A stretch of DNA of 64,000 bases, taken from positions 167,819 to 231,818 of the IMG/VR virus record IMGVR_UViG_3300031933_000215; one strand, written 5' to 3'. The stretch is from a virus. A program made the position numbers and the translations under genes. Positions within the stretch are counted from its first letter, which is position 1. Each line of letters begins with the position of its first letter. A model generated the notes under the pieces. That model worked only from the letters and a program-made list of their open reading frames with translations. It ran no database searches and was not told the DNA's origin. Below are positions 1 through 64,000 of the stretch, in pieces.

Positions 1-2
1 TC

Positions 3-557
3 CAGTTCAATACCGGGGAAGGCAATGTCCTATTGACCGACGACGTTGGTAACCATGTACTGTTGGATAGTGCTAACACCAACATCCACCTAGAAAACAT
101 CGAAGGCACCATGGTGGAGTTGAACAAACAGGACATCAACTTTTACGCCCCCAACGACCTGAACGGCCTGGTTGACAACAACGTCAATCTGAAGGTCGGG
201 AACAACATGAACATTGACGTGGTCAAAGACATTAGCATCAAGGCGGGTAAAAACTACACGCTCACCGCTGGGGTGGACATCACGACGAACGCTGGAAAGA
301 ACAGCACCCACAACGCTGGTATGAACTACAGTGTGACCGCCCAACAGATGGTGAACGTCCTGGCCATGAAAACCGCAACGGTCACGGGCAATGTCAGTGC
401 GTCCTTAGTCAGTGGTGGGAATGGTCTAAACGTAACCCCCGCAGGGATCACCATGACAGGTGGCACATCAACCATGGGTATGACACCGGCGGGCGTTCAG
501 TTTGAGTCTCCGGCCATGAACATGAAGGTCGGTTCATTCGATGTAAAACAGGGGTAA
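3..557 (+). CDS. Tail spike, gp5/VgrG-like C-terminal part (5' end outside window)
   Basis: The reading frame is open from the first bases of the window, so this is the 3' part of a longer gene. The visible 185 residues are short beta-strand repeats rich in N, D, G, T and V (for example VNLKVGNNMNIDVVKDISI, then SIKAGKNYTLTAG), as in the C-terminal beta-prism of T4 gp5 and VgrG spikes that pierce the outer membrane. The next gene, 4 bases downstream, encodes a PAAR protein, the usual tip partner. The TTG at position 33 could be read as a start but the frame continues upstream and no ribosome site is seen. The family call rests on repeat style and neighbour; any lysozyme or OB domains would lie outside the window. 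Confidence 0.72.
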   Translation, partial: QFNTGEGNVLLTDDVGNHVLLDSANTNIHLENIEGTMVELNKQDINFYAPNDLNGLVDNNVNLKVGNNMNIDVVKDISIKAGKNYTLTAGVDITTNAGKNSTHNAGMNYSVTAQQMVNVLAMKTATVTGNVSASLVSGGNGLNVTPAGITMTGGTSTMGMTPAGVQFESPAMNMKVGSFDVKQG

Positions 558-561
558 CGCA

Positions 562-825
562 ATGCCAGGTATCAGTTTAGTGGGTGTCGACGCCGCTGGC
601 GGAACTATTAACGGTGGTGGTCAAAGTGTCATGACAGTAGACGGTGCACCCGTAGCAGTCGTGGGTGACGCGGTGGCCGGTCACGGTAAGTCCCCACACG
701 CGGCGCCATCAATGACAGCGGGTTCCAGCATCATGCGCATCAACGGAATTCCTGTGTGTCGGGCAGGGGATTCGGCCAGCTGCGGACACGCCGCCAGTGG
801 GCAATCGTGGTTCAATGTGGATTAA
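562..825 (+). CDS. PAAR-motif spike tip protein
   Basis: This 87-residue protein has the PAAR layout: a glycine-rich N-terminus, two PAAR-like beta-hairpins (residues about 30-45, GDAVAGHGKSPH, and 55-75, INGIPVCRAGDSASCGH) and histidine/cysteine positions that could bind the metal ion at the cone apex. PAAR proteins cap VgrG/gp5 trimers in phage tails and type VI secretion systems. It follows the spike gene by 4 bases and is the last plus-strand gene before a bidirectional terminator, so the two form the end of a tail-tip operon. The length is normal for a PAAR domain without an effector extension. Confidence 0.88.
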   Translation: MPGISLVGVDAAGGTINGGGQSVMTVDGAPVAVVGDAVAGHGKSPHAAPSMTAGSSIMRINGIPVCRAGDSASCGHAASGQSWFNVD

Positions 826-834
826 GGACATAAA

Positions 835-852
835 GGCGCCCCGAAGGGCGCC
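835..852. terminator. Bidirectional terminator between convergent genes
   Basis: A 7-bp GC stem (GGCGCCC/GGGCGCC) with a CGAA loop lies between the converging PAAR gene and the acidic head-protein gene. On the plus strand it is followed by AATATGTCG and on the minus strand by TTTATGTCC, the tail seen after most terminators here. Confidence 0.75.
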
Positions 853-880
853 AATATGTCGTCATTTAAGGTAGAACCGA

Positions 881-3181
881 TTAGGCGGTTTCACCTTTTT
901 CTTTTTCTTTTTCTTCTTTTACTGCATGCTGTTTGTGGGTTTTGATGAAATACTCCAAAGTTGAAGCGTACGCTTTTGCTGTGGAAGCAACGTAAGCATG
1001 GAAATCACCTGTCGGTTTGACGAAGTTTCGGACGAGTTCGTTGAGGGTACGAACCGGAAGGTTGGTTCCGGCGCCGACCAACAGCTCGCCAATAGAAGAC
1101 GGACTCTTGCCGTTATTTTCATCCCTGACGATCTTGAACGTAACGTCGACCTTATCCGAAGACATCTTTCTACGGATCTGCTCGTACTTGTCTTGAGCGT
1201 TTTTCGAGTCCTCAAGAACCTTGACAAGAGTTTCCATGGATTTAAGCATACCCTTGATTTCATCCATGGATGGCAGGTCAACCGCGTCCATTTCCGGATT
1301 TGTACCTGTATTTACAGGCACGAAATCGAAGTATGAGAACTTACTCAACGACGGGTTATTATTCCCCTTCACGAACGATTCGATACGCGTCTGGGGTTGT
1401 ACCCACAAGACCAGCGCACGATCCCCTGGAAGGAGTGAGGAGCGTTTGATGCCCTCATAGCCCTTAACATGGTCGGGCAGATCCGATGCCTTTACATCCG
1501 TAGACCCAGGCAGTGGTTTAATGTGTTTCTGCGGGAGCATGAACAGTTCCCGAGCCGTCAGGTCCATAGTGGCTTTCAGGTCCTTTGACTTTGAGAAGTC
1601 GGTCGACATGATGTCGATGCCTTCTTTTATCATGCTCTCGTATTGGCGTGGGTATTGATTGAACATGTAATTAGACACGTCAATCATTGCCTTAATGGTC
1701 TCTGGTTTTGTGGGTCCGAATACCCCGGAAACCATCAAACGTTTACCGCCTTTAACATTTACCTTCTTACTGCCAGCTCCGGACTCAATGGACTCAACTT
1801 CTTTCTTAAGCTGATCCAGTTTCTTCTTGGTACCGGCGACGTCATCGTTGAATTTACCCCAAATGTGCCGGAGTAGTTCAAACAGTTTTTCCATCGCCTT
1901 CTTGCCGGCAGCGATGGTGGCTTTGAAGCCCGACTGGACGCTTTCCAGAGACACCTGGGTTGCGTACTGACGCGAGCTGGTCTGACCGAACGCTTCATTG
2001 GAGGGAATCAGCTGATCGCCACTGAACGACTCGTCCATATGCTCAAGACCAATGCGGATGGACTCGGCGGTAATGGAATCAATACCATCGCCACGTTCCA
2101 GAGCTTTGGTGAGAAGTGAATGGTAGGCTTCCAGAGACTCGCTCACTTTATCAAAATGGGCACCGTCTTGAGCGACCTGGTTCATGTCCTCGACCATCTT
2201 CTCTTCCGGTGAGGTAATGCCCACATCCAGGGACTCGTCTTCTTCAGCACTGACGGAAACATCGCCTTCGCCTTCACCGCTGGCTTCTTCGGTGCCCTTG
2301 GTGTCGGCCGATACCTCTTCTTCCGGCTTGGGAACGTCCTGTTGTGGACCTTCTTTCACTTCGCCAGTAGTTTCGGCTTCGCCGGATTCGGTTTCTTCAG
2401 ACACAGTCACCGGCTGGTGTTCAACATCGCCGTTTACTTCGGCGTCGCCAGCGGTTTCTTCTTCCGGATCACCGGCTTCGGATTCCACGTCGTCAGCTTC
2501 AGAGACCGATTCTTCTTCGGCTTGGGCTTCAGCTTCCGCAGGAGCTTCTTCAGCGGGTCCTTCTTCGACCACGGGTGTTTTCCCAGCTTCTTCCTCTTCC
2601 CCACCTTCTTCGGCGTCAGAGGCCGGCTCTTCACCAGACTGCTCGTCCACTTCTTCTTTTACAGCTTCGGCATCGTCGGCATCGGCTTCAGCAGACTCTT
2701 CCTCGGCATCGTCGGAAGAGGTTTCTTCTTCCTGCTCGCCATCGTCGGAAGCTTCTTCCTCGCCAGCTTCCTCTTCTTCCTCACCGGCTTCGGATTCTTC
2801 GCCGTCTTCTTCGGCTTCTTCCTCGTCCTTTTCTTCAGACTCTTCGTCTTTCTCTTCGGAGTCGTCGTCGGAGGACTCTTCCTCTTCCTCACGCTCCTCT
2901 TCTTCGTCCTTTTCCTCTTCCTCCTCTTCTTCCTTGCTGTCCTCGGAGGAAACGGTCACTTTTTGGTGACCTTGGTCTCTGGTCGTGTGTTTCGGAGCGT
3001 CGTCGGACGCCGCGTCGAGCTCCGCTACCGCCGGCTTGGCTGTATCCGCATCACCGCTCTGTTCATTGCTGGCGTCAGAGAAATCGTCTTTCGGGGTTTC
3101 ACCGTCCTGAACAACAACCTTCTGGTCTTCGTTGTTGTCTTCGTTACTGGACGTCAGCCATTGCTTGATAAATCGAGACAT
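881..3181 (-). CDS. Acidic probable internal head protein
   Basis: This 766-residue protein has two very different parts. Residues about 80-330 are almost pure Glu/Asp with Ser, Ala and Gly, including long runs of E. Residues about 330-760 look globular and helical, with segments such as VSLESVQSGFKATIAAGKK and AMEKLFELLRHIWGKF that resemble the helical regions of phiKZ-family internal head proteins. A prohead protease is encoded at 22 kb, so an acidic scaffold-like propeptide removed during maturation is plausible. Many S-x-E and A-x-E triplets are present, so no single cleavage site can be named. The start is ATG with GAGGAG 6 bases upstream. The head location and processing are inference. 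Confidence 0.5.
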   Translation of the reverse strand: MSRFIKQWLTSSNEDNNEDQKVVVQDGETPKDDFSDASNEQSGDADTAKPAVAELDAASDDAPKHTTRDQGHQKVTVSSEDSKEEEEEEEKDEEEEREEEEESSDDDSEEKDEESEEKDEEEAEEDGEESEAGEEEEEAGEEEASDDGEQEEETSSDDAEEESAEADADDAEAVKEEVDEQSGEEPASDAEEGGEEEEAGKTPVVEEGPAEEAPAEAEAQAEEESVSEADDVESEAGDPEEETAGDAEVNGDVEHQPVTVSEETESGEAETTGEVKEGPQQDVPKPEEEVSADTKGTEEASGEGEGDVSVSAEEDESLDVGITSPEEKMVEDMNQVAQDGAHFDKVSESLEAYHSLLTKALERGDGIDSITAESIRIGLEHMDESFSGDQLIPSNEAFGQTSSRQYATQVSLESVQSGFKATIAAGKKAMEKLFELLRHIWGKFNDDVAGTKKKLDQLKKEVESIESGAGSKKVNVKGGKRLMVSGVFGPTKPETIKAMIDVSNYMFNQYPRQYESMIKEGIDIMSTDFSKSKDLKATMDLTARELFMLPQKHIKPLPGSTDVKASDLPDHVKGYEGIKRSSLLPGDRALVLWVQPQTRIESFVKGNNNPSLSKFSYFDFVPVNTGTNPEMDAVDLPSMDEIKGMLKSMETLVKVLEDSKNAQDKYEQIRRKMSSDKVDVTFKIVRDENNGKSPSSIGELLVGAGTNLPVRTLNELVRNFVKPTGDFHAYVASTAKAYASTLEYFIKTHKQHAVKEEKEKEKGETA

Positions 3182-3272
3182 TAGGATTACTCCTCGTTGC
3201 TACGTAACAAATAGAGCTGTATGCTCCAAAGGAAATGCCCGGCCGGGGGCATGTATGATTCCAAAGCATTGG

Positions 3273-3890
3273 TTACTCTGGGATCAAATTATTGTCTTTT
3301 AGGATCTGCTCCATGATGGCCAAACGCTGTTCGAGTTGGGCGTTTTTCTCCGACAACTCCAACACACGGGCATGGGACGTGGTGCGGTTGCTGATGGCCG
3401 CCGCGCGCGCGGTCTCCAACACCTCGTGCTGTTCGGGTGAGATGGTCCCTTTCATGGGAGCAACACCCAACTCCACTTTTGGTTGCATGCCGATGGTGTC
3501 TGACACCACCGCACCGACTTGATCCTGCAAGAAGGTTAAGTCTATATAATCGGGTAGGGGACCCAAAGACGCACTGAGCACCACATGGTGGTAATTACGA
3601 TGCGAGAGATCGGGGATCGCTTCAATATAACTACTGGGCACGTAGATGGGGGCGCTGGTCTCCGACGTCAGTGTGACGATTGCCACCTTTTCCCGTCGGT
3701 CTTTCTCAAAGACGTTCCGGTCCACCCCCATGGGCTGGTAGTAGTCTTCATAGACATCGAACCCAAGGTTCTCAATGTCCACGAAGTAGCGGATCGCCGC
3801 ACACGTGTACAGCGTGTCGGGCGAAGCGTTCCATGGGGACTTCAGACTGTAACGCCCTTTCATCCCCAACGTTGGGATAATCGATGCCAT
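3273..3890 (-). CDS. Putative virion structural protein
   Basis: This 205-residue protein has a globular N-terminal part, probably mixed alpha/beta (residues 1-150), and a C-terminal coiled-coil segment (about 155-200, with RVLELSEKNAQLEQRLAIM heptads). It is the first gene downstream of the three tail-fibre-like genes and is 7 bases from the nearest, so it is probably co-transcribed with them as a tail or baseplate component. The start is ATG with AGGTT upstream. I do not recognise a named family. Confidence 0.45.
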   Translation of the reverse strand: MASIIPTLGMKGRYSLKSPWNASPDTLYTCAAIRYFVDIENLGFDVYEDYYQPMGVDRNVFEKDRREKVAIVTLTSETSAPIYVPSSYIEAIPDLSHRNYHHVVLSASLGPLPDYIDLTFLQDQVGAVVSDTIGMQPKVELGVAPMKGTISPEQHEVLETARAAAISNRTTSHARVLELSEKNAQLEQRLAIMEQILKDNNLIPE

Positions 3891-3897
3891 GTTAACC

Positions 3898-5028
3898 TCA
3901 TGTTCTTAGGACCTGACGGACAGTGCCGTTGTGGTCGCGATAAAAGACTTTTCGGGTCGTTGTACTGAAACACATCCGGCCCGGTTTTAGAATGTCGTCC
4001 AGATTACCGGCCACCACGGACCAACTCTGACCATCCCAATCGTGACGACTGCCATCACGCAAGTCGTAAACACTCAAGGCATTGCCTGGGCGTTGATGCG
4101 CTTCCCAGATTGCGTTGTCCTGCGAGATCGCCACGTACCCATAAGGAGACGGACCTTTAAAGCGAGCCAAGGATGGATGGTCGTTCAAACTGAAGGTCAA
4201 TGTGGCTTCCGGGACCAATCCAGGTACGTCGTAATTACTGGTCTCGATGGTGAACTGGTCACCATTGCGGGTGACGCGCAGTTGAATCCCGTTCGGTGCT
4301 TCCGCCCAGGGTTTTACTGCATATGGGGCCGTACCACCCAAACTCTCTTTCGTTGGGGCCGGTCCCGTGGCGGGAGTTCCGTCTACCCACAACAACCCTT
4401 CGTTCTGTTCGGCAATGACAATACCACCAATGGTGTTGTAGTCCACGGCAACCTGCATGGCCGAGTCCAAGCCGGAATAGTTGTCCCAAACCGAACGGAA
4501 AACAGTCAACGTGTGGGTGGTCCCATCTGGGTCACGGACGTAGCCGAGTAATAACCCCAACGGGTCGTTCTGCCACGTAGAGGTTGACTTCAAGGTGACG
4601 TCCAATACATAATCTTCATACGCGTCGGGCGATACAAACCCAACCATGGATTTGGTATCGACACTGTTCTTAATGACATCGTTGGTCGCGTCGTAAGTGA
4701 AGCCCGCCAGATCGCCAGGGATGGCGTTATCACTGAAACCCACCTCAGCTTTTGTCGGTGAATTGTTCTGCCAGTTACCCCGGGAGATTTTCTGCCAACT
4801 ATTGAAAACGTATTCGTTGGATTGAAGGGTGGTTTTACTATACCCTAGATCTGTACTATTATTCACCACCGTGGTTTGCTTCACCAACGGGTCGTTCAAA
4901 AAAGAGAACTGACCATCATGGTTATCAATAAACAGGGCATTGTTCACCGGACCCGATGCTCGGGCTAATACCGTTCGTATTTTACTGGTATAACCAAGCA
5001 CTGAGTTCCGTAGAGTGGTCATGTCCAT
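3898..5028 (-). CDS. Tail-fibre-like protein, paralogue A
   Basis: This 376-residue protein is paralogous to the product of the gene at 5444-6505. Both have an N-terminal part, a central beta-rich domain of about 200 residues (here FNSWQKISRG, then FTYDATND, a GLLLGYVRDPDG strand and RVTRNGDQFTIETSNYD) and a C-terminal module with DLRDG, a conserved W and a strand like TTRKVFYRD. The central domain has the look of a concanavalin/LamG-type jelly roll, suggesting carbohydrate binding. Position in a minus-strand virion block and paralogy suggest an adsorption apparatus component. The exact role is unknown. Confidence 0.55.
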   Translation of the reverse strand: MDMTTLRNSVLGYTSKIRTVLARASGPVNNALFIDNHDGQFSFLNDPLVKQTTVVNNSTDLGYSKTTLQSNEYVFNSWQKISRGNWQNNSPTKAEVGFSDNAIPGDLAGFTYDATNDVIKNSVDTKSMVGFVSPDAYEDYVLDVTLKSTSTWQNDPLGLLLGYVRDPDGTTHTLTVFRSVWDNYSGLDSAMQVAVDYNTIGGIVIAEQNEGLLWVDGTPATGPAPTKESLGGTAPYAVKPWAEAPNGIQLRVTRNGDQFTIETSNYDVPGLVPEATLTFSLNDHPSLARFKGPSPYGYVAISQDNAIWEAHQRPGNALSVYDLRDGSRHDWDGQSWSVVAGNLDDILKPGRMCFSTTTRKVFYRDHNGTVRQVLRT

Positions 5029-5043
5029 GTTGTTACCTTTGAG

Positions 5044-5436
5044 TTACATTGGGTTGGACCCGGTTGTGAGGTTCACCCGACTCAGTCGTAAATAACTGTC
5101 GCAGTAATACATCTTACCGGTGGGGGTAGAATAGCACAACGTGTTGGCCCGAAGGAAAGTCTGATCACCGCCATAGGTCGATACCGACCATGTCCCTGCC
5201 GTGAGTACCCACAGCTCAGTTGTTCGCATGTCGATGAACTGCGTCTGTGTTTGGCGGAGGGTGTTGATATCGGAGTCAGTCTCAGCGACCGCCAACGAAC
5301 TGACCGGATAGGCTTCGGTCATAATCAAACCACTGCTACCACCTACCGCGTGAACCAAACTACCATTGGCCGGAAGCGATAGGAAACGACCCACCACCAG
5401 ATCCAGCCATCGTCGAACCGATTGTTTTAATGACAT
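5044..5436 (-). CDS. Short tail-fibre-like protein lacking the central domain
   Basis: This 130-residue protein lies between two longer paralogues. It keeps an N-terminal segment and the C-terminal module (IDMRTTELWVL, the conserved W in GTWSV, and STPTGKMYYCD) but has no central jelly-roll-like domain. It therefore looks like a natural minimal version of the fibre architecture and not a degraded gene: frame, start (ATG with GAGG upstream) and stop are intact. It lies 8 bases downstream of the larger paralogue at 5444-6505. Confidence 0.5.
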   Translation of the reverse strand: MSLKQSVRRWLDLVVGRFLSLPANGSLVHAVGGSSGLIMTEAYPVSSLAVAETDSDINTLRQTQTQFIDMRTTELWVLTAGTWSVSTYGGDQTFLRANTLCYSTPTGKMYYCDSYLRLSRVNLTTGSNPM

Positions 5437-5443
5437 GTTCGCC

Positions 5444-6505
5444 TCACAGTCTTAGGATGTTGTTAGCTGGGTCAACGTAAAAGTATTTCCCAGTGGTGGG
5501 GTTATGATGCATCCAGTTAGGAATCAACTTACCGGTGGTGACCAGATCGGCAACCGTTGTGGACTTAGGCTGCCATGACCCGTCTACGTAATCGTACTGA
5601 GTCATGGTCCTGAGATCCAAGATCGACATGCGGTCCCCGGCGCGTTGCAATACATCCCACGTACTACCGGCCTGCGATTGGCATGCGTACCCGTACCGCT
5701 GGGGCCCACGGAAAACCGCCAATTCAGGGTCGGAGGTAAGATCAATGACTGTTTTTGCTGGCTCATAATAAACCGTCGAGTTGATCTGGCTGGTTTCGAT
5801 GGTAATGATGTCGTCTTCGCGAGTGACTTTCAATCGGATACCGTTAGGCCAATTACCCCACCCGTAAGCGCCTGAGTTTTGGTTGCCTGCAAACGACCCG
5901 GTCGCAGTACTACCATCGGGCCACTTCAATCCACTGAATACATTACGGATTACTAGGTTATCAATCCCCCGGTCTTTTAAAATCCCCATAGGGGCTGCAC
6001 CCATCAACGAACGCATGACATCCAAGGTATGGGTTCGGCCATTCACGTCCGTTGCGTGCGCTATGACCAACCCGATGTAATCGTCATCGTTGTTCGATGA
6101 ACGCAGGATGGTTTCCAACGTGTAGTTGTTGTACCGTTGATTGGAGATAAACCCAATGAAACTTACTGAGTTTACCGTACTCCGAATTCGGTCATTGTCG
6201 GCGTCATACGACCATGAAGTCAATTCGCTGGGGTACGCCTCATCGTCGTATGGGTTATTAGGGTTCTCATCCCCTTTTCGGGCGAACCGTTGCCATTGAT
6301 TAAACACCACGTCAAATGATTCTTTTTGCTCCTGCTGTAGGGCCAATTCCTCATCGGTTTCAATGATGCCCAGTTGATTAACCACCGGTCTCGGTTTGAA
6401 CACACCGTCCTTCATGGCCAATACCTGGTTCTTGGTATTTACTGGCAAGGTGGTTCGTTGGTTGAACGCGGTGGCAAACCGTTTTAACGCGGCAACCACG
6501 GTCAT
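5444..6505 (-). CDS. Tail-fibre-like protein, paralogue B
   Basis: This 353-residue protein shares the plan of the product at 3898-5028. Matching segments include FNQWQRFARKG, SWSYDADNDRIRST, IGLVIAHATDVNGRTH, GIRLKVTREDDIITIETS and the C-terminal module (LDLRTMTQYDYVDGSW, then PTTGKYFYVD). It is the first gene of the three-fibre set, downstream of a strong minus-strand hairpin. Start: ATG with GAGG about 9 bases upstream. Receptor binding is a reasonable inference but cannot be shown from sequence. Confidence 0.55.
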   Translation of the reverse strand: MTVVAALKRFATAFNQRTTLPVNTKNQVLAMKDGVFKPRPVVNQLGIIETDEELALQQEQKESFDVVFNQWQRFARKGDENPNNPYDDEAYPSELTSWSYDADNDRIRSTVNSVSFIGFISNQRYNNYTLETILRSSNNDDDYIGLVIAHATDVNGRTHTLDVMRSLMGAAPMGILKDRGIDNLVIRNVFSGLKWPDGSTATGSFAGNQNSGAYGWGNWPNGIRLKVTREDDIITIETSQINSTVYYEPAKTVIDLTSDPELAVFRGPQRYGYACQSQAGSTWDVLQRAGDRMSILDLRTMTQYDYVDGSWQPKSTTVADLVTTGKLIPNWMHHNPTTGKYFYVDPANNILRL

Positions 6506-6566
6506 GTTAATACCTCACTTGGTTTTCAAAAAAAAATAACAACTATCGCCGGCATGTTGTTTGAGA

Positions 6567-6600
6567 ATTATAAAGGGGGCTTTCGCTCCCCCTTTATAAT
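6567..6600 (-). terminator. Strong hairpin terminator after the baseplate-like gene
   Basis: A perfect 13-bp stem (ATTATAAAGGGGG/CCCCCTTTATAAT) with an 8-base loop lies downstream of the gene at 6636-7955. Its A/T-rich outer half gives it an oligo-U-like tail in either direction. Confidence 0.7.
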
Positions 6601-6635
6601 GTTATTTTGTCCAACAAAACCAACTACCAAACTCT

Positions 6636-7955
6636 TTAACCATTACCTGTCAACTCTTCTACCGTTGGCTTACCCACAATCAGGTAGTTCGCATTTTCGT
6701 ATGGGAAAATAACATACGAAACACCGCCCCGGGTGATCCGATTCATGGTCACTGGGAGCTCGCTGGTCGGACTCAGAGTCTCTGCGATTTTGACCGCTTC
6801 ACTCAACAGGGTAAAGAACTCTTGAGTGCGCGGTTGCATCCGGTTGTAATCGGAAGATTCGTTAGAGACAATGAGGTAGTCCTCAAACTTACTGTAAAAG
6901 CTGGTAATGCCGTCCTGGTTTTGTGGGTTACCCACAACCCCAAATGCCAGCGACTTGTACAATAGGTTTGAAAGCTCGTACTCGTTGTTGATCCACGCAT
7001 CGTTATACTGCGGTCCCAGTGTGGTCTTCCGTAACAGGCTGGTGATGTCTTTTGGCTTCACCGTAGGACTGTAGATACCCGCTTTCAGTTCACGGTTGGG
7101 TACGCCGTAATGAGTCCAGAACGGTGTGATCACAAACTCAGTGGTGATGAAGATCTCAGGTAGGATCTTGGACCAGTCATCTTCACCGTACTCGCTGTTA
7201 GCCAAGATGTAATCGACAATCGCCTGTTTCATCTTGTCGGGGTTATTACCCGCTGGACCATAAATGATGAGCAACCACTCGGTCGGGATTTCCCAACCGG
7301 TGTCGTTGGGGTCCACGTAATTAAAGCGCAGCGCTTTCAGGTCCGTGTATGGGTACTCACCCCGAGTGATTTCCACCTCACCCAGTTTCTCCACCAAGTC
7401 GAACTGATTCAACCGTTGCTGTACCCGCACCGGGTCCAAGAAGAAATCATCAATTGGGGTAAACGGTGGGATGACTTCAATCTGAGATTCGTCGTATTGG
7501 TACCGGAAGGCCGCGTCGGACAGCCAGACCGAAATGTAGTTTTCTTCACCGAGCTGCGAATCGGTAAAGCTGACCCAAGTGGGCATCCAAAGACCGTCCG
7601 AACGCTCCAACGGGCCAAATGTGAAATCGGCTATTTGATCAGCAAATTCAGCCTTGACCATCTGCAGAAAAGCGGTTCGGTCACTGCTGATTGACTGCTC
7701 GTTGGCCCGGTCGTAAATGTACTGACCCAGCGTCAGTATACGGGTCACCAACGTCATGTTCGGGTTAACTGGTTGGTTGTCCTTTACGCTATGAAACGAA
7801 ACAAGAGTCGTTACTGGAGCTTGTTCATCGGTGTGGTACGTTTTGTCTTTGGCATAGGTGGATGAATGCGTGGAAAGTTCGCCAAAACGGGCGACTGCAT
7901 CACGTGTGTTATCGACCAACGTCGAATAGCTGAAAAACCCTTTCAGTACAAACAT
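6636..7955 (-). CDS. Putative baseplate or tail structural protein
   Basis: This 439-residue soluble protein has no signal peptide or membrane segment. Visible landmarks are FGPLERSDGLWMPTWVSF, a proline-rich VIPPFTPIDDFFLDP stretch and an aromatic-rich C-terminal half. It is the first gene of the minus-strand virion block next to the fibre paralogues; in phiKZ a comparable structural gene stands at this place, recalled from family order and not demonstrated here. Start: ATG preceded by AAAGGAAAAATAGGC. It has its own terminator at 6567-6600. Confidence 0.45.
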   Translation of the reverse strand: MFVLKGFFSYSTLVDNTRDAVARFGELSTHSSTYAKDKTYHTDEQAPVTTLVSFHSVKDNQPVNPNMTLVTRILTLGQYIYDRANEQSISSDRTAFLQMVKAEFADQIADFTFGPLERSDGLWMPTWVSFTDSQLGEENYISVWLSDAAFRYQYDESQIEVIPPFTPIDDFFLDPVRVQQRLNQFDLVEKLGEVEITRGEYPYTDLKALRFNYVDPNDTGWEIPTEWLLIIYGPAGNNPDKMKQAIVDYILANSEYGEDDWSKILPEIFITTEFVITPFWTHYGVPNRELKAGIYSPTVKPKDITSLLRKTTLGPQYNDAWINNEYELSNLLYKSLAFGVVGNPQNQDGITSFYSKFEDYLIVSNESSDYNRMQPRTQEFFTLLSEAVKIAETLSPTSELPVTMNRITRGGVSYVIFPYENANYLIVGKPTVEELTGNG

Positions 7956-8164
7956 GCCTATTTTTCCTTTAATAAAGGTTGAAATCGATTGCGAGTTCCT
8001 ATAAAATCAACGGGCGATGCGGGAGTTAACCCCCGGTCGTCGGTTCGTTCCTAATAGCAATATCGGGAGTTTAGCGCTGTTACCTACCGTAAATGTGAAA
8101 AGACCTTCGTGACGGCCTAAGGTAGGAGTAGTATCACAACATGACAACTGTCACGAGGTAGTGC
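7956..8164. promoter_or_regulatory. Divergent intergenic region
   Basis: These 209 bases separate the diverging genes at 7955 (minus) and 8165 (plus), so at least one promoter for each strand is expected. I see a short inverted repeat TGACA-AC-TGTCA near 8142 and the ribosome site GAGG before 8165. There is no copy of the CTATATCAC motif and no recognisable sigma70 pair. Confidence 0.35.
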
Positions 8165-8503
8165 ATGTTATCAACCATACTAAAAGCCCTTGTGGTGGTC
8201 TGGCCTTTCTTCAAAGCCCTGATCTTTAAAGACCGTTCAGCCATGGAAGTGTTGAGCGATAATAAGCAGTTCACTGGCATGTTCGTAGTGTTGGTGGTGG
8301 TGGCTTTGATGTTTTACGTGACGTTGAACGAACTTTCTGAAACGAAAGTGGTTCTTCAAGCACGGGAGCAAGAATTGAGTCAACTCCAAAAGCGCTGTCG
8401 AACACCGGTGGTTCCAGGTGTCAATTCGCCTGTAATAGAAAAAGACGAAGAACCGCCGTTCGATAAGAGTCCGGTCCTAGAACTGCTGGACATCGAAGGA
8501 TAA
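8165..8503 (+). CDS. Small membrane protein, possible inner-membrane spanin
   Basis: This 112-residue protein has a hydrophobic N-terminus (residues 3-21), a clear transmembrane segment (about 39-57, GMFVVLVVVALMFYVTL) and then a charged stretch with coiled-coil character (NELSETKVVLQAREQELSQLQ). The next gene, 3 bases away, encodes a proline-rich lipoprotein. A membrane-anchored coiled-coil protein followed by a lipoprotein is the pattern of two-component spanins, which fuse inner and outer membranes at lysis. Two hydrophobic segments are unusual for an i-spanin, so this is only a hypothesis. Start: ATG with GAGG 7 bases upstream. Confidence 0.45.
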   Translation: MLSTILKALVVVWPFFKALIFKDRSAMEVLSDNKQFTGMFVVLVVVALMFYVTLNELSETKVVLQAREQELSQLQKRCRTPVVPGVNSPVIEKDEEPPFDKSPVLELLDIEG

Positions 8504-8506
8504 AAC

Positions 8507-8914
8507 ATGGAGTTTACCATGCTGCACCGTATTGGATTACTCAGCGGTGTTGTGTTGTTGGCATTGGGTGGGTGTACCGTGCACGTGGGGTACACCCCCA
8601 AACTTTACCTCGCCCAATCCGACCGTCTCCAAACGGATCTCGACACATCACCCACGTTTACCTTACAGAGCGAATCACGACCTGCAGTGATTCCCAATCC
8701 ACCCACAACTAACGGTGGTTGTGTAATACCACCCAAACCACCAAAAGTTCCCATTCCCGAACCGCTTCAACTGGTTAACCCCACGGTCGACAGTGATAAG
8801 AAAGTCACCGAGGTGCTGGCCAACCACGTCGTACTGCTGCGTGAGTTCATTGAAGCCGAACGGAAACGGGAACAAGAGTACCACACCGCCCTGCGTGAAG
8901 CGTGTAATCCGTAA
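8507..8914 (+). CDS. Lipoprotein, possible outer-membrane spanin
   Basis: The N-terminus is a lipoprotein signal: a hydrophobic run GLLSGVVLLALGGC in which LALGGC fits a lipobox, with lipidation predicted on Cys22. The mature part has a proline-rich stretch (PPKPPKVPIPEP) and ends in an amphipathic helix (REFIEAERKREQEYHTAL). Proline-rich lipoproteins encoded directly after a membrane/coiled-coil gene are typical o-spanins, although this one (135 residues) is longer than most. Translation probably couples with the gene 3 bases upstream. Another envelope role is possible. Confidence 0.5.
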   Translation: MEFTMLHRIGLLSGVVLLALGGCTVHVGYTPKLYLAQSDRLQTDLDTSPTFTLQSESRPAVIPNPPTTNGGCVIPPKPPKVPIPEPLQLVNPTVDSDKKVTEVLANHVVLLREFIEAERKREQEYHTALREACNP

Positions 8915-8973
8915 ATATTACCATCGGGCGTTATGGTGTAGCAGGTTCACCATAAGAAAAGGATAACGTTGTT

Positions 8974-10461
8974 TTGACTGATACCAATGAAAACAAAGGT
9001 TTGGGATTGGTTCTGTATGCCGATGGCAGTTTCCTACCGCGTCGCGCGGGTTGGGGTCTGCATGGGTATACCTTCACCCCCGAACCGCTCGTGAAGAAAC
9101 CCAAAGGTAAATTTCTACCAAGTGAAAAAGGATATTTGGAAACCAAAGAGTTGGATCAGACGGTCACGCCGGTTGTCTACATTGACTGTTACGGTCGGGT
9201 TGAAACCAACCCCACCAACAACACCGCCGAGCTACAAGCCGTCATCGAGGCGATCCGACTGGCCATGCGGTATCCGGTCACGCACCTGCACATTATGTCC
9301 GACAGTGAATACGTGCGCAAAGGTCTGACCAAGTACGTGAATACATGGCAGAAGAACAACTGGACCAAATCCGACGGGCAACCAGTGGCCAACCAAGACT
9401 ACTGGAAAGAACTGTTGGATGTGGAGCGGGAATGGAAGGCCGCTGACCGGACCTTGGACCTCGTGTGGGTCAAAGGTCACTCTGGGGAACCCGGCAACGA
9501 CGCAGCGGATGCGAACGCTAAAACCGCCAGCAAGTCTCAACGGCGCTATCGGTTTAAGGAAACCCCGGCCGAGGAGTACGCGGCCAAATTGCCGGACGCC
9601 AACCCCTTGATCATGAAGACACGGATGTTGTTCAACATGGGTGGGGACGGTACTACCGAACGGCCTGAGAGTAATACGTATTACCTCTACCAGCTCGGTC
9701 GCATGCAAACCTATGGTGTGAAACAACATGACACTGTGATAGAGCGACACAATAAGAGCGATCTTTTGTTGGGCCGTCGAATTGCAGATGCCACGTTTTG
9801 TGTCCTTCAAACCCCAGAACAGGACGAGTTTCTGGAGTCGTTGATGGAAATGCACAGCGACACACATAAAAAGGAAACCATCGAGCTGGCCGTAGCACGT
9901 TTGGACAATGCCTACAAAGCATCGGTTCAACAACGCCTGCGACAACTGGGTGGGATGAGTTTGATTGGACGCAAGGTTAATCACAGCTTGGTGACCCCGC
10001 ATGAGGATTTGGTCACCAAAACCTTAGACCCGCCCCGTTTGGCTCGGGAAGCTGTGAGTCAGTTTGCCATTCTTCAAGAGCGTCTGGAGAAACATCTGGC
10101 CGGGAAGTCCGGTCGGAGCGTTACCACCAAAGACATCACCGATGCATTTTATGCGGAGGAGAAAAATGGTAACAAAAAGACTAAGGTAAAACTTCATAAA
10201 CACATTACGAACAACCTACCGTACATTGAAGTTCCGGTCGAGTTCAAAGACCAGAAACTGAACATTCGGTTGGTATTGGGTGTGGACATCCCGCAACGCA
10301 ACCCACTGTCACGGATTGCTGAACTCAATCCCAAGGTCAGTGCGTTGGTCGTCGCAACAGGACCAGCGGCGTACTCGTTTGCGGTCGTGTTCGAAACGGA
10401 CGACGGTAATGCCATCTACCAGTCGCCGTATACCCAGTTCGTTCTCCCGTTAACCAAATAA
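8974..10461 (+). CDS. Ribonuclease H with long C-terminal extension
   Basis: Residues about 8-185 are an RNase H1 domain that degrades RNA in RNA:DNA hybrids. The carboxylates are visible: D in LYADGS (about residue 15), E in NNTAELQAV (about 86), D in MSDSEYV (about 110) and the GHSGEPGNDAAD segment with H and D (about 168-178). An insertion of about 35 residues separates the first two strands. Residues 190-495 form a second region with no family I recognise. phiKZ also carries RNase H near its recombinase, matching the order here. The start is a TTG, chosen because no ATG lies between it and the first catalytic Asp; AAGGATAAC precedes it. Confidence 0.88.
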   Translation: MTDTNENKGLGLVLYADGSFLPRRAGWGLHGYTFTPEPLVKKPKGKFLPSEKGYLETKELDQTVTPVVYIDCYGRVETNPTNNTAELQAVIEAIRLAMRYPVTHLHIMSDSEYVRKGLTKYVNTWQKNNWTKSDGQPVANQDYWKELLDVEREWKAADRTLDLVWVKGHSGEPGNDAADANAKTASKSQRRYRFKETPAEEYAAKLPDANPLIMKTRMLFNMGGDGTTERPESNTYYLYQLGRMQTYGVKQHDTVIERHNKSDLLLGRRIADATFCVLQTPEQDEFLESLMEMHSDTHKKETIELAVARLDNAYKASVQQRLRQLGGMSLIGRKVNHSLVTPHEDLVTKTLDPPRLAREAVSQFAILQERLEKHLAGKSGRSVTTKDITDAFYAEEKNGNKKTKVKLHKHITNNLPYIEVPVEFKDQKLNIRLVLGVDIPQRNPLSRIAELNPKVSALVVATGPAAYSFAVVFETDDGNAIYQSPYTQFVLPLTK

Positions 10462-10478
10462 ACCCATAGGCACTTGTC

Positions 10479-10895
10479 ATGTCATCGAAACCTTCTGTAA
10501 TAAGAGGATTCTACAACGTCCTTCTACATTTGTGGTTTTACCTCTGGTCCAATGCAAACGATCGATGCAAGCGCATGTTTGTACTGTCATCCCTGTACGC
10601 ACGACTCATGCGCTGCGACGAAGATGACCTGGAAGAACTCAAGGAGCTGAACGAAAACCTGGATCTCAGTAGAGACACCAGAGCTTTACGAACGCCTACG
10701 TTGTTCTCGACGTGGGTGTGGGGGAACACTTTACCGCTGGAACGTGTGAATCTTGACCGCGTGGATTCTTACGTGATGCGATTGGTGAAGAAAACCCCGT
10801 GTTGGCTTTGGTATGCAGACCAAGAAACTCGCCGTAAAGACATTCAAGATCTGATCTTATACTGCGTGGAGCGAAAGACCATGGCTGTGGGATGA
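10479..10895 (+). CDS. Hypothetical protein
   Basis: This 138-residue protein is rich in aromatic and basic residues near its N-terminus (FYNVLLHLWFYLW, which may associate with membrane) and carries an acidic helix (CDEDDLEELKELNENLDL). It starts 17 bases after the RNase H gene and ends at a bidirectional terminator, so it is the last gene of this plus-strand operon. I do not recognise the family. Confidence 0.4.
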   Translation: MSSKPSVIRGFYNVLLHLWFYLWSNANDRCKRMFVLSSLYARLMRCDEDDLEELKELNENLDLSRDTRALRTPTLFSTWVWGNTLPLERVNLDRVDSYVMRLVKKTPCWLWYADQETRRKDIQDLILYCVERKTMAVG

Positions 10896-10917
10896 ACGTT
10901 CGATGAAGACGTCATAA

Positions 10918-10943
10918 AGGACTCCCCTCGTGTGGGGAGTCCT
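10918..10943. terminator. Bidirectional terminator between convergent genes
   Basis: A 10-bp stem (AGGACTCCCC/GGGGAGTCCT) is followed on the plus strand by CTTATGTCG and on the minus strand by TTTATGAC. It separates the convergent genes ending at 10895 and 10957. Confidence 0.8.
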
Positions 10944-10956
10944 CTTATGTCGCAAA

Positions 10957-11814
10957 TCAGCCAATGCGAATCAGTGTCCGTTCCATGTGTTTCAGTGCGG
11001 TGGTGGTGTCGATGATTCGGGTCACCTGCACCGAATACCACTCCACCCAACGACCGGCCAATTCCAGCTCGTCGGCGAGGGCTTTCAGTACTTGCTTACT
11101 GACGTTGCCGCGTTTCTTGATGGCACCGAACAACGACTCGGCAATCTTCACCAACGCTTGGGTGTCTTTCTGGACGTCCTTGGGGTTGGCTTTGGCCCAC
11201 CGGACCTTGTTCACTTGATTGATGTGCGTCATGGCTTCAACGCACTGTTTGTTGTTTTCAAACAACTCACCGAAGTTAGCCTCGTTACTGCGGTTGCCTT
11301 CGATGTGCCACCGAGCCTCGGCTTCGATGTGTTTATTCAGCAGGTCGCGATTCAAGGCCATGATGCCTTCCTCAACGCGTTTTTCGTCGAGGTTGTCCAG
11401 GTCGTTCAGGTAGTACGCAAAACGCTTCCGACAGGCTTTGAGGACGTTCTCACGGATGGCGATGAGCGCTTCGAGACGTTCGGTGTCCAATTCTTTGCAG
11501 TACTGGTGAAGATTCCCCGTAAACGCCACCGGTTTGGCCACACGCACGTCGGCAAAATCGGTATAATGGTTCTTGCGCAGGATGCCGCTGATTGACATGG
11601 CGTTCAGACCTTCCGGGCGACTGAAGTCCCACGTGGTCATGAAACGGAACGCGTCCTTCAGGGCCGCACTGAGTTTGGGCAAACGCTCAGACACCACCTT
11701 TCCGATGTCGGATACGGCGAATGCCTCGTTGGAAACGGTTTGACAAGATTCCACCAGACGCTGAATTTCCAGAGTCTCGATGGCTGGGATTTGTGGGTTG
11801 TTGATCTCGGACAT
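10957..11814 (-). CDS. Putative virion-associated protein
   Basis: This 285-residue protein is mainly helical with no signal peptide. It contains VSNEAFAVSDIGKVVSER followed by a helical segment that recalls the SNEAFGQTSS region of the acidic head protein at 881-3181, so it may belong to the same loose group of helical head-internal proteins. It stands alone on the minus strand between two plus-strand operons. Start: ATG with AGGTTTT upstream. Function unknown. Confidence 0.4.
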   Translation of the reverse strand: MSEINNPQIPAIETLEIQRLVESCQTVSNEAFAVSDIGKVVSERLPKLSAALKDAFRFMTTWDFSRPEGLNAMSISGILRKNHYTDFADVRVAKPVAFTGNLHQYCKELDTERLEALIAIRENVLKACRKRFAYYLNDLDNLDEKRVEEGIMALNRDLLNKHIEAEARWHIEGNRSNEANFGELFENNKQCVEAMTHINQVNKVRWAKANPKDVQKDTQALVKIAESLFGAIKKRGNVSKQVLKALADELELAGRWVEWYSVQVTRIIDTTTALKHMERTLIRIG

Positions 11815-11920
11815 AGTAAAACCTATTCAGCAGGTGGGTGGTGACGCGGGGTCACGAGTATTGTGTCATAGAATGTTCCCATAATAAGAAGTTAACCCAT
11901 GGCAGAAAAAACCACCTGAA

Positions 11921-11941
11921 GGCCCAATGAAGTGACTGTAT
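11921..11941 (+). promoter_or_regulatory. Candidate promoter motif upstream of the recombinase gene
   Basis: GGCCCAATGAAGTGACTGTA lies about 55 bases upstream of the RecA-like gene. A very similar stretch, GGCCCAATGATGTGATCGTA, stands about 15 bases before the gene at 47393. Two copies with matching positions suggest a regulatory site, but the sample is small. Confidence 0.3.
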
Positions 11942-11995
11942 GCTCACAGAAGCGCCTTTTCCTATTAACACTCAACCGGATAAGAAGCACTGTCT

Positions 11996-13456
11996 ATGTT
12001 TAACAAAGCATTTGCAAAACCACGGTTTCGACCAGCCATCAACGTTGGTTGTTTAATGGACGTTAGTACCGGTAAGTACGAGCGCGGGATTCACGGTGAG
12101 AACATCCTTAACGGGGGCATCTCCGGGATCACGGGGATCTGTGCTCGACCCAACAACTTCAAGACGGCGCTGGCGGTGTACTGCATGGCTATGCTCCGAC
12201 GCTCGTGTCATCACTCGCACGCGATCACCTACGACTCTGAGGGGACACTGTATCCCGTAGGTCGTTTCACCGCCGTTTCCAAGAACGACGAGTACCTCTC
12301 TGAAATCGATTACACCGAAGACGAACAGTTCGCCTTCACGGACATCTCCCAGTACACCGGGGACGAGTTCTTTGACTTGTTCCGCAAGACCGTGAACGAG
12401 AAGACCAAGGATGAGAAATCCCATTTGGGTACCACCCCGTTTGTGGATATGCACGGCAAACCGCGCACTGCACTCTACCCGTCCGGTGGCATGATCGACT
12501 CCCTGTCGCGGATGACCGTGAAAGCGGTGGAAGACATCTACGACAAGAACGTCATTGGTGAGTCGGGCATGAACACCGAAGCCATGAACAACGGTCGGGC
12601 CAAGAAGCAGATGTTCAACCAACTACCGCAGATTTGTGCCCGTACCGGCACCTACCTGTTCCTGACCGCGCACGTAAAAGACGTGATCAACATGGAGATG
12701 TACCCGACCGACAAACGGAACCTGTCTTACATGAAAAAGGACACGGTGCTCGAAGGTGTGTCCGGGGGGTTCTACTCGCTGCCCAACAACGTGTGGATGA
12801 TCACCGCCAACAAGCCGCTGCAGAACAAAGACAAGATGCCGGAGTACCCGTGGGACAACTCCGAAGCCATGAAAGGTGACACCGACCTCTCCATCCTCAC
12901 CATGATGAACATTCGTGGGAAGAACGGGCTGTCTGGCTTCCCCATCGACATCATCGTGTCTCAATCCGAAGGGGTATTGGCCTCACTGTCCGAGTTCCAT
13001 TATTGCAAGGACACCGACCGGTTTGGGCTGGGCGGTAACCTGCAGAACTATTACATGGAACTGCTTCCGGATGTGAAACTCAGTCGCACCACCGTGCGTC
13101 AGAAGCTGAACAAAGACTACCGCCTGCGTCGTGCGGTTCAGATCACGGCGGAACTGTTGCAGTTGATCCAGTTCCATCGCGACATGGACCCGGGTCTGCT
13201 CTGTGACCCCAAGACCCTCTACGACGATCTGACTGCCATGGGGTACAACTGGGACACGCTGCTGGAAACTCGGGGGTATTGGGTGTTTGATGAAGAGCTC
13301 AAGGAACATCCACGGAAATACCTTTCCACAAAAGACCTGCTGGAGATGCGGATTGGTAAATACGTCCCGTGGTGGCTGAGCAAGGAAGAGAAAGCCAACC
13401 TGAAGATGGAGAAAGCGGCCGGCGCCAGTAAGGCGGAGGATAAATCAGCCGCATGA
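11996..13456 (+). CDS. RecA/UvsX-like recombinase
   Basis: This 486-residue protein has a RecA-type ATPase core. A variant Walker A sits at residues about 46-60 (GICARPNNFKTAL, with FKT in place of GKS/T, as in several phage UvsX-like proteins). A hydrophobic strand at about 215 (TYLFLTAHVKDV) fits Walker B. A later segment with VLEGVSGGFYSLPNNVWMI resembles the DNA-binding loop and following strand. Such proteins promote strand exchange during recombination-dependent replication. The C-terminus is charged and Ala/Lys-rich (AAGASKAEDKSAA). The phiKZ family encodes a comparable recombinase near RNase H. The next gene overlaps by 4 bases. Confidence 0.68.
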   Translation: MFNKAFAKPRFRPAINVGCLMDVSTGKYERGIHGENILNGGISGITGICARPNNFKTALAVYCMAMLRRSCHHSHAITYDSEGTLYPVGRFTAVSKNDEYLSEIDYTEDEQFAFTDISQYTGDEFFDLFRKTVNEKTKDEKSHLGTTPFVDMHGKPRTALYPSGGMIDSLSRMTVKAVEDIYDKNVIGESGMNTEAMNNGRAKKQMFNQLPQICARTGTYLFLTAHVKDVINMEMYPTDKRNLSYMKKDTVLEGVSGGFYSLPNNVWMITANKPLQNKDKMPEYPWDNSEAMKGDTDLSILTMMNIRGKNGLSGFPIDIIVSQSEGVLASLSEFHYCKDTDRFGLGGNLQNYYMELLPDVKLSRTTVRQKLNKDYRLRRAVQITAELLQLIQFHRDMDPGLLCDPKTLYDDLTAMGYNWDTLLETRGYWVFDEELKEHPRKYLSTKDLLEMRIGKYVPWWLSKEEKANLKMEKAAGASKAEDKSAA

Positions 13457-13815
13457 TTGTCTACACTTACCAGTTGGCACACTGGCGGCGATTAGCCAAA
13501 ACCGGTGTGCCACTGGTTGACACAACCGTGAAAACCGGCGAGCTGCGTCTCGCGCCTTCCTGGGACATGGTCATGGGAATCAAGCGCGGGACGATCACTG
13601 AGGCGGAGTACACCCGCCTTTACCAGGCTCGTTTGGACCACTGGTGGTTTCAAGATCCTTTATTCTGGGATGAGTTGCTGACTCATCCCGTTTTGGCGTT
13701 CGGCTGCTACTGCCGAGCGGGGACGTTTTGCCACCGTCATTTATTAGTCGAGTTCTTAAAACGCGTCACCCACGTAGAGTATCGTGGCGAGCTGACCGGG
13801 GAACACGACCCTTAA
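13453..13815 (+). CDS. DUF488/DUF4326-like small protein
   Basis: This 120-residue protein has the signature of the DUF488/DUF4326 group: an N-terminal YTYQLAHWRRLAKTGVPLVD strand-helix and a C-terminal cysteine/histidine motif, CYCRAGTFCHRHLL, at about residues 88-101. Its biochemical role is not established. It overlaps the recombinase stop codon by 4 bases, so translation is probably coupled. Confidence 0.6.
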   Translation: MIVYTYQLAHWRRLAKTGVPLVDTTVKTGELRLAPSWDMVMGIKRGTITEAEYTRLYQARLDHWWFQDPLFWDELLTHPVLAFGCYCRAGTFCHRHLLVEFLKRVTHVEYRGELTGEHDP

Positions 13816-13833
13816 CCACATTCGGAGTTTATC

Positions 13834-14142
13834 ATGCCGCACCGCAACCACACCATCCGCACCAAAGTGTTTTACCTGATCCGCTACCACGACGTGGAGC
13901 TGGCGGAATCGTTCCTGCGTCACTGCCAACACGCCAACGACCTGGAAGACATCAACGCCTTCTTTCACCGTACCCTGGCTCAGATGACACCGGACACCAC
14001 CGCCATCCGTTCGGTACTGGAAACCAACATCACCGAAGAGCAGTGGCTGCAGCGGTTTGACCAGCACGTGCTGCCGTTCCTGCGTGAGCATCGATTCCCT
14101 CCACTGTCAGGTAAAAACGTTCCGTCGCTGTATTCAGAATAA
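13834..14142 (+). CDS. Hypothetical protein
   Basis: This 102-residue protein is predicted to be all-helical (VFYLIRYHDVELAESFLRH, then a second helix around ITEEQWLQRFDQH). It has no motif I recognise. It sits in the tight recombinase-to-polymerase operon, with GGAG 9 bases before its ATG. Confidence 0.4.
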   Translation: MPHRNHTIRTKVFYLIRYHDVELAESFLRHCQHANDLEDINAFFHRTLAQMTPDTTAIRSVLETNITEEQWLQRFDQHVLPFLREHRFPPLSGKNVPSLYSE

Positions 14143-14151
14143 GGACATTCC

Positions 14152-14448
14152 ATGTCAATGGCAGAAGAGTTAGGTGTTCAACCGGTCGTGGTGGCTGCGG
14201 CGTGTCGCGTGGGTGATGTCATGGTAGTCAGTGCCCGCCACTTCGATCTGTTGATGCATCAGCAAATCAAACAACTGGGCATGACGAAAGACTTCCGGAC
14301 CAAGGCCGAACAGGGGTTCATTGACCAGTTCGGGGAGTTCCTCGATCGGTTCGAGGCGTTGGAAGTAGCCAAGGCGGCCGGGCAGTTGAACGTCCGGCGT
14401 CCCAAAACGTTCCCTCAAGACCGGTTATTCAGCGAAGACATCTACTGA
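14152..14448 (+). CDS. Conserved phage protein of unknown function
   Basis: This 98-residue protein has a pattern I recall in many phage hypothetical proteins: a VVSARHFDLLM segment near residue 28, GFIDQFGEFLDRFEALEVA near 60 and a closing RLFSEDIY. The GF(I/V)D...R.EA..(I/V)A...GQ...LFSEDIY series defines the family, whose function is unknown. It sits 9 bases after the previous gene with AAGGA upstream. Confidence 0.5.
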   Translation: MSMAEELGVQPVVVAAACRVGDVMVVSARHFDLLMHQQIKQLGMTKDFRTKAEQGFIDQFGEFLDRFEALEVAKAAGQLNVRRPKTFPQDRLFSEDIY

Positions 14449-14503
14449 GCCCAGCGCGGGCTATTTTATGACAGAGCCCCCTAACACAAAGAGAGGTCAT
14501 CGC

Positions 14504-15178
14504 ATGACACCCAGAGAAAAGGCCACGCAAGAATTGTTGTACTTCATCGACCGTTTCGCGCCCGGTTCCGAAAACCGGGCCATTTATGAGAAGCGGCTGA
14601 ACGCCATGTCGAACCGCGAGTTCGAAGCGTTCATTGAGCGGTTGGAATCAGGCAGTGAAACCCTGTCCTTGTTCATTCCGAATCTGAGCGAGCACAAGCT
14701 CGACATCAACCGCAACTTCGAGATCGCCGAAGAGTTGGGTCACGAGTTCTACCAGCACTTGTACTTGACCGACCCCCAAACGGGTCAGGTGGTGAAAACC
14801 CCAGTCAAACACTTGGTGTTGATGTTGCCATTGCGTCGTCAGGCGCAGATGCTGTACAAGAAGATTTCCATACCGGAAAACAACCGCGCTGTGGACGATC
14901 GTTCCGGCCAGCCCACCGGGCCGTCGAAAGGCGCCAGTATCTCGTACCCGGAACTGCAGGTAAACGCCGCCAAAGGTTTGGACAACATGGTACTGGAGCT
15001 GATCAAGTACCGGGGTGGTGACACCCGGTCGTTCAACGCCATGAACCGCAGTATCATGGAAACCGGCGAAGCGTCAATGAATGAAATCGATAGCGAAGGC
15101 GATACCACCGTAAAGTCTACTCAGACCCTCGACGTTATGCTGAAAGCCATGCACCTGAATAGCAATCTACGACAATAA
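14504..15178 (+). CDS. Virion RNA polymerase, separate C-terminal piece of beta
   Basis: The C-terminal half of this 224-residue protein follows the C-terminus of bacterial RNA polymerase beta: a strand/loop PVKHLVLMLPLRRQAQMLYKK (where beta has GYMYMLKLHHLVDDK), a GPSKGASISYPELQVNAAKG segment matching GGQRFGEMEVWALEAYG, and a final TLDVMLKAMHLNSNL resembling SFNVLLKEIRSLGI. The beta gene at 26-32 kb stops before this region, so this protein would complete it. phiKZ virion polymerase is also assembled from split beta (gp178 and gp149) by recollection, and the location beside the recombinase fits. I place the start at 14504 (GAGAGG 7 bases upstream) and not at the ATG at 14468, which lacks a ribosome site. 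Confidence 0.65.
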   Translation: MTPREKATQELLYFIDRFAPGSENRAIYEKRLNAMSNREFEAFIERLESGSETLSLFIPNLSEHKLDINRNFEIAEELGHEFYQHLYLTDPQTGQVVKTPVKHLVLMLPLRRQAQMLYKKISIPENNRAVDDRSGQPTGPSKGASISYPELQVNAAKGLDNMVLELIKYRGGDTRSFNAMNRSIMETGEASMNEIDSEGDTTVKSTQTLDVMLKAMHLNSNLRQ

Positions 15179-15187
15179 GGAATCGCA

Positions 15188-15703
15188 ATGCTATCACTGT
15201 ACGAAGAAGTCACTGTGGCCGTTACCGGCGCCATCGAAGAAGAGTTGAAGCTCCAACCGCGTGAGATGCACAATACGTTTTACGCTTGGGCATTACGGTT
15301 GCGTCACGAGCACCGCATTTATTACATCAACGCGGACATGGCACGCGAACAACTGTGGGCCGAGCTGCGCCGGGACGAGAAACTGCTTGACCTGATACTG
15401 CGTGCCAGCATCGGTTTTTACAACCGTTTGATGGACGATAACGGTGGCGACCACCGGTTTAGTTCGCAATGCACGACGTTGGCAAAAGGCATCAGCTCTG
15501 CAGTCAACAAAGCTGGGAGCGTTGCGGACGACACGTTCACAGAAAAAGTGCCCAAGCAGGAAACAGTGGCCAACTTGTTGCAGTCGGAAATCTGGTTGTG
15601 TTTCACCCTGTCGCTGGAGCGTTGCCTCACCCGTGTGATTCCCGGAAACCTACTCGAACCCCTGGTGGCACGAACGTCCGGGAGTAAAATAACGGAGGAA
15701 TAA
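15188..15703 (+). CDS. Hypothetical protein
   Basis: This 171-residue, mostly helical protein lies 9 bases after the beta C-terminal gene and 3 bases before the next gene, so the three are almost certainly co-transcribed. No signal peptide or recognisable motif is visible. Confidence 0.4.
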   Translation: MLSLYEEVTVAVTGAIEEELKLQPREMHNTFYAWALRLRHEHRIYYINADMAREQLWAELRRDEKLLDLILRASIGFYNRLMDDNGGDHRFSSQCTTLAKGISSAVNKAGSVADDTFTEKVPKQETVANLLQSEIWLCFTLSLERCLTRVIPGNLLEPLVARTSGSKITEE

Positions 15704-15706
15704 CCC

Positions 15707-16417
15707 GTGCGTAAAATCTACATTGATTTGGACGGTCTGTTGGACACCCGACTGGGGACGGTGGCGAAGCTCAACCCCGAAGCGGCGATTCAGGTCATTC
15801 AGGGCGACCGTTATTGGGATCGGGAACACACGGACTGGCACGAACTGTCCAATGGGTACCTGAACAACGAGCAGTTCACCGAAGCCTGGGAACAGCGTGA
15901 CAAGGAAACCCTGAGGGAATCCGTCATGACGTCGATCCTGGCGGTGCTGGGGCGGGTTCTGGCTGAGTACCACCAGAACATGAAAGAAGGCATGACAGCC
16001 GACGAGGTGGCGGTTGAAATCAACGTGGCCCCGTACCCGTTCGACGACGAGGAAATGGAGGAGCTGGCGGACATCCTTAAGATGAACACGTACAAGGATC
16101 TCCCGGTGTTCTTCATCTCCCGTCCCTTGGACGAGCTCACCCCCGAATTCATCCGGGATAACTACGATGCCATGATCCTGTTTGATTTTCATCAATGGGT
16201 GCGCCACCACCACACGGCGTTGGTGAGGTGTCATTGTCGGGACGTGACGTTCATCATTCCCCGGTTGTTCGAGCGCAAACCCGAACGCCTGACGGACGAA
16301 CAAAAGCGCGACGAGTTCGTGGCGTTCCGGTTGGGGTTCTTGGACCACTTGGAGCTGGAGTTCATCGACCCGTCGTGGTTCTCGATGTTCCGCCCATTGA
16401 ACAAACCGCCCGAATAA
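15707..16417 (+). CDS. Hypothetical protein with HAD-like start
   Basis: This 236-residue protein begins with KIYIDLDGLLDTRLG, resembling the first strand of HAD-type 5'-nucleotidases (DxD; here DLDG). Later segments include YKDLPVFFISRPLDELTPEFI and an acidic helix (DDEEMEELADIL). The second strand VFFISR could carry the Ser of HAD motif II. Full HAD motifs III and IV are not clear, so the enzyme call is tentative. Start: GTG with GGAGG 8 bases upstream. Last gene before a terminator. Confidence 0.4.
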   Translation: MRKIYIDLDGLLDTRLGTVAKLNPEAAIQVIQGDRYWDREHTDWHELSNGYLNNEQFTEAWEQRDKETLRESVMTSILAVLGRVLAEYHQNMKEGMTADEVAVEINVAPYPFDDEEMEELADILKMNTYKDLPVFFISRPLDELTPEFIRDNYDAMILFDFHQWVRHHHTALVRCHCRDVTFIIPRLFERKPERLTDEQKRDEFVAFRLGFLDHLELEFIDPSWFSMFRPLNKPPE

Positions 16418-16422
16418 TAAGT

Positions 16423-16440
16423 GCCGTCCTTCGGGACGGC
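16423..16440 (+). terminator. Hairpin terminator
   Basis: GCCGTCC-TTCG-GGACGGC, a 7-bp stem with a stable TTCG loop, is followed by GTTTATGCCG, the tail typical of this phage's terminators. It ends the 11.9-16.4 kb operon. Confidence 0.8.
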
Positions 16441-16475
16441 GTTTATGCCGTCTTCAATTCCAAGCAAACTGACGC

Positions 16476-16491
16476 CTATATCACTCAGGTG
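16476..16491 (+). promoter_or_regulatory. CTATATCAC-type promoter-like motif
   Basis: CTATATCACTCAGGTG lies 53 bases before the small gene at 16544, immediately after a terminator. It is one of six plus-strand intergenic copies with the form CTATATCAC-N4-GTG. The core resembles the TATATTAC element I recall for phiKZ early promoters. Confidence 0.55.
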
Positions 16492-16543
16492 GTATAACTC
16501 CAATCGAGTTAACCCTTATCACATTACTTTGAGGAAAAGTATC

Positions 16544-16717
16544 ATGATCATTAAAGTTGGCCCCGTAAGCTTCAACACCCGCAACAAGAAAATCAACTTG
16601 GATCGTCGGACCATCAAAGGTCAATCCGCCGCCAAACACGTCACCTACATTGCCGTGGGTGCCGCTGCAACCGCCGGTGTGGCCGCTGCGGTGAACTTCG
16701 TCAACCGTCAGTTTTAA
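16544..16717 (+). CDS. Small hypothetical protein
   Basis: This 57-residue protein has a basic N-terminal half (NTRNKKINLDRRTIKGQ) and an Ala/Gly-rich hydrophobic C-terminal half (YIAVGAAATAGVAAAVNF) that could be a membrane segment. The ATG is preceded by GAGGAAAAGTATC and lies downstream of the promoter-like motif, which rules out the longer upstream frame beginning at 16421. Confidence 0.45.
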   Translation: MIIKVGPVSFNTRNKKINLDRRTIKGQSAAKHVTYIAVGAAATAGVAAAVNFVNRQF

Positions 16718-16773
16718 TCGTAGGGTTTGTCAATGATGTGCATTATACTCAATTCAAAAGAGGAGTGATGACC

Positions 16774-17421
16774 ATGACCACCTATGAAACAAACCACGAA
16801 GCCAAGGCTTTGTTTGTGATTCTGATGGGGGCGATCCTGTTTGTCTTTGCCCAATTGCCGAACTCGATCGTCATTAACCATGCGTTCTTTGAACCGACCC
16901 CTGAGACTCAGGTGGTTGAGGTCGCCACTCCTAACGGGGTTAGCGGTAAGATCGTCCGCACCGTCCACGACGTACCCCCGGAAACCTGGCGGGACAACAT
17001 TGCCATCGACCTACCGAAAGGTAACGATGTCATGACCGCCGATTGGAACGAAGTCGAATGCCTAGCGGTAAACATTTACCATGAATCACGTAACCAATCC
17101 CAACTCGGGCAGGAGTTGGTAGCGCAGGTCGTGGTCAATCGGATGGAAAACCGACATTACCCCAACACCGCCTGCGAGGTCATCCGTCAATCGTATCAGT
17201 TCAGCTGGACCCATGACGGTAAGAGTGACCAAGTTCGTGATCGGGTGGCGTATGAGAAGGCTTACACAACTGCAATAGAGTATCTTCTATTGAAAAAAGT
17301 AGCTGATGTTGAAAACGCAAAACGTCTATTAAATTACCATGCCGACTACGTGAATCCAGGTTGGTATAATCTCACGGTCGCGGTAGTTGAGGGGGCGCAT
17401 ATTTTCTATACAAGGGGATAA
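16774..17421 (+). CDS. SleB/CwlJ-type cell-wall hydrolase, membrane-anchored
   Basis: This 215-residue protein starts with an N-terminal membrane anchor or uncleaved signal (LFVILMGAILFVFAQLP, about residues 10-27) and has a C-terminal SleB-type peptidoglycan hydrolase domain: NIYHES with the catalytic Glu (about 105), LVAQVVVNRM, QFSWTHDG and a closing GAHIFY. It could be an endolysin exported to the periplasm through its anchor. The last 50 codons (from about 17265) are clearly AT-richer than the rest and match the composition of the HNH gene that follows 5 bases later, so the 3' end seems to have been replaced. I chose the ATG at 16774, 8 bases after GAGGAG. Confidence 0.75.
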   Translation: MTTYETNHEAKALFVILMGAILFVFAQLPNSIVINHAFFEPTPETQVVEVATPNGVSGKIVRTVHDVPPETWRDNIAIDLPKGNDVMTADWNEVECLAVNIYHESRNQSQLGQELVAQVVVNRMENRHYPNTACEVIRQSYQFSWTHDGKSDQVRDRVAYEKAYTTAIEYLLLKKVADVENAKRLLNYHADYVNPGWYNLTVAVVEGAHIFYTRG

Positions 17422-17426
17422 GTAAA

Positions 17427-18080
17427 ATGGGTAGTGCTCTTGACTTAACAGGTAAGACCTTTGGCAGACTTACCGTTGTTCGTTTAGAACCTAAAGAAAA
17501 AGGTAGACGGCGCTGGCGCTGTCTATGTTCTTGTGGCAATGAGGTAACTGTGATCAGTTATCAACTTACGGGCAATAAAACAAAAAGTTGCGGGTGCTAC
17601 CACAAAGAACGTGTTTCCAAAATGTTTCGTAAGCATGGTAAAAGCAATAACCCTACTTACAAAAGCTGGCAGGCAATGAAGAATCGTTGTGGAAATCCAA
17701 AAGCCAGTGATTACCCATACTACGGGGGTCGTGGAATAAAATACGACCCCCGTTGGGAGGACTTCGAAGCTTTCTTAAGCGATATGGGTGAGAAACCGAC
17801 ACCAAAACACACCATCGAAAGGATTAACAATGATGGGGATTACACAAAACAGAATTGTTATTGGGCAACTCGTTTAGAGCAGGCTCAAAATCAAACCCAT
17901 AGTGCCAGGATTGAATACCGTGGTGTGGAACACACGTTTATGGAACTCTCCAGACGTACTGGGGTTAAAGAGTCTATGCTTAGATATCGGATTCGCGTCA
18001 TGGGTATGAGCCCTGAGGAAGCAGTGGAAACACCAAATCGATACTCTAACAAACCCGATCCGCACTACACTTCGCTGTAA
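17427..18080 (+). CDS. Free-standing HNH homing endonuclease with zinc-finger N-terminus
   Basis: This 217-residue protein opens with a zinc-ribbon-like part (RWRCLCSCGNEV, then KSCGCYHKE; residues 30-70). A central region with YKSWQAMKNRC, YPYYGGRGIKYD and a TIERINNDGDYTKQNCYWAT core follows, typical of phage HNH/AP2-type endonucleases, and the C-terminus has a small DNA-binding helix-turn-helix-like segment (FMELSRRTGVKESMLRYRI). The gene is AT-richer than its neighbours. It is wedged between a complete SleB gene and a second SleB C-terminal half, which marks a transfer event. Such enzymes cut intron-less or insertion-less alleles and spread by repair. Confidence 0.8.
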   Translation: MGSALDLTGKTFGRLTVVRLEPKEKGRRRWRCLCSCGNEVTVISYQLTGNKTKSCGCYHKERVSKMFRKHGKSNNPTYKSWQAMKNRCGNPKASDYPYYGGRGIKYDPRWEDFEAFLSDMGEKPTPKHTIERINNDGDYTKQNCYWATRLEQAQNQTHSARIEYRGVEHTFMELSRRTGVKESMLRYRIRVMGMSPEEAVETPNRYSNKPDPHYTSL

Positions 18081-18086
18081 GGTTAG

Positions 18087-18440
18087 GCCCGTGGTGAGCC
18101 CGAACTGGGCCAAGAACTCGTTGCTCAGGTCGTGGTCAACCGCATGAAGAAGAAATGGTGGCCTGAGACGGCCTGTGGCGTCGTCAGAGAGGCGTATCAG
18201 TTCAGCTGGACCCACGATGGCCGGTCAGACCAAGTCACCGATGAAGAGGCCTACAAGGAGGCGTACTTGATTGCGGTCGAGTACCTACACCTCAAGAAGG
18301 TCGCCGAGTTGCCTTATGCCGAACAGATTGTCAACTACCATAATCACACTGTAGTACCCAATTGGGACAACATGCAGGCGGTTAGTACAGTAGGCAATCA
18401 CCAGTTCTATCGACCCACGTACTACGTGACGTCGGCATAA
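18087..18440 (+). pseudogene. SleB-type hydrolase remnant (C-terminal half only)
   Basis: Directly after the HNH stop codon the sequence encodes ARGEPELGQELVAQVVVNR and continues to a complete SleB C-terminus (QFSWTHDGRSDQV, ending HQFYRPTYYVTSA). It is homologous to residues about 106-215 of the upstream hydrolase. The frame begins exactly one codon after where the catalytic Glu (YHE) would be and is preceded by a TAG, so the catalytic half is missing. It is phage-like in composition. A GTG at 18132 could start translation of a short product, but without the active-site Glu it cannot be a working hydrolase. Confidence 0.75.
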
Positions 18441-18464
18441 ACAGAGGGGCGCGTGCCCCTCTGT
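18441..18464. terminator. Bidirectional terminator
   Basis: A 10-bp stem (ACAGAGGGGC/GCCCCTCTGT) with a GCGT loop lies between the SleB remnant and the convergent minus-strand gene ending at 18484. On the minus strand it is followed by TTATGCCGAC, the tail seen at other terminators. Confidence 0.8.
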
Positions 18465-18483
18465 CACTCGGTCCTTTTCTTTT

Positions 18484-18993
18484 TTAATCACCCACGTCCT
18501 CATCCCCGGTAGGAGCCGGACGGACACCATTTTCCTTTTCCTTTTCCATGCGGGCCATGAACTCCTTGTAGGATTCATTGACCACACCCACTTCGGTTTC
18601 ACCTTCCACCAATTGATAATCGCCCAGCTTCTCCACATCCACACTGGGCGGCTGAAGTGACTCGGGTGCTGGTTGTTGGGGCACAACGCCCCCATCGGTC
18701 GAACGCTGGAATGGGTTCTTGTTCTGCTGCATCTGAATGAACTCGCTCATGGCCTCGGCCACCTGTTTCGAGGTGTCGGCGTTGCCTTGGTCGATGTCGT
18801 TCTTCCGATCCATCAACACGGTCTTATCCATATCCCCCAGTGCCTTAAGGACAACGTTCAGTTCCTTGGGGTCACTGGGGATACTGCCCTCACCTACAAA
18901 GTGGTCGACGATGCGTTTTCGCACGCCTTGGCTGTAATTCAATGTCTCGCGATATTCCATGGTGGCATCGCCACCGTCTTTATGTTCAGTCAT
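18484..18993 (-). CDS. Hypothetical protein, possibly structural
   Basis: This 169-residue hydrophilic protein has a helical N-terminal half (YSQGVRKRIVDHFVGEG, LNVVLKALGDMDKTVLMDRK) and a disordered, Pro/Gln- and Glu-rich C-terminal half. It stands alone on the minus strand between plus-strand genes. The N-terminal pattern of two helices with a basic stretch could be DNA-binding, but no family is recognised. Start: ATG with GGAG upstream. Confidence 0.4.
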   Translation of the reverse strand: MTEHKDGGDATMEYRETLNYSQGVRKRIVDHFVGEGSIPSDPKELNVVLKALGDMDKTVLMDRKNDIDQGNADTSKQVAEAMSEFIQMQQNKNPFQRSTDGGVVPQQPAPESLQPPSVDVEKLGDYQLVEGETEVGVVNESYKEFMARMEKEKENGVRPAPTGDEDVGD

Positions 18994-19054
18994 GGGATTC
19001 TCCAGAGAAATTACGGGTTACTCAGACTCTATAGTACTGAAGCCGACTTTAGAC

Positions 19055-19070
19055 CTATATCATCAGTTTG
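19055..19070 (+). promoter_or_regulatory. CTATATCA-type promoter-like motif
   Basis: CTATATCATCAGTTTG, a slightly diverged copy of the CTATATCAC-N4-GTG motif, lies 63 bases before the plus-strand gene at 19133 and directly upstream of a GGTATGACC stretch. Confidence 0.45.
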
Positions 19071-19132
19071 GTATGACCAAACCTAATAACGATGCGGTCT
19101 CGGAGACTTTTGTAAAACCATAGGGGACCTAC

Positions 19133-19633
19133 ATGTTCATACGCGCTTGGCGACTGCGCCGATACCGTCGTCTATTGGAAAACTCATCCTTGGTGGTCAC
19201 CGACAGTGAGACCATCACCAGCGAACTTGAGAAACTGTGGAGGTGCTTAAAACCAGAAGATCTTTTTCCCATTACCACCGAATACCGCACGCAGCAACAC
19301 GTGGCTGTGTGTTATCCCAACCTACCTGCCCTCGTGGCGGCGTTGAAAAACCAAAACCAACTGATCGCGGACGAAGCGGATGCGCAGTTGGAAAGAAGAT
19401 TGGGACAGGACGGACGCGACACCAAGGTGGTCAGCTTGGACTTCTATTTGGCGGACGATCAACATCTCCCCATTGACGAGGTTCAGCTGTTCAACCGGTT
19501 ACGCGGTTTGATCCAAGCCCATCACTGTCTGGTGACTCGGCACACCGGACATTTCTATGAAAGACACAGCGAGATGATCTACAAGGATCTGGTCACTCTC
19601 ATCCATGTGTTGATCAACTCAATCCAGTCATAA
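19133..19633 (+). CDS. Hypothetical protein, probably early
   Basis: This 166-residue soluble protein has a very basic start (AWRLRRYRRLLEN) and a mainly helical body. It is preceded by a copy of the CTATATCAC promoter-like motif, which suggests early expression. No family is recognised. Confidence 0.4.
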   Translation: MFIRAWRLRRYRRLLENSSLVVTDSETITSELEKLWRCLKPEDLFPITTEYRTQQHVAVCYPNLPALVAALKNQNQLIADEADAQLERRLGQDGRDTKVVSLDFYLADDQHLPIDEVQLFNRLRGLIQAHHCLVTRHTGHFYERHSEMIYKDLVTLIHVLINSIQS

Positions 19634-19752
19634 CAGAGGTCAAACGATGACATAATGATTCCTATTGCGACTGTATAAAGGCGTCAGTCGCACGTCGTTT
19701 GTGTTTTCACAAACCGGGTCAGTCTGGCCCAGCACCGTAGGGTGATAATAAA

Positions 19753-20508
19753 ATGAATCAAGATGTAAAAGATCTGCTCGCCGATCCCTTAAAAGGAACG
19801 AACCGAGCGCAGGGCATACTGTGTTACCTGTTCCGCAACACCCTGTTGTGGCGCAAGGTCAACCAGTTTACGTGGAACAAGAGGGCAAAGTTATTCTTTG
19901 AAAAACCTCACAACAAAAAGAAGGCCGACAAAGGCAACTTGAACAAGGCATTAACCCACGACGATTTCACGTGGGCCACGTTCAAGAAAGGGGTCGATTT
20001 TCTCAACCCTGTGTCGGCAACACTGACCATACAACTGACGTGGAAAAGCGGTCGGGTCTCGCGTTACCCGATTAAGATTGATCCCGCTGAAGACGAAGCC
20101 GATCCCGAACTGAATACGTTTGGGCCTGAGGAAAGCAACGTGTTCAGCGACATGAAAAAGCCAGCCAACACACTGGCCCGCCTTTTCCGTCGGATTGTTA
20201 CGGAGGAAGAAATCGACGTGATCCGTTGGAACGCGTTGTTGGAGGAATATGTCAAGAACCCATTGCAGGGTGTTCCGCAGACGCGTCAGGAGATCAACAG
20301 TGCGATCAATGCATTGCATCGCGACTTACTCGCCCCACGCATGTCGTGGAACGTGTTCCGGCGAGGCTTGGTGGCCTTGGGACCGAAGCAGGAGGACTAC
20401 ATCCTCGAAATGCGTTGGTCCAAAGATCCCACGGACATCAGTCTGCACACGGTAACCATCCGTGATCCACTATCTATAACACCCCCGTCTAAACGCGATA
20501 AGGGATAA
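19753..20508 (+). CDS. Hypothetical protein with internal duplication
   Basis: This 251-residue protein appears to be two copies of one domain of about 110 residues. Matching elements are FTWATFKKGVDFLNPVSATL (about residue 75) and MSWNVFRRGLVALGPKQEDY (about 198), each followed by a beta strand ending in IKIDP or TIRDP and each preceded by a helical region with DLLADPLKGT or LLEEYVKNPLQGV. It is not a known family to me. The next gene begins 2 bases downstream. Confidence 0.45.
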   Translation: MNQDVKDLLADPLKGTNRAQGILCYLFRNTLLWRKVNQFTWNKRAKLFFEKPHNKKKADKGNLNKALTHDDFTWATFKKGVDFLNPVSATLTIQLTWKSGRVSRYPIKIDPAEDEADPELNTFGPEESNVFSDMKKPANTLARLFRRIVTEEEIDVIRWNALLEEYVKNPLQGVPQTRQEINSAINALHRDLLAPRMSWNVFRRGLVALGPKQEDYILEMRWSKDPTDISLHTVTIRDPLSITPPSKRDKG

Positions 20509-20510
20509 TT

Positions 20511-20939
20511 ATGACGGCAGCACTTAGCAGTAGCGTAATCAACATCGCACCACGCACTGACAACCCGCTTGGGCGGGTCTTGGGGTACTATCACAGTGCC
20601 CCTAAGCAGACCATTGACGAACGGACCTTTCACATGTACGCCGGGTATTACTACTACGTGATCACTTCCGGCAACAACCAGCGGTTCTTACGCGCCAAGG
20701 ATACGTCCGAGCTGGCGGTGAAAAATAAGTACAGTTGGGAGAACGTGATTGGACTGGAACGGATGTTGGAGATGACCCTTCAACACAACCTTCGTCAATC
20801 ACCCATGACGGTCGAAATCCTGAAGCAACACCCTGGTCAGATTGTGTGGCGTGAACCCAACCGGGAACTCCGGAACTCGGAGAAACGCTGGTTACGCGTT
20901 GTGCAAAATGTGGTTCATCGGATTCGACAAAAGGACTGA
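20511..20939 (+). CDS. Hypothetical protein
   Basis: This 142-residue protein has an aromatic-rich central strand (MYAGYYYYVIT) and a basic C-terminus (RWLRVVQNVVHRIRQKD). It starts 2 bases after the duplicated-domain gene and ends 10 bases before a terminator, so the pair forms a small operon. Function unknown. Confidence 0.4.
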   Translation: MTAALSSSVINIAPRTDNPLGRVLGYYHSAPKQTIDERTFHMYAGYYYYVITSGNNQRFLRAKDTSELAVKNKYSWENVIGLERMLEMTLQHNLRQSPMTVEILKQHPGQIVWREPNRELRNSEKRWLRVVQNVVHRIRQKD

Positions 20940-20949
20940 TAGAAGCCAA

Positions 20950-20970
20950 CCCTCCCCATACAGGGGAGGG
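20950..20970 (+). terminator. Hairpin terminator
   Basis: CCCTCCCC/GGGGAGGG, an 8-bp stem, is followed by CTTTTATACCG, a variant of the common terminator tail. Confidence 0.8.
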
Positions 20971-21047
20971 CTTTTATACCGCCTTTTCTTTTTTGGTGGG
21001 TCTCATCGTATGACCTTTATCAATCAGACACTACATGGGGTTCGCTC

Positions 21048-22109
21048 ATGAGTAAACCAGCAAATACGGCGTTCAATGGTGGTCCCAGCGACGACCTTGA
21101 AGCGGTTGACGTCTACGGAGTGCGTGACCCGGAACGACGCAACAACTACCAAAGTGAAAACAGTGCATTCACCGATTCGTTGAACAACGCGTTCGGGGCT
21201 GCCAAAGGGTACGTTGAGAAAGCGAAAGACTTTGGCGAGGAATACAAAGGAAAAGCTGAGGACTGGGCCCGAGACCAAGGGATCGATCCCAAGCAAGCCG
21301 AACAGAACGTGCGTGGAGCACTAAAGGGTTCGAAACCAGCTTTGGATAAGGTTGGGGAAGACGTCAGTAAAGTCATTCTCGGCGACATCCAAGAAGGGAG
21401 TATGCTGAACGTTCCTGGCAGCGAAGGGAACTACTACAAAGCGTACAAGATCGTCGAGAAAAACATTACCGATGGGGCGGAAGAGGTTAAGAAGCTGACC
21501 AACGTTGATCCGGACAGCGCTCAGAGTGTGATGGACATGGTCAGCGACGTCACCGGTCACCCTTTGGTTCAGGGATCTGATCTGGGTGCCCATGCAGCGG
21601 TCCTTCACGGTGCCATTGAGAAGATGGCTGAATGGGGTGTGCCTGAACTGATCGACGAAACCCTGAAGAAAATCAAAGACGACGATCTTCGACGGGAAGT
21701 GGCTCGGCGCAGCGCCAGTAAACTGGTGCGGGCTGGAAACATCGACATGGTGGAAAGTGCCATCAAGAACGTTGGGGCGTCGGCATTGGTTGCTGAGAAC
21801 CCGCGCTTGCCCCAACAGGTGCTTCAGATGTACCAGTTCAAAGCCAAGACCACTCCGGCGGATTACCCCGAGCTGTTGACCCAACTGGTGTGGTGTATGG
21901 ACCGTCTCCAACCCAATTGGTTCTGGACACAACGAGCCGGCCAAGACGTTTGGAATTTGGCCACTTTGGTACGCATCAGTGACGATGCACGGGAGTTGTT
22001 GAGCAGCGATGAAACGTATCGGTCCCCAGCGATCACCGCTCAGTTCTTTCCGGAGCGTACCACCACCAACCTACTGCGAACCATGTACCCAGGCATTGCA
22101 TTGGTGTAA
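21048..22109 (+). CDS. Hypothetical protein, possibly structural
   Basis: This 353-residue protein has a charged helical N-terminal region of about 100 residues (AAKGYVEKAKDFGEEYKGKAEDWARDQG, late-embryogenesis-like helix style) and a globular helical rest. No signal peptide or catalytic motif is visible. It has its own operon between two terminators (20950 and 22119). Virion association is a guess based on size and on the neighbouring prohead protease. Confidence 0.4.
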   Translation: MSKPANTAFNGGPSDDLEAVDVYGVRDPERRNNYQSENSAFTDSLNNAFGAAKGYVEKAKDFGEEYKGKAEDWARDQGIDPKQAEQNVRGALKGSKPALDKVGEDVSKVILGDIQEGSMLNVPGSEGNYYKAYKIVEKNITDGAEEVKKLTNVDPDSAQSVMDMVSDVTGHPLVQGSDLGAHAAVLHGAIEKMAEWGVPELIDETLKKIKDDDLRREVARRSASKLVRAGNIDMVESAIKNVGASALVAENPRLPQQVLQMYQFKAKTTPADYPELLTQLVWCMDRLQPNWFWTQRAGQDVWNLATLVRISDDARELLSSDETYRSPAITAQFFPERTTTNLLRTMYPGIALV

Positions 22110-22118
22110 ACACATAGC

Positions 22119-22136
22119 GGCACCCTGCGGGGTGCC
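22119..22136 (+). terminator. Hairpin terminator (plus strand)
   Basis: GGCACCC/GGGTGCC, a 7-bp stem, is followed by TTTATGTCG. It ends the gene at 21048-22109. Confidence 0.8.
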
Positions 22137-22157
22137 TTTATGTCGTGTCGGCATAAC

Positions 22158-22180
22158 TCCCCTCCCTTGTGGGGAGGGGA
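22158..22180 (-). terminator. Hairpin terminator (minus strand)
   Basis: A 9-bp stem (TCCCCTCCC/GGGAGGGGA) lies just downstream of the prohead protease gene. Read on the minus strand it is followed by AGTTATGCCG, the same tail as plus-strand terminators. Confidence 0.75.
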
Positions 22181-22201
22181 ACACACCGATGGTATTTTTT
22201 T

Positions 22202-22969
22202 TTACCAACGATCGTACACCGGCTTGGTCTTAGGCTTGTGGCCCTTGTCCCAACCCAGGTCTTTAGCCAGCGCTTCGTAGTCCGTCCCGCTGGATTCCAT
22301 GCCCATGGCGCGTTGACGTTTCTGTTCGTCCGCCAGCGACCACAACATGGTGGGGGTGATTTCCACTTCGTCGAAACTTTCCAGAGCCGGAGAGTAATAC
22401 TTGTTGGCTCGGAAAATACCCCCTTCGTTGACCATGTCCCAGGTCACGATTTCCTTGGTGTATTTGATGCCCCGCATCATGTCGTCCATGGTCAGACTGC
22501 GGACGGAGAAATACACATTCTCGTGGGGGTTGTCCAATGCATCTTTCAGGACTTGGCCGTAAGGACCGGAGGGACGTACCTCACCGATCACCACCGTGAT
22601 GGGGCGACCTTTCTCATCCTTGTGACCTTCTTCGAGCCTCAGGGACCGAATGTGGTGAGATACCCGATCGGAATCGATCTGACGAATGCGGCCGATGTAT
22701 TCCCGGTCGTCCTGACCCGGTTGTTTTTCCGGGTGCTTGTACTCGCCTCGCAACACGCCTTTCTCCAGCATGCGCATCAATGGGGAGCCCGGTTGGAAGA
22801 ACGGTCGGGCCGAGGCCAGGTCATAAAACATACCCATACTGTTGAAGGCCCCGTAGGCGCCCAGTACGACCGTGTAGTAGCCGTCAGCGTCGGGCTTTAA
22901 AACCCCTTTCTTTTCCGTACCCAGAAGCATGGTACAACCCATGCGTACGGAGCGTTGTGATTGAGTCAT
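22202..22969 (-). CDS. Prohead protease (T4 gp21 / phiKZ gp175 type)
   Basis: This 255-residue protein has the layout of the herpesvirus-like prohead serine proteases: GVLRGEYKHPE with the catalytic His at about residue 77, a region DSDRVSHHIRSLRL, IGEVRPSGPYGQVLKDALDN, and a strand ENVYFSVRSLT with the catalytic Ser at about residue 153. These enzymes cleave scaffold and capsid proteins during head maturation; in phiKZ the cleavage rule is S/A-x-E. It is the last gene of the 26-22 kb minus-strand operon. Confidence 0.8.
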   Translation of the reverse strand: MTQSQRSVRMGCTMLLGTEKKGVLKPDADGYYTVVLGAYGAFNSMGMFYDLASARPFFQPGSPLMRMLEKGVLRGEYKHPEKQPGQDDREYIGRIRQIDSDRVSHHIRSLRLEEGHKDEKGRPITVVIGEVRPSGPYGQVLKDALDNPHENVYFSVRSLTMDDMMRGIKYTKEIVTWDMVNEGGIFRANKYYSPALESFDEVEITPTMLWSLADEQKRQRAMGMESSGTDYEALAKDLGWDKGHKPKTKPVYDRW

Positions 22970-22981
22970 AATCGTTGTTCC

Positions 22982-23209
22982 TTAATAACGTCGCGGGTGA
23001 TCGATCGGCCAATGAATGACCACCGAGTACCCACGAAAATCACGATACCGCCGCCCGCCGGTGTTGGTTTTACCCGCGTTTATCCAGCGCCGTCCCGACG
23101 GGCTGTGACCGTCGTTCCACCAGAACCGATCGTGCACGTAACTGATGAACACCAGCCCGCACAGCAGTACTAGTAATGAACCGATGACAATGTTCATGAA
23201 TTGAACCAT
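22982..23209 (-). CDS. Small membrane protein
   Basis: This 75-residue protein has one N-terminal transmembrane segment (IVIGSLLVLLCGLVFISYV, about residues 7-25) and a basic, Trp/Arg-rich tail. It fits exactly between two virion genes of the same strand (12 and 6 bases away), which supports it being real. Function unknown. Confidence 0.5.
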   Translation of the reverse strand: MVQFMNIVIGSLLVLLCGLVFISYVHDRFWWNDGHSPSGRRWINAGKTNTGGRRYRDFRGYSVVIHWPIDHPRRY

Positions 23210-23215
23210 GTATCC

Positions 23216-24091
23216 TCACTTTACTGATTTGTCGATCAGTTTGGCAATGGATTTGATCAATGCGTCACGACACAGGTACAGTTCGGTATACCCCGGGTTG
23301 ACGAATTTGTCGATTTTGATCAACTCTTCGTGCCACGGGTTGCCTACCGGTACAGGATTTCGGAAAGAGGGACTTGAACCGACCTTTCCGAAAAACGCCA
23401 TGTAGTTTTCTGCCTGCATTTCGAATTCGCGGTCGTTCATCTCGAACAACTGGAGTATCAACTGCGCTGCTTGCTTGACTCCTTTTTTGTCGAGTGTTGG
23501 GAGTTCGGAAACAGACGGTTTAACCGCCAGATCGTAAACCGCTTCAATCGACGTAACGTCACCTTTATTGAGGTCGATACCACCAGCATCAACTTTCAGT
23601 TTTGGTTTGATGGGTTTTTCAAACAAATCAAAATAACCACCCACCCACATGTGAGTTGCCGGCGTGAGATTATCTTTCCAATTGGGCTTGTTCAGGATGC
23701 CAATTATTGCTTTGCTTTTCCGGACAACATCGCCCACTTTTTTGTAATGCGCGTCCAACTGGGTCTTATGTTGCTGTACCGACTTTTCAAGAAGGTCTAA
23801 AACACTTCTAGGTTTACGACCCTTATCGAAAAGCAGAACACCCTCTTTACCAAACGACACCGGACCTTCGACGTATGACTGTTTATCCAGCCACCCATCG
23901 TTCAGGTAGTTAGATCGAAGTGCCTGTTCATTGTCTGCCTTCATTCGAGGCTTTTCGTCCACATCGGGTTTCTTTCTCTTTGTTTTTAAGAAATCAAAAA
24001 ACCCTTCCATGGAAGGTTGGACAATATCGGTAACCAGTTGTCCGTCTTTAAAACTCGTTGACTGGCGTGTCAACCATGATTGAATATCCAC
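23216..24091 (-). CDS. Putative virion protein with a candidate processing site
   Basis: This 291-residue soluble protein starts with a GTG preceded by AAGGACGTAATAAAC. Near its N-terminus it has IVQPSMEGFFDFLKTKRKK (about residues 24-42): a propeptide-like start ending in S-M-E, which fits the S/A-x-E rule known for phiKZ-type prohead proteases, then a basic linker. The protease is two genes downstream. The rest is mixed helical with no known domain. Processing is inference. Confidence 0.45.
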   Translation of the reverse strand: MDIQSWLTRQSTSFKDGQLVTDIVQPSMEGFFDFLKTKRKKPDVDEKPRMKADNEQALRSNYLNDGWLDKQSYVEGPVSFGKEGVLLFDKGRKPRSVLDLLEKSVQQHKTQLDAHYKKVGDVVRKSKAIIGILNKPNWKDNLTPATHMWVGGYFDLFEKPIKPKLKVDAGGIDLNKGDVTSIEAVYDLAVKPSVSELPTLDKKGVKQAAQLILQLFEMNDREFEMQAENYMAFFGKVGSSPSFRNPVPVGNPWHEELIKIDKFVNPGYTELYLCRDALIKSIAKLIDKSVK

Positions 24092-24096
24092 GTTTA

Positions 24097-24816
24097 TTAC
24101 GTCCTTAACAGTTCTTCGATCCGTTCGACCCGCTCACTCGGATTGACCAAGGCTGAGCTGATGCTGTCCCCGAAATACGCCCCGATCAATTTACTGGTCG
24201 TGTCGGAAGTGTTCCAGATGACGCTTCGGAATGGGACAATGGCCGGTGGGTTGGTTTCGATGTCCTTCGGTTTGCTCAAGACATGTCGATACAACGTGGT
24301 GTAATCGTTTCGATCCCGGGCGATGGTCGAGGCAATCAAGTCCAGGATGGCGCGGTTACCCAGGTTTACCCCGGCGTGTTCTTCAGCGGTCTCAAAGATG
24401 CGGGCCAGATCGTAATAGTTGAAATACCAAGGGATGCGACCCTTGGCGATGTGCTCGTCGTAAATGTAGTACGTCAAGGTGTCGTTCTTCACCAGGTCGG
24501 TGGAGTAGAACACCCGGTCCCCAGGTTCAAAGCTGAACTCCAGGTAATTGTCACCATTTACCTCAACCGTGTCGGTCGAGCTGGGCACAATGCGGATCAT
24601 CGCGTCGGTGATGGAGACTCCATAGTAGGAGTCCTCCATGATGATCGCAAAGAAACCCAGGATGTGTACCTCGTTACCGATGCTCGCCAGATGGCGCGTC
24701 AGATAGCGCTCAGGGACGTGAATCTTACAGGCGGTGTCTGTGTAGACACCGCCGTCTTCACGCTCTTGTAGGCGCTCCCAGACCCGCTCAGGCGCTCTCT
24801 GATACCTGGGCTTCAT
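24097..24816 (-). CDS. Putative virion structural protein
   Basis: This 239-residue soluble protein has beta-rich stretches (VHILGFFAIIMEDSYYGVSI, YLEFSFEPGDRVFYSTDLV) and a helical C-terminus. The start overlaps the end of the upstream gene by 29 bases, with AAGGAG upstream of its ATG, so the two are translationally linked. Genes in this position in phiKZ-like phages encode tail or head proteins; I do not recognise a specific one. Confidence 0.4.
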   Translation of the reverse strand: MKPRYQRAPERVWERLQEREDGGVYTDTACKIHVPERYLTRHLASIGNEVHILGFFAIIMEDSYYGVSITDAMIRIVPSSTDTVEVNGDNYLEFSFEPGDRVFYSTDLVKNDTLTYYIYDEHIAKGRIPWYFNYYDLARIFETAEEHAGVNLGNRAILDLIASTIARDRNDYTTLYRHVLSKPKDIETNPPAIVPFRSVIWNTSDTTSKLIGAYFGDSISSALVNPSERVERIEELLRT

Positions 24817-26329
24817 CCGTTACCGCTCCTTCTTCCTCAGGTTGGGGTTCAGGCTGGCGTGTTTCCTGATGCTCAATGCGAGCTTCGAACCGGTTGGCGG
24901 TGACCTGGGACGACAACCACGAGGCAGTCATCTCAATGGCCGCAACCGTGGCCACCTCACGTGGAGGCAGGTCGCTGTGGTCCTGCGCCACCTGATCCAT
25001 GGTTTCCAGGAATTCCAGGAACGGGGAGCCTGGGTAATAGATACCACACACCAGACGGGTCACGGTGCGGGGAATGTCGTCGAGGTCTTCTTCCCGCAGG
25101 GCGTCCACCTGCTGGTTTACCCGCTGCTCCAGTTCGGACACCGACAGCTTGGTTTCCGGAAGCAGTTCCTTCACGTCGTACGACGGGTGCAGGAACATGA
25201 ACCGCAGCTCTTCCCGACGCTGACGCAGGTAGTTGGTCAACTTGGCCTGACGGATCAGGTAATGCTTGCGTTCCCACACCTGGGTCAGCCCGTTTTCACG
25301 CCCTTCGAAGTCTTTGGCATGCAGACGGTTGGGTTCGGAGACCGCTGCGCCCAGCAGGACCTTCACGTCCCCACCTTGTTCCAGCCAGTCCGGGTAGACG
25401 TCGCCGTTCACGTGAACGATCACCCGACCACGACGGATCGCATCGTCCGCTTCGTAGGAGATCACCACGCGCTGGCGTTGACGGTCCCGCGCCCGACGTT
25501 CGTACGCACGGCACAGGGACGCACCCAAGAACCGATGCAGGGTCGCCATCGTTTCTTCCCACTCTTCCAGTGACACGCTTTCGCCGTTCACTTCCTGCGG
25601 GTTCGCACAGAGGTACGAGGTGATGAAGTACGCCGCCAGCAGTTTGTCCACGTTGAACGGCATCCGACCCAGGCTCACCAGGTCCAGCGAGTGTGGGTTG
25701 ATTTCCCGTGACGCGCCGAACAGCTGCAGCCAGACCGCTTCCATGTCGTCCGCACCCACGTTTTCCAACGCCCACTTCTTCACCAGCTCCGCGTCCACGT
25801 GGTTGGTGTGGGACATCCATTCGATCATGGTCTCAACGCTGGGGGTTGGGACCAGGAACGTCCGATACGTGTCCCGGCCACGGATGTTGTGGTAACTATG
25901 CACGTGTTCGGTCAGGGCCGGTTCGTTGTGAATGGCGTGGTAATTGAACGGGGTGATTTCGATGTGGGCCAGACGCTTCTGGTCACTGGATTCCTCGAAC
26001 CGTTGACGCTGCATCTTACACACGGGCACCACTTTGGAACGCACGGTGTTGAGCATGGATTCCAGGCCATGGGCCATCAGATCCACCAGCCGGTCGTGCT
26101 CGGCTTCAACCATCTCGGACGGACTTTCGTGGTACTCACGGAACATTTCCGTGATGCGATCGTAGTCGCCCGGGTTCAACGGCTTGAATTCGGCGTCCAC
26201 CGGGATGCGGAAGTGATCCGCCATGACCCCGACCGGCAGGTGACTGCCTTTGGGGGTCAGAATGATGTTGTTCTGCGTCAGGGTTTCAGCCACCGGACGA
26301 GCAACGCTGAGAGTCGTTGGTTTAAACAT
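24788..26329 (-). CDS. Putative virion structural protein
   Basis: This 513-residue protein is rich in Glu and Arg, with helical segments, RARDRQRQRVVISYEADD and a disordered acidic C-terminus (PEPQPEEEGAVTDEAQ). The longer frame upstream (to 26437) covers the preceding gene and lacks a ribosome site; the ATG beginning MFKPTTLSVARPV is preferred. It sits in the operon between RNA polymerase beta and the prohead protease. Function unknown. Confidence 0.45.
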   Translation of the reverse strand: MFKPTTLSVARPVAETLTQNNIILTPKGSHLPVGVMADHFRIPVDAEFKPLNPGDYDRITEMFREYHESPSEMVEAEHDRLVDLMAHGLESMLNTVRSKVVPVCKMQRQRFEESSDQKRLAHIEITPFNYHAIHNEPALTEHVHSYHNIRGRDTYRTFLVPTPSVETMIEWMSHTNHVDAELVKKWALENVGADDMEAVWLQLFGASREINPHSLDLVSLGRMPFNVDKLLAAYFITSYLCANPQEVNGESVSLEEWEETMATLHRFLGASLCRAYERRARDRQRQRVVISYEADDAIRRGRVIVHVNGDVYPDWLEQGGDVKVLLGAAVSEPNRLHAKDFEGRENGLTQVWERKHYLIRQAKLTNYLRQRREELRFMFLHPSYDVKELLPETKLSVSELEQRVNQQVDALREEDLDDIPRTVTRLVCGIYYPGSPFLEFLETMDQVAQDHSDLPPREVATVAAIEMTASWLSSQVTANRFEARIEHQETRQPEPQPEEEGAVTDEAQVSESA

Positions 26330-26342
26330 GTGACTGGTCTCC

Positions 26343-26546
26343 TTAACCGCCGAACCGCTTGGCCATCCGCGCGGCCAACAGTTCTTGAATGTCTTTGGTG
26401 CTTTGGGTCTCACCCGCAATCTGGGTGGAGGCGGCATCGCCGCCCATCACCTTTTGCAGGGCACTGGCGCCCAGTTCGATCCCGGCGGAAATCACCGCCA
26501 GGTTCTCACCGTACGCGCTATCAAGACTTCTCTTTGTTTCGGACAT
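26343..26546 (-). CDS. Small hypothetical protein downstream of RNA polymerase beta
   Basis: This 67-residue protein begins MSETKRSLDSAYGENL; its ATG is preceded by GGAACTACC and overlaps the end of the beta gene by 26 bases, so translation is probably coupled. It is Ala/Gly-rich and helical. The longer frame from 26603 lies within beta. Function unknown. Confidence 0.4.
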   Translation of the reverse strand: MSETKRSLDSAYGENLAVISAGIELGASALQKVMGGDAASTQIAGETQSTKDIQELLAARMAKRFGG

Positions 26547-27658
26547 CGGTAGTTCCTCTATAGACAGCTGCGATGTGTTTGGATAGAGCATAGAGCAACG
26601 CATTGGTTGTGCCCATCAGTTTGGGCGACAGCACAATCCGATCCTCAATACTGGTGTTGCCGAAGACGGCGTCGATGGGTTCTCCAGACTCGGTGGTATT
26701 GGTGCCGGTCATGACCCGCGAGAACACCGTTTTCATCTGGTTGCCGAATACACCCTTATCCCCAACAGCAGCCCCCACATCGTGATCGATGTAGATACGC
26801 AGGGCCACAGTGTCCGGGTCGAGGGCTTTCCCCTTAATGCGGAAACTGGTGTCCACCTGACCGGTAAAGGCCGGTTCACCCAGCGCCTTGGCACGACGCT
26901 TGCGTTTCCGATCGCTGGCGACGGCCAGCGTTTGCAGGTTTTCTGACAGGTCCTCGAACTCGCCGTGGTAGAAAACTTCCACCCGACTGACGGTACCGGT
27001 CACCTTAGCCCGGGGCGTCATGGCGGACAACCGACGAAGCGTGTCCATGGCGGCATCATCGAACAGCTGATTTTCAGCCGTTTCCGGATCTTCAATAGTG
27101 CATAGGATTGAGTCAATGTCGACGTGATCGCCTTCTTTGACCAAATCGTGCACGTACTGATCGAACCGAACTTCCACCGTCCGGGTTTCCGTAGTTTGGG
27201 TGGTCAACTTCTTCGCCGCTTCTTGCGAAATCGCCGAGCCGTCTTCCAAGGTGTCGATGTTGTCGATCAAAGCGGTCCGACACATCACCCCACCTTTCCA
27301 TACCACCTGGCCTGGGTTGAGGTGATCGGGGGTAAAGAACTTCTTGTTGTACGCCACGATATCCCCAGCTTTGACCTTACTGCCTTCTTTCAGGTCGGTT
27401 ACCACTTCGTGCGGGTAGGTTACCCCCGCCGCCGTGCCGTGTCGTTTACCCAACTCCACATGAAGCTTTTCACCATCCTTGTATTCAATCACCACCGACT
27501 GCTTGGATACGCTCACCACCTTCCCGTCTTGCTCGGCGGTCGCAGCGAAGATGTCACTGGTGCGATGAGCCACAACTTGCTCGTACCCAGTCCGCAGTGG
27601 CGTGGGCTCGTACCCGTCAGCGAACACCCCTTGTTGCTGCTGGATGGCAACAAAGTTA
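26521..27658 (-). CDS. Virion RNA polymerase beta subunit, exon 2
   Basis: The second exon of the intron-split beta gene, about 378 codons. It continues the conserved HDD motif (NFVAIQQQQGVFADGYEP then PLRTGYE, where bacterial beta has NMQRQAVP and LVGTGME), then DGKVVSVSKQSVVIEY, GDIVAYNKKFFTPDHLNPGQ, a segment corresponding to the bridge region, GDKGVFGNQMKTV (GDKMAGRHGNKGV in bacteria) and EPIDAVFGN. It ends before the bacterial C-terminus, whose counterpart is encoded at 14504-15178. The apparent GTG start at 27627 is an artefact of the split: the frame runs in from the splice site at 27658. Confidence 0.82.
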
Positions 27659-29053
27659 CACTTGTCCAGTACAGTCGCTACCTGTACCCGGTGTGCTCAG
27701 ACACCTGCTCGCCGTTTCCGACGAGGTCAGACCATCTCATCTCCCGCAATTTAAACTGGTAGGGAGCTTCCCGTTTCGATTTAAAGGTCTTACCGTCAGC
27801 ACCATTCCACGCTGAGCGCCTACCGCTTGGTTCTACTCTACTTGCTTGAATGGTCATTACACCACCACTCGACTTTACACGAGTGTCACTCGGCACCTTC
27901 CGGTGCTGCAGCTTTCGATGGCCGTTGAACACGTCCCTCTGGAGGGATTTCGTAACGGATTGTCTTTTTCATCTCTTCGGGTAAATCAGAATAGTAACAG
28001 TAACGTTTATTGTCGCTGTATACCTTCTGACCTTTTGATCTCAACCTGTAATTCAATGCTGTTGGTTTTAATCCATTAACCTTACAGCAAACAGCCGCCG
28101 ATTCATACCACATCGGGGAATCCCAATCTGCGTCGAAACTGAAAACTACCTTACAGTTCATCCCATCTTGAAGTTCTTCGAATACATCAATAACTTCACG
28201 CCAAGGAACAGCGTTGTTGGAAAACTGAATCTGGTACAGTCCCGGTATAACCGGTTGGGTATGATCATTGGCCCATGTCCAAACCGTAGGTAATTTATAA
28301 CCTACGTAAGGAAGTACATCGGAAAGTTTTTCATAGACCGTGGTGGTGTTGGTTCTTAAATCTTTGAGTAACACAAGTCGAGCACGACCAACCTGTATTT
28401 TCTCAGCGGGCGGCCAGGGATCGGAACTACTTACCCGATAACGCTTACCCTCCGGCCATACGCATTCAGAGCCACGTTCCAATCTACCGTGTATCGAGTA
28501 GCGGTTAACACCGGTGGCTTTTGAACACACGCCAATGGAGGGATAGGTAACAACAACACCACTTTCATGGTCCATTACGTCAACTGGAATTGATTCTTTT
28601 TTCTTACCCCCGTTCTTCCAGTGTTCGACGTTTTCTTTTTGAGTACACCACTCAAGGTTATCTTTCCAATCGTTCCCCGGAATGTGGTCTTTGTGATTAA
28701 CCACATGCTCATCCAAGTTACCTTCGGGTAATGGAAGATGTGCAAGGGCCACAGCGCGGTGACGCTTTATCCCTTGTCGTTCGCCTTCATCGTTCACCAA
28801 GATAGTGTAACGATAACCACGAACATCACTGGACGTCCGTAAGGGTTTTCCGGTTTTCAGGTTGAATAACCTAGCGTCAGACGTAACTCCGTAACGACTG
28901 AAACCAGGAATTGGTTTTATGTCCAACATAACTACACCATAAGTTTTAAACCTATAGCATATGTCAAACAACTTCACCGAAGTTCAGAATTAAGAGTTCT
29001 CCGTTTTAGGGAAGTTTTCGATCAGGGTTTCCCCTGAAAGGGACTATTTGTTA
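27659..29053 (-). mobile_element. Group I-type intron in the RNA polymerase beta gene
   Basis: The 1395-base insert splits the HDD motif of beta. Removing it joins CGGAT to TAACTTTG and gives HDDPKRINFVAIQQQQ, which has the same length as the bacterial motif (33 residues from HDD to TGYE). Exon 1 (3179 bases) plus exon 2 (1138 bases) total 4317, divisible by three. The 5' exon ends in U and the intron ends in G. Exon GGAU can pair with intron GUCC (29041-29044) giving the U.G pair of a P1 helix. A following hairpin TCAGGG-GAAA-CCCTGA has a GNRA loop, as does CTCGTCG-GAAA-CGGCGAG near the 3' end. I did not resolve P3-P7, so the class is inferred. Confidence 0.78.
27886..28929 (-). CDS. Intron-encoded HNH homing endonuclease
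   Basis: This 347-residue protein lies wholly inside the intron. It has the phage HNH start (KPIPGFSRYGVTSDARLFNL), then HRAVALAHL and the HNH core HVVNHKDHIPGNDWKDNLEW, followed by NVEHW. The C-terminal half has DNA-binding repeats of NUMOD style (TYPSIGVCSKATGVNRYSI; EKLSDVLPYVGYKLPTVW). The gene is AT-richer than beta. It would cut intronless beta genes and spread the intron. A longer frame from a GTG at 28977 exists, but the ATG at 28929 starts just before the conserved N-terminal segment. Confidence 0.82.
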   Translation of the reverse strand: MLDIKPIPGFSRYGVTSDARLFNLKTGKPLRTSSDVRGYRYTILVNDEGERQGIKRHRAVALAHLPLPEGNLDEHVVNHKDHIPGNDWKDNLEWCTQKENVEHWKNGGKKKESIPVDVMDHESGVVVTYPSIGVCSKATGVNRYSIHGRLERGSECVWPEGKRYRVSSSDPWPPAEKIQVGRARLVLLKDLRTNTTTVYEKLSDVLPYVGYKLPTVWTWANDHTQPVIPGLYQIQFSNNAVPWREVIDVFEELQDGMNCKVVFSFDADWDSPMWYESAAVCCKVNGLKPTALNYRLRSKGQKVYSDNKRYCYYSDLPEEMKKTIRYEIPPEGRVQRPSKAAAPEGAE

Positions 29054-32000
29054 ATCCGTTTCGGATCGTCGTGGTCCACCGTGGGTGCCAGCAGGGCCGA
29101 GCTGGACAACAGCTTGGTCGCCCCGTCCGTGTCTTTATTAAAGCGACGGGTGGTGCCGCGCAGGTTTTCGATGTTGGCGTCCGGTGAGAGGTAAGCAATC
29201 ACCCCTACATCACCTGAGTCCACGGTGGATTCACTGACCACCCCCACATCGCTGTCGTGATAGATCCGGGTGTTCTCCACCATGGACTGTGCCCCACGAC
29301 CACCATCACCACGGTACGTCATGGCTTCCTGCTCGCGCAGGTTGGCAATCGGGTTGGAGTCTTCCACAATGGCCACCGACGGGTCTTGGACGATCTTCTG
29401 CCACACCGCGTGCGGGTTCAGTTCCACCGCGTTCTCCCCCACACTGGCACGGGCGTTGAAGGTTTTGGCCGCCCGGGTCAATTCCCCGTAGACCATGCCC
29501 GCCAAACGCTCGTAACCCCGGTACCGCATGTATTCACCACTGACCTCTTCCGGTGAGAAATCGGTCTGCAGCAATTCCACGGCCCGCAGTAGGAGTGGTA
29601 GGAACTCGGTGGGCTCGCCCATGTCTTCCAACAGACCCCGAGTGATCGGGTCCACCCACGCTTGGAACAACGTGTCCATCTCCCGCAGGTAACGAACGCC
29701 CAAACCGGCATCCTCGACCACCCGGTAAAAGACGTCCTTGCGATCAAAGTCCCACACCGAGTATTGCTTCAGTGTTTGGTGGTACCGGTTAAGACCGGCC
29801 AAGACCATGGTGGCCCGTTGATCCAGTCGGGAGAATACCAACACCTCGTCTTCGAAGATCAACGTGTACTCGTCGGATTGCGTCTGCCGTCGCTCACCAC
29901 GTCGCAGGCGGTTTACTTCACAGCCCAGGTACTTGATCAGTTCCGACAGGCCTAGGTGGTATGCCAACACGAACCCAATGGGGAACGTTTTGTTGGCAAT
30001 GCCCATTTCCACGATTTCCAGCGGGGCCTTCTGACTGTCAATGCCCAGCAGGTCGTGCACCGTACCAATGACCTCCATGCCATCGTTAGTCATGACATAA
30101 AAGGTGTTGTACGCGTCCACCACCAACGGATAGCGGTTGTACATACCCACCAGCACCTGCTGATCGGTTTCCACCTCAGCCACGTCAATGCCGTAGGTGT
30201 CTTTGAAATGCTCCGCCCGTCGTTGGTAGTCAAAGTAGAGTTCGTAGTTCCCGGCGTCGAACCGGACAAACCGTTTGGCCAACAAGCTGTAGATCCGTGG
30301 CAGGTGTTCGGTCTTCACAAACACGTTCGACAGCTTCAGGTTGGTGATGGTTTCGTTTTCCGGGTCCATGCCACGAGACGTGATCTGTTTGATCAACCAT
30401 TTCTCGTAGTTGTTCACGCTCCGTTCGGAACGGTCGATGAAAGTCTTATTGTAGTAAGACGTCAACGCCACCCGAGACGGGTTCACCTTTCGGATCGGAA
30501 CGTCGGCCCGTTGCAGACGCATTCGGTTAGTAACACCGTTGGAAATAAAGCGTCCGTCTTTGTCCACCACCGGCAGTCGAAAGCGGATGGTCGACTGGCG
30601 ACCTCGAACCGGTTTCAAGGTCACGGCATGGATCTCATAGTGGTTCATGGTATCGCGAACCGTTTCCACCGTGTAGTCCTTAATGGCCACGCCCTGATTT
30701 TGGACGGCCATGACCGAACTGATGACATCTTTCTTCAGTACGTCCTTAACGTACTTGCGTTGGATACCTTTCAGCTTGGATTCCCGCATGGACTTGTCGG
30801 GAATTGTGTCGGTGTCCGGTACCGGTGTGGGTTCCGGCAGCTCCAAATCCTCAGCACTGACCGTCAACATCTCGGACATCGACCGGCCGGAGCCGTACGG
30901 GTCTTTCAGAGACTGGTACGTTTTCGCGTCTTCAAGGGTACGCTCGTACGCACGGGCGGACATCAGTCCCGCTTCATGCAATTCAAACGCCCGCTTGGCA
31001 ATGCCATCAACCAGTCCTTCCTCAAAGCTGGGCGGCTCAGTGATGCTTTCCACCGGCCCGGTTTCCTCAGCCGGCAAGGTCACCGTTTTCTCAGACTCGC
31101 GCTCCCGCTGTTCGGGAAGTTCGTTGGAATCAAAGACCGGCGTTTCAATGTCACTGACTGGTTCAGGCAACACGATGTCGTCGTCCTCAAACTCCGGCAA
31201 CAATAAATCGTCGTCGTTGTCTTCGCTGACAGACGAGGCCTTGTCCGCCTTGGACTTACTGTCATCCTCAGTGGGTTCGGTTTCAGCCACCTCAACCGTC
31301 TGGGTTTCTTTGGGGTCGGCAGGGTTCTCACCAACCTGAGCGTCGTCTTCCTCGGCGCTGTCTTCGGGTGTGGTTACACCACTCATGAAGTCCCGAAGGC
31401 CATGTAGTAACCGCAGGAAGTACCGCTGCATCTGAGTACCGTCGAGGCCGGTATCGGAATCGTCCTCAGGGTTTTTCCGCCAGTCATCCAACACTCCCAG
31501 GTTGATCACGAAGAAATACCCTTTGAGTTTGACCAGCAAGTTGACCTTCTTCAAAGCGTCGTCGGACAGTACAGACAGGTTGGACTTCTCGCGCTCTTCC
31601 CCCATCCACTGCCACAGATCCAACAGGTTGAACTGCGCCTGGGTGTTGAACAACTCCAACGTCTTCTGGTTCAGGGTCCGACTGGCCCGTTTGAACTCTT
31701 CCAGGGTGGGGAGACGTTCCGGCAGGTGCAGGTCCAAATACTGGTTCCACCCAAACCGACGGTCAGCCTCGGCCACGCGGTTCCAGAACGTCTGGGCCAC
31801 GTTGTTCCAGCGGAAGTAAGGCACCTTGTACGACGGGATGTACCGATACAGCGATGACAGCATGCCGTAATTCACAATCAACACGTTGCGGGTGTTGATG
31901 GTCAGCGCCTGTTCCTTACGCAGGGGTTTGAAACCCCGGGTCTTACGACGGAACTCGTTCTGCAACATGGTGGGGTTCAGTACAGTCCGGCGCGGGTTAC

Positions 32001-32232
32001 CTTCGCGTCCGTCCAGTTCGGTGACGTGTTCAATGAACAGTCGTCCGTTCACATTGCTGAGCAGGGGGTCTTGAGGATTCGGGCCCATGGTGGCGGTGTC
32101 CACCGGCCAGAAGTGGTACACCACCTCGTACGGTAGAATGAGCTTTTCCATGGGAATCAGGCGAGGGCGCATGAGATGGTTGCGTTGCCTCACGCCGGTT
32201 TGACGGTAAAAGACCGATTGTTTTAAACGCAT
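29054..32232 (-). CDS. Virion RNA polymerase beta subunit, exon 1
   Basis: This exon encodes about 1059 residues of a phage multisubunit RNA polymerase beta subunit. N-terminal lobe segments are diverged. A Glu/Asp/Ser-rich insert lies at about residues 290-420. Later landmarks are RRGERRQTQSDEYTLIF, DSNPIANLREQEAMTYRGDG (fork-loop region, DQNNPLSEITHKRR in bacteria), GVIAYLSPDANIENLRG and finally LLSSSALLAPTVDHDDPKR, the conserved FLEHDDANR motif. Without splicing translation stops two codons into the intron (AAA TAG). Start: ATG preceded by AAGGTAGTTGAC, 10 bases after beta-prime. The virion-polymerase assignment rests on linkage to the tail and protease genes, as in phiKZ gp178. Confidence 0.82.
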
Positions 32233-32242
32233 GTCAACTACC

Positions 32243-33883
32243 TTATTGTGGGCCTGTCATAAAACGCATGGCCAGCGCGACGGTGTGGACGTTCACACTG
32301 AACGCCAGACCACCACCGGCCCGCAAATACGCGGCTCGGGTTTTGAAATACCGTTCCGCCTCTTCAGCGGCTTCTTTGGAGTACGCCGACAGTACCGAGA
32401 CGGTGTCGCCATCAAAGTCGGCGCCCAAAGGACCCAAACGACTGGGGTTGACCGACGTGGAGTCGTGGTACTGTGGTGTTTCGTTGGGTGGGAAGACTGG
32501 AAACTCCAACGCCACGTAGTCATCGCCCTTGCGTTCGAAGTTCTCGTCCAACTCGTAGCGCATTTCCCCCGTCACCGTGGTCTTCACGTACATGCGACAG
32601 GGAATGGAGGACATGAAGTTTTCGACCGGGTAGCGAGTTACGAACGCGTGGTTCTTGTTCCACATGCTCACGCCACTGAGGTAGATCAACTCCAGGTACG
32701 TGGTGGGACGAACCCGTTTGGGGTCGAGGCCTTCGGGAAGATCATCGATGCTGCGCATGATCTTGTAGTTTTCTTGATCGTCAGTGTAAATTAACGCCAA
32801 GTAATGGTCGGCCACTTTCACCGGCTGATGACGTTTCTCCACCACCGACAGTTCGTGGACCACTTTTTCCAGTCCCTCGTCAGTGCCCCACCGATCGATG
32901 TCTTCGTTTGCCACTTCCACCCATGTCCGTTTCAGGGTCTTGGGTTCTACCAGTTCGACGTTGTTCGCCTCAGTCTGGAAGATCTCACCGACCACACCCG
33001 TCTTCAAGGCATAAATGACTTTGGGTAACACGCACTTGGAGGCTTGATACAGCCCAACCACCACGTCGTTAAACTGAGGTCGGTTGCGTGCATCCAGATC
33101 CACCGCTGACGTATCCAAGGAGGACAGAACATTTCGAGTGGTATTGAAGACCCGACGCGAAGCCCAACGTCGTTGAATGAAACCGCCTTTACCGGAGAGC
33201 AGTTTCTCAAAGTGCTCGTACAGCTCCACCAACCGAAGGGTCAGACTGTAACGGGTCCGGTCGTACAGACTCAGGTCGTCGCGGGCCGTCACTCGATCGG
33301 GTAGGGTCCGGGTCAACATCAACACCTTTTGATAGATTTCGTTCACCTCGTCCATGGACAACCGACCGGTGGCGTCGATTTCGGCATCTCGCAGGCCCGC
33401 TGGCAGAACCAACAATTTGTCAAGGAACGCTTTGTCCCGGTATTTGTCCACCAACGTCACCCGAAGGTCACGGATCGCCGATCCGGTTTTCTTGGGCTTC
33501 AGGACTTCCCAGTGTGAGGTGAAGAAGGCGTACCCGGTTTGACCGTCCAATTCAGTGGCCTTTTCAAAGTCGCCGATTTCGGGGTTGAACTTGGCGTAGG
33601 CGCGACCGGACAGAATGTCGCCGTACAGCGATTTCAATTTTACCAGACGGGTGTACACCACCGGGTGCATGATGGGAATCTTGACGTCGATGTAACCAAA
33701 CCGCCGATCTCGATCTGGATCGCCAACACGGCCAAAGGTTTGCGTGGAAAACAAACCATCTTCGTGGAAGTTCCCTCCAGGACCGTCAATGATGTCCAAC
33801 GTCGTCACCGGACGAAGCATTCGCAACTGTTCCGGTGTCGGGACCAGTAGGTCCAGATTCAATGGTAGCAATGCTTTTTTCAT
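32243..33883 (-). CDS. Virion RNA polymerase beta-prime, N-terminal part
   Basis: This 546-residue protein carries the catalytic motif: LGADFDGDTVSV at about residues 487-498, matching NADFDGDQM, whose three Asp residues hold the Mg ions for RNA synthesis. Other family landmarks are GLFSTQTFG (about 44), DVKIPIMHPVVY (about 68), LLVLPAGLRD (about 160) and KGGFIQRRWASRRVFNTTRNV (about 234). The C-terminal half of beta-prime is not in the window; in phiKZ it is a separate gene. It is the first gene of the 33.9-22.2 kb minus-strand operon and stands back to back with the giant tail gene. Start: ATG after AAAGGCATTGAC. Confidence 0.87.
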   Translation of the reverse strand: MKKALLPLNLDLLVPTPEQLRMLRPVTTLDIIDGPGGNFHEDGLFSTQTFGRVGDPDRDRRFGYIDVKIPIMHPVVYTRLVKLKSLYGDILSGRAYAKFNPEIGDFEKATELDGQTGYAFFTSHWEVLKPKKTGSAIRDLRVTLVDKYRDKAFLDKLLVLPAGLRDAEIDATGRLSMDEVNEIYQKVLMLTRTLPDRVTARDDLSLYDRTRYSLTLRLVELYEHFEKLLSGKGGFIQRRWASRRVFNTTRNVLSSLDTSAVDLDARNRPQFNDVVVGLYQASKCVLPKVIYALKTGVVGEIFQTEANNVELVEPKTLKRTWVEVANEDIDRWGTDEGLEKVVHELSVVEKRHQPVKVADHYLALIYTDDQENYKIMRSIDDLPEGLDPKRVRPTTYLELIYLSGVSMWNKNHAFVTRYPVENFMSSIPCRMYVKTTVTGEMRYELDENFERKGDDYVALEFPVFPPNETPQYHDSTSVNPSRLGPLGADFDGDTVSVLSAYSKEAAEEAERYFKTRAAYLRAGGGLAFSVNVHTVALAMRFMTGPQ

Positions 33884-33974
33884 GTCAATGCCTTTTTGTG
33901 TTTACCGTTTCTAAGGCAAGGTTCCCAAGCCGCAGAACGATATGACTCATTTACCCAAACCATGAGGTTATATC

Positions 33975-36900
33975 ATGGCAGACAAACGTAAAGATCTCGC
34001 CGATGACGAGTTCGCCCTTCCTTCTTTGGATCTGGACGATCTCGACGACGGTTTTGATATACCGGACCAACCCGAAGGTCCGGTTCGTAAATTCACGGTG
34101 AACTTCAAACGTGGGTTTTTGGAGCAAACCAAAACCCGCACCATGATGCGTAACTTCCTACGGGGTGCACTGCCCGACGGGTATTCCCGGGCAATGGCGG
34201 GGGCGGAAACCGCATGGGAAGAAGGGGCGGACATCGCCCGCAGTGTCGCTGAACACGCCGACGATGACCTAGAGACCATTGCTTCGAAGACTGAGCAACT
34301 ACTGCCTAAACTGAAGCGGTTTGCGCCGAAGCGGGCGTACGACAAGATCGAGTCCCGGGTCAGCGATGCCCGGAAGGGTTTTGCCAGCCGTGACCGTCGG
34401 ACCCTGTCCCAGCTTCAAGAAGAAAGCAAGGCCAACGAAGAAGCCGAAATTCTAAGGCAAGCGTTGGAGGGACTGGACGAGTCCTACCGTGAGGAAGCTC
34501 AGACCAGTGAGCAATCCGCTCAACGTCGGTTTGAGTCTGAACGGATTGAACGGTCCATCCACGAACAAATCAAGCGTGGTCAAATCGACGGCATCAACCG
34601 TCAGTTGGGTGCCATTCGTGGATCGGTTGAGCATCAGGTTACCTACCAAGACCAGATCACGTACCGGTATCAGCGCAAGTCTCTGGAGATGCAGTACCGC
34701 AGCTATTTCGTGCTGCGTGATCTGCGGAGCTATGCCGACGCCACCAAGAAGCTGCACGAAAACGCCTACTCCGCCATTGTTCACAACACCGGCTTGCCGG
34801 ATCATGCCAAAACCACCCAAGCCGAACGGGTTCGGTTCGGGATGCAGGACCGGACGTCCAGTGCGATCAGCGGTATGATGTCTCAGACGTTGGCCGAGTA
34901 CATGGCCAACTACCTACCGCAGTTGAAAGAGAACATCAAAGACAAGGCTATCTCGGGTGTCCGTGGTGTTGGGTCTATGCTCTCAATGGGTGGTCCGCCG
35001 ATTACCTCTGAGACCATTGGTCGGATGGCCGGCAGTGAAGCGTCCGAACAGGCACAGCGTTACGCCATTCCATTCCTGTCGCGCCTGGCCCGACCGTTTA
35101 TGCGGAAGGCCAGTGATCGCATGGGTGGTTATGACCACCTGGCGAACTACGCCATGAATAACGCTGGGTCCATGATCCAGGACTACACGCAGGATCTGAA
35201 CAACACCGCCGGCTGGCGGGGTATGCTCAAGAACGCGGTACGTTCGGTTGCACCCAGTTATTTCTTGGATGACCAGATCAAGGACGGTTCCTATCAAACC
35301 ATTGACCGGGAGGCGGCGTTTAACCAGCTGACCCAGCGGTCGATTGTGGACATCATTCCTGGGTATCTGTCTCGACTGTTACACGAAACCCGAATGATGC
35401 GAACCGGTCGGGACGATTTGGACCGGGAAGTCTACGACGTTACCTCCGGTAAGTTCAGCGGCTTTAAAGAAGCCAAAGCCAACGCCCGCAAACGGGTGGT
35501 CACCGAAGTCCAGCGTCAGAACATCAACAACACCCTCGATGAGGTGATTGGCAGTTACGATGGGGACGGGGAGCTATCACCCCAAGCACAAGAAGCGTTG
35601 CGTGAACGTCTGCTCCGAGACGCGGCCCGAGGCGGGCGGTTCGATGCCCGTCAGTACGCCGAAGGTGGGTACAGTGCCGATACGGACGAAGAGACCGTAG
35701 AAGAACTGACCTCGTTCTTCAAGAATCGGTTTGAGTTTGACAGCAACGGCCGTCTGGTTCGCAGTAAGGACAACTTCGAGCGGTTGGATGCGTACTCCAA
35801 TGCGTTCTTGGAGTTGAGAAACGTCGTACCCGACCCACGGGGCGAACTGCGCCGTCTCCACGGGGCCGGCTCGCAAGAAATGCTGCGGGAACTGGGTCTG
35901 ATTGACAGCAAGCACGGGGTCGATCGGATTAACTACGACCGCATTTGGGAACTGTACCGCAGCGGTGACCCGGTTGTTGACCCGGAACCGCCTGAGATGG
36001 GTACCGGTGGTGGACCCACCACCCCACCAAACGACTCGCCGAGTTTCCGTCAAAAGCTTAACGACCGCGTAAGGAACGCGGGGGATGTCCTCAGTACACG
36101 GATCAATGAGGCTCGGGAACACGACTGGAAAGGGACGGCTCAGGCCGGTCGGGACGCGTTGAATCGTCGGGTAGATACCGTCCGGGAAAAATCAAAGGGC
36201 ATGGGTTTTAACCCCGATGTGTTCAGTAAGTTCCAACCGGTCACCGACACCTCCATGTCGTTTGTGACCAGCCAGGTCAATAAAGCAAAGGACGCTTTCA
36301 CACCCGTTGGGGATGTCTACAACGGACTGCGGGAGCAACCGTTGCTGTTGGGACGTGACCTACAGGCCGGCAATTACATTGACGTAAACACCGGTAATGT
36401 GATTCGTTCCCTGAAAGACGTTACTGGGGAGATTCGCAACCGTTCAGGCTGGGTGGTGGCCACCGCCGCCGACTTGGCCGGGGACCTGCAGGACAGTACC
36501 GGCCGGTCACTGAAGAGCAGCATGATCGCCGATGCGATGGAGCGTGGTCAAGGAATTGCCGGAAGCTTCGGACGCGGCGTACGCAGCCAGGTTCAAGACT
36601 GGGCCGCCAAAGTCAACGAGCTTAAGGACATTTACCTACCCAATCGCGAAGAGCCGTTGATGTTGGCTCGCGACATCAAGGCCGGTAAGTACTACGATGT
36701 CAACAGCGGGGAACGCATTGAAACCGCCGATGACATCACCGGGGAAGTCAAGGATGAAGACGGCAACACGGTTGTGACCCCCGAGGAGTATGAAACCGGT
36801 TTGGTGGACAACGAAGGTCGCTCTGTAAAGAGTGGTCGCGCCAAAGCGTTCATGAGTCGGTACCTGTCGATCACCACCGCCCCTGGTAAACTTCTGGGTC

Positions 36901-39900
36901 GTGTGGGTATGACGGCCGGCCGTGCGGCTGCCCGTGGTGTGGGTCGTCTGTTGAAAGGTAAGGACCGCGACGCGTATTTGCCTGGTGAAGACGAACCGCG
37001 CATTACGGTTCAAGGTCTGAAGCGCGGACAGTACTTCGATGCGGAGAGTGGCGACGCCATTACGTCGTTCGATGCCATTAAAGGTGGTGTGGTCGATGCC
37101 GACGGTAACATGATTCTCAGCGCTGAAGAGCGCCAAGAACTGGTTACAGCTGGCGGTAAGAAACACCGGGCCGCTCAAGGCATCGTACGTCGAATGATTC
37201 GGGCGGGTACCACTGGACTGGCTAAGAAGGCTGCGGGTGCTTACTGGAACTGGACCAAGAACTATTACCGGAAGCTTCCGGGTCGCTTGGCCAAACTACC
37301 CAAAGTGCCTGGAAAGATCGGGTCGTTCCTTACGGCCAAGCCCCTTCGAGATAAAGTTGGGGAGTGGCTGAACGACGATGAGGAGGAGGTTCCAGAAGAT
37401 GCGGCGAAGACACCAACGGATGGTCTGCTCAAACGCATTCTGAAAACGTTGGACAAACGCCTGCCGGACGAAGATCCGGAGAAAGGGTCGTGGCAGAGTA
37501 TCCTGGCCCGCCGGAAGAAGGAGGACAAGGAAGAAGCGGCAGAGGAGGAATCCGAAAAGCGCGAAGGCAGTCTACTCAAGCGCCTCTTCGGTGGTGTCGG
37601 TGGCCTACTGGGCGCTGGCGGTCGCTGGGACGAAGAAGAGGAGGAGGAAGAAGACGATGGCGACATCAACGCGTACGGCGAGTACAACGGGGGTGACAAG
37701 GAAGACAAGGACCGTAAGAAACGCCGGAATCGTCGGAATCGTTCGCGCAAACCCCGAGGCAAGATCGGTCGTTTGTGGCAGGGTGCTAAGAACCTCGCCA
37801 AAGGCGGTTGGGACAAAGTTAAAGGCCTGGGACGCAGCGTGGCTGGGTCGAAATGGGGTGCTCGCGCACTGAACGTCGGGAAGTCGTTCCTCGGACCCAA
37901 AGGCTGGCTGGCACGGGGTGCCATGGCCGCTGGCAGTGCCATCGCTGGCGCGATCACGGCACCTGTGGCGATCACCGCTGCGGTGGTTGGTGGTGTGGCC
38001 GTGGGCGGTTACATGTACTACAAGAAGCGCAAGCGTGCTTCCGGTGTATTCCGGGAACTGCGCCTCACGCAGTACGGTTTCTCACCCAACGGCTGGAGCA
38101 ACCCTGGCAAGGTCCTGGACATTGAGGACGTTCTGTCTCCGGGTGTGGTTCACCAGTCATCCGGTATGCCCAAACTGGAACTGAACAAAATCGACATGGA
38201 AAAACTCTTCGAAGTCTCAGGGGTTGATAAGGACGACGAAGAGGAGGTGGCGGTATTCGCTGGTTGGTTGGAACATCGTTTCAAACCGATCTTCTTAGCG
38301 TACAATCACGCGCTGGCGGAGCTGGCACCGGAAGTCACCATTCAGGAACTGGATGACAAACTGCCCAAAGAAAAGGGTATGAAGTTCTTGGATATGGTTA
38401 CGTTCAAGGATAATGAGAACAGCCCATACCTGTACATGCACGATCCGTTCGATCCCGGCGATACCGTAGGGATAGACATGGACGACATCAAGGATCGCAT
38501 CGAAGAAGTGAAGGAGGTGTACAAGGAACACGACGAGGACGGGTCGTCCACCGCTGGGAAGACAGCCGTTGCAGCGGCAACCAGTGGCGCGTCGGCCAAT
38601 GCCAGACGGCGCGTCAGAGACCGAGCAACACAGACGGCGAACCGCCAAAACGGCCTCAGTGGAATCAACCCCGAGGACATCAAGCCGTACCAGTTCAATC
38701 GTGGTCGCGGTGGTGCCAATCGGGCCGTTGCGGCTGCTGGCGGCGGTGTGGTTACCATTGCTTCTACTACCGGCAGTGGGCCCGCCGGGTTCGGTAAGCC
38801 CAGTGGGATGCAAAGTCAAACCACCGACATTGCCATCACTCCACTTCAGGCCCTACGTCTACGGGCGTACGGGTTTGGCTCGGATCTGGACCAACCCACC
38901 GCCGAAGCGTTGCTGGCACTGGAAGACCGAGTATTTGACGGTGTGACGGTGCAGCGCAGTGGTAATGGTTCACGCATGTCGTTCAGTTTGAAACCACGCG
39001 AACTGTTTGATTGGTGGCAAGAGCATTACCCGAATGTGCCGGTGGTCTCCGGTCACGAAGGGCCGTTCCGATTCGGTGTCTGGTTACAGAAGAAGATGGG
39101 ACAAGTGGTGAAAGAGTATGTCCAAGGGGTCCTACAAACAGGCACCACCGAAAACTACGCCACGGCGGAGTTGGACATGACCATGGACCAGAAGCTTCAG
39201 GTCGCCACTCGAATCGTGAACATGCGGGTCATTCGGGGTAGCGGTACCGACCGCTACACGCAAAACATCTGGCAAACCCACGATTACATTCAGGCAGAAG
39301 AACCGGATTGGCAAGAGGTCGCTAAACTGGCCGAGGTCGATTACGAGTTCATGAAACGTGTCGCTAAGGAGGTGAAAGAGAAGCCACAAGCAAAAGCCGC
39401 TGAAGCTACTCAAAGTCAAGCCAACGATACCAGTCGTCAACAAAAGCCCCGGGACATCCATGGGCAACCGACCGGTATTGGTACGCGTCCAAACCCAACC
39501 CAGCGTGGTGGGGGCGGTCGTCCGTCATGGACCTCAGACGGCGGACCCATGTGGCAGCAGTACATGCCCAAGGGTCAGGTACAGATGAAAGGAAATGTGT
39601 TTGACGGGTTCACCAAAGGCAACGGCGGGGTGTGGGAGACCATCCCAATGCCTCGCAGTAATAAGTCCATGGAAGCGGCGATTCCGACACTGAGTGCGGT
39701 TGCCCAAATGACGGGTGTCGATCTTGGTATTTTGGTCACGTTCGTGTCCATCGAGTCGGCGTTCGATTATCTGGTCACGGCCCCAACGTCCAGTGCGACA
39801 GGGTGGTTCCAGTTCATCAACGCGACTTGGGATCAGATGCTGAACGAGCACGGAAGTAAGTACCAATTGCCAGCCGACGACGGCCAGCGGTCGCTTCGTA

Positions 39901-40823
39901 AGGACCCGCGTGCCAACGCCCTGATGGGGGCGGAGTTCTTGAAAGGAAACTACAACTTCATCGTTGAGGAACTGGGTCGTCGACCCAGTGACACCGATCT
40001 GTACCTGGCTCATTTCCTGGGTGCGGCCGGTGCGGTTAAGTTCCTCAAACAGGACACCAACGCGATTGCATCGCAGGTGTTCCCTGCCGCTGCCAAAGCG
40101 AACAAGTCGATCTTCATCCTACCCAGTGGACGAGCCCGGACCATCGGGGAAGTCTATCAGGTCATGGACGAGAAGGTGGCCAAGCATCGCCATGGTTTCG
40201 GTGGGCGTGACAGTGGACAACACACCGCCAACGATGAACAGTACTCCCCCGCTCAACCTCAGGTCGCCAATGGGGACATGATTCAGGTGAACGGTGCGGA
40301 CATGCCAACGGCGTATAAACACAAGTCTCAGGTGGGTCGCCCGCCGGGACAAGCGCCAATCAGCATGGCCCAACGTGCCAGTTCGACCGTGAATCCTGTG
40401 AACCAAACCAGCGCCTCGCCCGGTATGTCCATGGGTCAAGGACGACCACCGACTGGTGCACCCGGCGCGTCCGGTGTGCCGAATACCCCGCAGGAAGATC
40501 CGGTGATTCAACATCAGGCTGAACAGCGTCGTCAGGCGCTGGCGGCCGATCGACGTCAGCAAGTCCAAAACGCCCAAACGGCGAACTACTCGAAAGAGAT
40601 GGGCATGGTGATGGAGAAACAGTTGAAGATCCAAGAATCCATGCGGGATTACCTGAAAGAAATTGCGGGTAATATAGCCGGCGCCAAAGTGGATGAGGCG
40701 AGCACCTCAAGCAGTGGTGGGACTGGACAGGAAAGACCGTCCAATGATACGAGTAAACCAACACGCCCGCCTCAAGGGCCAGGATCTCGTAGCACGCCAC
40801 TACCGGTGAACCTGAAAGAGTAA
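33975..40823 (+). CDS. Giant tail protein with lytic transglycosylase domain (phiKZ gp181-like)
   Basis: This 2282-residue protein has a hydrophilic N-terminal half; three tandem repeats of about 65 residues at about 781-850, 885-955 and 999-1065; a low-complexity stretch at about 1180-1290; a hydrophobic segment (SAIAGAITAPVAITAAVVGG, about 1315-1335) flanked by basic residues; and an SLT domain at about 1895-2065: IPTLSAVAQMTGVDLGILVTF, SIESAF (catalytic Glu about 1926), SATGWFQFINATWDQML and YLAHFLGAAGAVKFL. In phiKZ a protein of this size and domain order is part of the tail and digests peptidoglycan during entry. It sits next to the polymerase genes, as there. Start: ATG with GAGG 8 bases upstream. 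Confidence 0.85.
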   Translation: MADKRKDLADDEFALPSLDLDDLDDGFDIPDQPEGPVRKFTVNFKRGFLEQTKTRTMMRNFLRGALPDGYSRAMAGAETAWEEGADIARSVAEHADDDLETIASKTEQLLPKLKRFAPKRAYDKIESRVSDARKGFASRDRRTLSQLQEESKANEEAEILRQALEGLDESYREEAQTSEQSAQRRFESERIERSIHEQIKRGQIDGINRQLGAIRGSVEHQVTYQDQITYRYQRKSLEMQYRSYFVLRDLRSYADATKKLHENAYSAIVHNTGLPDHAKTTQAERVRFGMQDRTSSAISGMMSQTLAEYMANYLPQLKENIKDKAISGVRGVGSMLSMGGPPITSETIGRMAGSEASEQAQRYAIPFLSRLARPFMRKASDRMGGYDHLANYAMNNAGSMIQDYTQDLNNTAGWRGMLKNAVRSVAPSYFLDDQIKDGSYQTIDREAAFNQLTQRSIVDIIPGYLSRLLHETRMMRTGRDDLDREVYDVTSGKFSGFKEAKANARKRVVTEVQRQNINNTLDEVIGSYDGDGELSPQAQEALRERLLRDAARGGRFDARQYAEGGYSADTDEETVEELTSFFKNRFEFDSNGRLVRSKDNFERLDAYSNAFLELRNVVPDPRGELRRLHGAGSQEMLRELGLIDSKHGVDRINYDRIWELYRSGDPVVDPEPPEMGTGGGPTTPPNDSPSFRQKLNDRVRNAGDVLSTRINEAREHDWKGTAQAGRDALNRRVDTVREKSKGMGFNPDVFSKFQPVTDTSMSFVTSQVNKAKDAFTPVGDVYNGLREQPLLLGRDLQAGNYIDVNTGNVIRSLKDVTGEIRNRSGWVVATAADLAGDLQDSTGRSLKSSMIADAMERGQGIAGSFGRGVRSQVQDWAAKVNELKDIYLPNREEPLMLARDIKAGKYYDVNSGERIETADDITGEVKDEDGNTVVTPEEYETGLVDNEGRSVKSGRAKAFMSRYLSITTAPGKLLGRVGMTAGRAAARGVGRLLKGKDRDAYLPGEDEPRITVQGLKRGQYFDAESGDAITSFDAIKGGVVDADGNMILSAEERQELVTAGGKKHRAAQGIVRRMIRAGTTGLAKKAAGAYWNWTKNYYRKLPGRLAKLPKVPGKIGSFLTAKPLRDKVGEWLNDDEEEVPEDAAKTPTDGLLKRILKTLDKRLPDEDPEKGSWQSILARRKKEDKEEAAEEESEKREGSLLKRLFGGVGGLLGAGGRWDEEEEEEEDDGDINAYGEYNGGDKEDKDRKKRRNRRNRSRKPRGKIGRLWQGAKNLAKGGWDKVKGLGRSVAGSKWGARALNVGKSFLGPKGWLARGAMAAGSAIAGAITAPVAITAAVVGGVAVGGYMYYKKRKRASGVFRELRLTQYGFSPNGWSNPGKVLDIEDVLSPGVVHQSSGMPKLELNKIDMEKLFEVSGVDKDDEEEVAVFAGWLEHRFKPIFLAYNHALAELAPEVTIQELDDKLPKEKGMKFLDMVTFKDNENSPYLYMHDPFDPGDTVGIDMDDIKDRIEEVKEVYKEHDEDGSSTAGKTAVAAATSGASANARRRVRDRATQTANRQNGLSGINPEDIKPYQFNRGRGGANRAVAAAGGGVVTIASTTGSGPAGFGKPSGMQSQTTDIAITPLQALRLRAYGFGSDLDQPTAEALLALEDRVFDGVTVQRSGNGSRMSFSLKPRELFDWWQEHYPNVPVVSGHEGPFRFGVWLQKKMGQVVKEYVQGVLQTGTTENYATAELDMTMDQKLQVATRIVNMRVIRGSGTDRYTQNIWQTHDYIQAEEPDWQEVAKLAEVDYEFMKRVAKEVKEKPQAKAAEATQSQANDTSRQQKPRDIHGQPTGIGTRPNPTQRGGGGRPSWTSDGGPMWQQYMPKGQVQMKGNVFDGFTKGNGGVWETIPMPRSNKSMEAAIPTLSAVAQMTGVDLGILVTFVSIESAFDYLVTAPTSSATGWFQFINATWDQMLNEHGSKYQLPADDGQRSLRKDPRANALMGAEFLKGNYNFIVEELGRRPSDTDLYLAHFLGAAGAVKFLKQDTNAIASQVFPAAAKANKSIFILPSGRARTIGEVYQVMDEKVAKHRHGFGGRDSGQHTANDEQYSPAQPQVANGDMIQVNGADMPTAYKHKSQVGRPPGQAPISMAQRASSTVNPVNQTSASPGMSMGQGRPPTGAPGASGVPNTPQEDPVIQHQAEQRRQALAADRRQQVQNAQTANYSKEMGMVMEKQLKIQESMRDYLKEIAGNIAGAKVDEASTSSSGGTGQERPSNDTSKPTRPPQGPGSRSTPLPVNLKE
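36315..37173 (+). repeat. Three tandem protein repeats within the giant tail gene
   Basis: Three coding repeats share the pattern (E/D)(E/Q)P.(L/I)...D(L/I).(A/R)G.Y.D...G: first QPLLLGRDLQAGNYIDVNTG, then EPLMLARDIKAGKYYDVNSG, then EPRITVQGLKRGQYFDAESG. Each continues with a strand containing G(E/G)(I/V) and a VV or MI core, followed by 35-50 residues of linker. They are recognisable only at protein level. Confidence 0.75.
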
Positions 40824-40834
40824 TCAACCCTGTT

Positions 40835-40859
40835 GGTCCCCGGCAATGCGCCGGGGACC
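40835..40859 (+). terminator. Hairpin between tail genes
   Basis: A 10-bp stem (GGTCCCCGGC/GCCGGGGACC) followed by TTTTATCC stands between the giant tail gene and the next gene. It may be an attenuating terminator because the following gene starts 19 bases later on the same strand without an obvious promoter. Confidence 0.7.
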
Positions 40860-40877
40860 TTTTATCCGGAGGTAAGA

Positions 40878-42884
40878 ATGGCGAATTTGAACCGTAACAG
40901 CTTATGGCTCCGCCATGCCTTCCTGCTGCCGACCAGTGAAGACATGTTGTCCTACGGGAGCAGAACCAAACGACGGTATGCCACGTCGGCGGCTTTTAAG
41001 TTTACCAACACTACGCTGGGTGGTAACTGGGCTATCAACAACCCACCCCAGTTCACCAGGTACGCTGATATCCGGCAACCTGGAAAGGGACGTACGGAAG
41101 CCGAACGCTCTCAGGGCATGGGTCGGTATTACAGCGAAGCCATTGATGATCCGAAACAGATCATCCATATGAGTTTTGGGGTCCCGCAGTTCTCCAGTTG
41201 GACCAGTTTCTTCACCAACTTCTACGACCGTAACGCGGCCTTGCTGGCCAACACCGGTCGGGTGTCTGGGCTTTGGTACAACGCCGGTTTTGTCGGGGGA
41301 TTCGTGGTAACGCTCCCACTGCAACCGTTCATCATGGGTGTTTCCGCCGTAAAACGAGTGTACGACTTCTTGGCAAAGAACCAGCCCAGTAAGTGGTACT
41401 ACTTCAAACCGACCATGCACGCGTACTGGTCAGCGGTAAATACCATCGCCAACGAAATGGCCATTGGGTTGGGACTGACACCCCGTGTCTTGGCACCCAC
41501 CCAGCTCGATTACAGTAACGATGGTAAAGCACCGAAGAAAGACCCGGGTCAAACCGTGGATGAGGATTTGCTGAAAAAGATCCACACGATGTTTCCGGAC
41601 ATTTTTCGTGAAGAGGGTGGTATCGATGTGATGTCCTTGGCCACTCGTACCCAGCGGATGTCGGACAACTCCCAACTAGCATTGGAACGTATGCAGGAAC
41701 AAGCTCGGAGCAACCAGGAACTCCGGGACAACTTTAGTAAGTACGTAGCGGAGAAAGAAACCGACCCCAACCCAGACATCTCTACCCAGAAGTACTTTGA
41801 AGAGTACCTTAAATCAGAGGCTGGTAAGGTAGCCGCTGAGGGCGCCACCACCGAGTCCATCAGCACGTGGGGCGACACGTCCTTCAAAGGACTGTATGAA
41901 TTCATGCGGGCACACCAACGGGACGGAAGTCAGTTTGCCAGTTTCCGGGTGAACCACAACGGGTCCATGTCCGAGTCGTTCAACAACTCGACGCGGGATT
42001 CCGAGGTGGCCCAGACACTGAACAGCAAAGTCGCCCAAGGTCGGCAGGCGAGCATGTCATTCATGGGTGGTAACATCACTGACATGTTCGGGGAGGCCAT
42101 GAACTACGTCCAGAGTTTTGTGGCTGGGGCGTTGGACAGTGTCAATTTGGGCGGCTTGGCCACGCTCACAGGCACAGCGTTCTTTGATATCCCAAAAATG
42201 TGGGATAGTTCCACGGCACAACTCCCACGGGCAGAATACACCGTCCCACTCCCGTCACCGTATGGGAACAAGTTGTCGCGGTTTATCAACATGTACGTAC
42301 CAATCGCCATGTTGTTAGCAGGCGGTCTCCCACGGTCGGCAGGGCGGAGTTCGTACACCAGTCCGTTCATCTGCCAGATCTTTCACCAAGGTCGGGTACA
42401 ATGTCAGCTCGGGATGATCGAATCCATCACCCTGACCCGGGGTACGGGTAACGTGGGCTGGAATGCTGATCACGACATGTTGGGGGCAGAACTGACCTTC
42501 TCGGTGGTGGACCTGTCCAGCATTATGCACATCCCAATTAAAAGCGGGTTTACCACAGGGAACTGGACCAAGGACCTGGCCTCGGCCGGTACCACTTTGG
42601 TCGCTGAGGGTCTCGGTGGGGACACCGCCGCCGGGCTGGCTCAAGCGGCAACCAACAGCCAGGTTTGGGACGAGCAGAGCTTGTTCTCCGATTATATGGC
42701 AGTGCTCACGTCGTTGCCGGTCTCAGACACCTACTATGTCAAGAACCGGCTGAACCTGAACATGACCCGAGCACTGCAAGGGTTTAAGAACTGGCGCTCG
42801 CCGAGTAACTTCTTGTCAATGACCATGGACACGGCTCCGGTCCGGGCGATCTCCGCGTTTGCCCAGACCAGTAACCGGTTCTAG
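40878..42884 (+). CDS. Virion structural protein next to the tail transglycosylase
   Basis: This 668-residue protein has mixed hydrophobic and polar stretches (AGFVGGFVVTLPLQPFIMGV around 138-157 could be membrane-interacting). It contains PKMWDSSTAQLPRAEYTVPL and a C-terminal beta-rich domain (FICQIFHQGRVQCQLGMIES, then ELTFSVVDLSSIMHIPI). In phiKZ-like phages the gene after the giant tail protein also encodes a virion protein. The ATG at 40878, right after CCGGAGGTAAG, is preferred over the GTG at 40833. Confidence 0.55.
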   Translation: MANLNRNSLWLRHAFLLPTSEDMLSYGSRTKRRYATSAAFKFTNTTLGGNWAINNPPQFTRYADIRQPGKGRTEAERSQGMGRYYSEAIDDPKQIIHMSFGVPQFSSWTSFFTNFYDRNAALLANTGRVSGLWYNAGFVGGFVVTLPLQPFIMGVSAVKRVYDFLAKNQPSKWYYFKPTMHAYWSAVNTIANEMAIGLGLTPRVLAPTQLDYSNDGKAPKKDPGQTVDEDLLKKIHTMFPDIFREEGGIDVMSLATRTQRMSDNSQLALERMQEQARSNQELRDNFSKYVAEKETDPNPDISTQKYFEEYLKSEAGKVAAEGATTESISTWGDTSFKGLYEFMRAHQRDGSQFASFRVNHNGSMSESFNNSTRDSEVAQTLNSKVAQGRQASMSFMGGNITDMFGEAMNYVQSFVAGALDSVNLGGLATLTGTAFFDIPKMWDSSTAQLPRAEYTVPLPSPYGNKLSRFINMYVPIAMLLAGGLPRSAGRSSYTSPFICQIFHQGRVQCQLGMIESITLTRGTGNVGWNADHDMLGAELTFSVVDLSSIMHIPIKSGFTTGNWTKDLASAGTTLVAEGLGGDTAAGLAQAATNSQVWDEQSLFSDYMAVLTSLPVSDTYYVKNRLNLNMTRALQGFKNWRSPSNFLSMTMDTAPVRAISAFAQTSNRF

Positions 42885-42921
42885 CAACCCATTCACCCAT
42901 CACTCCTTAAAGGAACCTTCT

Positions 42922-43161
42922 ATGAAAACAGTCGTTATCAAAATGGTTCTCAAGGCCGCTCTTTACTTTCTGTTGCAGAACAGTCGCGTGCGTGACGTTC
43001 TCGCCTTTGTAAAGGAAGCCGAAGAAGAACTGAACAACCCGTTTGCCCGTCGGGGTCACGTCTACCGTCGTCTCAAAGAAACGGAAGGCGAGAGTAAACC
43101 GAAGAACGAACTCAACCTCGCCGTCGAGCTGGGCGTGGGTTTGTATCGGTTGATGAAATAA
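42922..43161 (+). CDS. Small hypothetical protein
   Basis: This 79-residue basic helical protein (VIKMVLKAALYFLLQNSRVRD with hydrophobic character, then a charged EEELNNPFARRGHVYRRLKE region) starts 37 bases after the structural gene. AAAGGAACC precedes the ATG. It ends shortly before a terminator. Function unknown. Confidence 0.45.
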   Translation: MKTVVIKMVLKAALYFLLQNSRVRDVLAFVKEAEEELNNPFARRGHVYRRLKETEGESKPKNELNLAVELGVGLYRLMK

Positions 43162-43175
43162 CGCCGACGCAGACT

Positions 43176-43195
43176 GTGGGGCCTTCGGGCCCCAC
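43176..43195 (+). terminator. Hairpin terminator
   Basis: GTGGGGCC-TTCG-GGCCCCAC, an 8-bp stem with a TTCG loop, is followed by CTTTATGTCG. It closes the 34-43 kb tail operon. Confidence 0.85.
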
Positions 43196-43224
43196 CTTTA
43201 TGTCGATTCTACCGGTCTTGAGAT

Positions 43225-43240
43225 CTATATCACCACTGTG
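43225..43240 (+). promoter_or_regulatory. CTATATCAC-type promoter-like motif
   Basis: CTATATCACCACTGTG, fitting CTATATCAC-N4-GTG with a CAC/GTG dyad, lies between a terminator and the gene at 43342. Confidence 0.55.
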
Positions 43241-43341
43241 CATTGCCGCTGTAATAAACTACTTATACGGCAGCAACTATGAGGCGGTACACGCCTCGAC
43301 TCATGAGTCTAAACCAACTGCAAAAAAGAGAGAACCGTAAC

Positions 43342-43758
43342 ATGGCACTTAAGACCGAAAAATCCGTCGAGAAGTTTGGCATCTCCGACAAGATGAAGTT
43401 CGACGAAAAATCAGGTGTGATCAGCCTGCCGAAGAACTTCTACGAGAAGACGCTCGAAGACGGTGAGGTGGGTCTGACTCTGGACGAAGTGAAGAAGCTC
43501 CAGAAGCATGACAGTGAAGTGCTGGCAGCCACCACGTTGGCGGCCGGTCAGGTAGCCGCTGAGAAGTTCGAGTCCCATCCCGAACTGAAAGAAATCTCGG
43601 TGAACTACAACCACGGCCAGAACACCTCCTGGGCACACTTCGAGCGCGAGAGCACCACGCCGGTGCGTAACGTTGTTGAAGTCAAAGGCCTCGACGGTGG
43701 TGAGATGGGTAAAGTCCATCGTCATCTGAAAGGACTGTTCGACGACATCAACAGTTAA
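43342..43758 (+). CDS. Hypothetical protein, probably early
   Basis: This 138-residue soluble protein has an ordered N-terminal part with a MALKTEKSVEKFGISDKMKF start and a segment AATTLAAGQVAAEKFESHPE, then a beta-rich C-terminus (EISVNYNHGQNTSWAHFERE). It lies between promoter-like and terminator sequences as a single-gene unit, and the upstream motif suggests early expression. The ATG at 43342 follows GAGAGAACCGTAAC. Function unknown. Confidence 0.45.
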   Translation: MALKTEKSVEKFGISDKMKFDEKSGVISLPKNFYEKTLEDGEVGLTLDEVKKLQKHDSEVLAATTLAAGQVAAEKFESHPELKEISVNYNHGQNTSWAHFERESTTPVRNVVEVKGLDGGEMGKVHRHLKGLFDDINS

Positions 43759-43779
43759 TCAACTGTTCGCGGACAAAGA

Positions 43780-43801
43780 GGCGGCCCTTCATTGGGTCGC
43801 C
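43780..43801 (+). terminator. Hairpin terminator
   Basis: GGCGGCCC/GGGTCGCC, 8 bp with one G.U, is followed by TTTATCC. It lies between the hypothetical gene and thymidylate kinase. Confidence 0.75.
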
Positions 43802-43842
43802 TTTATCCACATTCTTCTTTTTCATTTGTTTAAGGATTACCC

Positions 43843-44529
43843 ATGAGCTTAACATCACTCCCACCGCAGTTCATTGTTTTTGAAGGCGGTGACGGTGCCG
43901 GCAAAAGCACGCAACTCAAACTACTGTCCGAGAAACTCACCGAGCTGGGCATTGACCACATCACCACACGTGAGCCGGGTGGTACCCCCATGGCCGAAGA
44001 GATCCGCGACGTCATGTTGAAAAAACGGGACGAACCGGTGGCTGGAAACACTGAGCTGTTGTTGATTTTCGCCGCTCGCCAACAACACCTGGACAACCGC
44101 ATCCTGCCCGCCTTGGCTGAAGGTCGTTGGGTACTGTGTGATCGGTTCATTGAAACGACCTACGCGTACCAATGTGTTGGTCGCGGTGTCAACGAAGGCT
44201 TCTTTTTCGACATGATGGTGAACGTGGTGGGCGATCATTCCCCGCATCTGACCGTTTACCTCGACGTCGATGACGAGGTCAGCGTGCAGCGCCGAGCGGC
44301 CCGTAAAGACGGTAGTGATCGGATCGACGATGAGACCCAAGAGTTCTTCACTAAGATCAACGACACCCTGCGCGGGTTTGCTTTGAATCTCCCGCACCAT
44401 GCAACGGTGGATGGTAACCAGACCGAAGAAGCGGTAGCGAACGACGTCTTTGCCTTCGTGGAAGACCTCGCCAACAAAACCGACTCTGATCTCGATAGTA
44501 TGGCGGATACGCAAACCGCGTCTCCCTAA
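43843..44529 (+). CDS. tmk: Thymidylate kinase
   Basis: This 228-residue dTMP kinase phosphorylates dTMP to dTDP. Visible motifs are the P-loop FEGGDGAGKST (about residues 10-20), the TREPGGTPMAEEIR segment (substrate, about 42-55), the DR(F/Y) site in LCDRFIETTYAYQ (about 102-114) and a lid-like stretch RRAARKDGSDRID. The C-terminal region binds nucleotide. Length is typical. With dCTP deaminase and thymidylate synthase in this window it feeds thymidine nucleotide synthesis for phage DNA. Confidence 0.93.
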   Translation: MSLTSLPPQFIVFEGGDGAGKSTQLKLLSEKLTELGIDHITTREPGGTPMAEEIRDVMLKKRDEPVAGNTELLLIFAARQQHLDNRILPALAEGRWVLCDRFIETTYAYQCVGRGVNEGFFFDMMVNVVGDHSPHLTVYLDVDDEVSVQRRAARKDGSDRIDDETQEFFTKINDTLRGFALNLPHHATVDGNQTEEAVANDVFAFVEDLANKTDSDLDSMADTQTASP

Positions 44530-44562
44530 CAACAACACTGTGACAAGGTAAATAGGTTAACC

Positions 44563-44766
44563 ATGCAGGATATAGTTTTGGAAGACAACATCGGGCGACT
44601 CTTCGTCAAACAGCGCCACGGACTGAAAACCCATGCTATACTGAAAGAGCTACGCCGGGACAAAGTCGTTTTGCAATGCCCGGAACGGGAAGATCGGTTT
44701 ACGATCAGCGCGAAGGAATTTCGTAAGTTCTACCAGCGGGTGGAAAAACGAAAACCGGCGGCGTAA
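44563..44766 (+). CDS. Small hypothetical protein
   Basis: This 67-residue, strongly basic protein (FVKQRHGLKTHAILKELRRD, then ISAKEFRKFYQRVEKRK) has a predicted beta-rich small fold. It follows thymidylate kinase by 33 bases in the same unit. Nucleic-acid binding is possible from charge but unproven. Confidence 0.45.
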   Translation: MQDIVLEDNIGRLFVKQRHGLKTHAILKELRRDKVVLQCPEREDRFTISAKEFRKFYQRVEKRKPAA

Positions 44767-44775
44767 CCTGCATAA

Positions 44776-44797
44776 CCCTCCCTCCGAAGAGGGAGGG
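44776..44797 (+). terminator. Hairpin terminator
   Basis: CCCTCCCTC/GAGGGAGGG, a 9-bp stem with a CGAA loop, is followed by CGTTATGTTC. Confidence 0.8.
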
Positions 44798-44837
44798 CGT
44801 TATGTTCATCAAACAACTAAGAACGAGTGAGGGACCC

Positions 44838-45137
44838 ATGTACAAAAAACGTATTTGCGACGCCATTCTGGCACTGATTGTTTTCTTCCTGATCATGCTG
44901 GTGACCAGCCCCGACCTGTACGCCAAAGAAAAGACGTACGAGGTGGTGTGTCCGGCATTCAGCGATTGGTGTGTGTTGGTCAAAGGCGACACCGCCATCA
45001 AGTTAACCCGAGACCAGTTGCCCGAATTCATCCCCATCAGTTACGAAGTAGAACGGTGTCACATTGAGTTCTGTGTGAACGCCGACATGGATGTCATTGG
45101 GCTGAACCCGAATTACTTTCTCTGGAGACATCGATGA
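44838..45137 (+). CDS. Secreted or periplasmic cysteine-containing protein
   Basis: This 99-residue protein has a signal peptide: basic start MYKKR, hydrophobic ALIVFFLIMLVT and a likely cleavage after YA (TSPDLYA|KEK). The mature part has four cysteines (VVCPAFSDWC, RCHIEFC) that could form two disulfides in the periplasm. The start at 44838 is preferred over the ATG at 44802 because it puts the basic n-region at the N-terminus and has GAGGG upstream. The next gene overlaps by 4 bases. Role unknown; superinfection or lysis control are possible. Confidence 0.55.
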   Translation: MYKKRICDAILALIVFFLIMLVTSPDLYAKEKTYEVVCPAFSDWCVLVKGDTAIKLTRDQLPEFIPISYEVERCHIEFCVNADMDVIGLNPNYFLWRHR

Positions 45138-45751
45138 AAATCTTCACCGGTGTGGGCAGTCGTGACATTCCCGGTCCACGGGGACGGCTGCTCAGTTTCA
45201 TTGCGTGCTACCTCGTCCGGTTGGGTTGGGGGTTTCGGTCAGGCGGTGCCGACGGCTCCGACTCGGAATTCGAACGCGGGGCCGTGCGGGCCACCGGGAC
45301 CAGCCAATCGGAACAGATTGAGATCTACCTTCCTTGGCCCGGGTTTAACGGGCGCATCGATGTTCCCGAGAATCGCATCTTGGGGAAGAAGTCCAACCAG
45401 GAAGTCGCGCGTCAAATTGCCAAGAAGATTCACCCTGCTGGTGGTAACCTCAAAGAATCACACCTGAACTTGCATGGCCGAAACGGCTACCAGGTATTGG
45501 GGGAGAACCTAGATTTGCCTTCGGACTTCATCGTCTACTACGCCGAACCCGATGGGAAAGGGAGCGTGAAAGGCGGGACACGGACAGCGGTCGAATTGGC
45601 ACGGTGTTTGGGAATTCCCGAACTCAACCTCTGGTATGATCATGTGGCCCGACTGCTGTTTGATCTGATCAAAGCCAATCACCCCGACCCGTTGTGGGAG
45701 TGTTACAAGCAACTGAAATTGGGCGAGTTCCGGGAATGGCTACATGGTTAA
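45134..45751 (+). CDS. SLOG/DprA-like Rossmann-fold protein
   Basis: This 205-residue protein opens with KIFTGVGSRDIPGPRGRLLS and continues GWGFRSGGADGSDSEFERGA: the glycine-rich nucleotide-binding pattern of the SLOG superfamily (DprA, LOG and related phage proteins). A later GGTRTAVELARCLGIPELNL fits the second half of the fold. Family members bind or sense nucleotides; a DNA-protection or signalling role cannot be told from sequence. It overlaps the upstream gene by 4 bases (ATGA). The long non-coding region follows. Confidence 0.65.
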   Translation: MKIFTGVGSRDIPGPRGRLLSFIACYLVRLGWGFRSGGADGSDSEFERGAVRATGTSQSEQIEIYLPWPGFNGRIDVPENRILGKKSNQEVARQIAKKIHPAGGNLKESHLNLHGRNGYQVLGENLDLPSDFIVYYAEPDGKGSVKGGTRTAVELARCLGIPELNLWYDHVARLLFDLIKANHPDPLWECYKQLKLGEFREWLHG

Positions 45752-45899
45752 CTTTTCCAGGGTATCCCCAATATTATGTCAGACCTGTCCTGACACGATC
45801 TTTTACAATTTGATTCGCGGACACACTCAGGCGGTTTTACCGTCCCAAGCATCTGCAAATACAGATGCGGTCTTTACGAAGGCCAAAACCACGGTAGCC

Positions 45900-45923
45900 C
45901 GGGCACCGCTTCGGCGGTGCCCG
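45900..45923 (+). terminator. Strong hairpin, probable terminator
   Basis: CGGGCACCGC-TTCG-GCGGTGCCCG, a perfect 10-bp GC stem with a TTCG loop, is followed by CTATTCCG, close to the CTATACCG variant of the common tail. It would separate the SLOG-gene transcript from the ribozyme RNA. Confidence 0.7.
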
Positions 45924-45968
45924 CTATTCCGTCACCCCATAAAAACTACCCCGGGTGTGATGGTATGT

Positions 45969-46038
45969 ACACGTCGTGTTATCTGATGAGTTCCCGACGT
46001 TAAAAGGAACGAAACTCCCACGGAGTCATAAGAGGCAC
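45969..46038 (+). ncRNA. Hammerhead ribozyme
   Basis: All hammerhead core elements are present in order: CUGAUGA (45983-45989); stem II GUUCC/GGAAC with an 11-base loop; GAA plus stem III ACUCC/GGAGU closed by a CAC triloop; and the cleavage triplet GUC ending at 46027. Stem I is formed by UUAU before the core (45979-45982) and AUAA after the cleavage site (46028-46031), with a possible further GUG/CAC helix beyond a bulge (45976-45978 with 46036-46038). Self-cleavage is predicted between C46027 and A46028. Its position upstream of a structured RNA suggests that it trims the 5' end of that transcript. Confidence 0.82.
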
Positions 46039-46320
46039 ATGCGCCTCCCTTCATCGAGTTTACGGTTGGAGATGTTAGGCACCTGCTGGGTGGTGTGATT
46101 GGTAGTCACACCGCTCGTAACCGTACGGGCGACGTACCTTACCAGTCGTCGCCAAGTTGTCGCTTGGGCTTATTCGTGCTAAACAAGGAACTATCCCTGA
46201 GCAGGCAGCCTGTAGGCGTTTTCTACAGCGCGGGTGATCCGGAGATCCGCCTCGAAACTCAAGACGCCTATGGGGTGCTTAAATGGCATCTTGGCCTGTC
46301 CTTCGGGGCAGGCCTCTATA
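46028..46320 (+). ncRNA. Structured RNA downstream of the hammerhead site
   Basis: From the predicted cleavage site to the terminator is about 290 bases of non-coding RNA. A long-range helix closes it: UUAGGCACC (46074-46082) with GGUGCUUAA (46275-46283), nine pairs including one G.U, extendable by GAUG/CAUC across a bulge. Inside are local hairpins GGUGUGA/UCACACC (46092-46112), GCUCGUA/UACGGGC (46113-46130) or the alternative GGCGAC/GUCGCC (46128-46153), CCAAG/CUUGG (46152-46167), and a GCGG/CCGC stem (46230-46250). It ends at the terminator. I do not recognise the RNA class. Confidence 0.6.
46293..46314 (+). terminator. Terminator of the structured RNA
   Basis: GGCCTGTCC/GGGCAGGCC, a 9-bp stem with one G.U, is followed by TCTATACCG, a variant of the phage terminator tail. 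Confidence 0.78.
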
Positions 46321-46344
46321 CCGCATCTGAACGAGGGTCACATC

Positions 46345-46587
46345 ATGGCTTTTATTGCAACGGTACAAATCTTGGTAGACGAGCCCACCGCCGCTGAGGC
46401 GCGTGAGAACTTGGAACAGCTGTTTGAATCCGCCCGGGTTACATCGGTAGATCAAACCGATGACGATCGAAACTGGTTGGTGGATTGGGTGTTTGACGAG
46501 GTCTACGCCGCTGGCGAAGATGTCGATGACGCCATCACCAACGACACTTACGAAGAAGGGGACGCGTTCGAAGGAATGGACGACTGA
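46345..46587 (+). CDS. Small acidic hypothetical protein
   Basis: This 80-residue acidic protein begins MAFIATVQILVDEPTAAEA, resembling a small ferredoxin-like fold with a helix (RENLEQLFESARV), and ends with EEGDAFEGMDD. The ATG follows ACGAGGGTCACATC. The longer frame from 46234 overlaps the structured RNA. Function unknown. Confidence 0.5.
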   Translation: MAFIATVQILVDEPTAAEARENLEQLFESARVTSVDQTDDDRNWLVDWVFDEVYAAGEDVDDAITNDTYEEGDAFEGMDD

Positions 46588-46601
46588 TCCATAATTGACA
46601 C

Positions 46602-46617
46602 CTATATCACTCAGGTG
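46602..46617 (+). promoter_or_regulatory. CTATATCAC-type promoter-like motif
   Basis: CTATATCACTCAGGTG, identical over all 16 bases to the copy at 16476-16491, lies 55 bases before the gene at 46672. Confidence 0.6.
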
Positions 46618-46671
46618 AGTTAAGTACTCAAAAAAAAAGACACACAACTGCAACCACAAAAGGAATCAACC

Positions 46672-47304
46672 ATGCAAATGAACACAAACTACTACATGAG
46701 CATGTCCCCTAAAGAACTGCGCGAGCGGGTCATGGAGATTCTGCACATGAAGTCCAAGGTCGTGCCTCAGAGCAATATGGTCGCCGGGGGTATCATGGAC
46801 AAGCGCCGACTCAGTCCATTCACGGCGGCGGACGTTACCAACGCACTCGCCCCAATGCTCCAGAAACTGGAGAAGGTCATCGCTCAAGACGGCTACACGG
46901 TATTCTCCGATGTGCGTCTCTTGGAAGAACCGGTCAATGAGGATGTCAATGAAGACCAGCCCGCGTGGCAACCCCCCAAGCACACGTTTGCGATCGTCCC
47001 TAACGGTGAATCGCATGTGGTGTACGTTGAGTTCCCCAGTGACATGTTCTTTGCGATCATGGCCAACCTGCTGCCAGGCTTTGGAAATGGCGGTTTTGGC
47101 ACATACCAGCCGGGCCCACGGCCCACCATGGGCATGGGTGATCCGACCGGTGGATACCAGCAGTTTGGGGCACAGCCTGACCCACGCAATTACGGCATGT
47201 ACCCAAACCCATACCCCATCCAGCCGGAACACCAGTTCATGTTCCTAGTCCGTTTCTTGCTGATCGAATCGAACCATGAAGTCCGAGACATGGGCTTTAT
47301 GTAA
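46672..47304 (+). CDS. Hypothetical protein, probably early
   Basis: This 210-residue protein has a helical N-terminal half (SPKELRERVMEILHMKSKVV; LAPMLQKLEKVI) and beta-rich stretches with a Gly/Pro/Tyr-rich loop (about 145-185, GFGNGGFGTYQPGPRPTMGM). It has its own promoter-like motif and terminator, suggesting a single-gene early unit. No family recognised. Confidence 0.45.
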   Translation: MQMNTNYYMSMSPKELRERVMEILHMKSKVVPQSNMVAGGIMDKRRLSPFTAADVTNALAPMLQKLEKVIAQDGYTVFSDVRLLEEPVNEDVNEDQPAWQPPKHTFAIVPNGESHVVYVEFPSDMFFAIMANLLPGFGNGGFGTYQPGPRPTMGMGDPTGGYQQFGAQPDPRNYGMYPNPYPIQPEHQFMFLVRFLLIESNHEVRDMGFM

Positions 47305-47315
47305 GCCGTCGAACA

Positions 47316-47344
47316 AGAGGACCTTCGGGTCCTCTTTTTTTTTT
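47316..47344 (+). terminator. Classic hairpin and T-run terminator
   Basis: AGAGGACC-TTCG-GGTCCTCT followed by an uninterrupted run of T. This is the textbook intrinsic type, in contrast to the TTATGTCG type elsewhere. Confidence 0.9.
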
Positions 47345-47357
47345 GTCGCGTCCCCAC

Positions 47358-47378
47358 GGCCCAATGATGTGATCGTAC
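47358..47378 (+). promoter_or_regulatory. Candidate promoter motif, second copy
   Basis: GGCCCAATGATGTGATCGTA matches the site at 11921 at 16 of 20 positions, and likewise lies just before a plus-strand gene (GTG at 47393). Confidence 0.3.
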
Positions 47379-47392
47379 ATTAAGGGGGCGTT

Positions 47393-47743
47393 GTGATTTA
47401 CGTTTCTATTATACTGGCCACGTTGTTTGTGCAGATACCGAACATCTGGGCCGTTAAAGTACTACAAACGAACGGTCAACTTCGGTCAATATTGTTCATC
47501 GCACTGATGTGTCTTCCAGCCAGTTACGTCGCCACAGTTTGTTATGCCTACTATTATGGTCGGGGTTATGAAACACTGAGTTACCCCACCTTGGCGGTCA
47601 CCGCCTATGGAACCGGGTTGTTAGTCAGTGTGTTGATTCAAGTGGTGGTACTAAAGGCCAAAACCGTCACCGGTGTGGAAGTACTGGGTATGACACTGGT
47701 GATTGCCGGCTTGTTGTTGATCGTCTTTAAAGATCGTCTGTAA
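47393..47743 (+). CDS. Small four-helix membrane protein (SMR/EamA-like fold)
   Basis: This 116-residue protein has four hydrophobic segments (about 3-20, 31-51, 63-83 and 93-112), with a small-multidrug-resistance/EamA-style last helix ending GLLLIVFKDRL. That layout is shared by half-transporters and by uncharacterised inner-membrane proteins. It starts with GTG after AAGGGGGCGTT. Transport activity is not shown by any motif here. Confidence 0.5.
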   Translation: MIYVSIILATLFVQIPNIWAVKVLQTNGQLRSILFIALMCLPASYVATVCYAYYYGRGYETLSYPTLAVTAYGTGLLVSVLIQVVVLKAKTVTGVEVLGMTLVIAGLLLIVFKDRL

Positions 47744-47806
47744 CTTTTTTTTTATTTATCCCGGTTATGAGTATGATTACCAAACCTATCAAGTAAGGAT
47801 GTCCTA

Positions 47807-48241
47807 ATGCAGTTGTTTATCGATTGTGAATTTAACAGTATGGGCGGTGGATTGATTTCCATGGCACTGGTCAGTGAAGACGGGGAACGTGAGTTCTATG
47901 AAGTGGTCGAATGCTCCGAAGCCATCGACCCGTGGGTCAAAGAAAACGTCATGCCGATCCTAGAGAAAGACCCCATTCCACTGGTGGAGTTTCAGGACCG
48001 GTTGAAAAAGTTCCTGGGTCAGTTCCCAGCGGTTCACGTGACCGCCGACTACCCGGACGACATCAAGCACTTCTGTAACGCGGTGATTACCGGTGCAGGA
48101 GAATGGTTTGAGGTCCAACCCTTAACCATGGAAGTCGATGAGGAATGCAGTGCCAAAGCTTCGGCCGTACCACACAACGCCCTACATGATGCCCGCGCCA
48201 TCCGTAAAAGCTGGTTGGCCGCCAACGGCATTGCTGAGTAA
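47807..48241 (+). CDS. DEDD-type 3'-5' exonuclease (Rv2179c-like)
   Basis: This 144-residue protein has the DEDD exonuclease pattern: FIDCEF at the N-terminus (Asp and Glu of motif I), HVTADYPDDIKHF in the middle (motif II Asp) and PHNALHDARAIR near the C-terminus (His and Asp of motif III, DEDDh). Close relatives are small exoribonucleases of the Rv2179c/RNase T group. It could trim RNA 3' ends. Start: ATG with AAGGATGTCCT upstream. It ends 10 bases before a bidirectional terminator. Confidence 0.75.
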   Translation: MQLFIDCEFNSMGGGLISMALVSEDGEREFYEVVECSEAIDPWVKENVMPILEKDPIPLVEFQDRLKKFLGQFPAVHVTADYPDDIKHFCNAVITGAGEWFEVQPLTMEVDEECSAKASAVPHNALHDARAIRKSWLAANGIAE

Positions 48242-48251
48242 CCGCATAATA

Positions 48252-48271
48252 CCCTCCCCATTCGGGGAGGG
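48252..48271. terminator. Bidirectional terminator
   Basis: CCCTCCCC/GGGGAGGG, an 8-bp stem flanked by CGCATAATA and CTTATGTCG, is a near-palindromic arrangement separating two convergent genes. Confidence 0.82.
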
Positions 48272-48280
48272 CTTATGTCG

Positions 48281-50071
48281 TTAGGCGACCACCAAACCAC
48301 CGGCGGTTGTGTACTGATAGACGACACCGGTGTTCAGAGCCCGCACACGGGCCGAGTTACCAAACAGGTACGAGAAGTTGGTTACGTCCGTAACCCGCTC
48401 CCAAGAGCTTCCTGTGCGCTTGTAGAGGTATATGTTGGTGCCTTCCACCACAATGGCGGACACGTGGTCGCTTGGGATGACTCCGCGACCATTGCTGAAC
48501 TCCGTCGTGGATTGGAAAACGTAGAGTCCAAACTCGGGCACGGGTTGTAGGTATCGGTCAATCGCCAGTTTCTGACGGGCTGCGTCGATGACCTGTGGAC
48601 CCTGCGTCAATGTTTGGGTCGCCTGTTCCGCGAACGCCCGCAAACGCTGTCGGTCGGGCACTGCTGTGAAATCGTAGACATCCAACCATTTAGCGAGTCT
48701 GGCTGGGGTGACGACTTCTGGAAGAGCCACCAACGACTGAGGCGGTAAGCCCTCAATGGTCAGATCCAAGTAATACAGCACTGGGGTGGTGACGTGGAGT
48801 GTGAATGCCTGCGGCCCATTGTCGATGGGAAACCCAGCTCCAGGACCAGCGTACCATTTATAAGTGGTGCCGTTATCATCCACGTTGAACTCGCCCACCG
48901 GGATGTCATTCACCAACACTTCACCTTGCAGTGTCCCAAAACTAGGTTTGCTGTTGTGTAGGGGGTAGACAAACCGACGGTGCGGGGTTTTCATGGACTG
49001 AGTGTCATTGGGTCCGTCCATCATCTCCACAAACAGGAAGTTCCCTTCGCCGACCGTATAGGCATACCGAACCGTGGCAACTTCGCCGGACGCGGTGAGC
49101 ATCAGGAAGTTCAAGTCGTACTGACCGGGTTGGTCAAGTACGGTGGGTGGGAAATTGCCTGGGGCCATGGTGGGTGTCTCAGTGACCACCACCTGACTCT
49201 CAGAACCGCCTGCAGAGATGTATTCCGAGCCCGCCATGCCATTGTACAGTGGGTGATCACCGTAGTTGTTACGTAAGAACCCCACGTTCACCGACGTACG
49301 GTCGTAGTTGCCTTTGAAGTACGCGCCAAAGTTCACAATCAGTCGGTTCGCCCCTACGAAAAACCCCGTGCTTGAGTAAGCCGCCGTTTCCAAACTGGAG
49401 GGGTAGTTCCCGTGGTCGGTGATGATGATCAGTCCGTTGCCCTGGTACCGGTAACTGACCAGATCCGACACACAAGCTTCGGTGATCGAGCCCTGCCAAT
49501 CTGACGCGTAACGGGAGGACATGTAGATGACGCAGCAGTATTGATCCAATTCAGCCAGGCGGGCATCCAGTGACCCACCGTAATCCGACCCGTCTTTGAT
49601 GGTAATGTCGTACCCAGCGACTGCTGCCAAACGCTCAAAACTGGTCCGGAAATCCGAAGATCGTGTTCCCTTCACTTGATAACTACTCGTCCCATGGGCG
49701 TCACCTAACAGCAGTACCTTACGGTTTCCTGCCGCAACCTTCTCCGGATTGGCCACAAAGTTCAATGCGTTGTACAAGTATTTAAAACTGGCGTTCAGGC
49801 CTGAGAAACTGTTAACGGTCGACGCTGGTGCCTTGTTGTTATAGAACTTAGGGAAACCGCCGTCATACACCACATTGCCCCGACCGTCTTGGGTGACGGC
49901 GATGAACGGGTTCGGTGGGTTCAACGTGTCGTAGGCGATGTACTTGGAAATGGCCGGTGGGATACCGTTGGTGTTAAACGCCACTTCCGTCACATCCGAG
50001 GTGAATGTCCAGTTGATGGTTACAGACCCGGTGTAATACGCCGGGCGTTTATCAGGGGTGACCTGTGGCAT
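48281..50071 (-). CDS. Virion protein with Rossmann-like domain and fibre C-terminal module
   Basis: This 596-residue protein has an N-terminal beta-rich start and then a Rossmann/flavodoxin-like region: RKVLLLGDAHGTSS, AGYDITIKDGSDYGG, YCCVIYMSS and GNGLIIITDHG (about residues 110-245). Middle domains are beta-rich, and the C-terminus (GSSWERV, then LNTGVVYQYTTAGG) matches the module shared by the three fibre-like proteins at 3.9-6.5 kb. A tail or fibre location is inferred. I chose the ATG at 50071 (AGGAG 8 bases upstream) over the GTG at 50080. Confidence 0.5.
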   Translation of the reverse strand: MPQVTPDKRPAYYTGSVTINWTFTSDVTEVAFNTNGIPPAISKYIAYDTLNPPNPFIAVTQDGRGNVVYDGGFPKFYNNKAPASTVNSFSGLNASFKYLYNALNFVANPEKVAAGNRKVLLLGDAHGTSSYQVKGTRSSDFRTSFERLAAVAGYDITIKDGSDYGGSLDARLAELDQYCCVIYMSSRYASDWQGSITEACVSDLVSYRYQGNGLIIITDHGNYPSSLETAAYSSTGFFVGANRLIVNFGAYFKGNYDRTSVNVGFLRNNYGDHPLYNGMAGSEYISAGGSESQVVVTETPTMAPGNFPPTVLDQPGQYDLNFLMLTASGEVATVRYAYTVGEGNFLFVEMMDGPNDTQSMKTPHRRFVYPLHNSKPSFGTLQGEVLVNDIPVGEFNVDDNGTTYKWYAGPGAGFPIDNGPQAFTLHVTTPVLYYLDLTIEGLPPQSLVALPEVVTPARLAKWLDVYDFTAVPDRQRLRAFAEQATQTLTQGPQVIDAARQKLAIDRYLQPVPEFGLYVFQSTTEFSNGRGVIPSDHVSAIVVEGTNIYLYKRTGSSWERVTDVTNFSYLFGNSARVRALNTGVVYQYTTAGGLVVA

Positions 50072-50086
50072 ACTCAACACTCCTGG

Positions 50087-50455
50087 TTACTGATTCGGAC
50101 TATGCGGTACGTCAATCCGGATATAGAACGACAAATTCATCGTGCTGTGGTTGTGTATAACGACGGTCCCGCTGTCATTGACACCCGCACTGACAATCGC
50201 GCTGGCATCGACGTACGTGTTGTGCGTGGGGGAATTAGCGTCGGTATCCAGAACCTTAACAATGATGGCCGACCCACGGTAGTCGAAGGCGTTGGGGTTA
50301 TTGACCAACAAAGCGGCCAGGTCATACTGACGCTGAGCACCGGCCGCGATTGACGCGGTCTCTTGCACCGCAATGGTACCGTACCCAAGTGAGGTTCGAT
50401 CAATGATGGCGGCGGTGAACCGCTGGATCGAGGTTCTTAATGCTTCTGTACCCAT
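50087..50455 (-). CDS. Small virion-associated protein
   Basis: This 122-residue beta-rich protein (LGYGTIAVQETASIAAGAQR, SAIIVKVLDTDANS) lies 15 bases upstream of the fibre-module gene on the same strand, suggesting a small partner or adaptor. AGGAAACAGTC precedes the ATG. No family recognised. Confidence 0.42.
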   Translation of the reverse strand: MGTEALRTSIQRFTAAIIDRTSLGYGTIAVQETASIAAGAQRQYDLAALLVNNPNAFDYRGSAIIVKVLDTDANSPTHNTYVDASAIVSAGVNDSGTVVIHNHSTMNLSFYIRIDVPHSPNQ

Positions 50456-50472
50456 GACTGTTTCCTATTAAA

Positions 50473-50493
50473 GGCCCTGGATCACCCAGGGCC
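50473..50493 (-). terminator. Hairpin terminator of the helicase gene
   Basis: An 8-bp stem (GGCCCTGG/CCAGGGCC) lies just downstream of the helicase gene on the minus strand, where it is followed by TTTAATAGG. Confidence 0.7.
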
Positions 50494-50509
50494 GCTATGT
50501 CGTTGGTGG

Positions 50510-52555
50510 TTACCAGTCCATGTACGATGGCGATTCCTTTGATCCTGCCAGAACGTCCGTCACGGTGACCGTGTTGGCAAGACCGTAGTCCTCGTTGGCG
50601 ACCGTTACCCTACCATCGCCCTCTTCCACTTCGAACGGGGACTTGATGCCCATGATCTGCTCCACCTGTTGTTGGGACCAGGCCAGGATGTCCCCCGAAC
50701 GGGTGGAGATGTTAGGCTCCTGACCGGTGTCCAGACTGGCTTCCCAAACTGTAGTCTGCGTATCGGCACCCAGACGGTGAATCCGGGAAATCGCCTGTTC
50801 GTGGATGTAGGCACGGAATGGGGCGTTGATCATGATCATGTTGTCGGCCATGACCAGAGGTACCGCTGTGGACAGTGACTGGTAGGTGGCAATCAGCGGG
50901 TTGAGGTCTTCTTGTTTCTCAAACATCTGAATCGTTTTGTTCAGTTCGCTGTTGGTTTTACCGTACACCGCCACCGGGTTCATCTGTACCGTGTCCAAGA
51001 AATTCTTCGAGGCTTCCAACGCCTCAACAAACGAGGTAAACACCACCGTCTTCTTCTCGGTCGAGTTACAGATCCCTTTGAAGTCGATGTAGGGTACCAT
51101 GTCCACATGACACTGAATGCGTTTGCGACCCAACACGCGACCCAAGGCTTCACCCTGGATCTTCAGGTTCACGTACTTCACAATGGACTTGACGTTCTTG
51201 AATTCGTTGCGCAGTTCTTTGGGTAGTGACGGAATCACCCGGTGTTTCTCGTACCAGTTGGTCCGTTGGATCTCGTCTTTACAGAACCGAGCGTCACCCT
51301 TGTTCTTGATCACCACGTCCACGTCCGCAAAGTATTGCAACAGGTCTTTGTCGGAGGACCCTTTTCTCAGCGTCTTTTCATGGAGTGTCATACACCGGTA
51401 GTAAAACTCCAGATCGCCTTTCTTTCGGGCCTGGTAGTACCGTACACGTTCGGTGATGAACGCCTGCATGTCTTTACGGATGGCCTTGAGGGTGTAGTCT
51501 TTGCCGTTGGGGATGACCACCTTGTGTTTCTTCATCACCGGTTTGTCCAGCCCCAACTGATGTTTCTCCACCTTGTACGAGATCACGCCCATGCGCTGGC
51601 GGAGGATGTCCACCCCACGGTTACCGTCACGACCAAAGATCTTCTTGAACCGTTCCTGCACGTCCTTGGTGAAATAGGGATCAATGGATTTCAGCAACGG
51701 AATACTCTCACCGCCCAGAGCCTTAATCGGGGTACCCGACATCCACAGGGTATCCTCGACATCCAGCTTTTCCACCATGTCCAAGAACAGCTGTGTCCGC
51801 AACGACTGAATCTCATTCAGGTTGTGCGATTCATCAAGAATTACCACCGTGTTTGATGATTTAAGAGACTCCACCATATCCATGGCCACGTTCAGAGACT
51901 CGTAATGGAACACAGCTATGCGTTCATTCTTGTACGGTTTGCCGTGGGCATAGATCCAGTGCGATTGTGGTTTCTTGAACAGCTTCTGAATCTCGCCGTG
52001 CCAGACACGGTCGATGGCGTTCTTGGGACAGACGATCACAATCCGTTCGGCTTTCAAGCATTCGGCCAAAGCCAACGAGATGTACGTCTTACCACTCCCG
52101 GCTACCGCTGACAACAGATAACCCATCAGGTGGTATTGTTGTTTCAACAGGTCGTACGACTCAAAGAACTTTTGCTGGTAATCCAGCGGTTTGTAAATCA
52201 GGTTATTGAGTCGTTTCAAATCCACCCGAGGTTGCGGTTCCAGTTGGGTATCCCGCAGCCAGGTTTCAGTCATCAACAGATCTTTGATCTTAGCGATGGT
52301 ACGCACGTTGGTCCATCGCGACCGGTGGGTGGTCATGGTATCCAACATGTAGTACACGTCGGGAGCAAAGAACAACGGAAACGACAACGTGTTACGTGAC
52401 GCCGTTGAGAACATGTGTTTGTTGATTCGGGACGTTTTCCAGATTTTGGAGATGTCCCGCTGAATAACATCGGCTGGTAGGCCGGTGATTACAATTTCTT
52501 TTTCGGTTTGGACGACTCGGACATTCCCGAGCAGTCGTCGAATGCCAGAAAACAT
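50510..52555 (-). CDS. SNF2/UvsW-like superfamily 2 helicase
   Basis: This 681-residue protein carries the SF2 motifs: SAVAGSGKTYISLALAECL (Walker A, about 148), RIVIVCPKNAIDRVW (motif Ia), VVILDESHN (DESH motif II, about 236) and WMSGTPIKALGG (motif III). Then TVVFTSFVEALEASKNFL (motif IV), a motif V region, and AISRIHRLGADTQTTVW (motif VI with QxxxRxxR-like arginines). SNF2-type helicases remodel protein-DNA complexes or reanneal DNA; phiKZ and related phages carry one. It is divergent from the dCTP deaminase gene. Confidence 0.85.
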   Translation of the reverse strand: MFSGIRRLLGNVRVVQTEKEIVITGLPADVIQRDISKIWKTSRINKHMFSTASRNTLSFPLFFAPDVYYMLDTMTTHRSRWTNVRTIAKIKDLLMTETWLRDTQLEPQPRVDLKRLNNLIYKPLDYQQKFFESYDLLKQQYHLMGYLLSAVAGSGKTYISLALAECLKAERIVIVCPKNAIDRVWHGEIQKLFKKPQSHWIYAHGKPYKNERIAVFHYESLNVAMDMVESLKSSNTVVILDESHNLNEIQSLRTQLFLDMVEKLDVEDTLWMSGTPIKALGGESIPLLKSIDPYFTKDVQERFKKIFGRDGNRGVDILRQRMGVISYKVEKHQLGLDKPVMKKHKVVIPNGKDYTLKAIRKDMQAFITERVRYYQARKKGDLEFYYRCMTLHEKTLRKGSSDKDLLQYFADVDVVIKNKGDARFCKDEIQRTNWYEKHRVIPSLPKELRNEFKNVKSIVKYVNLKIQGEALGRVLGRKRIQCHVDMVPYIDFKGICNSTEKKTVVFTSFVEALEASKNFLDTVQMNPVAVYGKTNSELNKTIQMFEKQEDLNPLIATYQSLSTAVPLVMADNMIMINAPFRAYIHEQAISRIHRLGADTQTTVWEASLDTGQEPNISTRSGDILAWSQQQVEQIMGIKSPFEVEEGDGRVTVANEDYGLANTVTVTDVLAGSKESPSYMDW

Positions 52556-52627
52556 ACGTTTATCTCTTCAATGAATGGGTAGACGAACAAAGTCATAACA
52601 TAAGTCAACCACCAAGGAAACCGCCCT

Positions 52628-53350
52628 ATGAGCATCCTCTCCGACCACAGTATCTACAAGCTTTGCGTACCACCCACTCACATGGTGGGGGATTTCATCA
52701 CCAACCGTACCGGTACTCGGGAGTTGGCCTGGAAAGACCACACGTACACCGCCGAGAAGCTGGACGACTTGGCCCGTCGATACTGCGCCGTTGAATTGGA
52801 CGATGACTGTCCGGAAGTCAAAGAGTTCAAACCGATGATTGCCCCGTTCTCCCCGGAGCAAGTGCGAGAAGTCGATGGGGAACGAATTGTATCCTACGGG
52901 CTGTCGTCTTACGGATACGATGTGCGTCTGGGCCGGGAATTCAAGATCTTTACCAACGCACGTAACGCCATGATCGATCCATTGAACCCCGATCCGGATT
53001 GTTTCATTGAACACGTGGGCGATTACTGCATCATCCCACCCAACAGCTACATTCTGGGCACCACCATGGAATGGTTCGATATTCCCCGCGATGTCATGGT
53101 GGTGTGTGTGGGGAAATCCACGTACGCACGACTGGCCTCCATTGTCAACGTCACCCCGATCGAGCCGGAGTTCAAAGGCAACGTGGTGATTGAGATCGCC
53201 AACTGCTCGCCCCTGCCGATGAAAGTCTATGCGGGGATGGGCATTGCGCAGTTCATGTTCTTTGAAGGCGACCGCCCGTGCGACGTTTCTTACGCTGATA
53301 AAGGTGGGAAGTACCAGAACCAGAAAGGACTGACCCTGGCACGACTCTAA
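52628..53350 (+). CDS. dcd: dCTP deaminase
   Basis: This 240-residue protein converts dCTP to dUTP. The signature is clear: [14 protein letters not shown] (about 97-110), [44 protein letters not shown] (active-site region, about 163-188), [20 protein letters not shown] and [14 protein letters not shown] near the end. The product dUMP (after dUTPase) is the substrate for the thymidylate synthase encoded nearby. The N-terminal 60 residues are longer than in E. coli Dcd. Start: ATG with AAGGA upstream. Confidence 0.92.
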
Positions 53351-53362
53351 GTTTCCCCACAT

Positions 53363-53378
53363 CTATATCACCCAGATG
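53363..53378 (+). promoter_or_regulatory. CTATATCAC-type promoter-like motif
   Basis: CTATATCACCCAGATG (CAC-N4-ATG, one mismatch in the dyad) lies 94 bases before the gene at 53457. A partial inverted copy, TATAGATG near 53421, follows it. Confidence 0.5.
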
Positions 53379-53456
53379 ACATTGAAACAATAAAAGGCAA
53401 CACGTATGGGGGTTTAATTGGTATAGATGTTATCTGGTTTGCGTTAAGGGACCGAC

Positions 53457-53786
53457 ATGAACGACGAAAAACCCAGAGTGATCGGCGTCATTGATCACTG
53501 GAAACCCGGTGTGACCGCCACCATTGTGGATAAATTAAGAACCATGGGGATTGAGCGCTACGGCGATGGCCCCGACATCATAAACGTAAAGGAGGACAAC
53601 GTGAAACCAATCAACGCAGTATTGGGTGCCTTGGAAGCCAACGGCATCATGACCCCGTTCGGGAAAGGCCGGAAGAAGAAAAAGAAACGGGAAGACCCGA
53701 AACACATTCAGCAACAGCGACTGCAAGCCGCTGAAGAAAAACGGAAACGCAAGGCGGAAAACCGCAAGCGTCAAGCCGGACTTTAA
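53457..53786 (+). CDS. Hypothetical protein with basic C-terminus
   Basis: This 109-residue protein has an ordered N-terminal half (PRVIGVIDHWKPGVTATIVD) and a C-terminal half that is almost all Lys/Arg/Gln/Glu (GRKKKKKREDPKHIQQQRLQ). The basic tail could bind nucleic acid. It follows a promoter-like motif. Function unknown. Confidence 0.45.
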   Translation: MNDEKPRVIGVIDHWKPGVTATIVDKLRTMGIERYGDGPDIINVKEDNVKPINAVLGALEANGIMTPFGKGRKKKKKREDPKHIQQQRLQAAEEKRKRKAENRKRQAGL

Positions 53787-53814
53787 ATCATAACGACCAT
53801 TAAGGAATCGAACT

Positions 53815-54507
53815 GTGGATATTCAACAACTGGAAGACCTCGGCTTTAACGCCCCGCAGATTGCGGTACTGGAAGAATTATCCAACAACCAAGTCAACGA
53901 ACTTAAAATTGAAGGTTTGTTGGATCAGGCCAAGGACGATTCGTACACAAAAGAAGAAGTGTACAACGCCTTGCTGAAAATGATCGTTCAGTTCAACACC
54001 GAAAAGCTGGCCAAAGAACACCGTCAGCGGGTTAAGGATGGCGGGTTTTCCATTCAGAGTGTGGACGGTCCGGTGTCGTTCTCCTACTCGGTTGGACTGG
54101 CCGAGCAACTCGGCTACGAATTGATCTTGCGGGCACGTACCTCCGCGCAGACACTGGGGATTATCCTCAATACCGTGGCGCGGAAACTTCTGGCCGATGC
54201 CGTAGTGACGGTCAACAACGGACACTTCGACCTCAACGAGTTCACCGTGGATGAACGGCCACTGCGGTTGAAGATGGTTCAGTGTCTGGACACCAACTTC
54301 ATTCTGACCAATTACGCGTTGATGGCCACCAACCCCAAGTTCGTGGATACGCCCCCGGAGTCGTTCCGTCAGATTTTCATCTGCGATGCCAACCACCTCC
54401 TGCCTGAGGAAGAAGGCTACAACGAAGCGGTTGGGCAAGACCTGACGCAATCGGTCGATGACGTCTTGGCCATGGCGGCTCCCGCCGACGCACAACAAAC
54501 CAACTGA
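53815..54507 (+). CDS. DUF4262-like protein
   Basis: This 230-residue protein contains a central segment with the DUF4262 look: FSYSVGLAEQLGYELILRAR (about residues 82-101), followed by TLGIILNTVARKLL and a beta-rich second half (ADAVVTVNNGHFDLNEFTVD). The N-terminus is helical (QQLEDLGFNAPQIAVLEELS). Its function is unknown. It starts with GTG after AAGGAATCGAACT and precedes the thymidylate synthase gene by 20 bases. Confidence 0.5.
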   Translation: MDIQQLEDLGFNAPQIAVLEELSNNQVNELKIEGLLDQAKDDSYTKEEVYNALLKMIVQFNTEKLAKEHRQRVKDGGFSIQSVDGPVSFSYSVGLAEQLGYELILRARTSAQTLGIILNTVARKLLADAVVTVNNGHFDLNEFTVDERPLRLKMVQCLDTNFILTNYALMATNPKFVDTPPESFRQIFICDANHLLPEEEGYNEAVGQDLTQSVDDVLAMAAPADAQQTN

Positions 54508-54527
54508 CACACCATAGGAATCGAGAC

Positions 54528-56933
54528 ATGCCAAAGATTGATGACATGCACGCTCCGTACATACTACCTATTACGCCAAGCGACGCCGACGTTCAGTATT
54601 TCGGTGTTATTAAAGACATTTTGGATGAGCAGCAAAGCACGTCCAAAGTGGACCGCACCGGTGTAGGTACGCAAGGGGTGTTCGGCCGTCAAATGCGCTT
54701 TGACATCAGCAACAAGAAACTTCCACTGCTCACCAGTAAGAAGGTGTTCACCAAGGGCATCGTTCACGAACTGCTCTGGATGTTGTCAGGCGATACCAAC
54801 GTGCAGTACCTCAACGCCCACGGCGTGAGCATTTGGAACAGTTGGGTAAAACCAGAAACAGCACAATACCGTCGAGCCACCTGGGATGACTGGTTCGCCA
54901 TCATCCGACGTAGAAAACTGGAACCCTCGTTCGTTTTCATGTTGCGTGAGCATCTGAGCGAAGCCGAGATTCTCCACTTCCATATCAAGGGCGAATTCCC
55001 GTGGGCCGGTCAGGACGTCGGTGATGACCATCCAGCGGTCAATGCAATCTTGAAGTGGATGAAAGACCACGACATGCCGGAACGGTTCTTGGTGGCTGGG
55101 GAACTCCCCAAGATCTATCAACACCAGTGGCGTCAATGGGAAGACACTCGACTGGTTCCGATGGATATCTGGGTTACCGACGACTGGTACCAAAACAACG
55201 GCTTTGTGCTGTTGAATGAGTACTTCGATGCCGAGTTGGGTGAGGAAATTGCGATCGTCCACCGGAAGATCGATCAAATTCAGAAGGTCATTGACCAACT
55301 GAAAACCAACCCCGATTCTCGACGGATCATTGTCAGTGCCTGGAACGCGGCGGAGATCGAAGAGATGGCACTCCCACCGTGTTTTATACCTGGAAGTCTG
55401 GTTAGCACACCCGACGGTTATAAGAAAATAGAGACTCTAACTGAGGGTGATGTTGTTCACTCCGGGACCGGTCAGGAACGCAGAATAAACAAAGTATGGA
55501 GAACTCCATATAAAGGCAAAATACTTTATATTAGACCTGCCCTAGTGGGTGTTCCAATCGCCTGTACTCCAAATCACCCATTTCTAGTTAGAAATAAGGG
55601 ATGGGTGGACGCTAAAGATCTAAAGGAAGGGGATTACTTAGCAATCCCGAAAACCAAGTCAATTAAAGATTTGGAGTTTAACTACAGTATCAATCATGGG
55701 TCGAGTGGTAAGCAAATACATCGTACTGTAAAATGTACAAACGAAGATTACTACACATTTGGTTACTTTCTCGGTAATGGGTGGGCAAGTGTGAACGAAA
55801 ATAGAATATCGTTTGCCATTCCTCACAGTAAAGTTGATGAAATACTTCCACGTTTAAGGAAAACAATAAAAGTATCAAGAAAACCCGGTAGTGGCGACAA
55901 TGTATCTACATACATGACTCATTCTGAAAAATGGATCTCAGTATTTAGAAGTTTTGGGAGTGGTGCTCATAATAAAATTATCCCAGACTGGGTTATGACT
56001 TCGACAATGGGTGCCAAGAAAGCTTTTATCGATGGGTTCTTAGCGGCAGATGGGTATCGGATTGACGAGGGTCGTTTCGATATTTGTTGTACGTCACCCA
56101 ATATTATTTTGGGGCTCCAACGTCTGTTTGCTGAACAAGATCACGCTGTCGGTACTGGGTTTCAAGTTCGTCCAGATAAAACGGAAATAGAAGGCAGGGT
56201 GGTGAACCAAAAGAATACATACCACCTAAAATCAAGAAGTGGATCGAAATCTAAGAATAACACCAATGTGGAATATGATGACGAGTACATGTGGGTACCA
56301 ATAAGAAAAATATTCTACGGTGATTCAAACACAACAGTTTATAATCTTGATGTTGAGGAGGAACACACGTACACTGTAAGTAACATAGTTAATCACAATT
56401 GTCATACCCTGTTCCAGTTTTACACCCGTGAGATGGACTCCAGTGAGCGTGAGAGTTGGTTGGTAACCCATCTGGGTCGTGAGACCATGGACCAGTACCG
56501 TCGTGAGCTGGGCGAGGTCAGTCAAGCCAACGACGGTGACGCGGTGTGCGATACCGTGACGTTACACGCTCTGTTGGACCATTACAAGGTTCCACGGCGG
56601 GCGTTGTCGTGTCAACTCTATCAGCGCAGTGCGGACTACCCGATTGGAGTGCCCTTCAATATCGTTCAATACTCGCTTCTGACTCACCTGGTGGCTCGTA
56701 CAGTTGGGATGGCCACGGACGAGTTCATTTGGACCGGTGGTGATTGTCACATCTACAAGAACCAGTTTGAAGGCATCCACGAACAGTTGGATCGGGAGCC
56801 TTTGAACGTTCCGGCCCCGACGGTGGAATTGAACCCTGAGATTGACAACCTGTTCGACTTTACGTACGACGACATTAAGATCGTTGGATATGAAAGTCAC
56901 CCGGTGGTCAAATTCCCACCCGCTGCCGTGTAA
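54528..56933 (+). CDS. thyA: Thymidylate synthase interrupted by an intein
   Basis: The 801-residue precursor makes dTMP from dUMP with methylene-tetrahydrofolate. The extein halves are typical ThyA: DRTGVGTQGVFGRQMRFD at the start, LPLLTSKKVF, ELPKIYQHQWRQW, SRRIIVSAWNAAEIEEM, then ALPP joined to CHTLFQFY with the catalytic Cys, and DYPIGVPFNIVQYSLLTHLV. Residues 285-624 are an intein. After splicing the enzyme would be 461 residues, longer than E. coli ThyA (264) because of an extra region of about 100 residues (PETAQYRRATWDDWF to DVGDDHPAVN) before the catalytic Cys. Start: ATG with AGGAATCGAGAC upstream. Confidence 0.93.
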   Translation: MPKIDDMHAPYILPITPSDADVQYFGVIKDILDEQQSTSKVDRTGVGTQGVFGRQMRFDISNKKLPLLTSKKVFTKGIVHELLWMLSGDTNVQYLNAHGVSIWNSWVKPETAQYRRATWDDWFAIIRRRKLEPSFVFMLREHLSEAEILHFHIKGEFPWAGQDVGDDHPAVNAILKWMKDHDMPERFLVAGELPKIYQHQWRQWEDTRLVPMDIWVTDDWYQNNGFVLLNEYFDAELGEEIAIVHRKIDQIQKVIDQLKTNPDSRRIIVSAWNAAEIEEMALPPCFIPGSLVSTPDGYKKIETLTEGDVVHSGTGQERRINKVWRTPYKGKILYIRPALVGVPIACTPNHPFLVRNKGWVDAKDLKEGDYLAIPKTKSIKDLEFNYSINHGSSGKQIHRTVKCTNEDYYTFGYFLGNGWASVNENRISFAIPHSKVDEILPRLRKTIKVSRKPGSGDNVSTYMTHSEKWISVFRSFGSGAHNKIIPDWVMTSTMGAKKAFIDGFLAADGYRIDEGRFDICCTSPNIILGLQRLFAEQDHAVGTGFQVRPDKTEIEGRVVNQKNTYHLKSRSGSKSKNNTNVEYDDEYMWVPIRKIFYGDSNTTVYNLDVEEEHTYTVSNIVNHNCHTLFQFYTREMDSSERESWLVTHLGRETMDQYRRELGEVSQANDGDAVCDTVTLHALLDHYKVPRRALSCQLYQRSADYPIGVPFNIVQYSLLTHLVARTVGMATDEFIWTGGDCHIYKNQFEGIHEQLDREPLNVPAPTVELNPEIDNLFDFTYDDIKIVGYESHPVVKFPPAAV
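55380..56399 (+). mobile_element. Intein with LAGLIDADG endonuclease inserted at the ThyA active site
   Basis: The 340-residue insert starts with Cys (CFIPGSLVSTPDGYKKIETL, block A) and has block B (CTPNHPFL). LAGLIDADG-type blocks follow (YTFGYFLGNGWAS and KAFIDGFLAADGYR), then block F (VYNLDVEEEHTYTV) and a terminal NIVNHN (HN at block G). The next residue is the ThyA catalytic Cys, which thus doubles as the +1 splicing nucleophile. Splicing would restore ALPPCHTLFQFY. The intein is visibly AT-richer than the extein, a sign of recent transfer. Confidence 0.93.
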
Positions 56934-56950
56934 CACCACGGCGGTATAAA

Positions 56951-56980
56951 AGAGGAGGCAAAACCTCCTCTTTTTTTTTT
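56951..56980 (+). terminator. Hairpin and T-run terminator
   Basis: AGAGGAGG/CCTCCTCT, an 8-bp stem with a 5-base loop, is followed by at least ten T. Confidence 0.9.
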
Positions 56981-57012
56981 TATTTCATTTCAGGTAAGTA
57001 GGCTAGTGTACG

Positions 57013-57396
57013 ATGTCCAATGACAACCACGTTATTCACATTAGGCTCAATCTAAGAGAAACCCATCAACAAGCCAAGCCATACTCGCGGGAAGTTCCCA
57101 TCATACGCGACGGGTTCAGCCCCCGGAAAACACTGCGCACCATCACGTCCGTAATTGAGACCCTCAACGAGTATAAAGGAACCACCGGTCCTTTGTCGGT
57201 TTGTACACTGTACGACCAAGACGATTTGGATTCGGACGTGTTTCACGTAGCCAATGCGTTGATTGATCTACTGGGAGAAAGTCGATTGGGGTACCTTCCA
57301 GCCCCGATGATCTACATTGAAAACCCCACCCAAGAAATAGGGGATGGTACTGCGTTTGCAATCCTCCAAGCGCCACCCATTCTTGCCCACCGATAA
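57013..57396 (+). CDS. Hypothetical protein
   Basis: This 127-residue mixed alpha/beta protein (VIHIRLNLRETHQQAKPYSR; GPLSVCTLYDQDDLDSDVFH) has no recognisable motif. It is the first of a series of small genes following the thymidylate synthase terminator. The ATG lies after GTAAGTAGGCTAGTGTACG, so the ribosome site is weak. Confidence 0.4.
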   Translation: MSNDNHVIHIRLNLRETHQQAKPYSREVPIIRDGFSPRKTLRTITSVIETLNEYKGTTGPLSVCTLYDQDDLDSDVFHVANALIDLLGESRLGYLPAPMIYIENPTQEIGDGTAFAILQAPPILAHR

Positions 57397-57421
57397 ACCA
57401 CGGATGCAAAAAATGTCAGAC

Positions 57422-57437
57422 CTATATCACCCTCGTG
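57422..57437 (+). promoter_or_regulatory. CTATATCAC-type promoter-like motif
   Basis: CTATATCACCCTCGTG, a full match to CTATATCAC-N4-GTG, lies 60 bases before the gene start at 57482. Confidence 0.55.
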
Positions 57438-57481
57438 AGAATACCATAACCAATGCAGATAGGCTGCATAACGAGGATATA

Positions 57482-57862
57482 ATGACTAAATACGAAGAAA
57501 CGTTTCTGGAGTTGGTGGACAACGGTGTGTTCGGCATGGAACTGGTCGATAAGATGAAAGAGCAGTACAGCACGCGATGCTTGCCGCTGCTGATTGCCCT
57601 GTGCGGTGACGGTGACTTTTACATGCACACGCTGTTCAGTCGCTTTCAGGTACGCAGTCTGGTGCGGTCTGCGTACAACCTTCGCTCATCGAACTACGCC
57701 ATTGATGCTGACTTCATGAACAAGCTCTGCGACCGGGCGTTTTGGGAACTGAACCGGAAACAGATGTTGAAGCTGACGGTGGAACTGACCTTCCTGTACC
57801 CAGAGAAGTTCGAATTCCTGGAACGGTGGGAAGATCAATACCATCGCATCGGCACCGCGTAA
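57482..57862 (+). CDS. Hypothetical protein, probably early
   Basis: This 126-residue all-helical protein (ELVDNGVFGMELVDKMKEQY; FWELNRKQMLKLTVELTFLY) starts at the ATG after GAGGATATA and downstream of the promoter-like motif; the longer frame to 57344 runs through that motif and is not used. No family recognised. Confidence 0.45.
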   Translation: MTKYEETFLELVDNGVFGMELVDKMKEQYSTRCLPLLIALCGDGDFYMHTLFSRFQVRSLVRSAYNLRSSNYAIDADFMNKLCDRAFWELNRKQMLKLTVELTFLYPEKFEFLERWEDQYHRIGTA

Positions 57863-57891
57863 GTAACCGCAAACCAAAAAGGAATCTGATA

Positions 57892-58266
57892 ATGAATTAC
57901 GAACTGGTTTCCAATCCCTGCGACTTTAAGAACAAGACCCTCCGTGAGACCATCCAACCGGTTGACGCTATGGTCCCCGAGTCACTGTGTCCGGAGTTCT
58001 TGTACTTGGCCGTATTCAACGCCGACGTCTACTTCCCGACGTCTGAGAAATACCGGGCCTTACTGAAAGAGCATCTGGACAATGACATGTTGGTCGATTG
58101 CGTGACCACCCAAATCCCAGCCAGTGAGTTTGGGTTTGGGACCGAGGACTACTACGTCACGGTTCGGACATGGATAGTAACCAATGAGACCACTGCGACC
58201 GATCCAACCTCGGCCATGGTCGTTACCATCATTCACGTGGATGAGCCCTCCGAGGTTCGGGTGTGA
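57892..58266 (+). CDS. Hypothetical protein, probably early
   Basis: This 124-residue soluble mixed alpha/beta protein (NPCDFKNKTLRETIQPVDAM; EDYYVTVRTWIVTNETTATD) lies 29 bases after the previous gene with AAAGGAATCTGATA before the ATG. Its stop overlaps the next start. No motif recognised. Confidence 0.42.
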   Translation: MNYELVSNPCDFKNKTLRETIQPVDAMVPESLCPEFLYLAVFNADVYFPTSEKYRALLKEHLDNDMLVDCVTTQIPASEFGFGTEDYYVTVRTWIVTNETTATDPTSAMVVTIIHVDEPSEVRV

Positions 58267-58469
58267 CGATGTCGGACAGTGAAGGATCTACGTACAACCG
58301 ATCAAAACCAACCGGCACTGACCGTGAAGTAATTGAAGCGTACGAAAAAGGTAAGTACCGCACCTTTAGGGCCAGTAGTCGGTTGGACGGTGTTGAACTC
58401 TCAGAGCAGGAACCCACCGAGAGCCTTAGTGACATTATTGCTCGACTGAAACAACCCAACCAGCCATAG
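58263..58469 (+). CDS. Small hypothetical protein
   Basis: This 68-residue hydrophilic protein (SEGSTYNRSKPTGTDREVIE) overlaps the upstream stop by 4 bases if the GTG at 58263 is used, or begins at the ATG at 58269; both are plausible. It ends 8 bases before a terminator. Confidence 0.42.
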   Translation: MTMSDSEGSTYNRSKPTGTDREVIEAYEKGKYRTFRASSRLDGVELSEQEPTESLSDIIARLKQPNQP

Positions 58470-58477
58470 CCAAATAT

Positions 58478-58506
58478 AGAAGGGACTCCCGGTCCCTTCT
58501 TTTTTG
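58478..58506 (+). terminator. Hairpin and T-run terminator
   Basis: AGAAGGGAC/GTCCCTTCT, a 9-bp stem, is followed by TTTTTTG. Confidence 0.88.
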
Positions 58507-58528
58507 TCCTAACTTAGGAATCGTTGTG

Positions 58529-58912
58529 ATGTCTGAACACAAAGAATACATTGACGCAAAGCTGAATCGAATTGAGGAACTCCTTAGTGACGCGGTGGAT
58601 CAGCACCCGTTGGACATAAACACGAATGACCTTGAGACGGCGTTGCGCATGGTCCGGGACATTAAGGCCTTGGACAACCTGAGCACCCAAGACCAGCAAC
58701 TGTTGAAACGGGTCGAGATGTACCGTCGTGTGATGATCGAATCTAAGGGATACACCAACGAGCAGGTTGGCCGCATCATTGCAAATGCGGCGGACTTACG
58801 CCATCTCTGCACGTCCATGGCGTTCACCGTGAACGGCCAAATGGGAGCCCATGCTCCCGATCGAGATTATTTCAACCTATGGACACGTCCCTCCGAACCC
58901 CCAGAAGAATGA
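58529..58912 (+). CDS. Hypothetical protein
   Basis: This 127-residue helical protein (NRIEELLSDAVDQHPLDINT; QDQQLLKRVEMYRRVMIESK) begins with ATG 9 bases after AGGA; the GTG one codon earlier is less likely. It is the first gene after a T-run terminator. Function unknown. Confidence 0.42.
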   Translation: MSEHKEYIDAKLNRIEELLSDAVDQHPLDINTNDLETALRMVRDIKALDNLSTQDQQLLKRVEMYRRVMIESKGYTNEQVGRIIANAADLRHLCTSMAFTVNGQMGAHAPDRDYFNLWTRPSEPPEE

Positions 58913-59008
58913 CTTGCCGTTTTAATGATAAAGCGGAGACCCACAGCGCCGTGGGAGAAGCGATTTACAACCACCTGTAAGGGCTATGACGCCCAAGGAG
59001 TAAATAGA

Positions 59009-59998
59009 ATGACCCTTGAAAACAAATACCCGCAGTCAGCACTGGACGTGGTGACGTCTCAGTTCAAACCCGAAAAGATCGTTTACAGCGAAGGTTACTT
59101 TGTCATCGCCGAAGGCAAATGGGTTGACGCACCGATGCCTGTGATTGCGATTCGCTGGCACGTACCGGGCAAGATCGGCTACCCGAATGGGTTTGGGAAG
59201 CCCCAGTGGATGCGTACGGTCATTGACCCCGGACGTATTCAATCTACCGGGAACCCCATCTTGCCAAACGCCATTACCATTACGATGTTGGGCGACACGA
59301 GAAACCTTGAAGTAGGTTCGTGGGCCCACGATGGTTTGGACTGGCACATGGTCACTTACATCTACGGTGATGGTACTGGCATGATTTCCGGTGCCGGTCT
59401 TGGTAAGCGTGGCTCGTACCCATTGAACATTGGTGAAATCCAACACGTGGATCAGGGACGCTCGTTGATGGACGTGTGGTTCAGTGAGGTCATGAATGGG
59501 GATGTGTGCCTATGGATGGACCCCGTGGGGCATATCCACGTCACGTTCAAAACCCCCTCTAACATGATCTGGGAACAGAAGAACCCCAGAAACGTCTACA
59601 GTAGCGTTACCCTCAACCAGTCTCCCGCTACCGGTGAATGGGTTTGGGGCGAAGTCATCCCCTGCGTGTTCGACTACATGTTGGATAATCATACGTTAAT
59701 TGGACGCATCAGCGCGACCGACGTAATTCTGATTGAGGATGACAACCGAGTCGCGGTTGATACAGGTAAGATCAAAGAACGTTTCAGTCAACGCTTGAAT
59801 GAGCTTGATCTGAAATTGATCTACGTGCGCAGCGCCCGACAGTTCGATCAGGTGCCGGACGGTCTGGATCTGAACTATGATCCAGTGGATATGCCAAACA
59901 CCAAACGCAACTTCCAGTCGGATTTGACCACGGAACAGGAAGCCGAAGTGTTCGATGGGGATTGCTCATTTGGTTGCGATTATTTCGTCGCTATTTAA
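59009..59998 (+). CDS. Hypothetical protein
   Basis: This 329-residue beta-rich protein (AMPVIAIRWHVPGK-like strand, DTRNLEVGSWAHDGLDWHMV, GHIHVTFKTPSNMIWEQKNP) has no catalytic motif I can name. The start at 59009 follows AAGGAGTAAATAGA, and the longer frame from 58925 lacks a ribosome site. It is the largest of the unknown genes in this block and ends just before a terminator. Confidence 0.42.
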   Translation: MTLENKYPQSALDVVTSQFKPEKIVYSEGYFVIAEGKWVDAPMPVIAIRWHVPGKIGYPNGFGKPQWMRTVIDPGRIQSTGNPILPNAITITMLGDTRNLEVGSWAHDGLDWHMVTYIYGDGTGMISGAGLGKRGSYPLNIGEIQHVDQGRSLMDVWFSEVMNGDVCLWMDPVGHIHVTFKTPSNMIWEQKNPRNVYSSVTLNQSPATGEWVWGEVIPCVFDYMLDNHTLIGRISATDVILIEDDNRVAVDTGKIKERFSQRLNELDLKLIYVRSARQFDQVPDGLDLNYDPVDMPNTKRNFQSDLTTEQEAEVFDGDCSFGCDYFVAI

Positions 59999-60007
59999 CA
60001 CTGAATC

Positions 60008-60027
60008 GGGGGACCTGCGGGTCCCTC
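60008..60027 (+). terminator. Hairpin terminator
   Basis: GGGACC/GGTCCC with flanking pairs is followed by GCCTTATACC, a variant of the common tail. Confidence 0.68.
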
Positions 60028-60060
60028 GCCTTATACCAGTTTTAAAGGAAGAAGAAAACA

Positions 60061-60261
60061 ATGACCGAACGTTACAGTGGGTTTGTCGTGGTATTGGATG
60101 AGGATCGTCGCGAGGATGACTCTGAAGCAATCATTCAGGCCATTCGTCAATTGAAAGGTGTGCTCAAAGTGGAACCGGTGGTGTCAGACCCCGCGATCCA
60201 CATTGCCCATCAGTCGAGCCAAGGCCGAAATGGAAGAACGCATCTGGAGAGCCATTCATGA
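60061..60261 (+). CDS. Small conserved phage protein, frameshifted near its C-terminus
   Basis: The N-terminal 48 residues (YSGFVVVLDEDRREDDSEAI, then AIRQLKGVLKVEPVVSDP) follow a small phage protein pattern I have seen widely. After IHIA the frame gives an unlikely basic tail, but the +1 frame reads SRAKAEMEERIWRAIHDS then TAG (60268), the expected helical C-terminus. Removing one C in the CCC at 60206-60208 would restore HIAISRAKAEMEERI. So the gene is either frameshifted by one inserted base, a sequencing error or programmed. The annotated stop lies in a 4-base overlap with the next start. Confidence 0.5.
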   Translation: MTERYSGFVVVLDEDRREDDSEAIIQAIRQLKGVLKVEPVVSDPAIHIAHQSSQGRNGRTHLESHS

Positions 60262-60872
60262 CAGTTAGTATTGAACCGGTGTTTCCACGCTCTTATTGGG
60301 TGGAGGGTACTCGGATTCCGACCATTAAAGGGATATCAAAGTACGGGGCGGCGTTTGAGTTCCGGACCACGTATGTTCGCGATACCGCGTGGTGCGTTCT
60401 AACACAAGAGGTTGCGCTCATCTTGGGCGAACTTCTGTGGGATAAAAACGTGGTGGAGGTGTTTGCCGGCACCGGACACGTCGCCCACCACCTGAGACGG
60501 GTTGCTGGGAAAGACCGGAAGACGTACCGCGCGTACGACAACTTCACCTTTAGCACCCGATACCGGTACCCAAACAGTGTCTCTAAAAAGAACGCATTCC
60601 GTGCGCCCATTAAAGACGCCGACGTGGTACTGATGACCTGGCCGGAATACAACAAGAACCATGCCGAACGGGTTGTTAAGAAAATGGAGGTCGATCAGAT
60701 TCTGGTGTTCAATGGCGAACCTCGGGGTGGGTGTACCGGTAACGACGCGTTCTATGACCTCTTAGAAAAAGACTTCGTTCCAATGGAGGGACTCAATGAT
60801 CGTTTGGACGACGCTCATTATCAGTTCCCAGGCATCCACGACTGGTGGTCGGTCCACCTTAAGGTAAACTAA
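60258..60872 (+). CDS. SAM-dependent methyltransferase-like protein
   Basis: This 204-residue protein has a Rossmann-type first motif NVVEVFAGTGHVAHHLRRVAG (about residues 64-84; the E/DxFxGxG pattern of methyltransferase motif I). Later strands are DADVVLMTWPEYNKNHAERV and QILVFNGEPRGGCTGNDAFY, where NGEPRGGCTGN fits a substrate loop. The motif I fit is good, but no target-recognition domain or NPPY/DPPY is seen, so the substrate (nucleic acid or small molecule) is unknown. Confidence 0.5.
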   Translation: MTVSIEPVFPRSYWVEGTRIPTIKGISKYGAAFEFRTTYVRDTAWCVLTQEVALILGELLWDKNVVEVFAGTGHVAHHLRRVAGKDRKTYRAYDNFTFSTRYRYPNSVSKKNAFRAPIKDADVVLMTWPEYNKNHAERVVKKMEVDQILVFNGEPRGGCTGNDAFYDLLEKDFVPMEGLNDRLDDAHYQFPGIHDWWSVHLKVN

Positions 60873-60873
60873 C

Positions 60874-61512
60874 ATGGTAAAGAAAATTAAAAACGCAACG
60901 GTCTCTGGGGTTTTCAGGAACGACTCGGCCATTATTTATCAGTCGATTTCCAACTGTCGCCCCATTTTCCATTCGGTGGTTTGTAAACTCGAACGTCAGG
61001 CGTTCCGACGAGGACACTTGACCAATAACCCATACATCTTCCCGTACCAAGATCAGAATAGTCCTTCTTACTGTCTTACCACCGTCAAGGGAATCTATGG
61101 GTTTTTGATTTATAAAGCGGTCATAGTGGAAACGATGGCCCACCGTGGGTTTAAGGTTACCGTCACTGCTCAAGATGGTAACTACATGACGAACGGAAAA
61201 CACATCAACCTCCGGATAAAATTCCACCTCGACGATGTTCCACCGCTGGAAGACACTTTTGAGTTGCCCATATTGGAAACCCCGGTGTGGCACCCGAAAA
61301 TCAACGGTGGGTGTTGGACAATCTTTGAACGACATCACGGACGTTGTTGGGGTCTTACCATGCAGTTGATCAGACAGGTTGGAATGCATATACGAAACCA
61401 CTTACATTCCGTCGATCGGCTACGGACAATGGGTGATTCATGGCGAGTCCTACCCACAAAACATGTACGGCGGATGACCGGGGTGGATAACATCGAACCT
61501 TGGGGAAAATAA
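60874..61512 (+). CDS. Hypothetical protein
   Basis: This 212-residue protein has several basic and aromatic stretches (FRRGHLTNNPYIFPYQDQNS) and beta-rich segments. It begins 1 base after the methyltransferase-like gene, with AAGG upstream, and is followed by a 114-base gap without an obvious gene. No family recognised. Confidence 0.42.
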   Translation: MVKKIKNATVSGVFRNDSAIIYQSISNCRPIFHSVVCKLERQAFRRGHLTNNPYIFPYQDQNSPSYCLTTVKGIYGFLIYKAVIVETMAHRGFKVTVTAQDGNYMTNGKHINLRIKFHLDDVPPLEDTFELPILETPVWHPKINGGCWTIFERHHGRCWGLTMQLIRQVGMHIRNHLHSVDRLRTMGDSWRVLPTKHVRRMTGVDNIEPWGK

Positions 61513-61626
61513 GGAACTACTAGGGGATTGGATAATTTGGAACCTATACCGACTGTTTGTAATTAAAACCACAACCCGTCGTATGGGGTTGGGATAGACA
61601 ACCTTGGATAAAATGGAAGCATCATT

Positions 61627-61995
61627 ATGACAGACCGGACTTTGAAATTTAATGACTTCCAGAAGTACCAACTTCGTGTTGGGTTGGATTTAATCCTACG
61701 CTATGACGGACTGGGTCCGTCGATCACCCGTATCTTGAATCGCCTCACAGAAAGCTGTGAGAGCCACACTGTGGTTCACGTACATTTCGATGTCCCGGTC
61801 GAGGAAACCGTACTGGAAGGCGCTGAGGTGTACGAGATGTCCGGTGTGGTTGGTTTGTTGGACAAGGAACTGGGGCAATCTGAATTGTTTCGGATTCGAG
61901 TACTCGAAAACCACATCACCGACTGTGAGCAACACCCCCTTCGGCGCCTTGATATTCACTACGACCACCAACATAAAAGGAACCTCCATGCCTGA
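61627..61995 (+). CDS. Hypothetical protein upstream of the SspB-like gene
   Basis: This 122-residue mixed protein (TLKFNDFQKYQLRVGLDLIL; VHVHFDVPVEETVLEGAEVY) overlaps the SspB-like gene by 8 bases, so the two are coupled and may cooperate. No known domain seen. A GGAAGCATCATT stretch precedes the ATG. Confidence 0.45.
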   Translation: MTDRTLKFNDFQKYQLRVGLDLILRYDGLGPSITRILNRLTESCESHTVVHVHFDVPVEETVLEGAEVYEMSGVVGLLDKELGQSELFRIRVLENHITDCEQHPLRRLDIHYDHQHKRNLHA

Positions 61996-62410
61996 AGAAT
62001 TCAAAATCACACCCATCAACCACCACATCCTTTCGGCCTACCACGCGTGGATGACGGAGAACGGTGCGGTCATTCACCTGATGGTCGACGCTCAACAGCT
62101 GGACGATGACAGCTTCTTACACGCCTACGCCAATGAGCAACACAACCTGAGTCTCAGTGTGGGTGGCAACGCCGCTCGGGAACTGTTGATTGACCATGAA
62201 GGTGTCAGCTTTAACGCTACCTTCAACAAACAACAGCGGGTCGTGTTCGTTCCCATCGGGGCGATCAAAGGAATCGTTGGATGGCTGAACGGTGGAGAAT
62301 CGGGTCCGGTTTCATTTATGTTACCGCCCTTGGACGCGTTCGACATACCAGAGGAGAAACCCAAGCCTGAGAAAGAAAAATCAAAACCCAAACTTACCGT
62401 AGTGAAGTAG
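61988..62410 (+). CDS. sspB-like: SspB-like ClpXP adaptor
   Basis: This 140-residue protein follows E. coli SspB along its length. Matching landmarks are ITPINHHILSAYHAWMTENG (LTPRRPYLLRAFYEWLLDN), IHLMVDAQQL, YANEQHNLSLSV, GVSFNATFNKQQRVVFVPIG (VRFNARFGGIPRQVSVPL), a flexible acidic/Lys linker and the C-terminus KPKLTVVK, corresponding to the RPALRVVK tail that docks on the ClpX N-domain. SspB tethers ssrA-tagged and some other proteins to ClpXP. A phage copy could redirect host proteolysis. The ATG at 61988 follows AAAAGGAACCTCC. Confidence 0.87.
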   Translation: MPEEFKITPINHHILSAYHAWMTENGAVIHLMVDAQQLDDDSFLHAYANEQHNLSLSVGGNAARELLIDHEGVSFNATFNKQQRVVFVPIGAIKGIVGWLNGGESGPVSFMLPPLDAFDIPEEKPKPEKEKSKPKLTVVK

Positions 62411-62482
62411 TAACAATGGGGTCTTCTGTGGCCCCTGTCTATGCCGTAATCAATAATTAAGAACCTAGAAGGAATTAGAACC

Positions 62483-62869
62483 ATGGGACGTGTACACACC
62501 AAAGGACCCTTAAAGATCGACTGGTACGATTTCGAACCCGTCCGCGAAAGTGTTTTCTCACTGCGACGGTGTCGAGATTCGGACAACGAACGAATCAACC
62601 GAGCTGGGGAGATGCTGCGGCCTCAATTGGGTCAGACGTTAGAACTCCGGGTGAAGGTCACCGATCCCGACCTGGCGCAAGCGGTTCTCCTTTCCATGTA
62701 CGGAGAAGACGACTGCATGATCCCCGGCATGGAGTTAGAACGCATTATCATAGACACCCAGAACGAAGCGCGGCGGTCAATGGCCGACAAACTCCGGGAG
62801 CTGGCCAACCGAGTTGAAAGTGGCGAACTCGATGAACCTGAACCGAACCTTTTGGATCAACCCGCCTAA
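62483..62869 (+). CDS. Hypothetical protein
   Basis: This 128-residue hydrophilic helical protein (LGQTLELRVKVTDPDLAQAV; RRSMADKLRELANRVESGEL) has AAGGAATTAGAACC before its ATG. It ends 9 bases before a bidirectional terminator. Function unknown. Confidence 0.42.
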   Translation: MGRVHTKGPLKIDWYDFEPVRESVFSLRRCRDSDNERINRAGEMLRPQLGQTLELRVKVTDPDLAQAVLLSMYGEDDCMIPGMELERIIIDTQNEARRSMADKLRELANRVESGELDEPEPNLLDQPA

Positions 62870-62878
62870 ACGGCATAA

Positions 62879-62901
62879 GGGAGTGGGGTAGCCCCACTCC
62901 C
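62879..62901. terminator. Bidirectional terminator
   Basis: GGGAGTGGGG/CCCCACTCCC, a 10-bp stem with a TAG loop, is followed by ATTTATGTTTTTTTTT on the plus strand and CTTATGCCG on the minus strand. It separates convergent genes. Confidence 0.85.
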
Positions 62902-62919
62902 ATTTATGTTTTTTTTTGG

Positions 62920-63192
62920 TCATTGACCGTCGATCACGTCTTTCATTCGGTTCACGTGACACGCGTGACAAACAAACCGATGGTCTCCGTTATACCCAAG
63001 CGACAATGCCACGATCGCCGGGTAGCTGGTAGGGTGTCCAGACATCGTTTTCAGGTACGTGTGCCAATCCGGGAACTCCTCCGAAAAGTGGTCTTGGATC
63101 GCACCCACAAACCCAGCTTGGGTACGCACCAAGTAAATCCCCTCCGAGACCTTCGTCATGTTCTTTTTGCCACGAATCGAGTCCTTAACCAT
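62920..63192 (-). CDS. Small hypothetical protein
   Basis: This 90-residue protein carries a CHACHVNRMKD segment near the C-terminus (Cys/His residues that could bind zinc together with the upstream VCH). The start is the ATG with GGAG 8 bases upstream. It is the last of three minus-strand genes at the end of the window. Confidence 0.45.
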   Translation of the reverse strand: MVKDSIRGKKNMTKVSEGIYLVRTQAGFVGAIQDHFSEEFPDWHTYLKTMSGHPTSYPAIVALSLGYNGDHRFVCHACHVNRMKDVIDGQ

Positions 63193-63222
63193 TGCAGTAG
63201 CTCCATGATTCCACTGTGGGTG

Positions 63223-63435
63223 TTACTTGACTTCTTGGGTCAAACAACGACGACACAAACACCCGTTCCCGATTTCAGGGCTTGTGGGGTGTGTGGGTTC
63301 CACGTCCATACACCAACACAGGTTGGCTGACTTACCGTCTTCCATGGCACAGTAAGCTGGACCACTACACTCAGGACATTCATGCGTTGAGATTTGGTCC
63401 CTGATCTTTCTCAGGGTGGTCATACGCGCGTCCAT
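63223..63435 (-). CDS. Small zinc-ribbon-like protein
   Basis: This 70-residue protein has four or more CxxC/CxC-type pairs: HECPECSGPAYCAM, NLCWCMDV and GCLCRRCL. The layout fits a small zinc-binding protein of unknown partner. It lies between the P-loop gene and the previous one, with GGAG upstream of the ATG. Confidence 0.55.
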   Translation of the reverse strand: MDARMTTLRKIRDQISTHECPECSGPAYCAMEDGKSANLCWCMDVEPTHPTSPEIGNGCLCRRCLTQEVK

Positions 63436-63447
63436 ACCTTCTCCTTT

Positions 63448-63936
63448 TTAACTGCCGATCATCAAGACCGTAGGGAACCGGGTGCTGTGTTCAGCAATCC
63501 AGGTGAACAGACGCATGTCCTTTTTGAGGCGCTTCATGACATAATTGGCCTCGTCTACGACAAAGAAATCGAACTGTGCGTGTTCGAAAACATCCGTACC
63601 GTCAAGACCATCGTGAATCTCTTTCACTGTGACGATGGGGAAATCCACACGACCCCGGTTCTTGAGCAGTTCACGATAGTTATCATTGACCACAACCATA
63701 CAGCTGTTCGTGGCTGGGTCGTTAAGACGTTCATTGAAGTTATTGAGGGCGGCTGTTACCCAAGATGTCTTACCGGTCTGACGAGGTGTCCCCAGCCAAT
63801 AGGTGCAATGTTCACGTATGAAACCGCTGCGCTCAGGCCAATATTTCGCACGCTGCTTCAACCAGTCGGTATCTTCTCGCAACACCATGAGCTCTTTGAA
63901 AATCGCATCGTAATTGATGGTTTTTGGAGACGTCAT
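63448..63936 (-). CDS. P-loop NTPase
   Basis: This 162-residue protein has Walker A GTPRQTGKTSWVT (about residues 49-61) and Walker B with a DEAN box, FDFFVVDEANYV (about 122-133), plus a final strand FPTVLMIGS. It may be a helicase/terminase-like ATPase core or a small motor; length argues against a complete large terminase. The start is preceded by AAAGGAACTGTAAA. Function within the phage unknown. Confidence 0.6.
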   Translation of the reverse strand: MTSPKTINYDAIFKELMVLREDTDWLKQRAKYWPERSGFIREHCTYWLGTPRQTGKTSWVTAALNNFNERLNDPATNSCMVVVNDNYRELLKNRGRVDFPIVTVKEIHDGLDGTDVFEHAQFDFFVVDEANYVMKRLKKDMRLFTWIAEHSTRFPTVLMIGS

Positions 63937-63965
63937 TTTACAGTTCCTTTCGGTTAGGGAATAAA

Positions 63966-64000
63966 AGAGGCCCCGTGTGGGTGGAGCCTCTTTTTTTTTT
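63966..64000. terminator. Hairpin with T-run at the window edge
   Basis: AGAGGC/GCCTCT flanking a GC-rich loop, then ten T on the plus strand and TTTTATT on the minus strand. It probably terminates a minus-strand gene that lies beyond the window. Confidence 0.6.

Follow-up and report, generated by a model that had tools for sequence, protein, structure and literature searches.

A pseudoknotted hammerhead ribozyme as the probable 5'-end processor of a structured non-coding RNA in jumbo phages

Most bacterial and phage hammerhead ribozymes have no known biological job, and a hammerhead in an intergenic region of a large phage genome raises the question of what it does there. The window, as we call the stretch of DNA analysed here, makes up the final 64 kb of a virus record of 231,818 bases. 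Judged by its encoded proteins, the source is a phiKZ-like jumbo phage: a structural protein of 683 amino acids shares 56-58% identity with proteins from phiKZ, Noxifer, PhiPA3 and phages related to these, and a thymidylate kinase is encoded near the locus, as in phiKZ and Noxifer.

Anatomy of the hammerhead

Direct reading of the sequence identifies a complete type III hammerhead at positions 45971-46031 on the plus strand, with the invariant core and three stems. Its parts are the following:

45971-45976 (+), ACGUCG, 5' strand of the pseudoknot between stem I and loop II (6-bp complementarity to 45995-46000; covariation in homologues)
45979-45982 (+), UUAU, 5' strand of stem I (sequence; covariation)
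45983-45989 (+), core CUGAUGA (sequence; CUGANGA is invariant in 17 homologues)
45990-46010 (+), stem II, GUUCC (45990-45994) with GGAAC (46006-46010), and loop II CGACGUUAAAA (double compensatory changes in 4/5 pairs)
45995-46000 (+), CGACGU, pseudoknot strand within loop II (pairing with 45971-45976; covariation)
46011-46013 (+), core GAA (sequence)
46014-46026 (+), stem III, ACUCC (46014-46018) with GGAGU (46022-46026), and loop CAC (sequence; covariation)
46027 (+), cleavage nucleotide C17; the cut is predicted to separate 46027 from 46028 (place of C17 in the fold)
46028-46031 (+), AUAA, 3' strand of stem I and predicted first bases of the released RNA (sequence; covariation)

Stems I, II and III have 4, 5 and 5 base pairs, respectively, with stems II and III closed and stem I open. 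Together with CUGAUGA and GAA, the pair A46014-U46026 (A15.1-U16.1) and the NUH site at C46027 place the element in the type III class. In addition, the loop II segment CGACGU is complementary over six base pairs to ACGUCG, located just 5' of stem I. Contacts of this type between stem I and loop II are present in many natural hammerheads that cleave fast. Such pseudoknots are needed for fast cleavage in other, tested hammerheads (PMC3088659). We also considered pairing of GUG with CAC outside stem I, but preferred the pseudoknot and the hairpin at 46032 to it. The initial annotation had already placed the element in a jumbo phage, in agreement with the protein similarities, and the core, stems, CAC loop, cleavage triplet and C46027/A46028 site that it listed are all read directly as described, but it missed the pseudoknot.

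Two strong hairpins (45849-45868 and 45901-45922, the second terminator-like) follow a DprA-like gene just upstream of the hammerhead, and TATG is found at 45964-45967, also just upstream. The terminator-like hairpin and the TATG suggest that a transcript could start near the ribozyme, with only a short leader left to remove, which counts against a role of the ribozyme in trimming the RNA behind it.

Detection and covariation of the hammerhead

The hammerhead model of Rfam (RF00008), which the initial annotation had suggested running, gave a weak result of 17.5 bits (E 1.3) as compared to a gathering score of 48.5, a threshold that is a database cut-off and not a biochemical criterion. Clear homologues of the window hammerhead score 28-31 bits with the same model, likewise below 48.5, and RF00008 is thus a poor detector here, so that the weak score reflects the model. 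Nevertheless, the score far below the threshold and the length of stem I, only 4 bp in the window, count against a functional reading of the locus. No Rfam family matched in the window at the gathering threshold, and matches to isrK, SorY and ClpQY near the region were far below their thresholds and judged to be due to chance. Searches for relatives through the flanking proteins identified none in the viral_contigs set, and a blastn search of the window region against cultured phages gave no match.

Covariance support in related phages, which the initial annotation had also asked for, is strong. We aligned the paired segments of 17 phage homologues with the loops trimmed, moving the pseudoknot strands by hand by one position in five rows and leaving out one bulged stem II base in the row of Xanthomonas phage X1. 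In this alignment, 95.2% of the cells were paired, and changes on both sides were observed in 15 of the 17 pairs, in all three stems and in each of the four pseudoknot pairs counted. None of 500 shuffles matched the paired percentage, the double-change counts or the covariation score, and the signal collapsed when the pairing partners were slid by 1-3 columns. The later homologue searches left the stem II pairing unconstrained, and four of the five stem II pairs still change on both sides.

The two strands of the pseudoknot change in step between phages. While the window contains CGUCG/CGACG, the corresponding segments are CGUCU/AGACG in Erwinia phage AH06, CGUCC/GGACG in phage X1, GGCU/GGCC in the phiKZ-like L005 and AAGU/ACUU in L002. 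The rows retrieved by a search that required GUCG/CGAC add no support for the pseudoknot, since these letters were a search requirement; the support comes from L005, L002, L004, X1 and AH06, the last of which is outside the 17-sequence alignment.

The score of only 17.5 bits might be taken to mean that the locus is a chance match to a short motif. However, a stem descriptor identified no hammerhead-like match on either strand in 300 dinucleotide-preserving shuffles of the 64-kb window, the element recurs in the same position in other phages, and the covariation refutes chance, which makes this explanation hardly credible. A core pattern with an AAA loop identified 117 stretches, few of which fold as hammerheads, and the remainder were treated as chance.

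A structured RNA follows the predicted cut

The sequence downstream of the cleavage site, 46028-46318, is predicted to fold with -126.6 kcal/mol as compared to -101.6 kcal/mol for its shuffles (z -5.1), and none of 200 shuffles was as stable. The features of this RNA are listed below:

46028-46318 (+), structured non-coding RNA of about 290 nt, predicted product of the cut (folding z -5.1; homologous core in relatives)
46032-46047 (+), hairpin GAGGC/GCCUC directly 3' of the predicted cut (fold; hairpin likewise placed in ZC08, ZC03 and L194)
46068-46292 (+), multibranch domain with a closing helix of 46068-46083 and 46274-46292 (minimum-free-energy fold; similar helix in L005, L236 and L244)
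46092-46112 (+), hairpin P2 (fold)
46127-46153 (+), hairpin P3, directly before AAGUUGU (fold; hairpin and AAGUUGU also in L005, ZC08 and L236)
46154-46160 (+), conserved AAGUUGU (GUUGU can pair with GCAGC at 46205-46209)
46205-46278 (+), diagnostic core GCAGCC, hairpin P5, GGGGUGC (match to the core descriptor; P5 is long)
46293-46314 (+), terminator-like hairpin with CUCUAUACC behind it (sequence; hairpin and UUAUGCC-like tail also at the end of other members)

A kissing pair between the equivalent P2 and P3 loops is clear in L005. The UGGUA of the P2 loop region could also kiss the UACCA of P3 in the modelled window RNA, although only tentatively, because this is plausible only if weak pairs open. 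In the window (46293-46323), L103, L065, L236, L239 and L198, the terminator-like hairpin is succeeded not by a long run of U but by a YUUAUGCC-like tail, which may be characteristic of the terminators of the phage polymerase.

We consider it probable, on the basis of the sequence comparisons, that the hammerhead, locked by its pseudoknot at the 5' boundary of this non-coding RNA, matures the 5' end of the RNA. Upon transcription of the plus strand, the ribozyme would cut the precursor between C46027 and A46028 and thereby free an RNA that starts at 46028 with a defined 5'-hydroxyl end. The 3' end would be set by the terminator-like hairpin at 46293-46314 or, in relatives where the unit is located within tRNA operons, by processing of the next tRNA. 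The ribozyme would thus do for the phage RNA what RNase P does for tRNAs. Cleavage would presumably take place in the cell, the product would accumulate, and its function would depend on the cut.

Distribution of the ribozyme and the RNA among phages

Loci containing a hammerhead followed by a structured RNA were identified by pattern scans and blastn. The phiKZ-like carriers, metagenomic relatives among them, include L005/G004, L078/G005 and L103/G006 as well as Salmonella phage SA002 and Erwinia phages SNUABM_48 and SNUABM_37. The Erwinia Agricanvirus records, likewise phiKZ-like, number 17 in all, among them RAY, Ea35-70, Special G and AH06. Outside the phiKZ group, ZC03 and ZC08, Pseudomonas phages of 70 kb (Schitoviridae), contain the unit between tRNA genes, tRNA-Met and tRNA-Asn in the case of ZC03.

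We searched 1.8 Mb of sequence for the core of the RNA, described as GCAGCC, a hairpin with 10 bp or more and GGRRUGC, and allowed close variants of this pattern. Of the 23 matches, some of which represent overlapping loci, 22 are downstream of a hammerhead: the window, L005, L158, ZC03/ZC08/L194, the RAY-like set and L198/L204. The window segment 46205-46278 conforms to this pattern, which we propose as the mark of the family. Likewise, an alignment of SA002-type RNAs, including L198, folds with a P5-type core hairpin and contains 16 pairs with changes on both sides. It is a well-supported conclusion from these patterns that the core-bearing RNAs form one family, which falls short of proof because overall sequence identity across the branches is low; the homology of the whole RNA between the window and its relatives rests on short motifs and a shared architecture. 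The window-type RNA is apparently an undescribed family of structured RNAs in jumbo phages. The recurrent order of ribozyme and RNA in these relatives argues for the 5'-end processing of an adjoining structured RNA that the initial annotation had proposed.

The downstream gene bears on the question of whether the hammerhead instead acts in an mRNA leader, where it would cut the 5' region of a message or split off the DprA-like gene and thereby tune stability, the structured RNA being a long leader. In the window, the next plausible gene after the RNA is a small ORF at 46345-46587 with an ATG at 46345, and it has been proposed that hammerheads next to phage genes divide transcripts into mRNAs of gene length (PMC3088659). 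However, the terminator-like hairpin separates the RNA from this ORF, and the recurring element is the RNA itself, whereas the gene downstream of it differs among phages and is a tRNA in ZC03 and ZC08. Since the neighbour varies and can be a tRNA, cutting of a leader for the ORF is the less likely role, and we regard it as unlikely overall.

We regard it as very improbable that the unit is a circular or mobile RNA of the retrozyme or viroid type, with hammerhead ends ligated into a circle, or that it descends from one. Hammerheads are typical of RNA circles, and RNA ligases have been reported in jumbo phages (PMC13282480). Yet a pattern search identified one hammerhead only in the 231,818-base record, rather than two or one per repeat as in retrozymes, and each closely examined relative also has a single hammerhead, with a terminator or a tRNA at the other end. 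Furthermore, no flanking repeat or mobile gene was seen, and the position next to tRNAs is that of the GOLLD and ROOL RNAs.

The initial annotation was right about the hammerhead, the phiKZ-like host and 5'-end processing, but the notion that it touched on of hammerheads as a mark of the phiKZ group does not hold. Hammerheads also occur outside the group, in ZC03, ZC08 and X1, and pattern searches identified none in phiKZ, Noxifer, PA1C, Viktualia, Psa21 and nine further phages. These patterns, which could miss unusual hammerheads, expect stem II to begin with a G-C pair or a YGAAAC tail to be present. In 14 relatives without a hammerhead, GUUGU..GCAGCC was no more frequent than in a reversed control, and no core was present at the loci examined. 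A scan that ignored the hammerhead, with the pattern AAGTTGT..GCAGCCT..GGRGTGC, identified 16 stretches, four of which count as members by their hairpin. One is in L005; the others are in L236, L239 and L244, phiKZ-like jumbo phages of 228-232 kb in which no hammerhead accompanies the RNA. A promoter-like TTATGTATATAG stretch directly precedes the RNA in L236 and L244, and L239 has a similar TTATATG. A promoter-like stretch in place of the hammerhead is what one would predict for a ribozyme whose only task is to provide a 5' end. These relatives fit the simple reading that the RNA needs a defined 5' end, provided by a start site or by a ribozyme, although judged by their sequences they count as few independent events, and perhaps as a single one, since the three resemble each other.

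The same three relatives, which lost or never had a hammerhead, could also indicate that the window hammerhead, although genuine by ancestry, has no activity or can be dispensed with, and persists as a decaying remnant ahead of an RNA with its own promoter. The short stem I and the TATG at 45964-45967 are compatible with this, as are the poorly paired stem II of the RAY hammerhead and an insertion in phage XacN1, described below. In the window, however, the core positions, stems II and III and the 6-bp pseudoknot are all intact, and the stem and pseudoknot pairs have been kept by compensatory change across phages, and a remnant is therefore quite improbable.

Other RNA elements were observed in these sequences. 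SNUABM_48 (L142:699-802) and SA002 (L143:688-805) match the Y RNA-like YrlA at 41.9 and 32.3 bits, respectively, below the cut-off of 69 and about 3.3 kb from the hammerhead. The 61-kb viral contig L077 contains hammerhead-like elements at 462 and 763 (minus strand count); with a spacing of 300 nt on the same strand, the two could release a short RNA. A Pistol ribozyme (42.1 bits, above the threshold) is located at L003:7407-7472 (-) in a contig that also has a hammerhead.

Hammerheads in front of GOLLD and other large RNAs

Two metagenomic contigs found through their hammerheads, L002 and L004, contain a GOLLD RNA (202 and 190 bits, respectively) about 400 nt downstream. For an independent comparison, cultured phages were selected by similarity to the GOLLD region of L002 and L004, with no use of the hammerhead. 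Among these, the hammerhead before GOLLD in X1 is complete and includes a covarying pseudoknot of its own, XacN1 has an almost complete variant near GOLLD in which two additional bases precede stem II, and no hammerhead was identified in the GOLLD-bearing Phosso. The RF02032 scores of the five range from 179 to 227 bits, while the window region gave no match to RF02032 at E values up to 10. Six non-GOLLD contigs obtained in a GOLLD-motif scan were treated as chance.

The pseudoknotted hammerheads 5' of GOLLD (L231:1563-1640 and 2020-2449 in X1; L002:7050-7079 (-); L004:6537-6566 (-)) may indicate where the GOLLD RNAs behind them actually begin. XacN1 also contains a tmRNA match (L232:484-903; 108-123 bits, above the thresholds of both families), and its hammerhead-like element and GOLLD lie about 0.5 kb downstream of this match.

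Klebsiella phage Miami and similar records contain the same hammerhead, but with a longer and different RNA behind it. In Miami, a region of about 700 nt (L219:3003-3700) follows a hammerhead whose stem I matches that of the window; only small ORFs on the opposite strand are annotated there, and no Rfam family was identified in it. No hammerhead was identified at the abundant large non-coding RNA of ICP1. We give an even chance to a broader reading, a general system common to large phages. In this reading, several unrelated large structured RNAs (window-type, GOLLD and Miami RNA) would obtain their 5' ends from a pseudoknotted hammerhead, and in tRNA-rich regions ribozyme processing would take the place of promoters or protein nucleases in the production of stable non-coding RNAs.

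Comparison with known systems

The window ribozyme is a newly found example within the hammerhead class. It shares the core, the stem order, the cleavage site and the pseudoknot between the stem I region and loop II with the type III hammerheads of bacteria and phages (RF00008; Perreault et al. 2011, PMC3088659). While the known phage hammerheads are located near integrases, tail or ardA genes, or flank mRNAs (PMC3088659), this one is fixed to the 5' edge of a jumbo-phage non-coding RNA. Because the ribozyme is tied to a conserved RNA product, hammerhead function becomes directly testable.

Like GOLLD (RF02032) and ROOL, which are large structured phage RNAs of unknown function often near tRNA genes, the window RNA is a structured RNA of phages, but it is shorter than GOLLD (about 290 nt), has its own core of GCAGCC, hairpin and GGRRUGC, and matches no Rfam family at threshold. 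GOLLD itself is often found near tRNA islands and its function is a long-standing puzzle (PMC12286853), for which the hammerheads provide a candidate exact 5' end in some members. Cleavage of GOLLD is not discussed in the Nature 2025 paper on its structure (no 'cleav' in the text), and the pairing of a hammerhead with a jumbo-phage RNA family or GOLLD was not found in Rfam 15 or the literature searched, which covered few subscription papers and preprints, so an earlier report may exist.

The Theta ribozymes, which are HDV-like and found at the 3' ends of tRNAs in gut phages (PMC10879173), are likewise small self-cleaving ribozymes that process stable phage RNAs. They belong to another class and trim tRNA 3' trailers, whereas the window hammerhead would set the 5' end of an RNA that is not a tRNA. 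In this it resembles RNase P at tRNA 5' ends, where a single cut defines the 5' end of a stable RNA; unlike RNase P, the hammerhead is predicted to act in cis, to leave a 5'-hydroxyl and to need neither a protein nor a separate RNA.
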